From Tubulanus polymorphus (Eukaryota; Nemertea; Palaeonemertea; Tubulaniformes; Tubulanidae), in the NCBI RefSeq assembly GCF_964204645.1, contig NC_134034.1, positions 11,990,462 through 12,054,461 of the forward strand: a stretch of 64,000 nucleotides of DNA. Direction: 5' to 3'. The position numbers and the translations under genes were made by a program. Below, piece after piece: positions 1 through 64,000 of the stretch (position 1 is the first letter of the stretch; every line of letters starts with the position of its first letter). The notes under the pieces are model-generated. The model worked only from the letters and a program-made list of their open reading frames with translations, searched no databases and was not told the origin of the DNA.

Positions 1-967
1 TTCTTTCTGGTGGTTCTTTCTGCAGGTCGGAGTCCTCCTCGATATAGGTGGGCAGTTGTACCATCGACGTGAACATCAAATTCCCGCAAACGCGGTCAAA
101 AGCCGATTCCGGCAATGTGCTGTATCGACGCTTTTTGCTGATATTTTCGAGTTCTGGTAATATTCGCGGATCGCCGGAACGAATTCCGTCTTCGATCAAA
201 AATCGTCGGGCGTATTTTTTCGTCGACGCCAACGGTCGAAAGAGGGCGCCGCAAACGCACACGTTGAACAAAACACCGGCGAAAACTAAAGAAGCCCCGC
301 GCCATCCGTAAAACTGGACCAGGAACGCCGCCATGTTGGCTAGCAAGATCGTACCGATGCCGCTTCCGGTTTGGGTCATGCCGATCACGTGACTACGCTG
401 TCTCCTCAACGAAGATGAGGCTCCGAAGTAGATTTCGACGGCGGTGACGGCCGGCACGTAGGCGAACGATAGCCCGAGTCCGGCCACTATTCCGATGCCG
501 ATTATCAACACGCCGATGTCCGAAGCGAAAAAACTTAAAATATGCCCGACGCACAGGAATAGACCGCCTATCATACAAATACATCGACTTCCGTATCTGT
601 TGACGAGTATGTACGTAACCGGGGCGACCAGGAGAGGCACGTTCTGCAACAATGAAGCGATGAACGTCGTCTGAAACGCGGAGTTTTCCGAGAAATATAC
701 CAGGAATTGATCCAGGAAAATGCCGAAAGATGTCGCATATCCCCCGGCGATCACGTTCACTAGAAACGCGGCCACCGCTATCGTTCGCCTGGTACATTCG
801 TCACCGCTAGGGGTCGCCGCTGTTGTTCGCGTACCCCCTGCCTTGTCGGTACCGCCATCATCGCCGTCAGGGGTCGCTGGTGATTTTCCAGTCGCTGCTG
901 CCCTCTCGTCCCCATGATTGTCAATCATGGCTATTGTCTCCGCCTCCTCCGCGTTGGATCCAGGCAT
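1..967 (-). CDS. SLC16-type monocarboxylate transporter-like MFS protein (N-terminal part, runs off window)
   Basis: Read on the minus strand from ATG at 967-965, the frame stays open for 322 codons to the window edge, so the C-terminal half is missing. The first ~60 residues are a hydrophilic, low-complexity cytosolic tail in which the short motif ATPxGD occurs twice. Membrane segments follow in the order expected for SLC16 N-terminal MFS halves. Family-like patches are LVNRYGSR after TM2, GIVAGLGLSFAYVPA in TM4, YF...RR...GSGIGT entering TM5, and YGWRGASLVFAGVLFNVC with CGALFRPL at the end of TM6, where the central loop starts. Known family members carry lactate, pyruvate, other monocarboxylates, aromatic amino acids or thyroid hormone across the plasma membrane. 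The substrate here cannot be told. The usual acidic-G-G-W-G-W motif before TM1 is absent (ECTRRTIAV instead), suggesting a divergent orphan member. Start choice: first in-frame ATG, with no stop seen just upstream. Confidence 0.85.
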   Translation of the reverse strand, partial: MPGSNAEEAETIAMIDNHGDERAAATGKSPATPDGDDGGTDKAGGTRTTAATPSGDECTRRTIAVAAFLVNVIAGGYATSFGIFLDQFLVYFSENSAFQTTFIASLLQNVPLLVAPVTYILVNRYGSRCICMIGGLFLCVGHILSFFASDIGVLIIGIGIVAGLGLSFAYVPAVTAVEIYFGASSSLRRQRSHVIGMTQTGSGIGTILLANMAAFLVQFYGWRGASLVFAGVLFNVCVCGALFRPLASTKKYARRFLIEDGIRSGDPRILPELENISKKRRYSTLPESAFDRVCGNLMFTSMVQLPTYIEEDSDLQKEPPER

Positions 968-1281
968 TTTGAACACCGCGCAAAACCTTATTGTTCTTAC
1001 CAACAAGAATTCAACAAGAATTTGTCCACTTTTTCACGCTAACAGAGTCAATCCCTGATAAATCACCGCCCTCGCCTATATCCCAGGTTCTCCTCGAATA
1101 TAGACAGAATATCTTGGGGACAAATTAAGCCCTCTTTATACCGCCATACTCTCTTTAAATACCATGAAAATCCGAAATCACCGATTTGGGCTCAGTAAAC
1201 CGAGCGATTTATTGTTTATGTCACAGTCACAAAAATCGGACGATTTTCGATCGAATTCTGCAGCAGAATATTGTCCAAAGT

Positions 1282-1299
1282 CACACACACACACACACA
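1282..1299. repeat. (AC)n microsatellite
   Basis: An uninterrupted CA dinucleotide run of about nine units in AT-rich intergenic DNA. Confidence 0.9.
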
Positions 1300-2075
1300 T
1301 TCAATATCCTCGTTCAGTAGTTTCTAATTAGTATCACTCTAACTATAAATACTGTCGTTGTTCCTCCATTTACTTCACTCATTTACCTGTGATGAAGCTA
1401 CTACTATATATACATGGCACGAGTAGCGAAAGCGAAAGTTCCTAATGTTAATAAAAACTAGTTAACCTACAAAGTATATAAACTAGCTGTTCTTCTCGCG
1501 TACTGATCAAATTTCTCCGGCGCACTATCGTGTTCGAGGAAGTGAATTGTGCATTTTTAACGAAACGTTCGATTTCTCCATTGAACTTTGTGTCGCCTTC
1601 TAGAATTTGTCGATAATCAACGTAATAAAAATGATAATTCACTAATAATCAAATAATGTCACGGTTTGATAAAACATATCACGTGCTGGCAGTTTGACAG
1701 ATAACAACAGCACAGTTCAAACACGTATATACATCTGACTAAACAAACCAAACTATCTTTGATCGGATTTTTACGACGATTTCAGAAACGCCTGTCACCC
1801 CCGAAGTCCCGTGTGGGCACATGGCCCGATTTATTGTTTAGAGGTGTTTTCACTTGATATTAAGACTATTAGACACAACCCCTTGAAATTTTCCCAGTGC
1901 CCTTTTTCTTGCCCCTTTTTGATACACGAAAATCGATTTATTGCATATCATTTCCTAGTGATGTCACAATGCAGCAAGTCTGTAAAACCCAGAGAAATTT
2001 ATCTAAACAATAATCATGCAGCGATTTCCTCAGTTGATTACCAAGAAATGATGTTGTGTCACCCAGAGGCACTCA

Positions 2076-2209
2076 TCTCTCCTCTTCCCTCTCCTCTCTC
2101 CCCTTTTCTCCTCGCCCCTCTCTCCTCTTCTCTCCTCGCCCCTTTCCTCTCCCTCCCTTCTCTCTGCCACCTCTCTCCTCCTCTCCTCCTCTCCTCCTCT
2201 CCCCTTCCC
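2076..2209. repeat. Long polypyrimidine (CT-rich) tract
   Basis: About 130 bases almost purely C and T on the plus strand, with imperfect CTCTCCT units and a run of TCCTCTCC near the right end. It causes overlapping spurious open frames rich in S, P and L on one strand and in E, G and R on the other. Such mirror-type tracts can form triplex DNA; no function is visible. Confidence 0.85.
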
Positions 2210-2469
2210 GAGTGTATCGCATGTCAGAACATTGTTTACACGCTATATTCTGTATAATAAATGTGTACATTCCGGTTATAAATACACGCACGAGAGTGTT
2301 TGCTCTCCGAGATAAAGCGGGCACGGCCGATACAATAATGCGCGTGACGTCACAGTACGAGCCTTGGTCAACTCAATGGGTGGACTGAATTCATTGTAGG
2401 TTTCAATAGACAAGACGTGACTCTCTTGAAGAAGGTTTTTTATCTTTAAGTAGGGATATTGACCCTGTA

Positions 2470-2600
2470 ATCTATCTAATTGTTAGATTTCGTTTGACAT
2501 GTTTTGATCTGATTTGTTGGTGTCCCTTACAAACCTACCACACCAGTCAGGAGCGAAACAGGGGGTCGTAAATCGAAGTACAGATATAGTTGTGTGATCG
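2470..2600 (+). repeat. Dispersed repeat family A, copy 1
   Basis: Shares an ordered set of patches with copies at about 7735, 9480 and 12565: a TTTGAT-rich start, GTCCCTTACAAACC, CACACC, GGAGCGAAACAGGGGGT, then a GATTTTGAAATCGGAAA-like segment and a short ATATAGTTG end. No clear terminal inverted repeat or ORF is seen. It could be a SINE or the end of a larger non-autonomous element. Confidence 0.65.
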
Positions 2601-4580
2601 GCGGTCGAGCGATAAGGTTACAGTGACGCCTGTAGCAGCTTGAATAGAATTGAGTCAAATGAGTCATTATACTCTCTAGTTTTTCATCAAAATTGTCGCT
2701 TTTCTTCCAATTCGATTCACTTTAGTTGACTTCAACTTGAATTCTTGCAACTTATGGCTGATTCCTTTGAAAATGAATTTAGAACATTTTAGAATGCCAT
2801 ACGTAATATCGTATACGTCATATCGGCCTTTTAGCTGTTGCGTTTTCTTGAGTAACGTTTGACGTCCACTGTGACACGCTATGACGTCATTGGTACGTAG
2901 CTCGTAAAGCTATGAACCTAGCTATGTTATATTACTGTATTTCAGAGAAATGATATTAAAATATCCATTATTTTAGCGACTATAAACATGAAAGAAAAAT
3001 ATGGCAAACAATTTCCTAGTGTTTACGATGTTAGTTTTCCGTGCGGGGTGTCACAGGGTTCCTCTCTGGTATTCAATACACGATTCAAACTCGAATGAAC
3101 CTTTTAAACACAAACATCTGAACACATGAAAATAAATTACACTTCGCAAAATGCGATTAATCTAATTGTGAATTTTTGCTTCAAGATATAAAACAATTAC
3201 GTTTTTCAATACGTCACTCAAACTTGAATGAACCTTTTAAATGCGAGAATTTAAACAAGGGGAAAAATTTGAAAGGAATGTTCATTTTCTGAACATTTTC
3301 AGTGATACGCAAACATGATAACCACGCAATAACCTTGGTAAAATAGGGGTGTACCCGATACCCCTTCTAAATCTGCCCTTGTCAAACATTTAAAAATTAC
3401 AATCCGTGCAATAATAATATAAGATGAAAACAATGATGTTCTTCAGATTGCAGTATCACATATAGATGACGTACACACGTTGGTATTCGACAGAGAAGAC
3501 CGTTGTGTGTAAATGTGTAGAGATTTAATTAACCTTATACAAGGTTGAGACTTGTCGTGGCCGTGTTGACAATGTTATCATAAAATCGGATAACTGGGGA
3601 GAGAAATTCCCGGTAATTTTACGACCCAGCCCATATACGATCGAATCAGAGATAGATAGAAAACCCGTCACCCGGCCAGATCGGAGAGTGCCGATAAAAA
3701 CCAATCCGGCTAGATTGTGTGTATAAAATAGCGACGCAGCGACACTGGTAGCAGTGATGGTGATAACACAACCGCGTTAGTATTAGTTCACTTTCATCTG
3801 GATGTTTTAAGATTTGATTCTGCAGCGAACGACTACTGTAGAAATCGAGTGTGATGTGCACGTAATTACATAGGACAAGCGACCAGCGTGTTCATTACTC
3901 AAATTACCGACCAAAAAGTAGGTATTCTATTCATTTAACTTGTTGACTCCGAAATTAGATTCCGAATTTGTTAATTTGAAAATGATTGTTTCTGCTACAA
4001 GTCTAGTGAATTCAGAGATTGCTCATATACAACTCGTAGTTGAAACGTACGTTTTTACAGGTTGCTGTAGAGGCCGCCATTTTGTTCTATTGTTGCACGA
4101 ATTTTTTTCTCCTTTTGAGAAAAAACAACATCTTTCTAGATATCTATTCTATCCGTTCTAACAGCGAAGATCTCTTAGTTTTTCGAGGATTTGTTAGAAA
4201 TTAATGTATCTTTGTTTGTGTGTAGCTGGTTTTGTATGTAGAGAGCTCCGTGGAATATTTAGCACATGTTCGCGGCCAAACGATGAAACGATGGCTAATA
4301 ACATTATTATCTAAAATAAACTTGATAGTTGTGTCGTCTGTCGCGACCTTGGTTGATGTCATGGGACAGATTATTTCAAATTATTTTCAACAGAGACGCA
4401 GTCTAACCCCCTATGACATCACGAAATACCTCAAGTTTCCGGGTAACCAGAGATTTAGGTGTGTGGATATGCTTCGCTGATGTCATGGGGGGGGGGTTGT
4501 GTGCCGAAGGATCAAGGTCAGTTGAGTGTTCGGTTCCTGGAAACGTAAAATGTCGTAATGTTTCATTTCGTTATTTTTTA

Positions 4581-4583
4581 CAG
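4581..4583 (+). other. Splice acceptor upstream of the GPCR start codon
   Basis: A pyrimidine-rich run ends in ACAG at 4580-4583, and the start codon follows 11 bases later at 4595. This implies a non-coding 5' exon somewhere upstream and a coding exon that starts at 4584. The 5' exon itself could not be located. Confidence 0.6.
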
Positions 4584-4594
4584 CAACTTCCGTT

Positions 4595-5821
4595 ATGACG
4601 GGGAGACACCTATCGTTCGACTCGGAAATCACTCGTTCGGGGAATATCGTAAACGAGACCGACGAATCACGTGTTTCGAACTCGACAATGACGCACAGCA
4701 GTGGCGGTATCGATTTTTCCACCGGTTGGGTCGCTATCCTCCCGGCCGGTATACTAGGCCCGGTCGCTAAAGATATGACCACGTGGCAAATATGGGTCAT
4801 CGTCGCTGTAGTAACGATTTTATTTTTCGCCATTGTCGTCGGCAACAGTCTCGTGATTTTCGCTTTCGTTAAATTCCCGCGCCTGCGCACCGTGACGAAC
4901 CTGGTCGTACTGAGTCTAGCCGTCAGTGATCTGATTATGGGATTCTCGATGCCGTTCACGATATTTCTATCCGTGTTTCCGCACTCGAAACTATTTTCCA
5001 CCGTTTACCAGTGTTTGTTGCCGTTTTGCGTAATGGCCGCCGTCAGTTTCGCCTCGATCACGAACATGTACATCGTCACCGTCGATCGATACTGGGCGAT
5101 ATGTTACCCGTTCAGATATACGGCCGTTATGACGAAACGGCGAGCCACGGCGGCCATCTCCGGCGCCTGGTGTTTTTCGTTTTCGTTCGGTTTCGCGATG
5201 CCGATGCTCTGGAATAAAGGACCGTTTGACGAGGGCGAGGAGTGCACGTTCAGGAACGCTATGTCGGACGAATGCGCTATTGTAGTAGTGGTAGTCGCCG
5301 CATCGTTGGTCGTACTGATGGTAGCGCATTACACCCGTATCGGATGCATCGCTTCCGAGCAGATGCGCCGCATCGCGGCCACGCGGGTTAACGCCGTCGG
5401 TGAACACCAGGCGGCGCATTCGTCACGGCGTATGATAAAAGACCGCAAGGCGGCGTGCTCGATAGCTATTATTATCGGAGCGTTTATCATTCTATGGATG
5501 CCGATGATGATTTTCCTACTGGTAGAAACAGCGCCTGCTAAAGATTTAAACATTCCCGATTTGAAATTCACTCGTCTGCTCCTCGGCTGTGTGGCCATTT
5601 CGAATTCGTGCGCGAATCCGATAATCTACGCACTGCGCATGTCCGAGTTTCGTTCGGCGTTCGGTCGTCTGGTGAAGGTGAACTGTTGTTGCAGACGAAA
5701 AGCGATGCTCGATTTTGAGCAGTCGAGTAGTTCCGGTTCCGGCGAAGCGAATCGGGCTCCGAGTGGTCATTGCGCTACAGTAACAGAACACGTGAACCCT
5801 GCCTTCCAACCCGAGTCGTGA
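4595..5821 (+). CDS. Class A (rhodopsin-like) GPCR, adenosine-receptor-like
   Basis: A 408-residue seven-helix plasma-membrane receptor in a single coding exon. The extracellular N-terminus is about 60 residues with N-glycosylation sites at N20 and N29. Visible hallmarks: N84 in TM1 (VVGNSLVI), D112 in TM2 (LAVSDL), C140 at the top of TM3, DRYWAICYPFRY at 164-175, C217 in loop 2, LWMP at 300-303 in TM6, and NPIIY at 341-345 followed by ALRMSEFRSAF. C364-C366 are likely palmitoylation sites. Counting back from R165, position 3.32 is Met, so the amine-binding Asp is missing and an aminergic receptor is unlikely. DRY followed by PFRY, the PMLWNKG loop and the NPIIYALRxxEFR helix 8 all recall adenosine receptors. 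The ligand is not proven; other MECA-cluster or orphan receptors are possible. The start is the first ATG after the splice acceptor. Confidence 0.9.
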   Translation: MTGRHLSFDSEITRSGNIVNETDESRVSNSTMTHSSGGIDFSTGWVAILPAGILGPVAKDMTTWQIWVIVAVVTILFFAIVVGNSLVIFAFVKFPRLRTVTNLVVLSLAVSDLIMGFSMPFTIFLSVFPHSKLFSTVYQCLLPFCVMAAVSFASITNMYIVTVDRYWAICYPFRYTAVMTKRRATAAISGAWCFSFSFGFAMPMLWNKGPFDEGEECTFRNAMSDECAIVVVVVAASLVVLMVAHYTRIGCIASEQMRRIAATRVNAVGEHQAAHSSRRMIKDRKAACSIAIIIGAFIILWMPMMIFLLVETAPAKDLNIPDLKFTRLLLGCVAISNSCANPIIYALRMSEFRSAFGRLVKVNCCCRRKAMLDFEQSSSSGSGEANRAPSGHCATVTEHVNPAFQPES

Positions 5822-5894
5822 ACCCTGCCTTCCAACTGGAATCGTGAACCCTGCCTTCCAACCCGAGTTGTGAACCCTGATCTCCAACTGGAGT
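5791..5894 (+). repeat. 26-bp minisatellite (4 units) across the GPCR stop codon
   Basis: Four head-to-tail 26-base units start at 5791, 5817, 5843 and 5869. Each begins CGTGAACCCTG (TGTGAACCCTG in the fourth) and carries TTCCAAC or TCCAAC. The first unit encodes the last receptor residues (HVNPAFQPES) and the TGA at the start of unit 2 is the stop codon, so the array lies partly in the coding sequence and partly in the 3' UTR. The internal sequence alternates between two variants (CCCGAG and TGGA-type), suggesting a 52-base higher-order unit. Confidence 0.9.
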
Positions 5895-6102
5895 CGTAAT
5901 TCAAAGTGCATGGCAGATCTATTGCGGTGTGGTTTTGTGTTCCGGACCCATGTCTTCTCATCGCTGTTGTCAACCCTTTGTCAAGACAGAGCTTGGTAAA
6001 ACCCGCAAAATTTGACACCCATTCTCTCGTAAATTGTAACCTTCCAGGTGTATTTCTTCACAGAAGCTATACGAACCATCGAGTGTACATATAATGAAAC
6101 TC

Positions 6103-6264
6103 AATAAATATAACCATTAAAGTCCCTAAAACATAAAATGTAAATTGAACACAAAATAATTTCTAAAACAACTGACAAATTGTATTCATTTTCTTATTAA
6201 CTTATCCATTATCTCAGATTATAGTGCAATATATATATTGTTGATATTATATATGAAAAATAAA
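6103..6264 (+). terminator. Polyadenylation signals of the GPCR gene
   Basis: AATAAA hexamers occur at 6103-6108 and 6259-6264, about 285 and 440 bases beyond the stop codon, in AT-rich DNA. Either could end the transcript; the second is followed by a T-rich stretch typical of a downstream element. Confidence 0.55.
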
Positions 6265-6997
6265 TTGAAACTCTCTTTTTATTGTTGTCTGAGGATTACG
6301 CCAGATGGCGCACGCGTAGACTGTTAACTGACGTTTGTCGCAAGAAGAGACGGCCGAAATTTAAGCGCATTCGTCGCACACGCATCGCGAACCAGCGTCC
6401 GTTTTTCCATTGAAAAAAAAATCCCCACAAAATTTTTTTCAGATAATAGCCTTCGACCAACGGACTGTTTGAAGAGGTGCTTGAAAAAAAAATTCACTTC
6501 ATTTCCGCGGCGTTCAACGGATCATAATGGTTACAGAATTTGAAAATAAGACGACGCAACGAGTACTTGAAATAGATGTCCCCCGTTTCCGACTGAAGGA
6601 CGCATTGAAGTCTATTGTGTACTAGGGACGTGTAGGTATTGTTCGACTGTTTGATGAGGTATATATACACCTATTGTTCCGTTCAATAAATACACTACTT
6701 ATCTTTATCAATGAAACTTTTTGTTTCGAAGGATACTTCTTAAAAAAAAAACGATGACCATTATTATTCTAAGATAATGTTTGTTCGCGTTCGACTACTC
6801 GAGCACGCTGGCCACTTTTTGCCGCGTTAGTAGTATCTCTTAAAGCGCAGGTCCTTTTTCTTTCGTTCACAGATCGGAGACTAGTTCAGCGGGGTTTTTT
6901 TTCGATGATATCAGTGCAAATAAACCGTGACGCGTGTTTGTAACGAGTGTGCGGGTTTAGGGTGAAACCAAACGAAATAAGTAATTGAGAATCTCCC

Positions 6998-7170
6998 AGT
7001 TGAGAATCGGGTAACTCTCTGGAGCGCGTTCGCCGAGTTGAGAGTCAGTGACCTCGGTAGCGTGTTGGTACTGACTGCTCTAGATAGTTCACGTTAAGAA
7101 TCAGGGAACTCGGTAGCGTGTTGATGGGACTGCTCTAAATGTTGAGAATCAGTGAACTCGCGTTTGAGAC
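6998..7170 (+). repeat. Degenerate tandem repeat, ~55-bp unit
   Basis: The motif GTTGAGAATCAGTGAACTC, often followed by GGTAGCGTGTTG and GACTGCTCTA, recurs at about 7000, 7036, 7093 and 7140 with small insertions. It is non-coding. Confidence 0.7.
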
Positions 7171-7734
7171 CTGCGATGAGGTCACTATCCCGTCCAGTGC
7201 GTGACCACACGCGGCAACCAATCTCACCACCAGTGCAGTATAGTAACCAGTCTCAGAAGATGACGGAATTTATGGCATCGGAATCCCGAATCTCTAATTA
7301 CTCATCGAAGCCGTTATAAAAATCTCCACGGAAACGAAACCGCTCAGACCACAGGGAAAGTGGACGAATTCTGGAAAATGTACCGACTTAACTGCAAAAC
7401 GCCAAAAGCAGGTTCGAATCCCGAGTCCACCGATCAATATACACGAAATAAGACCAGACGATCCAAGCTCACTTCGGCTCTATAAGTTAAGTCAAGACTT
7501 TAGAACTGGGTTTCGACTGTGTATTCATGCAATACATAACCTAAATTCATTCTTTCAACCATGGATCATCTTTAGTTCCACTGTCGTGGCTTAAAACCAT
7601 GCAATCTAAGACAAACTTGAAGACCTGATAAACCAATTTCAAGATTTAAAACCACTGTTGTGCCTTTTTAAAGTCACAATTATACGAATGAACCCCGACA
7701 TTGTTTGTTTGTTTGTTTTCTTTTTAAATCATGG

Positions 7735-7865
7735 ATTGTCCCCATTTGGTTTGTAGCAATTTGTTTGATTAGTTTTGATTTGTGTCACTTACAAACCAGT
7801 CACACCTGCTTGGAGCGAAACAGGAGGTTTGATTTTGAAACCCGATCTTAAACTCTATGACCCCA
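7735..7865 (+). repeat. Dispersed repeat family A, copy 2
   Basis: Same block order as the copy at 2470: TTTGATT-rich start, GTCACTTACAAACCAGTC, CACACC, GGAGCGAAACAGGAGGT and GATTTTGAAAC. Confidence 0.65.
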
Positions 7866-8696
7866 TTTATAGGAATATGTTTTCAATATAAAACGGACAA
7901 ATCTTCAGATTATAAACTACGATTATAAATGTATCGAGTGAGGAGCGCGTGATCCATTAGCTAACAGAGAGCGAGAGAGAGTAAGATCACTGGCGGGATG
8001 ATTTTATGCGATGTTGCTGATGTTGTAAGAGGTGATAAACAAGATGTAATCCATCCTTGCCGCATAGAAACGCGTTGTTGTTACCGATAAGATGTGTTTC
8101 GCCGCGGTTAAGAGCCCACTCTCCCGAGTTTAGCTAATTGATCTCGTCTATTACTTAAAACATTCAGACGACGTTGATTATTTATCGTCGCACGTTTAAA
8201 AGCCACGTCGGAATTATCTGAAGTTTTAGTAGACTCTCTCCGATAGAAAAGCCGTCGATTCCGCGGTCGGGCCCACCCTTACAAACTCGTGGGGTGGATC
8301 TATAGAGCATAATCGTTTAGATGGGCTTGTGACTATTCAGGGACACTTTTCACTGAAAAGGATACAATACGGCCGACATGTTTGCCTTTATTTTAAAAAA
8401 GTGGTTATCGATTAGCTGAAATACAAATGTAGAAAAACAAATGTACACTACTTAAATCCATTAAGAAAATAGCTAAAAAGGCTATTGAATTTCTTTGATT
8501 CATCTTTACGGGATAGATAGGGTCAGAATTTTTAGGGGTGCCAAATATTTTGACTTGTACATATCGCGCAAGTCCCCCAAGGATATATCCTTGCGCACAC
8601 CACATTCATATCATTGTTGCTTCAGTGTCCAAAGGTATTTAAAATCTTAGAATACAAAATACCAGTTTTGATACTACATTAGCTGTAAGATTATCC

Positions 8697-8836
8697 GGGG
8701 CCGGTTGTATAGATATTACATAGGTAAGTAAAAAATTAATCTTAAATCTTAAGACTGGTCTTCTTATTAGATTTGTTATAGAACTAAATAATTTCTTAGA
8801 CTGGTTTTAAGATAAAACCCTGACCATGGAACCGCC
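8697..8836 (+). mobile_element. Fold-back MITE family B, copy 1
   Basis: Starts GGGGCCGGTTG and ends near CCATGGAACCGCCC, with AATCTTAAGACTGGTCTT and its near complement ACTGGTTTTAAGAT inside. The copies at 14167 and 42504 share this layout. It has no ORF, about 140 bp length and near-palindromic termini, as in non-autonomous DNA transposons. Confidence 0.65.
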
Positions 8837-8839
8837 CAC

Positions 8840-9750
8840 AGGACAAAAAGAGCAATTCTCAAATTGATTTGTTAAAAGGTGAATGTGAAGAATCTATATC
8901 AATCGAAGTGGAAAGACCTTCTTGGGAAACTGGGCTCGAAAGTGCCAGTAGAGATGCGAGAAGAGTCGAGTTAAACTTTTGACGAGGGGCGCGATCAAAC
9001 AGTCAGCTGAGAAGAGTCCGTTCGGAGAATAAGAAGAAGAAATCAAAGTAACATAGTGGCAGATGGTTACAATAGTCTCCTCGTATCGTCTGTCAATATA
9101 GCTCGCACTGACCTCATTAACATAACAATAACAAAGTGCGCGCGCGTTCCGGCGCGTGTGTGCGTGCCGCATTGGGGGGAATAAAACCGAACCGATCGTG
9201 ACATATGGAGCTAATGTGAGATCTGAAGCCGGACTGATCGCTCGATCACTCTTCACTCCCGTAGATCAGAGGATCTTTAAATCTTCGACTTGAGATTGTT
9301 TTCGTTTGATCGCGTTGTCTCAAATCGACGACTGAAATTCGACACGGATTTATATTCGCCGCGGTTTTTGTTTTGGTAAGTTAACTTTTTTCAAGTTTTT
9401 AACCATGTTCAATTTTTACCGCGGATTCTGAAATTTCTTTAAAAATCCGCGTATCTTGACATACTAGGGAACTTTCCTTCTAACTAATCGTATTGATTTT
9501 ATTGATTGAGTAATTATGATTTGGTGTCAATTCTTTGCGGTTTACCTATCAAATCCCGTCGGGAACGAAACAGGGGGTTAGATTTTGAAATTGGAAATCG
9601 AGGTTCGGATATATATAGGTGGATGGTCCGAATTTACACAATTTCTTTCAACATTTACTGAGGCAACTATATTTTTGATATCTCGTATACTTCTTACAAA
9701 CGGTTACAATAAGGCAGTTTCAATCGCTGAGATCATTAGAGAAATCCACA
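8840..9750. other. Intergenic DNA without recognised genes
   Basis: No supported exon. The right part carries a family-A copy. A minus-strand open frame around 8894-9256 has no recognisable domain. Confidence 0.5.
9480..9625 (+). repeat. Dispersed repeat family A, copy 3
   Basis: GGGAACGAAACAGGGGGTTAG followed by ATTTTGAAATTGGAAATCG matches the core of the other copies; its left part is more diverged. Confidence 0.6.
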
Positions 9751-9752
9751 AT

Positions 9753-9912
9753 ATCAATTAACCCCTGTGAAGCTGGCTCCCGGTTCCCGGTTCCTTATTC
9801 GGCTCCCGGTTCAAAAGCATTTTTTTTCGGCTTCCGATTCAAAATGTTTTTGAATCGGGAGCCGAATAAGGAACCGGGAACCGGTAGCCAGCTTCACATG
9901 GGTTATCAATTA
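9753..9912. mobile_element. hAT-like fold-back MITE with 8-bp target duplication
   Basis: ATCAATTA occurs directly on both sides (9753-9760 and 9905-9912). The 144-bp element between them begins ACCCCTGTGAAGCTGGCT and ends with the near complement AGCCAGCTTCACATGGGTT. Inner arms around GGTTCCTTATTCGGCTCC and GGAGCCGAATAAGGAACC extend the hairpin almost to the centre. An 8-bp duplication is the hallmark of hAT insertions. There is no transposase. Confidence 0.8.
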
Positions 9913-9931
9913 ACCTTTCGCCTGGACTCTG

Positions 9932-10041
9932 GTTTCGGGTGGAATCCATTCCACCCATCTTCAAAGCTGATTTTGTCGTATCCATCATCTGTTTATATGC
10001 AGACGACGGGACAAAATCCAGAAAAGGATTCCACCTGAAAC
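9932..10041. mobile_element. Small fold-back element next to the hAT-like MITE
   Basis: The left end GTTTCGGGTGGAATCC (9932-9947) is the near complement of the right end GGATTCCACCTGAAAC (10026-10041). Inner patches ATTTTGTC and GACAAAAT also pair. It is non-coding and starts only 20 bases after the previous element. Confidence 0.65.
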
Positions 10042-10745
10042 GTGAGGAAAAAATAGTAAAAGTTGTTTAACCCAATATTGAGGGTTTCTCGCAACGATAT
10101 TCATCAAGACTGGAAATATAATCTCGACTGTTTACAAGCGTTCTGAGATCCTTGGAATTACCGTCAAACCAGAAATCACAAAATAATTAAACTTCACGTA
10201 TTTAGAACCAGCAGACGAATTTGTTTACGGAACTGATTCTATTTAAAGCGAGTATCGAATCGAATTAACTGCTTGTGCAGAACAGGCTTTATAATAGAAT
10301 TCAGTAAATAATAGCTGCTGCAGAATTAGGCAACTCTTTGATCATTTTTAACAGTTGTAGATAGGCGGTAGGAGGAGGGAACAGCCCGGCCCTCCTGATT
10401 ATCAAGCTATATTCAAACGGATGAAAATGAACCTTGCTCGATTAAAAATTGTTACGAACGATTGCCGCATTGAGACTCATTCCTGTACAGCGGTGTTCGG
10501 CGCCGTGCGCAGCGCACGTGCGCGTCACACGAACGCGCACGCGTCCCGCACACATTTACGTGTGCTAACAAACCGGTGAGTGTCATTGACCCACTCAGCG
10601 ACGAAAATATCGTAAAACGGACGGGACGAAAATCAACAGATTTGAAATCTATTCTTAGGAAAACTATCATATTCGCCGTAGAAATCTCATTGTCTTTTTT
10701 TTTCTTGAAAATTGTAGAATAGCCGCGCTCAGACGCGGAGAACAG

Positions 10746-10842
10746 GACCCAGTTCCACAGAGTTAACTCTGAGTTAAAGTTAGCTCATTTCAATGAGTTA
10801 ACTCAGAGTTAAATCTTAACTCGGAACTTTGGAACTGGACTC
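10746..10842. mobile_element. Fold-back MITE family C, copy 1
   Basis: Begins GACCCAGTTCCACAG and ends TTTGGAACTGGACTC. The arms are built from GAGTTAACTCTGAGTTAA-type blocks that pair across a centre near CTCATTTCAATGAG. It is about 97 bp, lacks an ORF and matches the copies at 31184, 32879 and 43235. Confidence 0.75.
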
Positions 10843-12564
10843 TGATGATAAGTTGAAATCTCACTAACTCCACGTGCACCTGACGATCGACTGGCGATCG
10901 ATAGCGAGAGTTCGAAACAGTGTCGTTTTAATACAATTCGTTTTTTAATCTTCTGAATTCTGTACATAGTGGGTTTAACACTTTAATACTTGTGAAAGTT
11001 ATCTAATATTTCCTCTCAATCTTGACCATCTTTCTTTTGTTTTCCAATCCGACCTCCGGTTGTAGATCAGAAAAACCGCGGCGTCAAACAAGGGTACATT
11101 ATTGAACCCCTGCGTTTGCGTCGTACGTAGGCAATAAAATACGATAAAATCGAATTCACTGCACATTTTTCATAAATTTTTCATGAACCAAAGCACCGAA
11201 ATGAAGTGAACAGCAGAACTATCAATTTTAATAGCAAAATTTTATTTCCTTTGATTTACAAAGTCTATAGTCCGATATATCACTGGGGTCTTTGTCTCGG
11301 TGCTCAGAAGCGCGTATCAATTTAACTAATTAGCTGCCGGATTAATTGATAAAAACTGATTAATAATTGATATTTCTATCAACTCGATACGGATAGAGAG
11401 CTCGGAGTGTTATTATTTATTCAGTAGTCAAGAGAGCGCTCGGCGTTATAAAACCGTACATCACGTTACGTCACAATATACAACGAGCACAATGACGTCA
11501 TTACAACAATGGCCCACACACACGCGTATTGATAATCAGTTCGTTTGTAACGCATGTCGCCCCATCCTGTGTTCGGGGGGGGGGGATGACTGGAGCTTTG
11601 ATGTTTTAGAAAATTATCCTCTCTGAAGTGTTTAGATTCATGTTTTGACCACACGTCCACCAAACACAAACACGTGCACCCTTCAAATAGACAACTTTCC
11701 TCGGGTATATTCATCTCATGTTCGTGAGACAATTTTCGACTTATAACCCTGGAAACTCACTTGGCCCAATGAGAGCACCCATGCGAGCGACCAGTATAAG
11801 CCATTTTAATTCAAGCTTCAACAACCTTTTAAACCATTGGATCATCTGCAAATAGTTCATTGTTTATTCATATTCAATTGGAAATGTCTCAGGTGAAGTT
11901 CTGAACACAATATGTGAAGAGTGTACGATCAGTTTTTAAAAGTTTAAAAATGATGAAAATGTCTAAGGTCTGGTGTTTGTAGTTCATTTTCAATCAAAAA
12001 TATCCCAGGTGAAGTTCTGAACACATAACAATTAGTTTTTGAAAATGTGCCGATGAAATGTCTAATGTCTGCGTTCATTTCTCGCCTACTATCAGATTCA
12101 ATTCATGCCTGACTTCACGCTTACGATTATTACAAGGCAGGAAGGGAAAAAACTGCCAAAATTCGACTTTAATTCTTTCCTAATTATATGAATAATGTAA
12201 ACTTTCCGCTTCTACGAGAATCAATGCTTTACATATATACACGCTGTCTATTCTACAGAGTTCGGGGGCGTTCTTTTATAGACGCTCGCGCTCCGGGGAT
12301 GAATTGAACCAGGTGCAAAAATCCATTTGAAAAAAAGACTCAATCGGATTTGATTTCGACGCGTACAATAGATTCCAAGCGAGAGAGATGAGATAGAGAG
12401 ATCTTAGTTTCATTGAGCCTTAATAACGTATCGAACGAGTACGCGTCCTTCGCAGTGGAAATGTTCACTTTACACCCAGATTGTACCGTATAGGCTCTGA
12501 AAGGCTGCTGTAGGCGGCTCGTGGAGCCCTTTTGATCTTAAAATGTAGGAATTTACCCTCTTAT

Positions 12565-12715
12565 TTATTTGATCGGTAGATTAGATTTCATTTCTTTTAG
12601 TGTCCCTTACAAATGCATCACACCTGCCGAGGAGCGGAACAGAGCCCGGATTTGATTTTGAAATCGGAAAACTAAGTACTGATACATACGAATAAAGATA
12701 CATATAGTTGTAGCC
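12565..12715 (+). repeat. Dispersed repeat family A, copy 4
   Basis: Contains GTGTCCCTTACAAATGC, CACACCTGCC, GAGGAGCGGAACAG and TTTGATTTTGAAATCGGAAA, then ACATATAGTTG, in the same order as the copy at 2470. Confidence 0.65.
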
Positions 12716-14166
12716 TTTTAGTCAATGGGTGAAACAATTACGACATTTCTTGTCAAGCTGAATAACAAGGGAGTTAAGTTGATTTTATTCAAGATTTACA
12801 TCAATTTCGTTCGTTGTAGACACAAAGCTTTCTTGATATAGAATTGACATTTTATTAGTTTGAACATTTAATTTCGAAGAGGTATCGATCAAAATAGATG
12901 CATTAATCTTTAGAACGGGGGGTAATACGTGATTTATGGGAGGCGTTTTATAATGGGGGGTTTTATGAAGAATGGGCCACGTACTCTCAAGAATCTCGAT
13001 TTCTTGTTCAATTTTCACACGCGTAACGACAGTGGATTCTATTATTACCATAAAGTTTATTATGGATGATTTCGACTGTTCTACAGTTGGTTGGTCGTAA
13101 ATGTAAAAATCCTCGCGATTAGATCCATTTACAACTCGGCTGGTGTCGCATGAACGTATCAAATTTCGAATGATGATCGTGGCTGGAGATGGTATTGTTT
13201 TGGTGTATGTGCGTGGACGCTGGCGGAATGAGTGGGCCGTCAAACGACGACATCAACACGCAACGAGATTTCAAAACTGAATTCGATATAATTCACCACT
13301 CGCTTCATAATCGCCTACAAATCACGAATCGTCGTCTGCGCGAGTGAGTGTGGAGCGTGTTGTGTGTGTTTAATATAAGATCTGGTTAATTTAGCGACGT
13401 CTTGGATTTGTTTCGCGTCGCGTTTGAATAGAACTGGTGCATTTCGCACGCGCGTCCCTGACGTTAAATTGCCTCCGAGAACAATCGAACACAATTCAAG
13501 AAATGGCCGCTTTAACATTAGTGCGCGCCTGTTGAGAATGAGAGCTGGCCTCGGGCGCCTTACTACGCGCATTTTTTCTCTATTCAACTTGTTAAAGCAA
13601 AACGTCGACGAAAAGGTCTCAAGACGATTTTATTGTTACCGGTGTTTAGAAGTTTGTATTGTGTATCAGGATGGCTGTGACTCTCGGGCGTCTGAATATC
13701 ACCTGCTGCCTGATCGGAAACATCGTCTGCAGTGGTTCTGATTTCCGTGTCGCTTCCGCAGTAAAAATACAATGTAAACAATTCTAAGGTTTCTACAGAT
13801 ATTCACGTTTTAACCTCTGTCGTATCATCACAATACTATTTTATTCTGGTAGATCTTACTATATTCGTTTTCTACGGAATTAGCATATAGTACATAGAAA
13901 TAAGGTACCTTATTACTTAACTGCCGTATTTCTATGTTCATTAAGCATCATGGGATGTCAAAAATGCGCATTTTCTGTTACAAGGAGGTCCTTACGAAGA
14001 GAGTAATCGTTGTAAAGAACCGTGTTAACCTGGTGAACTCAAATACAAATAGTACTTTGCAGGTTTACTTGATTTTATTTTAAAGACAATACGAGCTTTC
14101 GCTTCACAATAAATAGTATAAGTAGATTCATCTCTAAGCTCTTGTTTTTAACAGGATGTTATATCT

Positions 14167-14308
14167 GGGGCCAGTTGCGCAGTCATGAGACTTAAGTCCA
14201 AAAGTAATCTAAAATCTTAAGACTGGTCTTAAGTTGTTAAATTGGCTATAGAACAAAGTTGGTCTTAGACTGGTCTTGAGTCTAAGCCATGACTATGCAA
14301 CCGGTCCC
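14167..14308 (+). mobile_element. Fold-back MITE family B, copy 2
   Basis: Starts GGGGCCAGTTGCGCAGTCATG and ends CATGACTATGCAACCGGTCCC, an imperfect inverted repeat of about 20 bases. Inside are AATCTTAAGACTGGTCTTAA and TTGGCTATAGAACAAAGTTGG, shared with the copy at 42504. Confidence 0.75.
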
Positions 14309-14309
14309 T

Positions 14310-17300
14310 GGAAGTTAACCTTCAAAGTATATTCTATTTGTCATTAGGTTATCCTTATTTATTTAGGGAACGATTTGATGACCTGGTCACGGGTCGTATG
14401 TTGTATATCATAGGATTACATGACACTTTCGAGCACTTATCCCACTACTTGAGCTTCGACGAGTTATGAACTATATCAAAACCAGTCGAAACCGGAAGTC
14501 GCGTGGCGGATGAATACAGACGATGCGTTAATATCTAATCCCCTTTGTTTGGTGCACGTGTGCGATACAAACTATCACTAATAATTTCACCCGAAGGGCC
14601 AACCTCGTGAGTTTCCGTCACTAATCGGATAAGTGGTCCGCGTCCGCCCGAGGTCGTTCGGCATCTTCCGTCAATAATCGCATTTTCGTTCGCGTACTTT
14701 CTTCATGTAATACAGCCGGTTAAATGTAGCGGAAAATCCGCCAATAAACCGCCCCTGATTCTCCGCTCGCAGTGGGTCACTACACGAGTTAAATCTTTTA
14801 AAAGCTCTTTAAACTCTTAAATATCGATCCAGCTGTCGCGTGTGAGTCCGGAGAAGTTTCTATTACATCGTTCCCCCTCACCTTTAATTAATAAATACTT
14901 GTGAATCACAAGATTAGGTTCGTAGGTCAAACTGCGTTTATAACTAGAACGAATGAAAGCCTAATTGGAATAATGTGGATGATTACTTTAAGTTCTAACC
15001 AATCTCATCGCCAGCATAAGTTGATGCTTTCAGATGGCCATATACTCATCCCAAAAATACATGTTACGACGTAGCTTCACTTCGTTTACAACAAGCCGCG
15101 TTCGTTCACACTCTACGTTATTTTAGAACGGTTTTAAATTTGGTCCGTTCCACTTTAGAACCGAGCGTTCACACTAGCGAAAAGTCCGGTCCAAATTGGT
15201 CCGTTCCAACCGACCTAAAAAGACCGATCCACCGTCAATTTGTCACGGTATGACGTGATAGACTGGTAGCGTAGTCACTGCTGGGTGACCCCGGTAGTAG
15301 CGGAGATTCATAGTTTTAGTGACAGATGGTTGAGTGAGGTGATAATGTACACACAGAACTACTGATAACAGAACAAAACTCTCAGATAGCGAAACGTCAC
15401 TGTGAATGTTTGACGTCACAGTGCCGCGGCTGCCGTGTTTGCCCTCTTCTGTTCAAGGGTATAATAATGCAGACTTTTTTTTTCAAAAAAAACATTCTTC
15501 CCGATTTGTCAAGGTTACGTAGAACAATATTCCAAGGCCTCAAAGTTGTAAACAATACGTCGGATTTCTACCGGTGTGCCAGAGACCGTGTCACGAGTTA
15601 CTAAATTGGTATCGCGAGCTTAACGTCTTCTTAATCAGTGCTTCAATTTTCCTATATTAAGTCAAACAACTTGTTTCGTTCCGTGCGGGGGGTATTTTGG
15701 TTATGTAATGGACACGTTCAGGAGGAAGGTTATCCCTTTTCGGCAAATTTTTGACGGCAAATGTTCGTAGAATTAAAGTCAATGGTTTATTCTCTAACTT
15801 TTCTTACGTCCTTGAACCAAGTTGTGTTACGGTTGTTGTTTCGGCGATTGTGACAAGATGTCAGTCATCGGCTATCATCAGCGCTTGACCAGGGGCGATA
15901 TCCGTTTCTCGAAGCGTTTCAGGGGGCGCTTCGCGAGTATAAACTCCTCGGGTATCACTTCAATTGGTATAATAACCGACGTTGTCTATTGTTGTAATTA
16001 CAGTAGCGTTACGCGTGACGTCATACGTTAACGGTGTTCAGTTTCACGTCGGGTCGACGTCTCTTTGTTGCCGGAGACAATGGACGAACCGCGTGAAACT
16101 GACTGGGATGCTCGAGCAGTAACACCCCTACCACCGGCCGGCCACCTGTCAGTGGGAACCGCAATCCGTACTCGCATACCGCAGTAACCTCCAGCCACAT
16201 GCCACAGTGGACTTTGATGGGTCCAATTCCATCCAAGGGCCCTCCTGCCATTTAGAAATGTCTGCCATTTTTGGAATAGCAGACGAATTTCGTAGTCTGA
16301 CTGGGACGCTTTTGAGAATCGCGTTGCTTTCAGGCTTCAGACCCTCGCTTACCAGGGAAAGCTCTATAGAATCCGCTACTTGGGACTCTCCATTTAAACT
16401 CTGACCCTTATTTCCATCTGGATGATTTCCAATCACTAAACATCCCCTTGTTCTAGGTTTTTCCCTTAGGGCGGAGTATGACCCGAAGTAAGTACAACTC
16501 TTACTAAAAACAATTGATCCCTCTCAGATTTACGTCTAGCAAATAATACGACATTTTGCTTATCGTCGACTTATCGTAGTGTCGATAAAACGTCAACTAT
16601 CGGATTACGCTAATTAATCCCGGGGATTACGTCGATAAAACGTTTGTTGCCCGTAACGCGAACACAGTTCCTATCTGAAATCCGTGCGCAAACATCTCAA
16701 ACTGTTTATTGTTGCTGTCAACACGGAAATGTGCGTCGTGGGATCGCCATTAATTCTTGCCAAGAGGCAATTTGTTTTAATTGGGGACTCGTAGACCAAA
16801 CAAAGAGTCGGATTTTTATCGCGACAATGAATCATTGCATAAATATACGGCGACGGCGAGCGAAAAAAGAAGTTCCCGTCGATGCTCGGTAATCCCCGGA
16901 GAATTCCGGACGGTCGTACGGCGAAATACGCGCGCACGTCGTCCCGCGGGACCTTGCTCGCCAGAGACAAAAGTGCAATTCGGCGCGACCCGACGTAGTC
17001 GGCTAAGATAAGAGCTTAAATTTGATTATTAGTAATACACCTGATCCGGGAGATGATTTTGTGATTATGTAGCCGCGGGCGAGACAGTCGGGCGCCAGGA
17101 ATTCCCCTGACGATACCCCAGACGATATGCGCTCGTACTGCGACGCGACGAGAATTCACTAATTTCGTCCATAAACTCAATTACCTTTTGTGAAGATTCG
17201 GTTTCCTATTTTTAATTAAGAAATATCAGCTCCCCCCCCCGCGATGACACTTCAGTAGAGACAATTCGTGGTTCGGTGCAATCAGTAATAGTCGTGTAAA

Positions 17301-20300
17301 TCTTCTTTGATCTCATGTCGGAATAAATTGACATTTTGTGTAGTCTTTGTTTTCTGATTTGTCTGTGACCTCCTTTCGTTCGATGACGTAAAAGAAAAGG
17401 CCCACGGGCGGATCCAGGGTCAATGGAAATTTAGGGCCTTTTCTGTGCTGCGCTACAATTCGCTGTTCATTTTACAGAGATGTTCTAGAATTGGTAAAAG
17501 AGCTAATTATTGCCACTACATATTTCGGCATTTTTTCAGTTGTTCAATCGTGATTTTGATCTTGACTCTGAACCCAGTTTCACAGTTGTGTGGGTTTAAA
17601 TTCAACTCGGGATCCAGTTCGACAGTTGGGTTTAATTTGACCGTGGATCCAGTTTCACAATTGTGTGGGCCTAATTTTAACTATGGATCCAGTTCCCACA
17701 TTTATATATTTATGTCCAATCTCTGCGACCAATTGATTTTACTGTGAACTGGGTCCAAATACGTTCCTTATCTACATGAGATTGAGATTCCCCCTCCTCA
17801 GTTTCAGTGAAAACAACTCTGAATCCGTTTACGGCGAATGTTCGGAAAATACTTGAAGAACTTTCCCACAAACAAATGATTCGGATGTTAAATCTCCATT
17901 TCACCGCCAGCGCTTAAAATAAGAAGACCTCAAGCGCAGACAATCGGACGCGCCGGGAGATTAACCAGATATCGAGGTCCGATGAGTTAATTCAATTGTT
18001 GAAACACGCGTGCGCATAATTAACATAATAACAGGCGTGCGCTCATTGGCTAATTAGACGAAAATGAAATGTCTAATCCAATCTACAATGGAGAATTGTT
18101 AGATTTAACTGACGTAGTAAATAATCACATCTGTCCCAGAAAATCGGCATCATCTTTGTGGGGGGGGGGGGGGATTCTCAGAAGAAAGATACGTAAAATT
18201 TGAAGAATCGAGTTTGATATCGAGTTGTTCAGTTCAGACGATTTGGATCCGCAGTTGGATCACAATTGAGATTGATAAATGGTTTATTTCGTCTATTTAT
18301 TTTGGTTCCAGTTCCTCTTGGTAAGTACCCGAGTCTCATCATTGGGCGTTGAGTAAGTTGTTGCTGAACAGTCGTCGAAGTTGTTCAGGGACCATGATCC
18401 GGACAACTTATCCAAATGGCGACTTTACACTCAGTAAATTGAATTGTGAATGCAAATTGGACTAAATTTAACTAAACAATTGAGTTGACTTCAATTGCGA
18501 CGACTTATCCAAATGATGACTTAACATTTAGCGAATCCTGAATGGGAAAAACAGATTTGGACTCAAAAATAGAGATGAATTAAGCGATTAAGTGGTGACT
18601 TATCTGATGGCGACTTATGATATAGAAATATTGGGCACTTTTTTCTGCTATTTTGGACGCTTCATCAAAGCATAGTCTATAGAAAAAAGTCATTTTTCCG
18701 TAAGATCAAAGTCACCATTAATGAGTGGTCGCTTCGCGTGCGCTCGTCCAGCTAAATAGATAATCATTAATCCTGAACCGCAGCGGCTGCACTCGTTAAT
18801 CCGCTCTTTAACACGACCAGCCGCACGCGCCCGAGTAGAATAGAACCAACATCTTCACCATGTAGCGGAATTAATTCGTAGCCAAATTCCTCGACAGATT
18901 GGACCGAACATCTGCCCCCTCTATAGAATATCTGACCATCGACCCACCCGCCGCCTGACCGTCAAACAGAACGACACCCGCCGCCTGACCACAATGACCG
19001 CCAAGACGCAAACAATATTTCGATACAAAATAACTTTTCTTCGAAAGGCCAAGCGAACAAACAATATTCTTCGATTCACTTCGCGTACACTTCCACGGTC
19101 TTTGGCTGCTTGGGATAAGACCAGACTGAGCATGATACAGGGCCACCAATCAATAGGCCTCTTATTGTGTTAACTATGTTTCAAAATCTGGACAAAGGCT
19201 CACGGCGGGGACACAACACTGGACCCTGCGAGTTAGTATTTGACTAGATGATGAGGTCATTTCGACACGGAAACTCAAATTCATAAACTGGAAATATGGA
19301 CTCTGAATCGAATATTTTGTCGTTTGAGAGTCCATGCTGGAACTGAACGATTCTTCAAGTACATGTATACACCAGTGGTCACTCACAAATATTTGCGGTC
19401 GAAAGATTTCCATTTAAAAAAGTCATTAACTTCGAAACAAAAACAAACAGAGCTCGCGGGAAACATGCTTATCATTTTGTGGGCCTGAAAAATAAAACAT
19501 TCTCAATAGTGAACGCATTATTGTTTGGTGGTCGGCACGCGCGTTTGTCACTGACCTCACCACCTCCAAGGGGCGCATCCACAACCCTGTATTCAAACTG
19601 GATTCAATCAATGCCTCAGTCATTCACAGACTACACAACAATCGCCAATACAGATTTTATTGTTCTGTGTTGATCTGGGCGACATCATCTCGGACACCTG
19701 GTCGCGAATAACATCTTCCAAGATGTGGCACTGATAAAGCACGGAGTTTTCCATCGAAAATGCGCCCAGATTTTAATCGGTGGCCCTCGAATAACTCAAC
19801 AGTCAAATAAGCTCAATCCCCCAGAACTAGATAGAAGTTCAGTTCTGTGGTTTTGGTTTTTGTTTCAAATTGCGTTACAATACAGTCAAAGTCCGTTTCA
19901 ACACTACCAACCCCTTCAACGTTTTTCAGAGAACAAATTTGCTCAATAAAACCCGAATTCATTGGGAATTTCATGCTTTATAACACGCAATTCGGTAATG
20001 TTTTTCCCTGGATATATATCTGAATTAACAGAAGTCACGAAGTTTTGAATCTCAAAACTAAAGCCGATCAAATATTTTCTTCCAATACGGCAATTCTGTG
20101 GCAGGTGCGCGCTGCGGTCATCAACGCACAATGACTTCCGGTACTTCAAGATGGTCGTCTGTCCATTGTTATATCGATGGTTTCCTAATCGGCCAATCAG
20201 CGGGCTGCTTCATTTGAAACACACCGCCTCCCGTCATAAATCCCAATCTTAAACCATCGACACCTCGTCTGCCAATACACGTTAACATTTCATGTCCGTA

Positions 20301-20650
20301 TAGTCCATGGTAAAGGTCGCAAGGACATAGCAATCACGTATTGTTTTAGAAGGTGAAATATGTTTTTCATATTTCGAATTGCAGTTCCAACATTTCGTTT
20401 GTTTGTCTTGCTCGAAGTTGTTCGGAGCTTGGTTTCGGCCAAGCTTGAGTCATTGAACCTCATGACAGGACCGCGGGCCTTTAAAGTGTTGGGAAAGATT
20501 CCTTTCAAAATAAGATGTCAAATAAACTTGACATGAACCTATATAGAATGTAACTGACCAACTGTGCAGCTGGACCCCACTATGCTTGTAGCTATGATCT
20601 AGATCTTTGGTATGTTTGTGCATTCTAACGATTATGATTTTTGTGTAATT
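14310..20650. other. Intergenic DNA upstream of NeuroD
   Basis: No coding exon is supported. It must contain the non-coding first exon, promoter and intron of the NeuroD gene, which could not be pinpointed. Visible items are TGACGTCA palindromes at 15411 and 16016, a run of G at 18162-18175, the family-C2 array at 17567-17760 and a sequence near 19922-19947 that recurs at 29420-29445. A 95-codon minus-strand frame at 16149-16436 was not recognised. Confidence 0.5.
17567..17760 (+). repeat. Family C2 tandem array, ~60-bp unit
   Basis: Three to four copies of a unit with GGATCCAGTTTCACAGTTG, TGTGGGTTTAA and TTNAACT, ending near GTGAACTGGGTCC. It shares the end motif of the family-C MITE and is the inverse of the array at 24418-24725. 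Confidence 0.65.
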
Positions 20651-20654
20651 TCAG
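20651..20654 (+). other. Splice acceptor before the NeuroD coding exon
   Basis: TAATTTCAG ends at 20654 and the start codon lies 26 bases downstream. This matches the common NeuroD gene structure with an intron in the 5' UTR and an uninterrupted coding exon. Confidence 0.65.
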
Positions 20655-20680
20655 GTTTTCATTTTTGGTTTGTCGAGAAA

Positions 20681-21898
20681 ATGCCCATTAAAAGCGAGAC
20701 GGACTCGGATGCCGCGTCGAGCATCTTACTCGATCTGGAGGACGACATGCTTCTCGAGAATTTAAACGACGAATTCCTGGCCGCGCAGAGTCTCGACGTC
20801 GCCGACGACGACGAACAGACTAAAGACAACTCGGACGATAGCGGCGAGAACAAGCCGAAAAAACGCGGACGCAAGAAAAAAGACGACAACAACCCGGACG
20901 AACCGAAAATACCGAAAAAACGCGGACCGAAAAAGAAAAAAATGACGAAACAGCGAATTTTCAAGTTGAAAGTACGACGCGTGAAAGCGAATACGCGAGA
21001 ACGTAACAGAATGCACGGTTTAAACGACGCGTTAGATGTTTTACGTGAACACGTTCCCTGTTACAGCAAAACTCAAAAACTATCGAAAATAGAAACTCTC
21101 CGTCTGGCGCGGAACTACATCGACGCGCTGGCCGACATTTTGAAAGCCGGTCGTAAACCGGATACGATCGCGTTCGCGAAACGACTATCGAAAGGACTAT
21201 CGCAGAACACGATGAATCTGGTGGCTGGGTGTTTGCAGCTGAATCCGCGAACGTTGTTACCGGATAACGAACTGGCGAAACAGTATCCCGGATGCAATAT
21301 GTACCAGCAGCCGATGACCGGGTTCAATCCGAACGGGATTTCATCATTACTCGGGTTCCCGCCGTTCTTCCCCGGAGGTATGCCGCAGGACGTCCATCAT
21401 CGGCCGCAAATGCACTCTCCGCCGCTCGTGCCTTCCACAATCTGCAATAACAACAATCCGTATTCGCCACCAGCGCCTCTACCGGTCGCTAATAACATTA
21501 TGACGACATCCAACGCGAACCTGATGACGTCACGAGCGTCGCCTGTGATGTCCGGCGCGCCGATGATGCCCCCTAGCGGCGTGTCGACGCTCAGCCCGAT
21601 ACACGCCGATAATTTCGTCGCAGATTTGCCGACCGGGTCGATGACGTCATCGACGAACTATCACGTGCCGTTCGTATCCGGACAACCGAATCCGAACGGG
21701 CGATTGTTGACCGGTAATTACCATGACAACGACGTATACGTCAACAACGCGATCGGTGCCGACATGGACGCTATGCAGTACATGAAAAACGTTCCCATTA
21801 ACGGACAATCGTCAGTGCCCCCTTGCGGAGCTGACATGAACATGTTTCAAACTCAAGGTCATTGCTTGGGTATGTTCAATTACGATGGTCAATTTTAA
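20681..21898 (+). CDS. NEUROD: Neurogenic differentiation factor (NeuroD family bHLH transcription factor)
   Basis: A 405-residue nuclear DNA-binding protein that, as a heterodimer with E-proteins, activates neuronal or endocrine differentiation genes at E-boxes. Residues 1-55 are acidic. Residues 56-95 hold two Lys/Arg blocks (KKRGRKKK and [12 protein letters not shown]), a likely nuclear signal. The bHLH spans about 99-154, with the basic region [17 protein letters not shown] and helix 2 containing [15 protein letters not shown]. The Neuro_bHLH region just after it ([20 protein letters not shown]) is diagnostic of NeuroD rather than neurogenin or Atonal. The tail is rich in Pro, Asn, Met and Ser and ends in a short aromatic motif, as in activation domains. 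The start is set at ATG 20681 because an in-frame upstream extension crosses a splice acceptor. It is intronless in the coding part. Which vertebrate NeuroD paralogue it matches is not meaningful for an invertebrate single copy. Confidence 0.95.
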
Positions 21899-22057
21899 AA
21901 CGCGAATTTGATTTTCAAAATACCCACCGATAAAAAACTATGAAAGGGACTACGTTTTTAGTCACATAGAAGGATAAGACTTACGAAAAAGACTATAGTT
22001 TTAGTCATTCGACTAAAAGGCTGAAATCTCTCATATATATATATTTTATATAGAAGA

Positions 22058-22229
22058 AATAAAACACTTTATGTGACACTAATATGCAATATTTGTCTGT
22101 ATTTTAACCCGAAACTTGCAGTATTTAAATCCAATATTGATGATAACGACTCATTATGCAAATCAGATATATCTATATATATCTAGCTATATATTTAATT
22201 TTATAAACACGTGTACAAATGTAAATAAA
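22058..22229 (+). terminator. Polyadenylation signals of NeuroD
   Basis: AATAAA occurs at 22058-22063 and 22224-22229, about 160 and 325 bases after the stop codon, in AU-rich 3' UTR-like DNA. Confidence 0.55.
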
Positions 22230-22538
22230 ACCGATTCATAATTATTATTATACAATATATCCACAGACTTCTTCAACTTTATTGTTTAGGTTTTAGTGGA
22301 CCATCATCTTTTAACTGGTTACAGGCTCAACACGAGAATGGATTGGTGTTTGGCCCAAGTTTTCAGGTTTTGCCTATAGATAAATGTCTATCCTGACCAT
22401 ACATAGCGTAGTATACTTTCCGAGGGATGATTCTAAAGGACTGGGTATCACAGTTATCCCTATACTGATAAATCCTTAGACACGCTGAGCCATGTTTTAC
22501 GTAATGGTATAAAACATTGACTTAAAATTGATACCTTG

Positions 22539-22713
22539 TTTCTCATTTCTGGTGAGCTCAAAAGTTGACCCGGCCGGCCGTCTATCTACCCTGTACATTA
22601 CTTTTTCAAGATCATGATTAGGCTAACAATAACAGACCCGGCAGTTATAGAAATGAACTGATTACAAATTTCATTACGGTTTACAAAGCGACCCGGCCGA
22701 ATAGGAGAAACAA
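22539..22713 (+). mobile_element. MITE family D, copy 1
   Basis: Flanked by CTTGTTTCTCATTT on the left and GGAGAAACAAG on the right, which pair. Inside are GACCCGGCCGGCCGTCTATC, TACCCTGTACATTACTTTTT, GATCATGATTAGGC and CAGACCCGGCAGTTATAG. The reverse complement of this order appears at 39786-39976 within a TTC41 intron. Confidence 0.75.
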
Positions 22714-24417
22714 GCTTATTTCATTTTTTTCTAGAGGACATTTTAGCGCAGTGATACACTATCCCGAGGGACCAATAAAAATGAAGAAGTTATCGTCGAT
22801 GTGACATTTCCACTAAAACAGGGAGGAAAGTTTTTTTTACGTACAATCTCTTTACTCTGTGTGATAATCCTGATGAAATACTCCGAGTCCGTGTTGTAAA
22901 GTAGTTTGTAATGAGGAACCAACACGAACGGAAAAGTGACATGACACGTTACGTTGTCGTTATTTCAAACAGAGAGGAAGACTCCATACATTTACAATCG
23001 GAATCAACGTTTGGAATCATGTTTATATGATGATAAACATTCTGATTCCGTGATGTAAAACGGATAGAATTTCTCAATACAAAAGAGAACGAGTCGGAAA
23101 CGTTTCCTTGAGCAGTAGTTTGTAGCTAGATAGACTAACTTGCTCAAACTCAAGAGATTCTTCTTTTGTTCTTTTACACTTTATCGTATACTTTTTATAG
23201 AGACACGATTGCGAAGTTATCATTCTTTCATGAGGATTAATTGCGAATAGGAATTCTTGGTCGCCAGACGCCGAGGCCGCACGAGCACGTGTTCTATATC
23301 AACACGCTGCCGTACCCGGTTGTTATTCAACTCCTCCCTCGACTATTGAGGGAATATTTTCATTATACTAGATTATGATTATTATTGTAGAATTTTCGAA
23401 TAATTCTTAATTTTTACAACTTTTATTAAGCAGTCGAAAATCCGTTGTATTGATGATTATTTTGATTCAGGGGCTCGACATTCTAATCCTGAGTTGTATG
23501 TGTTTATTCGGTGACGCGCGTTCAAAAAGCTTTTTAAATGAGTTTTTCGGTGTCGGGCTATTTTTTTCTGGACTGACACTCGTGACTTTTGTCCGATGGA
23601 CACCTGGTGGTGGTCACGCAGCTTTCCAAATGCGGGCGGACGGTAAGGCAAAAATCACTTCTCTATAAAACAGAAACAATAAAAAACAATCGAAGCCATT
23701 TTGATCTGCTGCGTGCCACCAACAAAAATAAACCAATAAAAAAAGCGTCTTGGTTTCGAATCGGTGACCATAGCGGCACAACAATCCAAATGCGATCGAT
23801 AACAGTTTGAATTAACCAATAGGGCGTCGGTCTGAAAATGACCGTTACAGTTTGTCAACAATAATGGCTGCCAATCGAGTCGAAACCTTAACGGATTATA
23901 TTTTTCGCCTTTACAAGTTTAGACAATGCTGTAACGCGACGCGAACGACCGTTCCGGAATAGGGGTATTATCAGACGGCACGTGTCCGGCTCGTTCGGCC
24001 GTTTGACCCCGCCCGGAGGCTTTCGGACAGTCCGGCCATCTGCACGTCGGTTTCATTATAAAAATAGTCGCCACCGTCGCGAAAAATAACGGACCAGATT
24101 TTTTTGTGAATTGATTTTGACACCAGGTTTTTTTTTTAGGAGATATATCGATAACACTTGAAGGTTTATAATGAGAAATGGATAGTTGCCCGGTGCCGCG
24201 AACAAAAACGAAATAGGTTCAGATTTAATGTTTAGAATTCTTGCAAAAGAATAAAAGATGATTTATTCGGTACCAAACAACCATCTGGTCTTAATGTGTT
24301 GAATGTGCGAGCGACAAAAAAAAACCCAACTCAGTCTGATTTATTTTGCACGCGAGGACGCTGAGGTCGAACATTGATCAAATAGTCAAATTAAATTAAA
24401 CATGTTTGGAGACTGAA

Positions 24418-24725
24418 ACCACAGACAGGGTCCCGAGTCAAATAAACTAACACAGCTGTGAAAAACGGTTCAGAGTCATATTTAACCCACGAAACTGTGA
24501 AACTGGGTGCAGTGGCAAAACAAACCCGCACAACTGTGGAACTGTCGAAGGTGGGTTCAGATCCACGTGGAACTGGGTAAAATCAAACCCACAAAACTGT
24601 GTAGCTGGATCTAGAGTCAAATTGACACTTCAACATGGAACCATAGGTCCAGTGGCAAACTAAGCCCACGTGGAAAAAGGTCCGCAACTATGGGACTGAG
24701 TTCAGAGTTATAGCCCACAGAATCT
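24418..24725 (-). repeat. Family C2 tandem array, inverted orientation
   Basis: Four to five degenerate units of about 60 bases with CCCACAAAACTGTG, GGAACTGG and a following TCAAA patch. It is the reverse-complement relative of the array at 17567-17760. Confidence 0.6.
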
Positions 24726-25681
24726 ACAATATTGGTCGAACTTTTGTGAAGAATCGAATGAAATGCACATTTCAATTACGCGATTTGTGTGTATTGGACC
24801 ACATCAGGAGCGCATCAACACAAAACCGCAGAATCAATGCTCAAATAATGACAATCATACGTCTAATTCGACCGCGTGTGTGTCGTGGCTATTGTAGTTC
24901 AAGTTAATGATTGTACAAGTTATAACTCACAGTCGATATTAGAGTAGTTGAGATGAGTTCGGGTTTATTGTTAGCCGCACGGGCGCGACCGAGTGTCCAT
25001 CATCCGACCATTGTTTACACATCCTCGGCCAGGTGATACGGTGACTATAGGATACCGCCCAGCCTCTTCACCGGTTGCATTTATTTCATAGAGATGATGA
25101 TGGTACGATTTCGAACATAGCGTATAATTAAATCTAACGGTATTGAACTACACTTTGAGATTTCAATTACCCTTAGGTCACTACAGTCCACATCTTTGAG
25201 CGCCGCGTGAGGCGTTTTGAAGATTCGATTCTGAACAACACAGTTTGAATCACGGATTCTCAGCGCCAATGTCGTCTGCCATTAGATAACCAACGAGCAC
25301 CTGCTCGGGTTAGGACAACTTACATAGCAGACATTAGGTACAATTTTGTTTTGAAGGGTTGACAAGTTACCACACATTTCTGTCAATAACGCGACTCATG
25401 ATGGGCCAACTGCACCCCCTGACGGAGAAACCCATCCTCATCGGAGCTGCACCGTCGATTTCATATTACTACACTTCGGATACCAGGACCGCACTCTTAT
25501 CTGGATAATTTGCGTTTCCAAACGTGCTTCCTTTCTTTCTAGTCTACACGCGGGACATTCAACTTAGAGGATTTTTATAACAACATCTACTCGAAACATA
25601 ACGGGACCCAGCCCTACTCCGACTGCCCCAACGTTCCTTGGAGAGAATTTATCTGTTCCCGTCTGATCCTGATCCGGACTA

Positions 25682-25752
25682 GTATTACCTTTAACCCTAG
25701 GGCTAAATGAATTGATAATGCATTGAGTTAGCCCCAGGGTTAAAGGTAATAC
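25682..25752. other. 71-nt near-perfect hairpin
   Basis: The left arm 25682-25706 and right arm 25728-25752 are complementary at 24 of 25 positions (GTATTACCTTTAACCCTAGG on the left, CCAGGGTTAAAGGTAATAC on the right) around a 21-base loop. The size and pairing fit a miRNA precursor or a tiny fold-back element. No known miRNA seed was recognised. Confidence 0.7.
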
Positions 25753-26442
25753 CAAACCACAAAATCTGCCCCTTTAACTAGAAAGGCAATTCAAAGTTAA
25801 AACCCTCACGCTATAGGGTCCACACGGTCTTAGCTCAATTCCGCTTCCGAACGAAATGTACCAAGTAAACCCGAATTTAACAAATTCAAAAAAACGAATT
25901 CTCGTGATAATTTTCCTCGTACAATATTTTTTGTCGTTATTCGCGCAGGGACGATGAACAGGTTTTTGAGACGAGTGAGTTATCAATCTGATATCTGATA
26001 GCTCTATTGTTTATTCAAACACAATCTGCTGACAATAAACGGCCGACTGAACGAGGGGACGACCAAAATAAAAAAAAGTCCGCACAATCTCCAGTCTCCA
26101 GTCTGAATGAATCGTTTATTCTTTAGGCGTCAAATACGTCCTTTAACAATGATCGATTGTCGCCAATAAAATCCCTATCTTCAAGTGGCAATATAAAATA
26201 TTTTGCCAACGTGTAAACGTCACTGGCAGTCGAGTGTGGAGACGGATATAGATCTCTCGGGTTTCTGAACCAATATCGAGACGGATGCAGATGAGAATAG
26301 CCCGCGGGTGCGGTCCGTGTCCAGTTGTGACTATATGGTCTTTTTGATTCTGAGATTTGATTCTGCAATTTGATTCTGAGATTTGTTCTACAACAAATCT
26401 ACGTAACAACTTAAAGCGAGTATTGTGACTAAGACCAAGACC

Positions 26443-26597
26443 AAGGCTCGGTTGCAAAGTTGTGACTCAAGTCCAATAGTGCTGTTTCTAGATGTTGGAT
26501 TTGTTAGATTGGTTAGAACCAAAATGAGCTTAGACTGATCTTAAGTCGCTAGAATTGGTTATAGAACTGAAATGAGCTTAGAGACTGGCTGCAGGTT
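26443..26597 (+). mobile_element. MITE family B, degenerate copy 3
   Basis: GGTTGCAAAGTTGTGACTCAAG, TTAGATTGGTTAGAACC and GACTGATCTTAAG resemble the copies at 14167 and 42504. The GGTTATAGAACTGAAATGAG part is internally duplicated and the right terminus is lost. Confidence 0.5.
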
Positions 26598-28394
26598 GAA
26601 GTGAAAATCCTAAAATGTAATGAAAAAAAAAACTAAATGAGAATTCAACCTTTCGACCCGATTCTACAGGTCATCTAGTTTTTTTCATTATATTGTGGGT
26701 TATAACTTCATTGATATCAGAGTTTTCTAACTGGTTTTTAGTTGTTTGATTACACGTGACATTACTTGGACGATTGACTACCCTTGATTCTAGAAACAGA
26801 TCCGAAGGCATCGATGAATAGAAAGGGTCCAATAAGGAACTGGCTTTCTCTCTCTCGGGTCATTCGGTTTGTGATATTCGCACGACAGATGGGTCAAACA
26901 TTATCAAAATAGGGGATCGCATTGTAGCAAAACATCGTTATTCAAATTGTTAGTAAGATATTATTTGTTTATGATCGGATTGCTCCGGGAATGCGCAGGT
27001 CACGCTGGCTTGGTTTCAGAGTATATGGAATGACGCGCTCGTTGATGTTTACGCGAGATTAAAATTTCACAATCGTCAAAACTAAAATGAATTCAATAAT
27101 AATAATTCTTTGTATGCAACTAAAGGAAGAAAGTAAAGATTGAAGTCAGGATTAATTTCGAGCGAGAATAGTCTTTTGAAAGGGCACTCGCCGATCGCCA
27201 TGGTTTCACGCCCGTTATTAGGCATTCACAATTTCTATCCAGAACCGTTATAGAAGTCATGATGAGAGATTACCTGTTTCTGGGTTGAATTCATGATTCG
27301 TTAGAATCAACAGACTTATTATTGATTCTCCTGTGAGGATCTGAACACGTTTATTAAGATATGTACTCTTCGTTTTCCATGTTCCATGGACTCTAAAAAT
27401 TGTGACCTAAGAAATGTAGTCTTTCTCCCCTGATTCCGACTAGAAGGTCAGCATTTTAGAACCATAACAATATTTATTTGAAGCCCTAACATTCAGACAT
27501 TTTCAAAAACTGATATTTCAAATGTTTCCGGATTCCAGATCCGCGTTCGGAATAAAACCATTGGTATCATATATTCTAGTTATACGCGGCGAAAACTGTG
27601 ATTTAAAAACACTGTGCGATTGATAATAAACATTTCGCTTCGCTTCATCGTTCGAGCCCAGAGAGAGAGAGACAGAGAGTCCATCACACGTCCACCTACG
27701 CATCAATCGGGTTTATACTAAAACGAGAAAACTTTCCCACCGGGACGCCGACCAGTCTTAATTAAAACCCGTCAGCGAAAACAATCGCCTCCAACTACCG
27801 AGCATTAAGCGAGTTAGGCGCCCACAAGTTTTTTTTCACCCCGATCCCTCTCTCCTCCTTTCTCTCTCGCTGCGCTAAGATGGCCAGCTAGTTATTCTAT
27901 TGTGGAGGCGACCAGTGCAGCGGGCACCTGCACGTTCGCCTTGAGCGGTGCGTCATGATTTATTCTTGTTGTAAAGATAATAAAAATGTCGAGCGATTTT
28001 CCGTCGCGGAATAGAAAAAATACAGAAACCGATAACGACAAATGACTGGTATTTTGTTAAACAAGCAACGAGCCCAATTCGAATTGTCTCGACCTCGCTA
28101 TTAGAGCGAGGACCCAGCCCCGGGCAGGATTTTTTGGAAAGAGACAATTTTCTCGAAATGTTCCCATATTTGTATCTGCTCGAAGCCGCAAGCTAGTCAG
28201 CCTACGTCCGTGGTTTAATAAATGCCCAATTATGAAACTATTGATTCATAGAATCTGCGCTAGATGATCTAAAAATATGCAGCAAAAAAAATGATTTTTC
28301 ATCATCATTAACGAAATACTGATAAAACACTATATCCGTGTTGCGACGATAATATAACGAGAATCCAACAATAAAGACGAGAAGATGATCAAGT

Positions 28395-28530
28395 CCGAAA
28401 ATGTTTCCTTGAGCTGGTGTGGTTTATTCAACGTTTAGGCTATATACTGTTATAGTCGATATATAGGTATTCCTGAAGATGAAGATGGCTATTAGTATAT
28501 AGTCGAAACGTTGAATAAACTTCCAGCTCT
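28395..28530. mobile_element. Fold-back repeat, copy 1 of the TTCCTTGAGCT family
   Basis: TTTCCTTGAGCTGGTGTGG plus TTTATTCAACGTTT on the left is mirrored by GTCGAAACGTTGAATAAAC on the right, with GAAGATGGCTATTAG between. A truncated copy of the right part, in the opposite arrangement, occurs at about 47935-48030 in a TTC41 intron. Confidence 0.6.
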
Positions 28531-28719
28531 CAATATGCCACTGATTGTCGTGTTTTTATATAAGTAATGAGTCTTTCTATCGAGTCTTAATGAATCTGCA
28601 AATATTTTCTGATCAATTTTTGTAATAAGATTTTAATGCTAACTGTTTCTGCGTCGAATCTTTTCCCATCAGTAGCGGTGAAGGGAGGCCAATTCTCACA
28701 CAGTCGCTCACTCACTCTA

Positions 28720-28790
28720 TCCCTCCCACTCTCTCTCTCTCTACTCTCTCTTCTCCCTCTCTCGCTCGCAAGAAGAGAGAGAGAGGCGGG
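28720..28790. repeat. CT tract facing a GA tract
   Basis: A CTCTCTCTCT-rich segment is followed closely by AGAAGAGAGAGAGAG, so the two can pair as a hairpin. Confidence 0.7.
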
Positions 28791-28860
28791 TTTGACAGCC
28801 CTCATAAAAAGTATCAAAAAACCCATTTCACACACAACAGTCGCATTGTTGTGATTTGAG

Positions 28861-28975
28861 ATTATAGATTTGACAAAAGCTTTCGATGCGATTCTGTTGC
28901 GCGCGGATCTGCATTTAACGATGTAAAGAAGGCTTTCGATTCAGTCTCGTGGACCGAGAAGAAAGCATTTGACAT
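28861..28975 (+). pseudogene. Fragment of a non-LTR retrotransposon reverse transcriptase
   Basis: One frame reads IIDLTKAFDAI and a second frame, starting at 28911, reads FNDVKKAFDSVSW. Both match the Asp-x-x-K-A-F-D-S/A block of LINE reverse transcriptases. No flanking domain is left, so this is a scrap, perhaps two overlapping scraps, with a frameshift between. It is inactive. Confidence 0.4.
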
Positions 28976-31183
28976 CAGCGAGCGCGCTCTCATTCACGGG
29001 AACAATACAGAAATCACCTGCTAGTCATCATTAATCGTGTAATTAAATGCAGTAAGAATCAAAGAACGAACAAAACAAAAAAACGTATACAATTGCCCGA
29101 GAGAATATCATTATCGTTATTACATTATTGTGAGAATGAGAAAATGTTAGAAAGTTTTCTCTTTTATGAAAGGATTGAATGTAGTTCTCATGCAGCGTGC
29201 GAACTCAAATGGAGCCCATGGCGCGCGTTTGTGTTTCGCTTATATCGACACCTGATTGGGACAGTAGGTAGGCGTCCAGTTTAAACGTGATACGTGACCT
29301 TCACGCGCTGCTTGAGCCCGGTTTTACAACGTTTATCATAGTGAACTTACTGAATAGAAGATTTGTTAGATAACCATTTGAATTTTCAAGAAATGCCATC
29401 GCTCTCTTAACGCCAACATTTTTTCAGAGAACAAATTTGCTCAATCTTACTCTAATTCAATGAAAAGAGTATTCCTTTCACTGCACTATTCATTATAATA
29501 AGTTGAAGGGAAGTCATAATGCTATTTCTTATAGGGACAACGATAGCTAACAACCTCTTCGAGCAAAGGAATTGTGCAGTTCCACAATTTCAGAGCCGAG
29601 TTATACGCCTAGACTGAGATTTACCAATAGCCCTGCTTAATACCATTGACGTATAAACTCTAGTTTAAGTCTACAATCAAAAAAGCATGCGAAATTTACT
29701 AACCAAATAAATAACAAGGACAATACCTTTTTCAAGATCTAATACTAAGGTCTAGCTCGAAATGTATAATGGCGGGCGGTTTGTCTTTGATCTTTGGTCA
29801 ATCGAAATATTACGAAAAAAAAATTAAACATTCGTCCGAGTCGTATTCGTATACAGAACTACTTTGAAAATCAAAACATGCTCAACGGAAACAATGGCAC
29901 GTGAATTAATCTGTATCGGGATTATCTCTTATCTGTATCGGCGATAGATTCGTTAATTCGACCACGAGTATTTCTTGTTTATTCCTGCGATTAACACGTG
30001 TAGAATCTTATCAATGATTGCATGTATATGTATCATGTTGTAAACCATCGATCGATAGTTTTCGGAAGTATTATGACGTAACTGAACGTCTGCTTGGCTA
30101 TTTTTCAAACTACCGAACATATGTCCAATAACGGTAGCTTAATGATAACGTTGAATTGCAGTTTTACAGAAAAGCTGTTTGCATCTATATCTGAATCAGA
30201 TACCTTGTTAGATCTTTGTTAAAAACCGAGGAAAATGGGGAATAAGGGGATTCGAATCTACTGGTGTGTGGAATGATGAGAGCCTGATGAGATGTAGAGT
30301 GTGATTCAAGGGGGGAGGTTGCATCCATAAAATAGGGCATATCATTAAAAGGCACTCCGAAAAAAACCTTTCATGTAGATGATTTTTACCTTGGGGATTT
30401 TTACCTACATTCCATCGAAAGTACAGGGTAGCTTATCTGATGATAGCCTGACGACGAAGTGCAGTGTACATGTTCATTCGTTAATTAGAAAACCTTATTT
30501 CATGTTTTGTTTATAAACCGTTTGTGAAAATAGACAATAAAAGGATTCGAACCTGCTGACCCGTTGCATCAGAGGACAGCATTTAAAGCTACTCCGGAGA
30601 GCTCGTGATGATGATAAAGCTGACCCGTTGGATCAGAAGGGCTTCTGTGCGATGATAAACTATAAAGCCATGTCTTAGCGTTAATAGCATGTTAAACAGT
30701 GTCCCGGCGTAGATTTCCTCCGTCGAGGCGTATAACACAGAAATCTAATTATGTTTGATAGAAAACAATGTAGAAACTGCACTCGTGACTGGCTGTTTGA
30801 CCACTGCGTGCGGTGCGTGCGTGACCTATTGTACCACGACAAAACTCTCGATGTGATCTCTATACCAGTAACACGGGTTAAGAGATTGTCATAGTCGGAT
30901 TTGGCTTTAAGTAAGAATATGTTTTGAGATGGTGGTATATATTACCAATCTATTTCTTTTTTGTTTTAGTTTATTCATTCACTAAAAATGCATACAAAAC
31001 ACAGCCATCACTGTTGGATAGAATCAAGTAAAGTAAAGCGTCGTAAAGAAAAAGGACAAAAAGTTTCAATGCTCAAAATTGTGAAATGTATTCAAGTGAA
31101 CCTAGGGTTAGAGAGCGAGAATTGACGATACCTCGTCTCATGAACTTGAGAAAATCTATAAGTCCGTATAGACAAGATGTCAG

Positions 31184-31292
31184 GATCCAGTTCCACAGTT
31201 GTGAGTTAAATCTTGACTCTATTTAGTTGAAAACATTGAAAATGAACTGATGTTAACTCGTATAACTGCCTCGTGACTGTGGAACCGGGGCC
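31184..31292. mobile_element. Fold-back MITE family C, copy 2
   Basis: Starts GGATCCAGTTCCACAGTTG, ends GACTGTGGAACCGGGGCC, with TGAGTTAAATCTTGACTC and GTTAACTCGT inside. The termini are complementary. Confidence 0.7.
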
Positions 31293-31859
31293 TCTAGTGG
31301 TTCATGCAGCTTAAATCAGGTTCCTGACTTGAACTAAAATTATGGAAAAACTGCAAAATTCCTAGAGAAATTTGATCAAATTTAGCAGCACAGAATGTGC
31401 TGTGAACACAATGGGAATTAAACGAATAAAACTAATTGTCTATCGCACGATTAACAGTTTTCTGATAATTCACAAGCATTCGGTTAATTAATCTAGTTTT
31501 TAAGGAAGGAATGCTCCGCCCGGAGGAGCCAACTCGGTAGCAGGTGGACGAACTAAAAGGCGAACAATAGCGGAGAAGTGTCGAGTGCACTTGAAGAACG
31601 CGCTTCTGAATAAAAATCGTAAATCTTTTTTTTTCAAAAAAATGAAAGCGCGTCGACGATTAAAACCTGGTATTAGATCGTAGCGATACTCTGAGTTTAC
31701 TGGAGGGTGAAATCTTAATTTGAGCGAATCAGGGGACTGCTTATAGAATAGGATCGTTTGACAGTCTGATAAAAGGCATGTGAACCTAGACTTCAGATAA
31801 GATCGGACCTTGGAGTGATAATTTTTTTGAATGAATCATTTGAAAAGTAGTCAAATGAT

Positions 31860-32110
31860 ATCTAAAGATCAGACTAAGAAAATTCTGGTCCAATTACATA
31901 TTAAAACACGACTGGGCCAAGCTGATTTTAGTCCATCAAATTTGGGACATGTTGCCACGTACAACCTGGCTAACCTAATTTAGGACTTATGACACGACCG
32001 GACTAAGCTCAGTTTGCCGGTCCAGTTCTTCAGTAGGGACTAAAATACGTCCAGACTAAGCTGATTGTTCTTCTCTGACCCACGATACGCCGTTTTCAGA
32101 TTAATCCCAC
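31860..32110. repeat. Dispersed repeat family E, copy 1
   Basis: The motif GACTAAGCT followed by a TTTGGTCC-type patch recurs about every 75-90 bases (for example near 31876, 31915, 32002 and 32055). A relative lies at 63035-63215. Confidence 0.5.
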
Positions 32111-32878
32111 TTTTAGATTGACTCCGGACCGGGTTAATCTGGAGTGAAATTCTAGCGGAAGGGACAGATGGGAGCTAGCCCTGGCATGCGAGTGTAATGA
32201 TATCGGCGCGCAGTAGCGTGTAGCAGCGCGGGCACGTGCTCGCACTTATGACAGACGTGCGCCACGACACGCCCATAAAGTCTGTTCACAAGCGATACTT
32301 CAATATAATTATCATCCAATTATTATCCACGCGAAAGGCTGATGATGAAATCATCGTTTTAAAATCCCGGTGATCCTAAAATTTTCGAAACAGCGCCTGC
32401 TACTCGGGAGGTAAGAACAAATGAGTACAAAGCGTTTCAGTCGATGATTTCAATTCAATATTTATTCGGTTAAAACGTGTACAACGCTTGCACCCGACCT
32501 GAAATTGACACAAATGGTGATAAAATAACAAAAAAAGAATAAATAAAACACAGGGATGATGCAAGCACAATGTTACATTCGAGGTTACATACGACAGCAG
32601 CAAGTTATCAAAACTGATAAACAATATTGGTAACATACATTGTTTTGTGTATTTCAGTAGATTCAGAATAACAGGTTTATCAACATCGAAAATGAAGAAA
32701 TGATTTATCAATATCACATCAATATCATGTTCTTGTGGTGTTGATATTTTACGATATAGTAGGAAATGTTCTTCGTCTTCAATTGCATTCTGCGGTCGAA
32801 TCTTTTTTGGATTAATATATTAAATAAACTGATTAAATAGATTGATTATATAGATGGAATAATTAAATTATGAGAACT

Positions 32879-32973
32879 GGGTCCAGTTCCACAGTTCTGA
32901 GTTAAGATTTAACTGAAAATGAACTAACTTTAACTGAGAGTTAACTCTAACTCACAACTGTGGAACTGGGTCC
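32879..32973. mobile_element. Fold-back MITE family C, copy 3
   Basis: A clean copy: GGGTCCAGTTCCACAGTT on the left and AACTGTGGAACTGGGTCC on the right, about 95 bases long, with internal GAGTTAACTC blocks. Confidence 0.85.
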
Positions 32974-34289
32974 AGATTCTTAATCTAGCAAGAGTAGATC
33001 TCAAATTGAAGAATGACACACTATGTAATGCCTATATTTTAAAACACCTGTAATAGAACTATTCTAGGCGATGAAGTTTCGAATACTAAAAACCGCATAA
33101 ACGTTTCGGCTGTTGACTAACAAACCGTCGACGTTCCTGGTTTACAAACGAATTAGGACAAAAGAGTTTTATGGAGATGGGCGCAATATTTGGCGATATA
33201 GCGGCCTCGAAGACCTGCAAATATTATCTCACCATCAATACGCAACAACACGTTGTTGTTACAAACAACCAGCCGACGTGTCACGTGACGCATCACGTGT
33301 CTCCTCGTAGAGGTACCTGTGAAAGTAAACAGTTAATATTGTTTGGAGGAAAGCTTCTTATTCAATACGATAAAATGCGGTGTGGCAGAAATTGATTGTT
33401 GTAAATATTTGGAATAGTCGAAACAGCAGTCAGTCTCACGCCTGGAGATATCGGTTGGTGACAGGTCGATCCTTTATTATCATTGATTATCCTGCCTAAA
33501 ATTGCTTCGACTGTGCCATAGTGGTGAGAGAAATTTGTTTTAATGATAATAAAAATATTGATAAAATTTATCTTTATATAGCGCTAAATCTCATAATGAC
33601 TTGTTTTGCCGTTAGACACTAAAATCACGTGGACCATTCAAAAAAGTGTAGTTTTAGCACGGACGGATATATAGTCCAGAGATGATTTTTTTTTTGGGGG
33701 GGGGGGGGGGATAAGATATTTTACGCAAGCGCAAAGTGATGATCAAAATAAATGTTATACGTATCATATACACGAATATACGCCAAAGACTTCGTCACGT
33801 GGGCGTTAGAGAAAAGAAAAACCAGAAACAGAAACAAAGGGAATCAGAAAACGGAAACAGAAAATTAAACACGTGATTTCTCATCTGCGTCTTGCACAAC
33901 GTTTGATACGGCGCACTCTATTGTCAGATTCTCTAGGGAATCAATCCCATCCAATGGAATATCATCGGTGCGTCGTCTGCCAACCTAAAAACGGCATCAC
34001 CATTAATATTACATTAGTATACACTTAACTTAATTATAACCGGTTAATTAGACTGTGATGACGTCATTGTTTCTATTGTCGTTTGGTCGTCTGATTCAGC
34101 GCGATGGCCGCTGGGAATGCTCCGACTCCGATGTTGCGTCGTCGCCTGGGACACGTCTATGATTCAACAATCAACACGCAATAAAATTCGTCAGAATCTA
34201 TCCACAAATAAATGAGGAAATTACGTGTCCTATGACTTACTGATGACAGGGACTAGTTTCGTGACAAATTTCTGCTAAAATCATACCGC

Positions 34290-34620
34290 AAGTTGTGAGT
34301 TAGAGTTAACTCGGAGTTCAATAAAATTTTCAGTAAAGAAAAAGAGTTCCGCTGAAGTTAGTCTACAAGTTGCGAGTTCAAGTTAAAATTTCCAATAAGC
34401 TAACTTTGAGTTAGAATTAGCTTATTTTGAATGAGTTAGAATAAGTTCATTTTCAATGAGTAATCTCCGAGTTACGTAGCTTTTTCAAAGGAGTTAACTT
34501 TCAGTTAGAATTGGTTCATTTTCAATGAGTTAACTGTCATTAGAATTAGTTCATCAATGAGTTAGAATTACGTAGTTCATTCTCGTGAGCCAAATCTTAA
34601 TTCACAACTCTCGAACCGGC
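34290..34620. repeat. Internally expanded derivative of family C
   Basis: The inner family-C blocks GAGTTAGAATTAG and TTCATTTTCAATGAG are repeated several times between a left AAGTTGTGAGTTAGAG and a right CACAACTCTCGAACCGG. This looks like amplification of the MITE core. Confidence 0.6.
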
Positions 34621-35311
34621 TCGTGAAGTTAGTCAAATAGAACCGACGATACGGAGGGCCCCCGGGGGTCCAGTTACTGAGACTAGCAAATTTCCGTACC
34701 GAGTCAAGTTATTGCACCCTCAATGAATTCGCGCGTATTCATCTCTCAGGAGGAGAATGAGCCATGGATTTATGTTCAGGTATCAAGATCAAGTGTTGTA
34801 ACAATTACTGAATATTGACGACGTGAATTCATAGCGATTGTTGTAACGTGAAGTGTTCCATTGTCGTTTATAGTTCTATATCCGTATCTCAATCGTTCCT
34901 CCACTGATCCCATCTGTTACGTTTTATAGACCTGCGTCTATCTAACTGTATGCAATCTGTTGTCGCCTGAGTTCCGGTATTGGCCTCCACACATCGAGCG
35001 CAGCGGTATGAACTTCCATTACCGAAAACAATCGCTGAGGCCGATTCGAGTTTAAAATGTTGATTTCTAATTAGTTACCTCCAGGAGCGGTTCCAGGGGA
35101 ATTGTGCGACAAGTCCATCCAGTTTCATTCAGAGCCCTTCTCATTTTGTTAACAAAAATTGTTGCATTTCAGTGTCAGGGCGCGCGCGTAATATCGCTTG
35201 TTTGGACATCGTAGTGCCCTTTTGGGATCTGATGAGAATAAGCTCGTGGCCCCTGGACTCATGGACTCAATATGAAGAACGCATGGATCACAAATCCAAT
35301 ATCAGGGTTTT

Positions 35312-35385
35312 CGATAACAGACCCGGCAGCTATGGAAATGAAGAGATTATAAATTTCATTTGAGTTTTCAAAAGGTCGATTAGGT
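35312..35385 (+). mobile_element. MITE family D, right-end fragment
   Basis: AACAGACCCGGCAGCTATGG, AATTTCATTTGAG and TTAGGTGAAACAAGG match the right half of the copy at 22539. Confidence 0.6.
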
Positions 35386-37824
35386 GAAACAAGGTATTGA
35401 GAGCCTTATCATCGCAAAACATTCGAAATAAATTGTCCATAAAATCAATATAGTACAGACTATATTTCATGAACGGACTCAGCCGGGGACAGTGATATAG
35501 ACTAGACTGAGTGAAAGGTATTGTGCGTGTAACGCACCGGAGCTAATTACTACACTCGTTTTTCATTGGAAAATTTATTATCGTTTTCAACAGAGGATGA
35601 ATAGAGGAGGCCGGAGATGATTTCACGGAAGCGGCGCGGCTGCGAGGAGCGAGCTGAACAAACTACACCGATCTCTCTAAACAATAAACACGATAATATT
35701 CCCATCATAATTCAACCAATTCTCATCACTATTAAACCTGTAGAACAAACGCATCAATATTGAATAAGATATCCGTTGCGCGCACGGCTGCACGTGACTG
35801 TACAGGTGGCGCGCACGCGTTCGGCCACGTGACGGGTAATTTTAGCGGTATTCGAGGGACACGTTCGCGGGCTCACGCGTGCGCGGAACCGATTGGATCG
35901 GTGTGACATCTTAGAAGCTATTCCTCGGGATTCAATCCTGAAATGCCACCGGTGGGGCTGGTGGCAGCAGCATATGGCGGGTTTTCGCCCTTCAAATGAA
36001 TCGGGAGTCCCAATTGCGCGGCTCAAAACTGTCTAAATATGACTCTAGAATCATTTCCTCCGATTCATATGAAGAGATTTTGGTTTCACGTTTTTCTACA
36101 TAAAATTATTGTTCTGTGTATAGTGAAGCCTATATTCCTGTAAACCTAGGATTTCGTTGATAGGCTATCAAAATGATTATTGAAAGAGGTTGCGTTTTAC
36201 TAAAGTTTCGACGTATTTAGACTCTCCTAAAAAATAAGAAGAGAATTCTGGAATAAAGCAATATTTTTTTTTTGTAAAATGACAGTGGAGCTACATAAGT
36301 TTTCACACGCCACGAATCATAACGACCGATTCGCAAAATATCTAATCTGTCACTTCGTTGACAAATCACGTACACGATTAGGTCGACAAGTCGACGGTGT
36401 CGTAAGCCGACAGCCCGGGTCCACGTCGTCGCACCGTTCCCCGCAAGAAAAAACACCCATAAACGCAGCTAACGCGCGCGCATAAATCCGTTCAGTTGCA
36501 CCCGTGAGATTCGCGAAATTTTTAGTAATTGTTTTAAAGCGTTTTTATCCAAGAAAATGAGATGTTATTGACAATGCGGTCCATCTGTCTAGAAATTTCA
36601 GGTCCCATCTGTTAAACTTTCCCAGAGCGTTGAACGCGCCGCTACCGCTGCCGCTGCCGTTGCTGCTGCTGGCCCGCGTTGTGTCGACGTAAGCGTAATG
36701 AACGTGTGAAGTACGCCGTAAACGTGAGTTAACGTGAACTATTATCGAAAGTGAAGGGTTTTTCAAAAATGCAGATTTCCTGAGAGCAAAAATCAATTGA
36801 AATTGACTGAGGGTCTTGTAAAATTTTCAACCGCGACGCGCGGTTTGTTTTCCGAAAATAGAATTATTTAATGTAACTTTGAGTCGATGAGAATTGGGTG
36901 AAATGAAAGGGGGATATAATGGAAATTCAAAGGTCGTCCCATCAAAATATATCCATGAAATTCTCAATATTTTGAAAAAAAGGAATCCATCGAATTCTGG
37001 GATAGAATGGACTCCAGCACCAGCCAGCGCGGATGTTGTTGGATGTTGTTCAGTTTTGTTAGAATTACGATGAAAATCCCAGAGACAGCGTGCATTTGCG
37101 AGTAAAACACGGAATTGGCATTTTTAGATGGACTGTCTTGACACCGGGCCAGTGTTTTCTTTGTAACTTTCGCAAGAATTGCAACAAAACTTCACATGAA
37201 AATAATTACACTCATTTGATTAATATCCAGATTATGAATGTAAATATAAACAGCTTAAAATAATTCAAAACAAATGTTTTCATCAAATATTCACCGAGCA
37301 TTGTATACTAAAACACGGAATTGGAATTGTAACTCGTTGATCGACCTTGGCGCCAATCGCGTCAAGATGTATAGTAAACCAGGAAGTGATGTTTGTAACG
37401 AGCCGGAGACCTGTAGCGCCTAACAGTGCGCGTAACAGTGCCGCTTGACGTTCCATGTAAACAACACAATTTCACAACCGATGAAAATATAGATTATCCG
37501 TTTCAGTATTTAGAAAGATACTTAAAACCTAGATTTTTTAGCCTTACTCCACGAGCGAGCGGTCTGGGACTGGGACTGGAGTACAGAGGTGCAAATCAAA
37601 TCAAAAGCCGGGTTTTACCAAATTTTCTAATTTCTAAGTGAGAAAAAACCACATTGCTTTTGCTTTGGCTAGTGGTGTGGGGAGACAAGATGCATGGTAT
37701 GGCAATCTCATTTATCAGGCCCCCACTTATTTAGCATCATATTTTCATTCAACCAGCTCATGGCGAGCTAGATATGCAGGATTTAAACTAATTAAGCTTC
37801 TAGTCACTGGAACTGCGAGTGATA

Positions 37825-38193
37825 ATGGGTTGCGGCAGCTCATCGGAAGCTGTAGTGGTCGGAGGACGAAGGGTTAATTCATCGCGAGCGAGCTCCGTTT
37901 CGAATACGCAGGATTCGCGTTCCGACATAAAAACCTACGACCTTCGCGACATCTCGTACCACCTCGCGACGAACGAGGGACGCAGTTTAGAATGGAAGAA
38001 ACAAGTCTACGGCGAGGATTACGTGGCCGAACAGACCGACGCGTTGTTGGCGCGCATTAAAATGGCCACTGATTCGTGGCGGAAAATGGACATCGAACGG
38101 TTTTTGTCGCGTGTGCCCGACGACGCCGACTGGTGGAATATCGTACCGAAAATCTGCTCGAAAAAACCGCTACGCGTTCAACCCGATAAAAAG
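37825..38193 (+). other. TTC41-like exon 1: N-terminal membrane-anchor signal
   Basis: Encodes 123 residues, phase 0, ending AAG|GTAATT. G2, C3 and S6 fit an N-myristoyl plus palmitoyl switch. The rest is hydrophilic (YHLATNEGRSLEWKKQ) and leads into the DUF4062. A TTCTAG acceptor about 30 bases before the ATG suggests a non-coding 5' exon. Confidence 0.8.
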
Positions 38194-41100
38194 GTAATTT
38201 CATTCGTGAAAAGTCGTCCTCATTTGACAGGGTTCTAACAGAGAGGGGAAAATTAGGAAATTTGAATTTTTGGTGTCTTGTTGTTCTTGGTCGTGATGAG
38301 TAACACAAGGAACCTTTTGATAAGAAATAGACCCCATTGAGGATATCTCGTAATTTAATCAGGGAATTTGAATTTTTGGTGTCTTGTTGTTCTTGCTGGT
38401 GACGAGTGACACAAGGAACCTCTTGATAAGAAACAGCCCTCACTGAGGATATCTTATAATTTAATCAGGGAATTTGAATTTTTGGTGTCTTGTTGTTTTT
38501 GCTGGTGACGAGTGGCACAAGGAACCTCTCGATAAGAAACAGCCCTCACTGAGGATATCTTATGATTCAATCAGGGAATTTGAATTTTTGGAGTCATGTT
38601 GTTCTTAAGAATACTAGTTAAAGACTTGAATGAGTAATGATAACTGATGTTAATCTCAGTATTTCAGATGAGCAAAACCCGCAATTGGTGATTGAACTAT
38701 TCATTCTTCGATATTTTTAAGTCGGCATTGATTTATTTATGATTTATTTTTTTTCAGAGGAAGACGTGGAAGACAGTTCGTCTGTTCGTATCGAGCACGT
38801 TCCGCGACATGCAAAACGAGCGCGAATTGTTGGTGAAACGCGTTTTTCCGCAACTGCGTGCCTGGTGCGAAAAACGTAAACTACGTCTGATCGAATGCGA
38901 CCTGCGTTGGGGAATTCCGAAAAATGCCGACAGTCGACAAGTGCTCGGTACTTGTTTGGCCGAAATAGACAGGTAAAGACGTCTGCCTCTGTAAAATCCA
39001 CCTATGACTGAAATCGGGTACAAGTCAGGGAAATTTTTTCTCTCTCTAAAAGTCAAGGAATTTTGCAAAAAGCTAGAAATCAAGGAAAAGACGGTGAAAT
39101 TTGTTGAGATTGTTAGATCGTGCATAAAATCAAACAGTTTTTGTCTATGTATTACGTATTTGACTGTGTTAATTGATTGAATTCTTAGCAGATCAAATCA
39201 GGGAAAACAACATACATGTCAGGGAATAAATGGCCACCTTGATGACATTATCGAATTGCCTAGTTAATTGATCTGTAGACCCTTCGTGAAAAGATGTCTG
39301 CCTCTACATTCCCCTAATGACATCATCAAATTGCTTTTGAAATTGATCGGAAATTGACTAGGAAATAGCCATAAAAGCCCCTTATGTTAATCCTTAAATC
39401 GAATTTCAGGTGCGGAAAAGAAAACGGACAGCCATATTTTTTGGGTTTATTGTCGGAACGTTACGGCTGGGTTCCAGAAAATCATGAGATACCCGACGAT
39501 TTACAAAAAACGTAAGTAAATCATTGACTTGCCTTAAAATGTTTCGAGTAGAAAATGACGATATTTCGATTTTCTGGAATTGTGTCTGGTATTATTTTTC
39601 AGGTATAAGTACGTTCCCGGTTTATCGATAACCGCTTGGGAAGTGATGACCGGTGCATTCTGGGATCACAATCCTAATGTAAGTGGTTGCAATTTGTGGG
39701 AAATGATGCAAAACGCACAGTAAAACTTAAGATTGTGTCTTTGTGAGAGAAGCAGCATGCATACTCTACAAGTTGGGCCTAAAAAAAGACACCTTGTTTC
39801 TGCTGATCCGGCGTGTCATTTCGAGAACTGCGATAGAACTTTTAATCAGTTCATTTCTATAACTGCTGCGTCTCTTATTATTAGCTTGATCACAATCTTA
39901 AAAAAAGAGTAATGTACAGGGTAGATAGGCGGCCGGCCGGGTCAACTTTTTAGCTAAGCAGAAATGAGAAACAAAGCATACATTTTTTTAGCCTGGAGAT
40001 TGTATTCTATTGCAGGCGTTGATTTGTCTGCGTAAACCGGAATGTCTGAACTCGATGAAAGACAGCGGAAAACAACAGAAAATTGTGTTCGAATCGAGCC
40101 AAGATAAAAAGAAGTCGATAGCAGTTCTAAAGGGTAAATCTAGCAGATCTTATTTCGACTATAATGAGAGTAGTTACTACCGTTTCAACAACTCTGAAAA
40201 TATCACATAGGAGTTATTCTGAATCGGGAAGATCACGATATCTGTGATGAAACAATTAGTGTAAAATCCCACAATTGTTGAAAGACTCAAAAGTTTAAAA
40301 TGCTAGAAATATTCAGGGTGGTTACTACCGTTCCACCCTTCTTCAGTGTAAAATATCCTCAAAATCGAATTAATTTCTAGTTTGTTTTTGATAACATTTA
40401 TATTTTTGATGTCAAATTATTTTCATTTTGCATTATAAACTACTGCCTCACTACTGATCTCGGGTGCCAGAGAAGAATGAAAGGTATAATTATTGAAATT
40501 TGTTGATTATTTTCTAGATAAATTGACCGAATATTTCCCGAAGCAGGTTTATAATTACCGTTGTCACGTCGCGAGTAAGGATCCGTTTCAATTAACCGAG
40601 CTCGATGAACTCGCTGAGATTGTGTTGACGTTCTTCAAACAGCGTTTAAATTATCAGTATCCACCGTTAGACGGAGCTGACGATTTCATTACGCAACAGT
40701 ATAAACAACATGAAATATTCATGGTTCAATGTTCTCAGGTAAATAATGTGCAGTGTGCTTCTTGATGTAAGCAGTGTGCTTCTCAGTGAGTGTCACAGTA
40801 GGCTGAATAGGGCTGAAACTGTTTTAAAATACCGTTAGTATGAAAGAGACACGCAAGCTGTCCCGACGTATTCTGGATGTATATAGCTGTAAATGAATAT
40901 CTTCTATCGTTTGAAACCTGAATCAGTTCCTCGTTCAATTGGTTACCAAGGAATTCCCGACACAGTGTAAGCAGTGTGCTTTTTGATGTAAGCCATGTGC
41001 TTCTTGATGTAAGCAGTGTGCTTCTTAGTGTAAGCAGTGTGCTTTTTGATGTAAGCAGTGTGCTTCTTGATGTAAGCATGGTGCTTCTTGATGTAAGCAG

Positions 41101-44100
41101 TGTGCTTTTTGATGTAAGCAGTGTGCTTCTTGATGTAAGCAGTGTGCTTCTTAGTGTAAGCAGTGTGCTTCTCTGTGTAAGCAGTGTGCTTCTTAGTGTA
41201 AGCAGTGTGCTCCTTTAATGGAAGCAGTGTGCTTCTCAGTGTAAGCAGTGTGGTTCTTGATATGTGTGCTTCTCAGTGTAAGCAGTGTGCTTCTCAGTGT
41301 AAGCAGTGTGCTTCTCAGTGTAAGCAGTGTGCTTCTTGATGTAAGCAGTGTGCTTCTTGATGTAAGCAGTGTGCTTCTTTGATCTCATTTTCAAGCTATC
41401 ATATATATTTCGTTTTGCGTATGCAGGTTGTTTTAGGTCGAGGTGATATAATCAAACGGATAAACGGCTATGTAGAAGGAAGCGTTGATGGTGTATCGAA
41501 TCCGCTAGTTATCGCCGGTAGTCCGGGAGCTGGAAAGAGCGCGGTACTTTCGTATACAACTCAACAATATCTCAAAAACAATAAAAATCACGTAAGTCTG
41601 TGGACAAAATCTCTGTCTCTGGTGTCAGTTAAATGTGACTACAATTTGTTCCTAAGACATTTACTTGTAAACTATCCATCTATTCATAGAATGGAAACAC
41701 AATTGAAAGAAACTTCAGTTTCATTATGGTTCATTGTACATTGTTCATTGTATTGTATGTATTTGAATCACAATGTCAGGATAATTCCTTAACAGTAGAA
41801 GTCACTTGGTACTGCCCGGATTTTATGCAAATCAAGTCAAATCTGAATTGTGAATGGCACAATTTAAATGCTATCTGGTTCAATGGACCAAAGTAAATTA
41901 ACATCCAGATTGAATAGTCTGATGAATTAACTGAGTTCTGCTGTAGTTTCTTTCAGTGATCGTGGGTTCTGCCGAAACCACTTTCAATTTCAAATTCTTC
42001 AAAATTTTTCAGGTTTTTTTCCATTTCGTCGGTTCACCGCCGGGGTCGATGTCGTTAACCCAGCTAATGACGAGAATGTGGGCGGAGATATTACCGAATG
42101 AAACGCCCCCTGGTGACACGGGCGATCTGAATTCGTCGATGTACCTGATTTTGAAACATGCGTCCGTTTCGAAAATGAAGAAAAAACTGATTATCGTTAT
42201 CGATGCTGTCGATCAACTGGACATGCAAGGTATGAGTGAACCTGCTAGTTTTTTACAGCGCTTCCTCAATTGTTACAGCAGTTCACAACTGAAGATTTTA
42301 ACCCTAATACTGGTACCAATCTGCAGCCTGGATCAAACCTTTCATTAGTATGAAGTGTGGAGGATCAGTTTTGGAAAACGTTCTGATAAAATGTCTAATG
42401 ACTGGTGTTTGTAGTTCATTTTCAATTAAAAATGTCTTTGGTGTAGTACTAAACGCATGTTAAATCAATCTTTCATTGCATGCTGATAAAATGTCTAATG
42501 TCTGGGGCCGGTTACACAGTCGTGACTTAAGTCCAAAAGTGGTCTCAAATCGTAAGACTGGTCTCGTTAGTTGAAGTTGTTGGATTGGCTATAGAACCAA
42601 GTTGGTCTTAAGTCAAAGCCATGACTATGCAACCGGCCCCTGGTGTTTGTAGTAAAAATGTCTAAGGCAAAGTACTGAACACGTGTGAAGTTTTTGAAAG
42701 TGTGGTGATGTAATAGATGGAGGCTACAGATTGCTCCTTGCGTTAAGAGCCTAATAAGTGTAAATCAGTTCTAAGCGATACTGTCTCAGCCGTTTGTTAA
42801 AATATCAATCTCAATTTCTCGTGCCTTACATTAATGTTCAATATTATTTTACGTAGAAATTTCATCGGATTTGAACTGGTTGCCGCGGGAATTACCGAAA
42901 AATATCCGCGTTATAGTCAGTACCAGTACGTTGGATATCTATTCGTTAAACCAGATTGAAAACGTCGTCGACATCGAGTCGTTGGACGTCGCGAGTCGGA
43001 AGGAGATTGTCGTAAATACTCTACTAGAATTCGGGAAAAAACTCGACGAAACGCAGGTAGTTACCGTAATTACTCTAAAAAAAACTCATTTGGTTTTTTC
43101 GGCTTTGTGAGAAAATGTGTCTCGGGTATGAGAATCAGTTTCTGCACTATTTTTCACAGTTTTGAGGGTATCTGATGCTACCAGCTATTTCATTGAATCA
43201 ATCCAACTTATCGATGTTTAGTTCATTTTCATCAGGGTCCAGTTCCACAGTTCTGAGTTAAGAGTAGACTCTGAGTTAACTCATTGGAAATTAACTAACT
43301 TTAACTCAGAGTTAACTCTAACTCACAACTGTGGAACTGGGTTCTGGACATTTTGCCTCCCACATCAGAAACACATTTCTTGATGCACTCGGATTGATCT
43401 TAAAGGTTCAAGTTAAGTTCATCATTTTTCGCTTATCGTCGATTAAGCTTGAAAAGGTATGGATAGATTTTGATCGAATCTGAGAGGAAAGCCAGCATCA
43501 TTGTCCTATTGCTCACTAGCGACTGCCGGTTGATCCTCACTCGCCACACGTGGAATCCTCTATTTTCGCAGTAATTCATGTCCGACTGCACATTAGCGAC
43601 ACCTAGTGGATCTTGCCACAGCCGAAATCCTCGATTCGCTCAGTGAAACATATAGTCCTCATCTCTATTCTGTGAAGATTCATGATATTTCTGCTAATTT
43701 TACAGTTGAATAACTTGGTAATGAAATCAGAGGCCGGGAGACCGTTGTATTTAGCAGTAGCCGTCGAAGAGTTGAGAGTTTTTGGATTGTTCGAAAAAGT
43801 CGATTCGATGATCAAATCATTTCCTAACGATCTGAACGGACTGATGAAACAGGTACGACCAACGAACAATTCATTATATACAGGCCTGTAGCATGGAGGA
43901 AGGTGGTTCGAACGAAAATTTAGTTGCACTCATTTTCAATTCATAAGAAAATGTTAAGCAGAAATGTTAGACTTACAACTACCATAACCTAAATGGGCCA
44001 GTTGCATCATAAGGACTTAAACCTAAGACCAGTCTAAGACCATATCTTAGTACTATAGCCATCTAACAACTTAAGACCAGGAAAGACCACTTTTGGTGTT

Positions 44101-47100
44101 GAGTCTCAGAGGTTATAGACTCATAGTTAAATTATTGTCGTGTTAAGTGGTACAGTAACTCTATGGTTTCAATAGAGGTTATTTTGCCTCCCCAATTAAA
44201 AAACTGGCCTCTGAAATTAAACTGTTCACAAAAATGTAATTTCATCAGATGTATTGTTGCGGTAATTTTGAGAAACCTATTTTTCTCGCACAGGTTATCG
44301 GTCGTATAGCGTCAGAGATCGGGGAACTCGTTATAGCTACGTTGTGTTTACTGGAAACCTCTAAATGGGGATTACTAGAAACGGAATTGATCGAGATGTT
44401 GGTCTATTCCCCTTTGTTACCGAATTCACCCGCGACGAAGTCCGAATTCGATAAATTACCGATGGGAAAGGTTTGTACTTTATCGAATTCGTCATCATAT
44501 TTTAGTCTCACAACCTACATTCACATTCTAAGTTAACTTATGAGCATAGGCCCTAAAAGCCCAACACACACCACGCAGGGGAGCAGGAGAGGGAAACATG
44601 TTTCCAAGTTTCCCCATGTTGCATGCATTTATGAGAAACTAGAAACGTAGTTCAGGAAACAATATTACGACTTCAGAAATGGAGTAGACCCTGTGCTTAT
44701 GACTCAGATCCATGAGAAATACTGATTGAATTTGCTCATAAAGTTAGTCAAAGTGAACCGGTGGATAGTTGAAATAGTGACAACTAATTTTGTGTTACAA
44801 CCACGGTATTTGTCCACCAGTTAATTCCAACCAGTCCCTTATTTTTCTGAACATTTATATCGGGATTAGATTGAAAGTGTAATCAAGTGGGTTTTACTGA
44901 ATTCTTCTGATTTCATGTTTCACATCAATTTTGCCAGTCGCAGTTTGAATCAGGTTTAGCTCTTCTTCAGTTTCACCTCTTTCTCTCTCTTTCTCTTTCT
45001 CCGTTTCAGTGGTCTCCGATATTTTTCGCGTTGCGCCCGTTCCTGCAACCGAGCGGCAGTTTAGGTGAAGGTCGTCTGAATTTTTTTCACCAATCGGTGA
45101 GCAGGATCGTACGCGATCTGTTCCTGAAATCGAGCGACGCGAAGAAATTCTGGCACAAGCGTTTCGTCGACTATTTCACTAAAAGGTAACGAAAAACTGC
45201 ACAAATTGTCTCCTAGGCGGAGAAACTGTAGATTGGAGTTTACAATGGATTTGTAGTTCATGCTCCGAACAGTTTGGACTTACAGTTGGAGTCAACGAAG
45301 GAATTCTACTTAATTCCAAAATGATTGGAGTAGATTTTCTAAAATACTCCAGTGTTAATGTAATTCTGGTTGGAGTTTCCTATAGAAACTGAACACATTC
45401 TCCGCGCTGTTCAAACTTATAGTCGGAGTTGGCTGAACCCCACTTCTAATGTCTATTTCAACTTGACTTGAGAGCACATCAGGCTCAGTCATTTTTGGTG
45501 GTACATACCTGATTAAAGTCTTAAAAGGACCAGAATGCACTGGCAGTTGAAATAAAACATCATTTTTCAATCCATTTTAAACTGTATTGAAGGATATCGA
45601 AAATGTCTTCATTGATAAGTCATCATAAATTTTAATTACAGTTCCGACATGGAAAGGAAGTCGGAAGAGTTGCCATTCCACCTCGTTCAGATCGGTGACA
45701 AACAAGGTCTTAAATCGTGCATTCTTCATAAAGAAGTGTTCGATAATTTATACACGGAATCGCGGAAATTTGAATTGATGAAATATTGGAGGATTTGCGG
45801 AGGATATAGTCAGGCTCCGGAGCTTTATATTACGTCTTATAATCAATATCTACAGGTACAAGTAACTTACAGAATGATGGCTACCCCCATAGAATCCCCC
45901 TATGACATCATCATCAAATTGATCTTTGACCCTTCTAAAAAGATGGTTGGCTCCATATATCCCTCTATGACATCATCAAATATCACTCATTGATCTATGG
46001 ACACCTCCACAAAGATGGCTGCTTCTATGAAATCCTCCTATGACATCATCAATTTGTTTGTTATTATCATAATTGGCTCACTGATCTATAGACACTTCCT
46101 GAAAGATGACTACCGGTACTTATATGAAAGATCGTTGGCTTCATATATCCACCTATGACGTCATTGAATTGTTGCGATATTACAATAACCTCACCCTATC
46201 CCCTATGACATCATCGTACTGTTTATTGAACTCTATAGCGAAGGAGCGGGTGTTAATTGTTTGGAACGGTTTTTCTTACAGGAATTACAAGTAGACAACG
46301 TTGATCAAGTCGCGTCTGCTCAAGTGAAACTGTGTTGGTTTTTCATCGATATCGCTCAGTACGTTCAAGCTGAACAATTGCTCACTGGAGTTGTACAAAT
46401 ACTCGTCAGTAAATACGGCTCGGACGCCCCTGAATTAATGGACCCTTACTACGCTCTAGTCGTGCTGAAATTAAGACAAGGTACGAGTATTCATATCGCT
46501 ATTCTTCCAGAATTTATTCCCCTATGACAGAACTATGAACCCTTCCCGATGGCTACCTACGTAAGTCCCCCTATGACATCATCAACATGATCTATATACG
46601 CTTCTAGAAAAGATAGCTATCTCAGTAAATCCCCTATGACATCATCAAATTGTCTACTAGAAATTTGACATGACCATCATCAACTAGAATTATAGAACCT
46701 TCTTGATGGTTGCCTACATCCCCTATGACATCATCTACTCAATCAAGATCCTCCATTAGTGTATAACTATTTATTATGTCAAGTATTTCAATCTAGAGAC
46801 ATTCCTCGCTTGAAACGATAGCCGCCTCCGCATAATCACCCTATGACATCACTGTAATTACTGAAATGTGGTTTGATTTCAGCTTTGGAGTTTAATTATA
46901 ACACCGATGCTGGTTATAGACAATGTCACAATGTCGGAGTACAGTTCGCTACGGAATGTGCTCGGGTAAGTTACGTATCCAGAACGATCCAACGATTTCA
47001 AATTTCATACTGGTTACCTTTCCGGCAGGACTCTAGTTGTTCTCGATCCTCGAATCACCCTGCCGGCAACTAGTTAACTCTAGTTCTGGCCATTGTTGAC

Positions 47101-48513
47101 CTTTGGTTTTCCGGTTTTGGTTTTCCTTGGATCACCCTTCCGGCAACTAGTTAACTCTAGTTCTAGCCATTGGTTGCCTTGGTTTTCCGGCAGAACTTCT
47201 CTCCTGAGTTGTTCTCTGGCAACTAGTCAACTCTAGTTCCGGCCATTGGTTGACCATGGTTTTCTGGCAGGACTTCTAGTTGTTCTCGTTCGGCAACTAG
47301 TTAACTCTAGTTCAATCAGTTTAGCACTACTCTTTTTTGTCTTTTGCAAGTGTAAAATATTAAACGTGTTCTTCACCGCGTTCCAGATTTTCCAGATGTA
47401 TCGGTCGTCCAAAGATCTATTGTTGGGTAAAGTTTTAGCGGCGTGCGGATATTTTCTCGGTGAGAAGTGTTTGTTGGTCGCGCGTAAGATTCTGGAAGCG
47501 TGTGAGAGCGGCCGGTCGCTGGTTGACGTTCTGGTGATGCTCGGTGAAAAGAATCAATACCACTCAGATATAGGTACTACACGCCTTATACCCTAAATGT
47601 CTCCTTGGGTTGATATTGGTTCGACGTTTCAACTATATCCTAAAAAGGGTGGGCACTGACCTGGCAAACTCAGGGATTCAGAAAAATCTAGAAAAAATCA
47701 GGGACAATTCGGGGAATTTGATGAATTTTACCAAAAACCTGGGAAACTCAGGAAATTTTGATAATGCCATTGACGTGTTTCTTTATCAGTCCCTAATTCT
47801 ATGAAAAATGAATGAATTGTAACATTTTAAACCTAGAAATTTCTCCGAATCACTCAGGGAATTTTGTGAAATCATATGGAAATATCAGGGAAAACTTTAG
47901 GGATTTGTAGATGGCCGGAAAGTGGCCAATCCCTGTAATAGCCATCTTCAGGAGTGCTGTATTCCTGAAGATGACTATTAGGATGAAGTTGAAACATTGA
48001 ACAAACTACACTAGCTCAAGGAAAAATTTCTGACTACTACTTGTATTCTTGTTGTGGAATTATCTATTTTTCTTGGGCTATTTCAGAAGTGCCAAAGAAA
48101 TACTTTGACGAAGCATTGGAGCTATCACTTAGTCATTTTGGAAGGTTTGTTTCAGTAAATGTTCTTACGAATTCAATAAATTCTATAATTATTAATTTCT
48201 GCTTGTGATGTTCCGATTGCTGTTATGTTGTTAATTCGTCTGCTGTCTCTACAGGAACCACACACAGACGGCTCGTTGTTATCAGCTATACGCGCAGTTC
48301 CACTGGAATCTACACGTGATCAAACCATCGGGTGGCGATAAGGCGACCAACTTACGCAAAGCTTTAGAACTTTACGAGAATGAATTCGAGATTCAGAAAG
48401 CGATCGTCGGCCGGGAACATCCGGCTTATAAACGAGCTGAACAGAACGTGAACAGTCTCAAAAACGAGAACAGCGCCTTAAAAAAGAGACAGTTCCAGTG
48501 TCTGGCATTTTAG
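37825..48513 (+). CDS. TTC41: TTC41-like DUF4062-NACHT-TPR protein (18 coding exons)
   Basis: Exon joins are set by GT-AG sites and reading phase: 37825-38193, 38758-38972, 39410-39511, 39603-39678, 40016-40133, 40518-40738, 41427-41591, 42013-42229, 42857-43056, 43706-43852, 44294-44470, 45010-45185, 45642-45855, 46282-46480, 46883-46965, 47387-47573, 48087-48144, 48255-48513. Together they make 3183 nt, about 1060 residues, with no phase conflict. The N-terminus MGCGSS suggests myristoylation and palmitoylation. DUF4062 begins near residue 130 (LFVSSTFRDMQNER). The NACHT P-loop GSPGAGKS is at about 398-405 and Walker B is LIIVIDAVDQLD. The last ~350 residues are helical, TPR-like, ending in a GREHPAYKRAEQN patch. 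The order matches TTC41 (also called Gnn in mouse); NPHP3, NWD1 and TEP1 are more distant alternatives. The cellular role of the family is unclear. It is somewhat shorter than vertebrate TTC41. ATG 37825 is chosen over an upstream GTG. Confidence 0.88.
38253..38600 (+). repeat. ~104-bp tandem repeat in TTC41 intron 1
   Basis: Three full copies and one partial of a unit starting GAATTTGAATTTTTGGTGTC and containing GTGACACAAGGAACC and GAGGATATCT, at about 38258, 38366, 38469 and 38576. The copies are over 90% alike by eye, so the expansion is recent. Confidence 0.85.
39231..39380 (+). repeat. TGACATCATCAAATTG repeat in TTC41 intron 2
   Basis: Two copies of a ~70-base unit (TGACATTATCGAATTG and TGACATCATCAAATTG, each with an AATTGATC patch and AAAGATGTCTGCCTCT). 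The unit is expanded further in introns 13 and 14. Confidence 0.7.
39786..39976 (-). mobile_element. MITE family D, copy 2, in TTC41 intron 4
   Basis: Reverse complement of the copy at 22539: GTGTCATTTCGAGAACTG, AATCAGTTCATTTCTATAAC, AGCTTGATCACAATC, GTACAGGGTAGATAGGCGG, GCCGGGTCAACTTTT, then CAGAAATGAGAAAC. It lies entirely within the intron. Confidence 0.75.
40747..41385 (+). repeat. 21-bp minisatellite in TTC41 intron 6
   Basis: About 20 units of GTAAGCAGTGTGCTTCTTGAT at 40965-41385, with two more units at 40747-40790 right behind the exon 6 donor. Variants CTTCTCAGT and CTTTTTGAT alternate. Because 21 is a multiple of 3, both strands show long, meaningless open frames. Each unit contains a donor-like GTAAGC, and the CTTCTCAG variant resembles an acceptor. 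Confidence 0.92.
41427..43056 (+). other. TTC41-like exons 7-9: NACHT NTPase core
   Basis: Exons 41427-41591, 42013-42229 and 42857-43056. Exon 7 carries the Walker A GSPGAGKS and the start VVLGRGDIIKRI. Exon 8 carries VFFHFVGSPPGS and Walker B KKLIIVIDAVDQLD. Exon 9 carries the sensor-like strand NIRVIVSTSTLD. ATP/GTP-driven oligomerisation is expected from the family; an active site is plausible because K404 and the Walker B acidic residues are present. Confidence 0.85.
42504..42640 (+). mobile_element. MITE family B, copy 4, in TTC41 intron 8
   Basis: The best copy: GGGGCCGGTTACACAGTCGTG on the left and ATGACTATGCAACCGGCCCC on the right, 137 bases, flanked by CT and TGG on both sides (TCT/TGG). 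Internal AAGACTGGTCTC and TTGGATTGGCTATAGAACC match other copies. Confidence 0.85.
43235..43343. mobile_element. Fold-back MITE family C, copy 4, in TTC41 intron 9
   Basis: GGGTCCAGTTCCACAGTT on the left and AACTGTGGAACTGGGTT on the right. The interior is GAGTTAACTCATTGG and AACTCAGAGTTAACTC, giving a near-complete hairpin of about 109 bases. Confidence 0.88.
43706..45855 (+). other. TTC41-like exons 10-13: helical region after NACHT
   Basis: Exons 43706-43852, 44294-44470, 45010-45185 and 45642-45855. Patches such as AGRPLYLAVAVEELRVFG, LVIATLCLLETSKWGLLE and FFHQSVSRIVRDLF match the winged-helix and superhelical parts that follow NACHT in NWD/TTC41/NPHP3 proteins. RKSEELPFHLVQIGDKQGL is the usual junction into the repeat region. 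Confidence 0.8.
43994..44115 (-). mobile_element. MITE family B, copy 5, in TTC41 intron 10
   Basis: GGGCCAGTTGCATCATAAGG, AAGACCAGTCTAAGACC, ACTATAGCCATCTAACAACTT and AAGACCACTTTTGG are the reverse-complement arrangement of the other copies. The far end is eroded. Confidence 0.65.
45878..46870 (+). repeat. CCTATGACATCATC repeats in TTC41 introns 13 and 14
   Basis: At least ten copies of a unit of about 70-90 bases with CCCCTATGACATCATCAA, ATCTATAGACAC(C)TTC, AAAAGATGGCT and a CTCCATA patch fill intron 13 (45878-46215) and intron 14 (46515-46870), stopping short of exon 14 on both sides. Related sequence is in intron 2 and near 4355-4490. Confidence 0.8.
46282..48513 (+). other. TTC41-like exons 14-18: TPR-like tail and stop
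   Basis: Exons 46282-46480, 46883-46965, 47387-47573, 48087-48144 and 48255-48513. Amphipathic helices in pairs (for example AQVKLCWFFIDIAQYVQAEQ and LRKALELYENEFEIQKAIVG followed by HPAYKRAEQNVNSLK) fit degenerate TPRs. Exon 16 could instead start nine bases later at 47396, since a second CAG follows the first; both keep frame. The stop codon is TAG at 48511-48513. Confidence 0.78.
47030..47312 (+). repeat. ~85-bp tandem repeat in TTC41 intron 15
   Basis: Four degenerate units share GGCAACTAGTTAACTCTAG, GGCCATTGGTTGACC and TTTTCCGGCAGGACTTCTAG. Units begin near 47035, 47130, 47215 and 47290. Confidence 0.8.
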
Positions 48514-48853
48514 GGGTTCCACAGAACGACATCAATTTCTATCAAGTCATGATAACACAAGATTAAACTTATGAGGCTTTGGCATGGCTTTGAGGCAAAA
48601 AATTACGATGACGATTCAGTAAAATTATGACTTCAACGATTCAGGAAAATTATGATGAGTTACTGGAATGGACCTTTTGATTCCGGATAACTTTTGAGAA
48701 TAGTAATAGAAAGTGTTACGCTGCATGACCCAGTTTCTCGGTGGTCGGTGAGAAGGAGTTGAAATTAGTTCATTCTCTGCACGTTTTAAGTTAAATTGAG
48801 TGAAATTTAAGAGTGGAACTGTTGAACTTGATCCTGTATCACAGTTTAGAATG

Positions 48854-48995
48854 TCTTAGTTATTGATAATAATTCATCATCAGACAGCTGAATTTAATGA
48901 TGATATTTGCAGTAGAATGTCTATATATTTTATACTTTCTTAGTTATTGATAATAATTCATCATCAGACAGCTGAATTTAATGATGATATTTGCA
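48854..48995 (+). repeat. 58-bp direct duplication in the TTC41 3' UTR
   Basis: The segment 48854-48911 (starting TCTTAGTTATTGATAATAAT, ending TGATATTTGCA) recurs without visible change at 48938-48995. It lies between the stop codon and the poly(A) signal. Confidence 0.9.
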
Positions 48996-49268
48996 CTAGA
49001 CTCGGCATTTGCCTCTGATCTCGTGCGGGGCGGATCAGTCCACTGTATCATATACAAATTAGAGAAATTATTTATATATATTGTTGATTCTAACCTAGTC
49101 CGTCCGTGTGGAATATTGATTTTTTACCTCGATATATTTATACATAACACGCTATTTATAGTTAATTTCTACTGAGTCGAAATGTGATTCTTCTACAAAA
49201 ATTCTGTGAGAATATTTTTTCATGTACATGTAATTCTTTTCAGTTGTTTTATACTGTTTTGATATGCG

Positions 49269-49274
49269 AATAAA
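49269..49274 (+). terminator. Polyadenylation signal of the TTC41-like gene
   Basis: AATAAA about 755 bases after the stop codon, in AT-rich DNA, before a compositional change to a CG-richer segment at 49480. Confidence 0.55.
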
Positions 49275-49789
49275 ATTCTTAGCACTAAGAAATCTACTTA
49301 ATATTTAAAAACTACGTAGTTTATTTTGACTAACTGGAATTTTCCCAATTGAAGCAGCGGTGGTTTAGTCATCTTGTGACAAATATTTCAAGGATATCGG
49401 AAAACTGTAAATCGATCGATTTGAATTTGATGCCGTGATGAATTCATAAATTAGACCCAATCAAATTTGATTATACCGCACTGTACCTTAAAAACCGACC
49501 GGAGCCGACTGACTGGAGCCGACCGCAACAGACTGAAAAAACCAGGCGGCGCTAAATTCGAGAGTCAAGAATCAAGTAATTTACTTTATATGGCCTTAAA
49601 GTTCCACGATAGGTTCGGCTGGCGCTACTGGCGCGTATTCAAGGTAAATCCATTCAACAATAGAGACACAATTGCGGTTTTTCAGAGTTGTTGATATCAT
49701 TCTGACACGCGCTATTGAATACGTCACCGGCTTATCACGGTGTACACGAGCATATAGACCATTCACCTCTGCACACTCACACTGTGAAC

Positions 49790-49870
49790 ATGCTACCGTG
49801 GATTCTCCTCCTGGCGATTTTCGCTGCGCTCCTGCTCCTGTTCCTGCTTCCTGAGGAACGACGTCTTTAT
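49790..49870 (+). CDS. Candidate one-helix membrane micropeptide start
   Basis: ATG at 49790 opens a frame with the strongly hydrophobic stretch WILLLAIFAALLLLFLL (residues 4-20) followed by PEERR, i.e. a short luminal N-terminus, one membrane helix and a charged flank. The frame stays open past 49870 but then runs into LINE-derived sequence, so the true exon end is unknown. If spliced in phase 0 to the acceptor at 50818, a tail rich in D, E, R and K would follow, giving a protein of about 50 residues. No homologue recognised; a chance ORF or a signal-anchor exon of another gene is possible. Confidence 0.25.
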
Positions 49871-49959
49871 GTTTTATGTGTTACTGTTCGTCTCTGTGCT
49901 GTCCTGTACTGTTCTGTGTTTATTAATCCGTTCTATTTTTCAGCATTTAATCCGTTTTA

Positions 49960-50260
49960 TTTTTCAGGGCCGATTTCTCTGTCGAATTTCAACGTTTGCT
50001 GGAACAAAACTAATGTCCGAAAGCGTCAGCTCTCCTTCACCGGCCATGTGTCGAGGATGTCAGACAAAGAGTCGGTCAGGAAATTCTGCCCTCTACACGC
50101 CCTCATACGGAACACGAAAACTAGGATGACGAGGCCTCACTGCCCCCACCTATCTACAAAGTGTGCTGAGTGATGTCAATGACGGGCATATCTGTGGGAT
50201 TGCGCGGGATACAAATGGAATGGTTATACTGGATTGTCACGCTACTAGCATTCATTGTGT
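49960..50260 (+). pseudogene. LINE reverse-transcriptase C-terminal remnant (plus orientation)
   Basis: Frames read NVRKRQLSFTGHVSRM and, after a frameshift, ALYTPSYGTRKLG, then LSDVNDGHICGIARD. This is the R-x-L-x-F-x-GHV-x-RM ... Y-x-P-x-x-G-x-R pattern at the C-terminal end of non-LTR retrotransposon polyproteins. It is frameshifted and lacks the catalytic domain, so it is dead. The sequence behind it (50275-50510) holds short repeats with GATGATTCTACTGTCACGCT. Confidence 0.65.
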
Positions 50261-50274
50261 CCTTGTGACCGCCC

Positions 50275-50510
50275 GGATGAGGGATGATTCTACTGTCACG
50301 CTCTTTGTTTCTGGTATTCTGAGTCGACTGAGGGATGATTCTACTGTCACGCTCTTTGATTTCTAGTTTCAGTGCTAGTTTTCATTGTGTCCTTGTGATA
50401 ACCCCGGTCAGTGGATGAAGTCTCTCGTCGGCTTGTGAGTGCTAGTTTCATTGTGTCCTTGTGACAACCTCGGTCAGTGGATGAAGTCTCTTGTCACGCT
50501 TTTGGGTGCT
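50275..50510 (+). repeat. Short tandem repeats behind the LINE remnant
   Basis: GAGGGATGATTCTACTGTCA occurs at about 50279 and 50330, and GTCAGTGGATGAAGTCTC at about 50407 and 50471, with TTCATTGTGTCCTTGTGA also repeated. It may be the 3' end of the same LINE. Confidence 0.6.
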
Positions 50511-50813
50511 AGTTGAGATCCTGAATCTCAACCCGGTCAAGCTGGTTGTACTGCGCTATTTGTGTTTCGTGCAATTTTACAGGTGTGTCAGTTACTGACG
50601 TCGCCCAGTACATCCTGCAGTTAGATGGGGAATGTGAGGCTTTGTCAATCTGGTTTTCGTGTTCTGTGTGAGGGCGTGTAGAGGGCAGTATATTCCTGGC
50701 TGGCTCATTGTCTGGTGTTCTCGGCATGTGACCGGCGACGGAGAGCTGAAAAGCTTTCGAACATTAGTTTTGTTCCGTACCAGGTTTTCATCGCTCTTCT
50801 CTTTTTTTTTCAT
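50510..50813 (-). pseudogene. Second LINE remnant, inverted relative to the first
   Basis: On the minus strand it reads NKTNVRK, then CPLHALTQNTKTRLTKPHIP, matching the same frame of the first remnant (NKTNVRK, CPLHALIRNTKTRMTRPH). The two copies face each other over about 240 bases and could fold into a long stem. It is frameshifted and inactive. Confidence 0.65.
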
Positions 50814-51339
50814 TTCAGGACTCCCAAGATGAAGAAGATGCTGAAGGCGACTACAGAAGATGGCGAAAAAAGAACACTGAATTCAGCAATATTGAAAGTT
50901 AAGTTGATCCATGTGTAAATTACAATGTATGATACAGAAAGGATTGTGTAACTACAGAATATCGTTCTTTTACTCATTTCAGGTTAATCCGGAAAGGCCC
51001 ATCTTAAATCTACCCACTAGAAGTGCCCACAAAAGACTCCACGTTGAATGAACCAAACACCAAAAGACCTGAGCAACCAAACCTGGCAGTCTCATCCTGC
51101 ATGGCAACAGGAATGCATACATACATAAAGCTAAGTTGATTTTTCATATCTGGGGTAGAAGGCATAGGCACTGGTGAGGATACAGACGCTGGTCAAACTC
51201 ACCATCTCCGCACTACTTTATTGAAGCTCTATGGCCGGTATGTTGTTAAAAGTAAATTGAAATATAGCTATGGCAATGATTGCTTGAGTATTTACAATAT
51301 TAGATGAAATGATTGAGTGAGGTCCCTTGAACATTCTTT

Positions 51340-53470
51340 GGTCTGATAATTAAAGGTAGATTGGTCAGTTATTGATTAAAAGATTTTTTAAGTATGTACA
51401 ATTAAGGTAAATTCAATATCTTATGTGAAATTTTCCGAATGTACCGTAGATATTTCAGGATATATAGATAGGACAATTTACTAATTAACCAATCACTTAG
51501 ATATTAGCAATCATTCAATATCTTATAATGTTTGACGAGAATTTCTTCAGGTGTAGATATTTTAGGGCCCCTATATACATTTAGGCTGGCTTTACTAGTA
51601 AAGATATATATCAATTAAACTTAATCGTCGGTTAATAGATTTTTTTACAAATAATATATTGATACATATGTCATTTATAAACATTCAGTCACTTTACAGT
51701 ATATATTATATGCTGCTTTACCCATTGCATTAATGAATTCCTGGGGGAAAGATGTATGAAATATTGTCTAGGGCTCTATCGAGATCTGGTGTGATATATA
51801 TGGGGAAAACTATGGACTGCGGGTCTTTTAGAAACTGTGATTAGGTCTCAGCACTTTGATAAATCTAGAATAAAGAAAGCTTTAATTAATCCAAATCATT
51901 CCCCAGAGCCATACTCTGTGCCTTGTTTTGGGCTATGATTATTGTTTAACTGACAATCATCATATATATATAGCTAGGAAAAATTGCTCATTAACCAATG
52001 GCTTAGATATCCACAATTAAGATGAATTTAATATTTCATGTAAGATCAAAAACTATTTATATGCTATGTATGAAATAATTTATATGTGATACAGGTTCAT
52101 TATAAATATCATTAAACTGGCAATTGAGATATAGCTGATATATGTATATTTGAGCATATCTATATAATAAGTGAATCAGTCTCTTTGACTGATCAGTATT
52201 TATATTTCCAACTGCCGTACTTACGGCGACTGGTCATGCTCTTCAATATTGCCAAAAATTTACCAAAACCTTACTGATTCAAATGATATCTAAAAGCCAT
52301 AGGCCTACTGTGTGTCAAGTGACGCATAATAGATATATTTTATTAACTGACAATTAGAATATAGCTAAGATGAATTACTCATTAACGTATTACTTAGATA
52401 TCTACAATTAAGGTTAATTCAATTGTTATGTGAAATTATTTTTAATTCAAGTCCATTGACATTTAAAATGTAGCTGATACATGTGTATCTGAGCAAATTA
52501 ATTATTTATCTGTATCTAAAGTGAACCTATTGTGTCGTCATACAGCTGTATTAGTTTTGATACATATTGCCAAATTCATTTAACGCAGATTTACTTCCGA
52601 TTGAAGGGAGATAAAACAAATTTGTACGTGCAAAAATACATTCCTGAATTTGGAAGGGAGAATATTTCAATTTCACTGTGTATGTCAGATTGAGAGCCTT
52701 AATCTGACAGGATATCCTAAACTTAGGTCTTATTCCTCTTGCTAATAGCTCTCTTTTACTAACCCCTCTCCTTCAAACTATATTCCAGCATCATGTCTTG
52801 CACCGCACCAGGGAGGTCCGGTCATAACAAGGTCTTTCGATCCTTATACACAGTGTACTGTAAAAGATATAAAAGAACTAAAGATTACATAGCAATTCGG
52901 CTATAAGGCAATTTCTAATTTACGACTAAAAATGTGCTTTTATCTTAATTTCTGATGAATTCACCACATCTGAAATTCTACTCGTGTAGATTTTCAGGCT
53001 CCATATAAATATAAATATTGTTAACTGATAATTAAGATGTAGCTAGTATGATGACTCATTAACGGATCGCTTAGATATCTAGAAAATTAGTTAAAATTAA
53101 TTCAATATAATGAATATAAGTGAAAATTATTTAGAAAATAGCGCATTGGATGAGACGACTGTTTCGTGCAATGTTGTCTGTGTCTAACTGGGCCACATGT
53201 GTGAGGGATCTGTTGAATCAGTTAGGTTTTGGGGAATTCTGGGTTCGTTAAATTAGGTATCAAAAGCTCTGATGCAAAATTAGCAGTTGAAATAATGATG
53301 AATTCAAATTTATACCGGATTTGAAATTCTTCTCGTGTAGAAATTTCAAGCCCCAAATAAATTATTGTCCGAGACAATTTTGATTATAGCTAGGACATTA
53401 ATTGATTTATTAGGTATCTACGATAAAGATTAACTCAGCATCTTCATATAAGGTAAAAGTGCTCAAATCC
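51340..53470 (+). repeat. Decayed long tandem duplication (units ~350-650 bp)
   Basis: The ordered patches TTAACTGATAATTA, ATAGCTAG, TCATTAACN(5-7)CTTAGATATC, TACAATTAAGGTTAATTCAAT and ATGTGAAATTATTT appear near 51350-51500, 51945-52075, 52340-52480, 53020-53130 and 53360-53460. A second patch (GAAATTCTACTCGTGTAGA) precedes several of them. No ORF is shared, so this is non-coding. Confidence 0.65.
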
Positions 53471-54253
53471 AAACCATATGGGTTGATAAGACAACTGTAT
53501 AATTAACTATTGTTTTAGGCCTATACCCTATACAGGGTGTGTTTTAACTCTATCTCTTGTGCGTGGGATTTATTAAATCATTAAGGCTTTGCAGAATTCT
53601 GGATTTGTCAATGTGTGGGGATGATTCAAGGTTTCTTAAATCTGTAGAACCATGTTGCTTATAGGATCAGTGTGCTCAATGCTGGCAGCGCACTCACTCT
53701 AGTTAGTTATATTATCATAATTACAAGATCATTGTATATATTTTACGTGCAATATTTAGAATTACTGAAATGGATGAGAATACCATTCACTGGGCACAGA
53801 TGTCACCATCTGTGGGTAGAAAACATATCTCTTAAAGGTTATTAATTGACGATGAAGTTAATTTGATAATATGAACATGGTTAAGCTGACAATCGAAATG
53901 TATATAGGGGGCCATATTACTAGCAAGTTTGCACTATATGATGGGCCTGGGTTTTAATAAAAGCCTAATGGCCACTGGGTGTTTAGCACCCATGGAAGAA
54001 AAACATCAAGAATTTCTGAAGATAGAAGAAGAGAAACTACAGTACAAAAAAAATCTGAACAGATTGATTATGCATTATTAAATTTGCTGTAACTCTGGTA
54101 TTCCCCAAGATACCTAGAGATGCTTTACCCGAATTGTTGTTAAACTGTAATAATCAATATCAGATATCTAGAATGAATAAAGATTAATTAATTGAATCGT
54201 TTGATAATTGACTATTATCAAAATCTACTTTCCGGTCCACATTGCTGATCTTA

Positions 54254-54267
54254 TATATATATATAGG

Positions 54268-54331
<64 letters not shown>
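54254..54331. repeat. (TA)n microsatellite
   Basis: A run of alternating T and A, broken once by AGGCC, about 75 bases long. It also produces the repetitive IY open frame on the minus strand. Confidence 0.95.
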
Positions 54332-54335
<4 letters not shown>

Positions 54336-54690
54336 GTATGAATTGACACGTGTTAATCATGATCAGTGATATTCGAAAGGTTTTTCTGCTCACAAGATTT
54401 TGCTCTTTTTTTCAGCTATACTATTAATCAACTAGTCATAAAATGTACAAAGTGATCTTCAACCTTGTAATGTAGATATTCCAAATCTCGATGTATTAAA
54501 ATAGGCAGTCAACTTAATTGACCCCAATCAGACGCTTGCCGGTTCAGACTGGTTGGAAGATTAATTGAATGAACCGGAACCGGATTTTCCAATTATGCGC
54601 TTGGTTTTAAAGAAAACAAAATTTATGTAAAATCGACCCCCGATCACACAACTATATCTGTACTTTGATTTCCGATTTTGAATATAAAAC

Positions 54691-54838
54691 TAGACAAAAT
54701 TTTTCAACCTTGTAAACTTTCGGACTATTTACATGAAAAAAAGACCCATGAAATGTAAAAAACTTAGACAAAATTATTCAACCTTGTAAACTTTCGGACT
54801 ATTTACATGAAAAAAGACCAAATATTGTAAAATATAGT
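54691..54838 (+). repeat. 74-bp direct duplication
   Basis: TAGACAAAATTTTTCAACC through ACATGAAAAAAAGACC at 54691 recurs at 54765 with a few changes, just before the satellite array. Confidence 0.85.
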
Positions 54839-54899
54839 TATTTCCAAAATCTCAATGTATTAAATTAGGCAGAAAAAAAGTTATATGAAAAAAATATGT

Positions 54900-56450
54900 A
54901 AAATTAGACAACCAACATAGGAGACCCTCGCCGATAATGAACCCGGCAATCATAAAAGGTAACTTAATATAGATAGAATTATTGCGATAAATTCTCATTG
55001 AAAAATTTGTCATTACAGGATAACTTCTTTTAATCATTGCAGCTAAATTTCAACTATATGAAAACCCAGCTTGAGATCAACTACACATCCAAAGTCGACC
55101 AACTGGAACAGCGCACAGCCAGCTAGAATCAAATCATCAACCAATCAAATTAGATGATCCACGCCGATAACGAACCCAGCAATCATAAAAGGTAACTTAA
55201 TATAGATGGAATTATTGCGATAAATTCTCATTGAAAAAACTTGTCATTACAGGATAACTTCTTTTAATCATTGCAGCTAAATTTCAACTATATGGAAAAC
55301 CCAGCTTGAGATCAACTACTCGTCCAAAATCGACCAACTGGATCAGCGCACAGCCAACTAGAATCAAATCATCAACCAACCAACTTAGATGATCCACGCC
55401 GATAACGAACCCAGCAATCATAAAAGGTAACTTAATATAGATGGAATTATTGCGATAAATTCTCATTGAAAAAACTTGTCATTACAGGATAACTTCTTTT
55501 AATCATTGCAGCTAAATTTCAACTATATGGAAAACCCAGCTTGAGATCAACTACTCGTCCAAAATCGACCAACTGGATCAGCGCACAGCCAACTAGAATC
55601 AAAATCATCAACCCAGCAATCATAAAAGGTAACTTAATATAGATGGAATTATTGCGATAAATTCTCATAGAAAAATTTGTCATTACAGGATAACTTCTTT
55701 TAATCATTGCAGCTAAATTTCAACTATATGAAAACCCAGCTTGAGATCAACTACTCATCCAAAATCGACCAACTGGAACAGCGCACAGCCAGCTAGAATC
55801 AAATCATCAACCAACCAACTTAGATGATCCACGCCGATAACCAACCCAGCAATCATAAAAGGTAACTTAATATAGATGGAATTATTGCAATAAATTCTCA
55901 TAGAAAAATTTGTCATTACAGGATAACTTCTTTTAATCATTGCAGCTAAATTTCAACTATATGAAAACCCAGCTTGAGATCAACTACTCATCCAAAATCG
56001 ACCAACTGGAACAGCGCACAGCCAGCTAGAATCAAATCATCAACCAACCAACTTAGATGATCCACGCCGATAACGAACCCAGCAATCATAAAAGGTAACT
56101 TAATATAGATGGAATTATTGCAATAAATTCTCATTGAAAAAACTTGTCATTACAGGATAACTTCTTTTAATCATTGCAGCTAAATTTCAACTATATGGAA
56201 AACCCAGCTTGAGATCAACTACTCGTCCAAAATCGACCAACTGGATCAGCGCACAGCCAACTAGAATCAAAATCATCAACCCAGCAATCATAAAAGGTAA
56301 CTTAATATAGATGGAATTATTGCGATTAATTCTAAAAGAAATTGATTTACGGTACATGGAATTTATTATTATTAATGGTATATGAAGAATTGTGTATATT
56401 GTAAGATATTGTATAATTACAGGATATCTTCTTTTATTCATTTCAGCTTA
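54900..56450 (+). repeat. Satellite array with exon/mini-intron layout (~235-bp unit)
   Basis: Six units plus partial ends. Each has a TCTTTTAATCATTGCAG acceptor, a 117-150 base exon-like part and AAAAG|GTAACTT as a donor, then an 84-85 base intron-like part. Exon-like parts: 55043-55191, 55277-55426, 55512-55628, 55713-55861, 55946-56094, 56180-56296. Intron-like parts: 54959-55042, 55192-55276, 55427-55511, 55629-55712, 55862-55945, 56095-56179, then a longer 56297-56446. Units 3 and 6 share the same internal deletion of about 33 bases, indicating higher-order amplification. All three frames of the exon-like part have stops, so it is non-coding. Confidence 0.88.
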
Positions 56451-56700
56451 ATGACATCTATAAGAAAATGCTCAGCCTAAGATGTACTGGTGAAAAATGT
56501 ACTGATTAGAATAGCCAACAGAAGATTCCATCTTGAATTGAAATCATCAACTCCCACAGAAGAACCATCTTGAACTCGACTGCATAGGCCTAGTAGAAGT
56601 CCAGAGGAGAAATTTAGCCAGCAGCGGTTTATCGCCCAATGACAGATTTCTTCTACAATAGGTGGAGAAGAGACAATGCGTGTCTTACCGGTATATATGA
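56447..56700 (+). other. Possible terminal exon after the satellite
   Basis: Follows TTATTCATTTCAG, whose upstream 30 bases resemble both the satellite acceptor and the acceptor at 50982. No ORF of note; runs into the 40-bp array. Confidence 0.3.
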
Positions 56701-57525
56701 ACAATTATTCAGGAGCAGCAGGGACAATGTAAATATATTGTGAACAGTTATTCAGGAGCAGCACAGACAATGCGTATCTATAAACACTTGTTCAGGAGCA
56801 GCACAGACAATGCGTATCTTATAAACACTTGTTCAGGAGCAGCACAGACAATGTGTATCTTATAAACACTTATTCAGGAGCAGCACAGACAATGCGTATC
56901 TTATAAACACTTATTCAGGAGCAGCACAGACAATGCGTATCTATAAACACTTGTTCAGGAGCAGCACAGACAATGCGTATCTATAAACGCTCGTTCAGGA
57001 GCAGCACAGACAATGCATATCTTGTAAACACTTGTTCAGGAGCAGCACAGACAATTCGTATCTTATAAACACTTATTCAGGAGCAGCACAGACAATGCGT
57101 ACCTTATAAACACTTGTTCAGGAGCAGCACAGACAATGCGTATCTTATAAACACTTATTCAGGAGCAGCACAGACAATGCGTATCTTATAAACACTTGTT
57201 CAGGAGCAGCACAGACAACGCGTATCTTATAAACACTTATTCAGGAGCAGCACAGACAATGCGTATCTATAAACACTTGTTGCGTATCTATAAACACTTG
57301 TTCAGGAGCAGCACAGACAATGCGTATCTATAAACACTTGTTCAGGAGCAGCACAGACAATGCGTATCTTATAAACACTTATTCAGGAGCAGCAGAGACA
57401 ATGCGTATCTTGTAAACACTTGTTCAGGAGCAGCACAGACAATGCGTATCTTATAAACACTTATTCAGGAGCAGCACAGACAATGCGTATCTTATAAACA
57501 CTTATTCAGGAGCAGCACAGACAAT
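56698..57525 (+). repeat. 39-41-bp minisatellite, ~20 units
   Basis: The unit TTCAGGAGCAGCACAGACAA plus TGCGTATCTTATAAACACTT varies mainly in TATCTATAAA versus TATCTTATAAA and in CTTG versus CTTA. One unit near 57270-57300 is truncated. It is highly homogeneous, so young. Confidence 0.93.
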
Positions 57526-57529
57526 AGCA

Positions 57530-59330
57530 TATGTAAAGTATTGATTTATTTTGTGTATTACCTTTTTACAAACTAGTCTGATTGGTAACAAGGGTTTAAA
57601 AAAATCACTGTCTATTTGAAGGAGCGGAATAAACTGAAGAAATAGTTTTGATGTTGATAATTGAAAATTGAAGTTAGATAATTAGGCCTCTGGGTCTGAG
57701 AAGGAACTATTCATATTTGAATAATTTGAATTCGGTTTGTAAACAGAGGAGTCATGTCCTTTAAGTTCCTTCTTGGAGTCTCATGAAATTTACGCTCCAT
57801 TAATTGATGGTATTGATCGCGTTCAGCGTCTGGGTTCGACTCGTAAGTCGGTTGAAATACTCATAAACTGAGATCTGAAATCAACAGGATAGTTCAGATA
57901 ATCTTCATCCTTAGTTAAACATAGTTGAGATTGATTTGTAATAATGACATAGTTCATTGGTCTTTATTCCATTAATCTTAGAAATAGTGATTCATTTTAT
58001 ATTTCCTGAGAGTGAAAATAATTTAATGATTTGCATAGCCTAAATGTTGAAAAGGGAGAGCGTAGTCAGTTAAACAGTTGCAACTTTTAAACGCAATAAA
58101 GGAAGTTGGTACGTTATTAGTTTAGACTCCTAAACTCGCCCAGCAAGTTAATGGGTTTTGAATAAAGATGTTTTGAAAAGGATTCCTTGGCCAAAAAGTG
58201 AAGGGCCGCCCTTCAGTACAAACTGGCTTCGCCCCTCGAATATCATCACGTATATAGTTAAGGAAACCATATAATATTAGGCAGTGTTCTGTGTACAAAT
58301 AATAAGTTAATATACCAAAGTGTCGATGTATTTTTGATGCCATAATTTTAAGGCCCATTAAAGCGATTTGACTAATGAGTAGAATATCTCGATTTTCACA
58401 GGAGTTTTAGCATTGTGCTTCCATGTAGGTGATCATAGCTAGGTATATGAAACTTATATCGTAGTACATTGTATCCACAGAGGTATGAGAGGTAATACTA
58501 GGAATAATGTAATATAAAGGAATAAATAATAATGGCCAGCAATGATTTTGATTGTTTTAATTTTGTTTATAGCTGTTTTAACTTCTTTCATCGTTATCCA
58601 TATCATAAGGTTGAGTGGCTTTCAATGATCACTTAACTTCAAATCGGGGTGTTTAATTAGGAAGCGATTATTTAGGTGCAGCAGTGAATTTGTAGCACTT
58701 TTTTAAGTGAGGCCATAATTTTACCGCTAAAAAATTTCTGATGATGTAAATAGTAATAGATAGTACAAAATACATAGAACATAATCAAAAAAATAAATAA
58801 AAACTACATAACAAAATAAATAATATAAAAAAAACAAATGAAATTATAAAGTCATGAAAAATAAACAAAACCAACAAACAATTAGTTGATATAGGCCTTC
58901 ATCATCAGGAATTTTTTCTAATCAACTCAATCTAATTATTAAAGGTTCTTCTTTCATAGAACAACCTTCTCCGTGTTTCCCAACCTCTTGAGATCTTTTC
59001 TGTTGTTGTTTTAAGCGTTCTATCGGCTCAGTGATAAAAAAAACAAATAACCATAAACCTTAACTAAACCAAACACACTAAAAAATATCTGTTTCGATAG
59101 AATGCTTCAAATAACTGATGAAAGATCACGGCGTCCTTTTACCTATATATCACACCCTATCACTGCTGTAACTGTTAATTGTTTTAGGGATAATATCTGG
59201 GAGATACATTTTACTCTTTTTTAGAAAGAATGTTTAACAGCTATAAACGTGATTAGTTATCGATGGTAAAATTATTGTCATGTTTTCCCTGAAATAACGT
59301 TGTATTAAATGAGCGAACTGATAATGTTTG
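57530..59330. other. AT-rich non-coding DNA
   Basis: No gene is recognised on either strand. The stretch at 58760-59060 is very A-rich with AAATAAATAA-like runs. Confidence 0.6.
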
Positions 59331-59929
59331 TAAATCTTTAGTTAAGACAAGGTGCAGCGAAAATTCTAGTTTTCTAGTAAAAATGATGTTAATGAAAATG
59401 AAATTTAGAACTTTAAGTTAATTCTAAGCTTTCTAGGATTTGTCTCCAGTTTGAATGCTTTTATGTTACACTTTTTTTAAAATACAGTTCATTTGTTAAC
59501 TAGGAACTTACATGATAATTCCTCGAGTACATACTCGTCATTTCGCAATGTATTATTTTTGTCATGAGAATAAAATGACACATACATTTCATTATTCATG
59601 GTGAAACTTATCAATTGTTTAGTTAAGTTTATAGCAACTATCAAACTGAGGTCCTATCAAATAAAGTGTAGCAGTTCTTTTTATAAATGAGGATTTATGA
59701 ACAGTGTTGATTAGTAAATTGTCATGTTTTGATTGTCGGTTATACAATGTCTATATAAAGTTTATTTATTTTTCATAACTCATACATACAATGTTGGACA
59801 GGTGTTAGGTGCACTATATGGTTATGGAGGATCCAGTGCTAGCCAGCTGGCTGTGCTTAGAATTAAGGCACTAGATCATGTGCATGGTGCGTATATGGGC
59901 CTGATTCAAATCTGCACAAGAAGAATTTC

Positions 59930-60171
59930 AGGGTCCGATCTAAGGAATGAAAGCCACTTGCCCGGGGGGCAAGCATATCTGATATTTCGCTCGCCCCCTC
60001 CAAAAGCTACTTGCCCTACACATGCAGTTTGATTGGTCGCACTATCATCCATTGTATCGAGTGGGAAAAAAGCTTTGTGACATAAAATTGCACTAGCCCG
60101 GCGGACAAGTAATAATGATAACCTACTCGCCCTGATGAGAATATACTTGTCCCGGGCTTAGATCGGACCCT
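59930..60171. mobile_element. 242-bp fold-back element, GGGTCCGATCTAAG ends
   Basis: AGGGTCCGATCTAAG at 59930-59944 is exactly complementary to CTTAGATCGGACCCT at 60157-60171. CTTGCCCGGGGGGCAAG-like and CTTGTCCCGGG patches inside extend the pairing. Flanks GAATTTC and GCATTTC are similar but not an exact target duplication. There is no transposase. Confidence 0.8.
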
Positions 60172-61017
60172 GCATTTCAAGTATCGAAAAAGTTGTAGAT
60201 AATTGTAGATATCTCAGCAATCAGTTGTTTGTAATTTACTTAGCTATATTCAAATGGATAGTTGAACAATATCTATATGATGATACTCCATATATCTTGA
60301 TTAAAAAATACTTTGAGAACGTGACAATGTGTAGAAAATAATGTTGATAATGTTTGAAAATCGTGGGCAAAGTTGGAGAAACTCTAATTATCTTGTTAAA
60401 TAATGTTAATGAAAATAAAGATTGATTAGCTAATCTCAAGCTTTCCACAGTGAATCTGTAGTTTTAATGCTTGAATACAGTTCTGAGTTTACTCATTTGT
60501 AGAAATTACATGATACGCAATTTCGGTTTTCCTGTAAAAACAATGTTAATGAAATGAAATTAGAGATTGATTATTTGAGAGAGTGAATTTGTTTTATGTC
60601 CAGTTTAATGTTTACATTTTGGAGATATGTTATGCAGTTTTATGTATAAACAGAATATCCTAAATCTCACATTGTCATTTGAATAGTTGATATGGTAAAA
60701 TGCTTCATATTTCATGAAATAGCCAAGTGTCACTTATGCCCGGTGAGTGACTTCATGAATTGTCAAATTAATAGTCTTAGACATTCAGACTAGTCCCAAT
60801 TGTCAGTGTTTAATGGATCAAAGTTTACAATTCTTTGTTTAATTTTGTTATTTTCCTATTGATTCAAATTGTGTGAATCAGTTGCAGTGGAAATGTTTTT
60901 GGTAAATAAAACCTTGAAATACCTTGCATGATGTAGCATATGTGATATTAAAAGCTAGTAATTTTATATATTTTGGATAATCTAAGTCATTATAAGGCTA
61001 AAAATGATATCTTGTTT

Positions 61018-61145
61018 TTCCTGATCGGCCAGGTCATTTCATAGATCAGTGAAATTTGTAATCAGTTCACATTTCCATCCGCCGGGTCTGTTATGGTTAG
61101 CTTGATCATGAAAAAGTATTGTGAGGCCTAATGGGTCAACTTTAA
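61018..61145 (-). mobile_element. MITE family D, copy 3
   Basis: CCTGATCGGCCAGGTCATTTC, TGTAATCAGTTCACATTTCC, CCGGGTCTGTTATGGTTAGC, TTGATCATGAAAAAGTA and GGGTCAACTTT follow the order of the copy at 39786. Confidence 0.65.
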
Positions 61146-61275
61146 GGAGTAAAAATGTTAATCAGATTGATTACTTAAAATCTTACGCTTTCCAGAGTAT
61201 TTGGCCATGTTTATCTCTGGTTTTAGTGCGGGGAGCCATGGACATTTCTGTTCTAGAATTTATGGTTGGATCTAA

Positions 61276-61304
61276 CGAGCAATTATCTATTAGATAATTG
61301 CTCG
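61276..61304. other. Perfect 14-bp inverted repeat
   Basis: CGAGCAATTATCTA and TAGATAATTGCTCG face each other across one base. CCATGGACAT occurs on both sides at a distance, suggesting the core of a small insertion. Confidence 0.75.
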
Positions 61305-61479
61305 TAGGTTGTACCATGGACATATAAACTATAGATTATTGTTTATACGTCCTTGATTGGATTGTTTTTTGAAATCAGTCCACGTGTTTGAGGAACTTAC
61401 ACCATAATTCCTCGAGCATAAACCTGGCATTTTGTATAATTGTTGTATGAGAGTAAATATAATTGTTTGAGAGTCTCTA

Positions 61480-62340
61480 TTGTTTAGTTGATAAGCTACT
61501 CTGAACTTTGTAAGTTCACGGGTCTGTGGTTTTCATTGCAATCTTGCAATCCATCCCTTTTTTCAACCCTATAATCCCACTAACATGGTGCGGAGACGTT
61601 GTTTGTACACGTAATATCATAATAAAGACCTCAGCCTGTGTTTTATAGGATGTCAGTTGTTCTGGTTGGTTTTTAGGTAGTTTTTTATTAGTGTCCTATT
61701 TTTAATATGGAGAGGAGATTGGACTTGTAGAGGCGGTCCTGCTGTAGAATTACAGAATCCGCAGCGAGACCGGGCCCGCCGTCCGACTGTGCGCCAGATT
61801 TTTACCGTCATGTGCTGCCGCTATGATTTACATCGACGGTGAACGTGTGAACTAACCCTCCAGTGGGATATTCTTACCGCGGCACGCGAGTAATTAATTC
61901 AATTCAATTCTAATTTATTTCACGGAAAAGCGTCACATTATTACAAGTTAAACAATTCAAAAAATGAGAATAATATCTAAATTTACAAAATTGTCGCGTG
62001 CTTTTCTACGTGGGCCTTGCAAAGCCCTGTAGGCCGCTAGCGCAGGCGCCCAATGAGTTAGTTCGCGTATTCGCCGCCTACGATATGCATAGTGGCAGCA
62101 CCTGACGGTGGTAATTTCGGTTCGGCCGCTAGTTGGTAGCGATTTGTATTTAGTGAATGGAAATTCCACATTCAGGTTATTACAGTCTAAACTATCTTTA
62201 CAACAGTACGGGAACTCCTGTCAGGTTAACTGTCAGCTAGAGAGAGAGAGAACTCAACGAGGACTTACGCATTGAGACTTCTTCAGTTGTATTTAACTGA
62301 GTGGAATATATTTAATTGACTGACGTTTTGTCTTGAACAA
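61480..62340. other. Upstream region of the kinase-like gene
   Basis: A CG-richer segment around 61725-61880 could contain a promoter or first exon. At 61894-62190 a segment starts with TTCAATTCAATTCTAATTTATT and on the minus strand is open for 70 codons (RALQGPRRKARDN). The simple-repeat edge recalls a LINE 3' end in minus orientation, but no family motif is visible, so this is a guess. Confidence 0.35.
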
Positions 62341-62413
62341 ATTCAAATTCACTTTCAGCATCTCTGAGGGAATTTTGATATTTCTAACTTCTGATCCTGT
62401 GTATGCGACGAAA

Positions 62414-62514
62414 ATGAACGGAATTTCATTCGCTCAGATGTTGACCCGCGTTGACCGGTGCATTCGTAAAGAGCCGCTCGCGAATAACTACACGATCGAG
62501 AAGGAAATCGGACG
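62414..62514 (+). CDS. First coding exon of a probable Ser/Thr protein kinase
   Basis: A CACTTTCAG acceptor ends near 62358 and the exon then runs to CG|GTAAGT at 62514, a full-consensus donor. From ATG 62414 it encodes 33 residues plus two bases, ending NNYTIEKEIGR. In many Ser/Thr kinases the catalytic domain opens with Y-x-I/L-x-x-x-I/L-G-x-G, so the next exon should bring the rest of the glycine-rich loop. The leader MNGISFAQMLTRVDRCIRKE is not recognised. The next exon was not found before the window end. A CAMK- or AMPK-related kinase is the likeliest class, but the evidence is one short motif. Confidence 0.5.
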
Positions 62515-62648
62515 GTAAGTAAAGTTCTGCTTATCATCACTTCTTCTTATCATGAAAATCCAGTTCAAAATATACGTTTGCAGCTTAACTTTCGTGGGTC
62601 AAGTTTAGTGTATGTGATTTTTTTAATGTTTCTCTGAATTTGTTCAGG

Positions 62649-62819
62649 CCACAGGCTCTCGTCACGATAGCTGGGGTCCAAAATCAAGGATTCAAGTATC
62701 CGGCCTAGGCACCACCTATAAAAAAAGAAAAAAGAAAATTTTTTTTTTTATGTGGTACCTAGGATACTTGGTAAAATCCTTGAATTTGGACCCCCAGCTA
62801 TCATGACGAGCCCCTGTGG
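62649..62819. mobile_element. 171-bp fold-back element in kinase intron 1
   Basis: CCACAGGCTCTCGTCACGAT, AGCTGGGGTCCAAAATCAAGG and AAGTATCC on the left are mirrored by GGATACTTGG, TCCTTGAATTTGGACCCC, CAGCTATCATGACGAG and CCCCTGTGG on the right. The arms are about 55 bases around an A/T-rich centre. It has no ORF. Confidence 0.85.
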
Positions 62820-64000
62820 TTCAGGCCCGGGCTATATTCACTGACTGACATCGATCCAGCTCCATCATCATGACGAAATGCTTTTACGACAGGCTAGACC
62901 TAAGGCCTAGTCAGAACCTGTCATCTGTGGTTAAGTCGATATTTTCACAAACCACCTAGGGCCTAATCTGATAAGGTATAAGCCCATCCGATTATAAAAG
63001 CTTCAGTGCATACCACCAACAATTTGGTAAAGAACTAGATAAGAGACTAAGCTAATATTGGTCCAGTTCTGTAGTTTATATACCTATTTAAGATAAAGTC
63101 GCATGAGCTAAGCTCTCTTTGGTCCATTTCCGCACTTCAGATTTCGGACTTCAGATAAAACCGGGCTAAAAGGAATCGTGATTAGAGACTTAACTTAAAA
63201 GGCTAAGTTTATTTGCTCTCGAACAAAAACCGATTTGTCGCATTTTCTTGCTATTAAACATCGTTATGGCCTAGCCTCGGGTCAAATATTTATTCCTCGG
63301 CGAAAACTTTATTCGTTTGTTTGACAGGAACTCTTACGGTTATTGTGATTTGGTAAATGTCAAACTCACAGACGTCGTTAGCACGTTTCCAACGAGAAAT
63401 AACAAAGAATACAATACATTAAAGAAAAAGCAATTTCTCGAAAAGGGATATTTTTGTTTCGTATGTCGAAACGGAAGTTATTTTTAGCCAGACGAAAAAT
63501 CGCGAAATCGTCTCGATTTGGAAGCGAATGCGGTCATTCTCGATTTGACCGGAGACTTGTTTAAATAACGAACACAATACCGTCTCCGAGCAGAGATTTT
63601 TTATTCTCATAACTGGGACGATGTCTTCGCCATTTTTGCGATTATTATTCAAAAAGGCGAACGAAAAGGTTTTGAATAAGTTGAGAGAACGAGAAAGATA
63701 CTCGGGGAAAAATCTCCCGAGAGTTTTTTTTATTCAACGCATAGGATCGCTGAAAATAGATATTGGCTGGCACCTGATTAAATACGTGCTGCGAGGTTCC
63801 CGGTTTAGAAAACAACGCATTTTTAAATCAAGTCCGAGACGCCATCTATGTTTTGAAGTCTTCGAAACAATGTTCCTTCGGTTTATAGGCTAGGAAGGAA
63901 AGTGGAGCAAGTGAGTTTTTTTTTCGAAATAGAAAAAAAAGCTAACATTGCTAGGTATGAAAAAACCGGCAGCGCTGAGGTTTCAAATAAAACGAGTGGC
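62820..64000. other. Probable intron 1 of the kinase-like gene
   Basis: No further exon is recognised. A family-E repeat relative lies at 63035-63215 (GAGACTAAGCTAATATTGG, TTGGTCCATTTCCGC, GGACTTCAGATAAAACCGGG). An open frame at 63621-63893 is Lys/Arg/Phe-rich without a domain and is not called. Confidence 0.45.
63035..63215. repeat. Dispersed repeat family E, copy 2
   Basis: GACTAAGCTAATATTGGTCC and GAGCTAAGCTCTCTTTGGTCC recur about 75 bases apart, as in the copy at 31860. Confidence 0.5.

Follow-up and report, generated by a model that had tools for sequence, protein, structure and literature searches.

A dispersed, transposable-element-like repeat in the nemertean Tubulanus polymorphus carries a satellite in which every unit resembles an exon coupled to a short intron. 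We analysed one such array in a 64,000-nucleotide stretch of NC_134034.1, hereafter the window. The splice-flanked satellite is real, goes beyond chance and is spread more widely than a single window reveals. We assign a probability of about 0.55 to the reading that this is an element-borne satellite whose monomer came from an exon–intron piece of the element's transcript and that splicing of its RNA would join one unit to the next. This reading draws directly on the dispersal of the arrays, their element context, the homology of related pieces, the retention of splice motifs and the non-coding character of the exon-like parts. Transcription, splicing and the origin of the monomer as a real exon are what we infer from the sequence.

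Satellite monomers are usually regarded as lacking the structure of a gene. Were these units spliced, constraint on splice sites would partly set both the period and the sequence of a satellite. The arrays, which differ in length across dozens of loci, would then form a natural series for the effects of repeated-exon number on an RNA. Even without splicing, the family is a clear example of an element that spreads satellite-like arrays.

Splice-like boundaries in every unit

The array consists of six tandem units of 233, 235, 202, 233, 233 and 202 bp, and is independently listed by TRF. In every unit, AAAAG|GTAACTT and CATTGCAG|C delimit an intron-like part of 84–85 nt and an exon-like part of 117–150 nt, with acceptor-like CATTGCAG terminating each intron-like stretch of ~85 nt. 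An earlier note on this DNA had described six units of ~235 bp; the number of units, their splice-like bounds and the lengths of their parts stand, but two of the units measure 202 bp.

All parts lie on the plus strand. A partial first exon-like segment (54907–54958) ends at the donor at 54959. Intron-like parts 1 to 6 then run from donor GT to acceptor end at 54959–55042, 55192–55276, 55427–55511, 55629–55712, 55862–55945 and 56095–56179 (84, 85, 85, 84, 84 and 85 nt). Exon-like parts 1 to 6 alternate with them at 55043–55191, 55277–55426, 55512–55628, 55713–55861, 55946–56094 and 56180–56296 (149, 150, 117, 149, 149 and 117 nt), the third with a 33-nt deletion that recurs in the sixth. The donor string AAAAGGTAACTT occurs seven times, at the six intron-like starts and with its GT at 56297, and the rest of the 64 kb contains no further copy on either strand. 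A diverged seventh acceptor ends at 56446.

We scored these boundaries with a simple splice PWM, weighted according to what is generally known of animal splice sites. When every GT in the window is ranked, unit donors fall within the top 1.2%; in the ranking of AGs, unit acceptors fall within the top 1.8%, and three single acceptors, at 50818, 50982 and 56446, reach the top 0.4%. No donor/acceptor pair of similar score was found on the minus strand of the array. The donor match is suboptimal at +5, which is mostly C.

Homologous single segments flank the array

Two segments of the same make-up occur outside the regular units. Upstream, an exon-like segment at 50819–50897 follows the strong acceptor ending at 50818 and leads into an intron-like segment at 50898–50982, a homologue of the satellite intron with a strong acceptor (TTTCAG) and a donor, AAA|GTTAAG, that scores poorly on the same PWM. 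Downstream, a diverged and longer intron-like part of 150 nt (56297–56446, acceptor TTTCAG at 56446) closes the array and is followed by a diverged exon-like part at 56447–56551 with ~71–72% identity to the units. Local alignment scores are 34 for the 50.9-kb against the 56.4-kb segment, 26 for the 50.9-kb segment against a unit and 51 for the 56.4-kb segment against a unit. The highest score among shuffles is 19, and the suggestion that the unit and both segments share an ancestor is thus borne out.

The two segments differ in how far their homology to the unit extends. At 56.4 kb it runs through both the intron-like and the exon-like part, whereas at 50.9 kb it covers the intron-like part and stops within a few bases of it at each end. 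At other loci the intron-like part is joined to different exon-like sequences, and exon parts vary between lineages.

An internal block of a dispersed element

The array lies inside a dispersed, transposable-element-like repeat that is non-coding and measures at least 8.5–12 kb. The satellite unit has at least 296 matches genome-wide, in arrays on contigs C1–C11, and among the matches listed for two combined queries these arrays occupy at least about 50 loci. Unit classes are 95–97% and 83–86% identical to the query, with more diverged relatives besides. The surroundings are dispersed repeats as well, including the array's left flank, its right flank and pieces at 50.8–51.1, 49.5–50.3 and 61–61.6 kb; three body pieces each have at least 40 scored copies, drawn from 156–1688 candidates.

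Extended copies define the element body in the window (49536–61623, plus strand). Eight examined copies align colinearly with the whole of 49.5–61.6 kb or a large part of it, mostly at 82–97%, and the position and orientation of the array within the body are constant in every copy examined. Two further repeats accompany it. A ~73-bp repeat on the left flank (54686–54883, plus strand) is present in two copies here and expanded in sister copies. A 41-bp tandem array of ~20 copies (56696–57525, plus strand) belongs to the same element and adjoins the satellite in most element copies. The earlier note suggested that the array may have grown from an exon of one local transcript at 49.5–56.7 kb. That proposal falls: the array, its 73-bp and 41-bp neighbours and their 12 kb of context are colinear at many loci.

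Most copies align up to 61598 and start at 49536, 49569 or 49639. Pairing left and right ends yields elements of 8.5–10 kb, such as C5:21738781–21748362, C4:24033999–24042483 and C1:562434–572552. In five paired-end copies, mutual similarity extends past both ends of the window copy, so that the latter is truncated or chimeric on either side; full elements run past these ends, so that the 8.5–12 kb is a lower bound. TIRs and TSDs were sought where the window copy ends, but these positions proved internal to longer elements.

Protein and RNA family searches were negative. ORFs of the element copies gave no Pfam match above cut-off, transposase, reverse transcriptase and helicase models included, and 48.5–62.5 kb gave no Rfam match above the gathering threshold. 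Near the end of one element copy (C7:5427000–5428000), an ORF resembles by eye what we take to be the start of Mediator subunit 27 (MSELNDNLMQSLHALQQLRSEVSHVFEQL...); it has no convincing Pfam match. An exon-like piece in the left flank (TTTCATTTCAG|CAGGTTAAG...) turned out to be an old fragment without a recognisable gene.

Some copies have features of their own. C11:10980754–10999937 contains two element copies in head-to-tail order, each with its own satellite array; the first stops at the position corresponding to 56403 and the next begins at 50763. A ~190-bp inverted repeat of ~78% identity (window 49990–50178 and 50586–50776) persists in the copies spanning this region, and is LINE-like by resemblance only.

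Amplification in two steps

Comparison of the six units records how the array grew. Unit 2 equals unit 3 apart from the 33-nt deletion, units 3 and 6 share that deletion and differ at 1 base, and units 4 and 5 differ at 2 bases. Sister arrays elsewhere in the genome have the short exon part in their last unit, measuring 117 nt at four loci (L022, L023, L024 and L052) and 116 nt at a fifth (L025). This terminal position implies that the deletion marks the ancestral terminal unit, and hence that a three-unit block ending in it was duplicated here. The two-step amplification read earlier from the shared deletion is upheld both by the unit comparison and by the last units of the sister arrays.

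Splice motifs in diverged copies

Splice-like positions are retained among diverged copies, in part beyond the rest of the unit. The two main classes differ at 24 positions, none of them among 31 splice-motif columns (hypergeometric P=0.028). Across 91 diverged unit hits, where identity averages 0.72, the window AAGGTAA reaches 0.94 and ranks among the top 1%. The acceptor 9-mer, at 0.77, is unexceptional because position -4 is free. Acceptor AG is retained in 0.92 of diverged hits, compared with a median of 0.60 for all dinucleotides, and donor GT at its fixed position in 0.78. Five intron-spanning hits seem to have lost the acceptor; four are misaligned, with ATTTCAG present, and one loss is real (L061). 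With the misaligned copies corrected, nearly all diverged units retain the acceptor AG.

The changes that do occur keep within splice-like sequences. The A and G of the acceptor are invariant in every ungapped diverged hit, and the base at -3 is C in 52 hits, T in 7 and A in 1. Donor +4 is A or G, with the variants GTAACT, GTAAGT, GTAGGT and GTAAAT. A terminal AG is kept by 160 of 163 distinct intron-like segments, and GT stands at the start, or one base before it, in nearly all segments. Their interior ranges from 65 to 106 nt across lineages with both ends retained, a comparison that leaves out end-gapped segments (5 of 189 hits). Independent lineages are few, with 6 clusters at 80% and 15 at 85%. 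Several blocks of exon and intron are as conserved as the splice motifs. Acceptor and donor core thus bear out the expectation that the sites would be better conserved than the remainder of the unit, but other columns equal them and the margin admits other causes.

Origin of the array and alternative readings

We propose the following course of events. An exon–intron piece of the element's own transcription unit would have become the satellite monomer; a homologous piece still stands single at 50.9 kb, and a diverged one at 56.4 kb. Arrays may then have formed from the monomer by unequal exchange, and the mobility of the element would have carried them around the genome. Splicing of the element's RNA would link successive units into a non-coding RNA with repeated exons of ~117–158 nt, their number varying by copy. 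Such splicing at the present day is a plausible prediction. A broader claim can be entertained tentatively, and we lean against it: that the element's arrays are spliced cassette-exon arrays, that dozens of loci thereby yield non-coding RNAs with repeated exons in variable number, and that splicing constraint shapes the evolution of the monomer.

The strongest competitor is that this is an ordinary satellite-like array within a non-autonomous mobile element, its splice-like ends being chance traits of a single ancestral monomer, kept by youth and homogenisation. We regard it as a serious possibility, though not the one we would choose. Element dispersal and homogeneity within classes are explicable without splicing, high motif conservation is common to other blocks, and the general layout is that of oyster HINE elements (PMC7492417). 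In a spliced retrocopy, AGCAATCATAAAAG would be followed directly by CTAAATTTCAACTA or CTTAATGACATCTATAAG. The 268 Mb genome has no match to either of these exon–exon junctions at up to 3 mismatches, and no processed copy was found. Few transcripts are retrocopied, so the lack of a spliced copy is weak evidence. Against chance ends stands the pattern of change, which is splice-like (an NYAG acceptor with -4 free, and drift at +4/+5 among donor-like sequences). Both ends also persist through lineages that change in length, and the single acceptors at 50818, 50982 and 56446 lie in the window's top 0.4%.

A reading in which the intron-like part is itself the mobile unit, introner-like and inserted into differing exon sequences along the element, would account for homology of the 50.9 type, which stops a few bases beyond the intron-like part, and for exon parts that vary among lineages. 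We consider it very unlikely: the 56.4-kb copy is homologous through the exon as well, and the examined matches all lie in the element family or in arrays, with none seen in a host gene among the matches listed. Least probable is that the units are decayed protein-coding exons in tandem: certain units, for example those with 117-nt exons, contain a single open frame, and the 79-nt exon at 50819 is open by eye, but the lengths of 165 exon-like parts spread evenly modulo 3 (51/51/63), a frame is open in 20% of them against 16% of shuffles, and element ORFs are without a convincing Pfam domain.

Relation to known systems

The spliced element-borne satellite proposed here shares features with three known systems. 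The first is Cg_HINE, the non-autonomous Helentrons of the Pacific oyster, which have conserved left and right modules and a central satellite-like array (PMC7492417). Like Cg_HINE, the family described here is a dispersed element with a central satellite-like array between conserved modules. It differs in having a monomer of ~235–243 bp with splice-like ends, a length of 8.5–12 kb or more and two further arrays. The likeness is one of layout; HINEs are further defined by subterminal inverted repeats and a short 3' palindrome.

The element and Helitron-type sequences differ in genomic position among the matches listed. The genome has autonomous Helitron genes, with 58 matches to Helitron_like_N that lie mostly in chromosome centres; the element lies in the arms. 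Among the matches listed, 86% of those to Helitron Rep are in the inner third of the chromosome, differing from element ends at Mann-Whitney P about 5e-17. In the outer third, among the matches listed, are 92% of left and 61% of right element ends.

The second system is the lncRNA FIRRE, in which the local repeat RRD supplies 7 of 13 human and 11 of 23 mouse exons (PMC4820808). Here too one repeat would furnish many exons of a putative non-coding RNA. Unlike the FIRRE repeats, which are discontinuous and at a single locus, the array here is tandem and dispersed. The third is introners, mobile-element-derived families whose near-identical members are the size of introns, often contain splice sites of their own and make introns in host genes (PMC9860276). 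The likeness is in the repetition of intron-sized sequences, which bring splice sites with them or recruit them, whereas the intron-like parts here lie inside one repeat family amid non-coding exon-like parts.

Elsewhere in the window are host genes that indicate a bilaterian animal, for a rhodopsin-family GPCR and a NeuroD-type bHLH protein, at 4559–5821 and 20603–21898, each with one long open frame.
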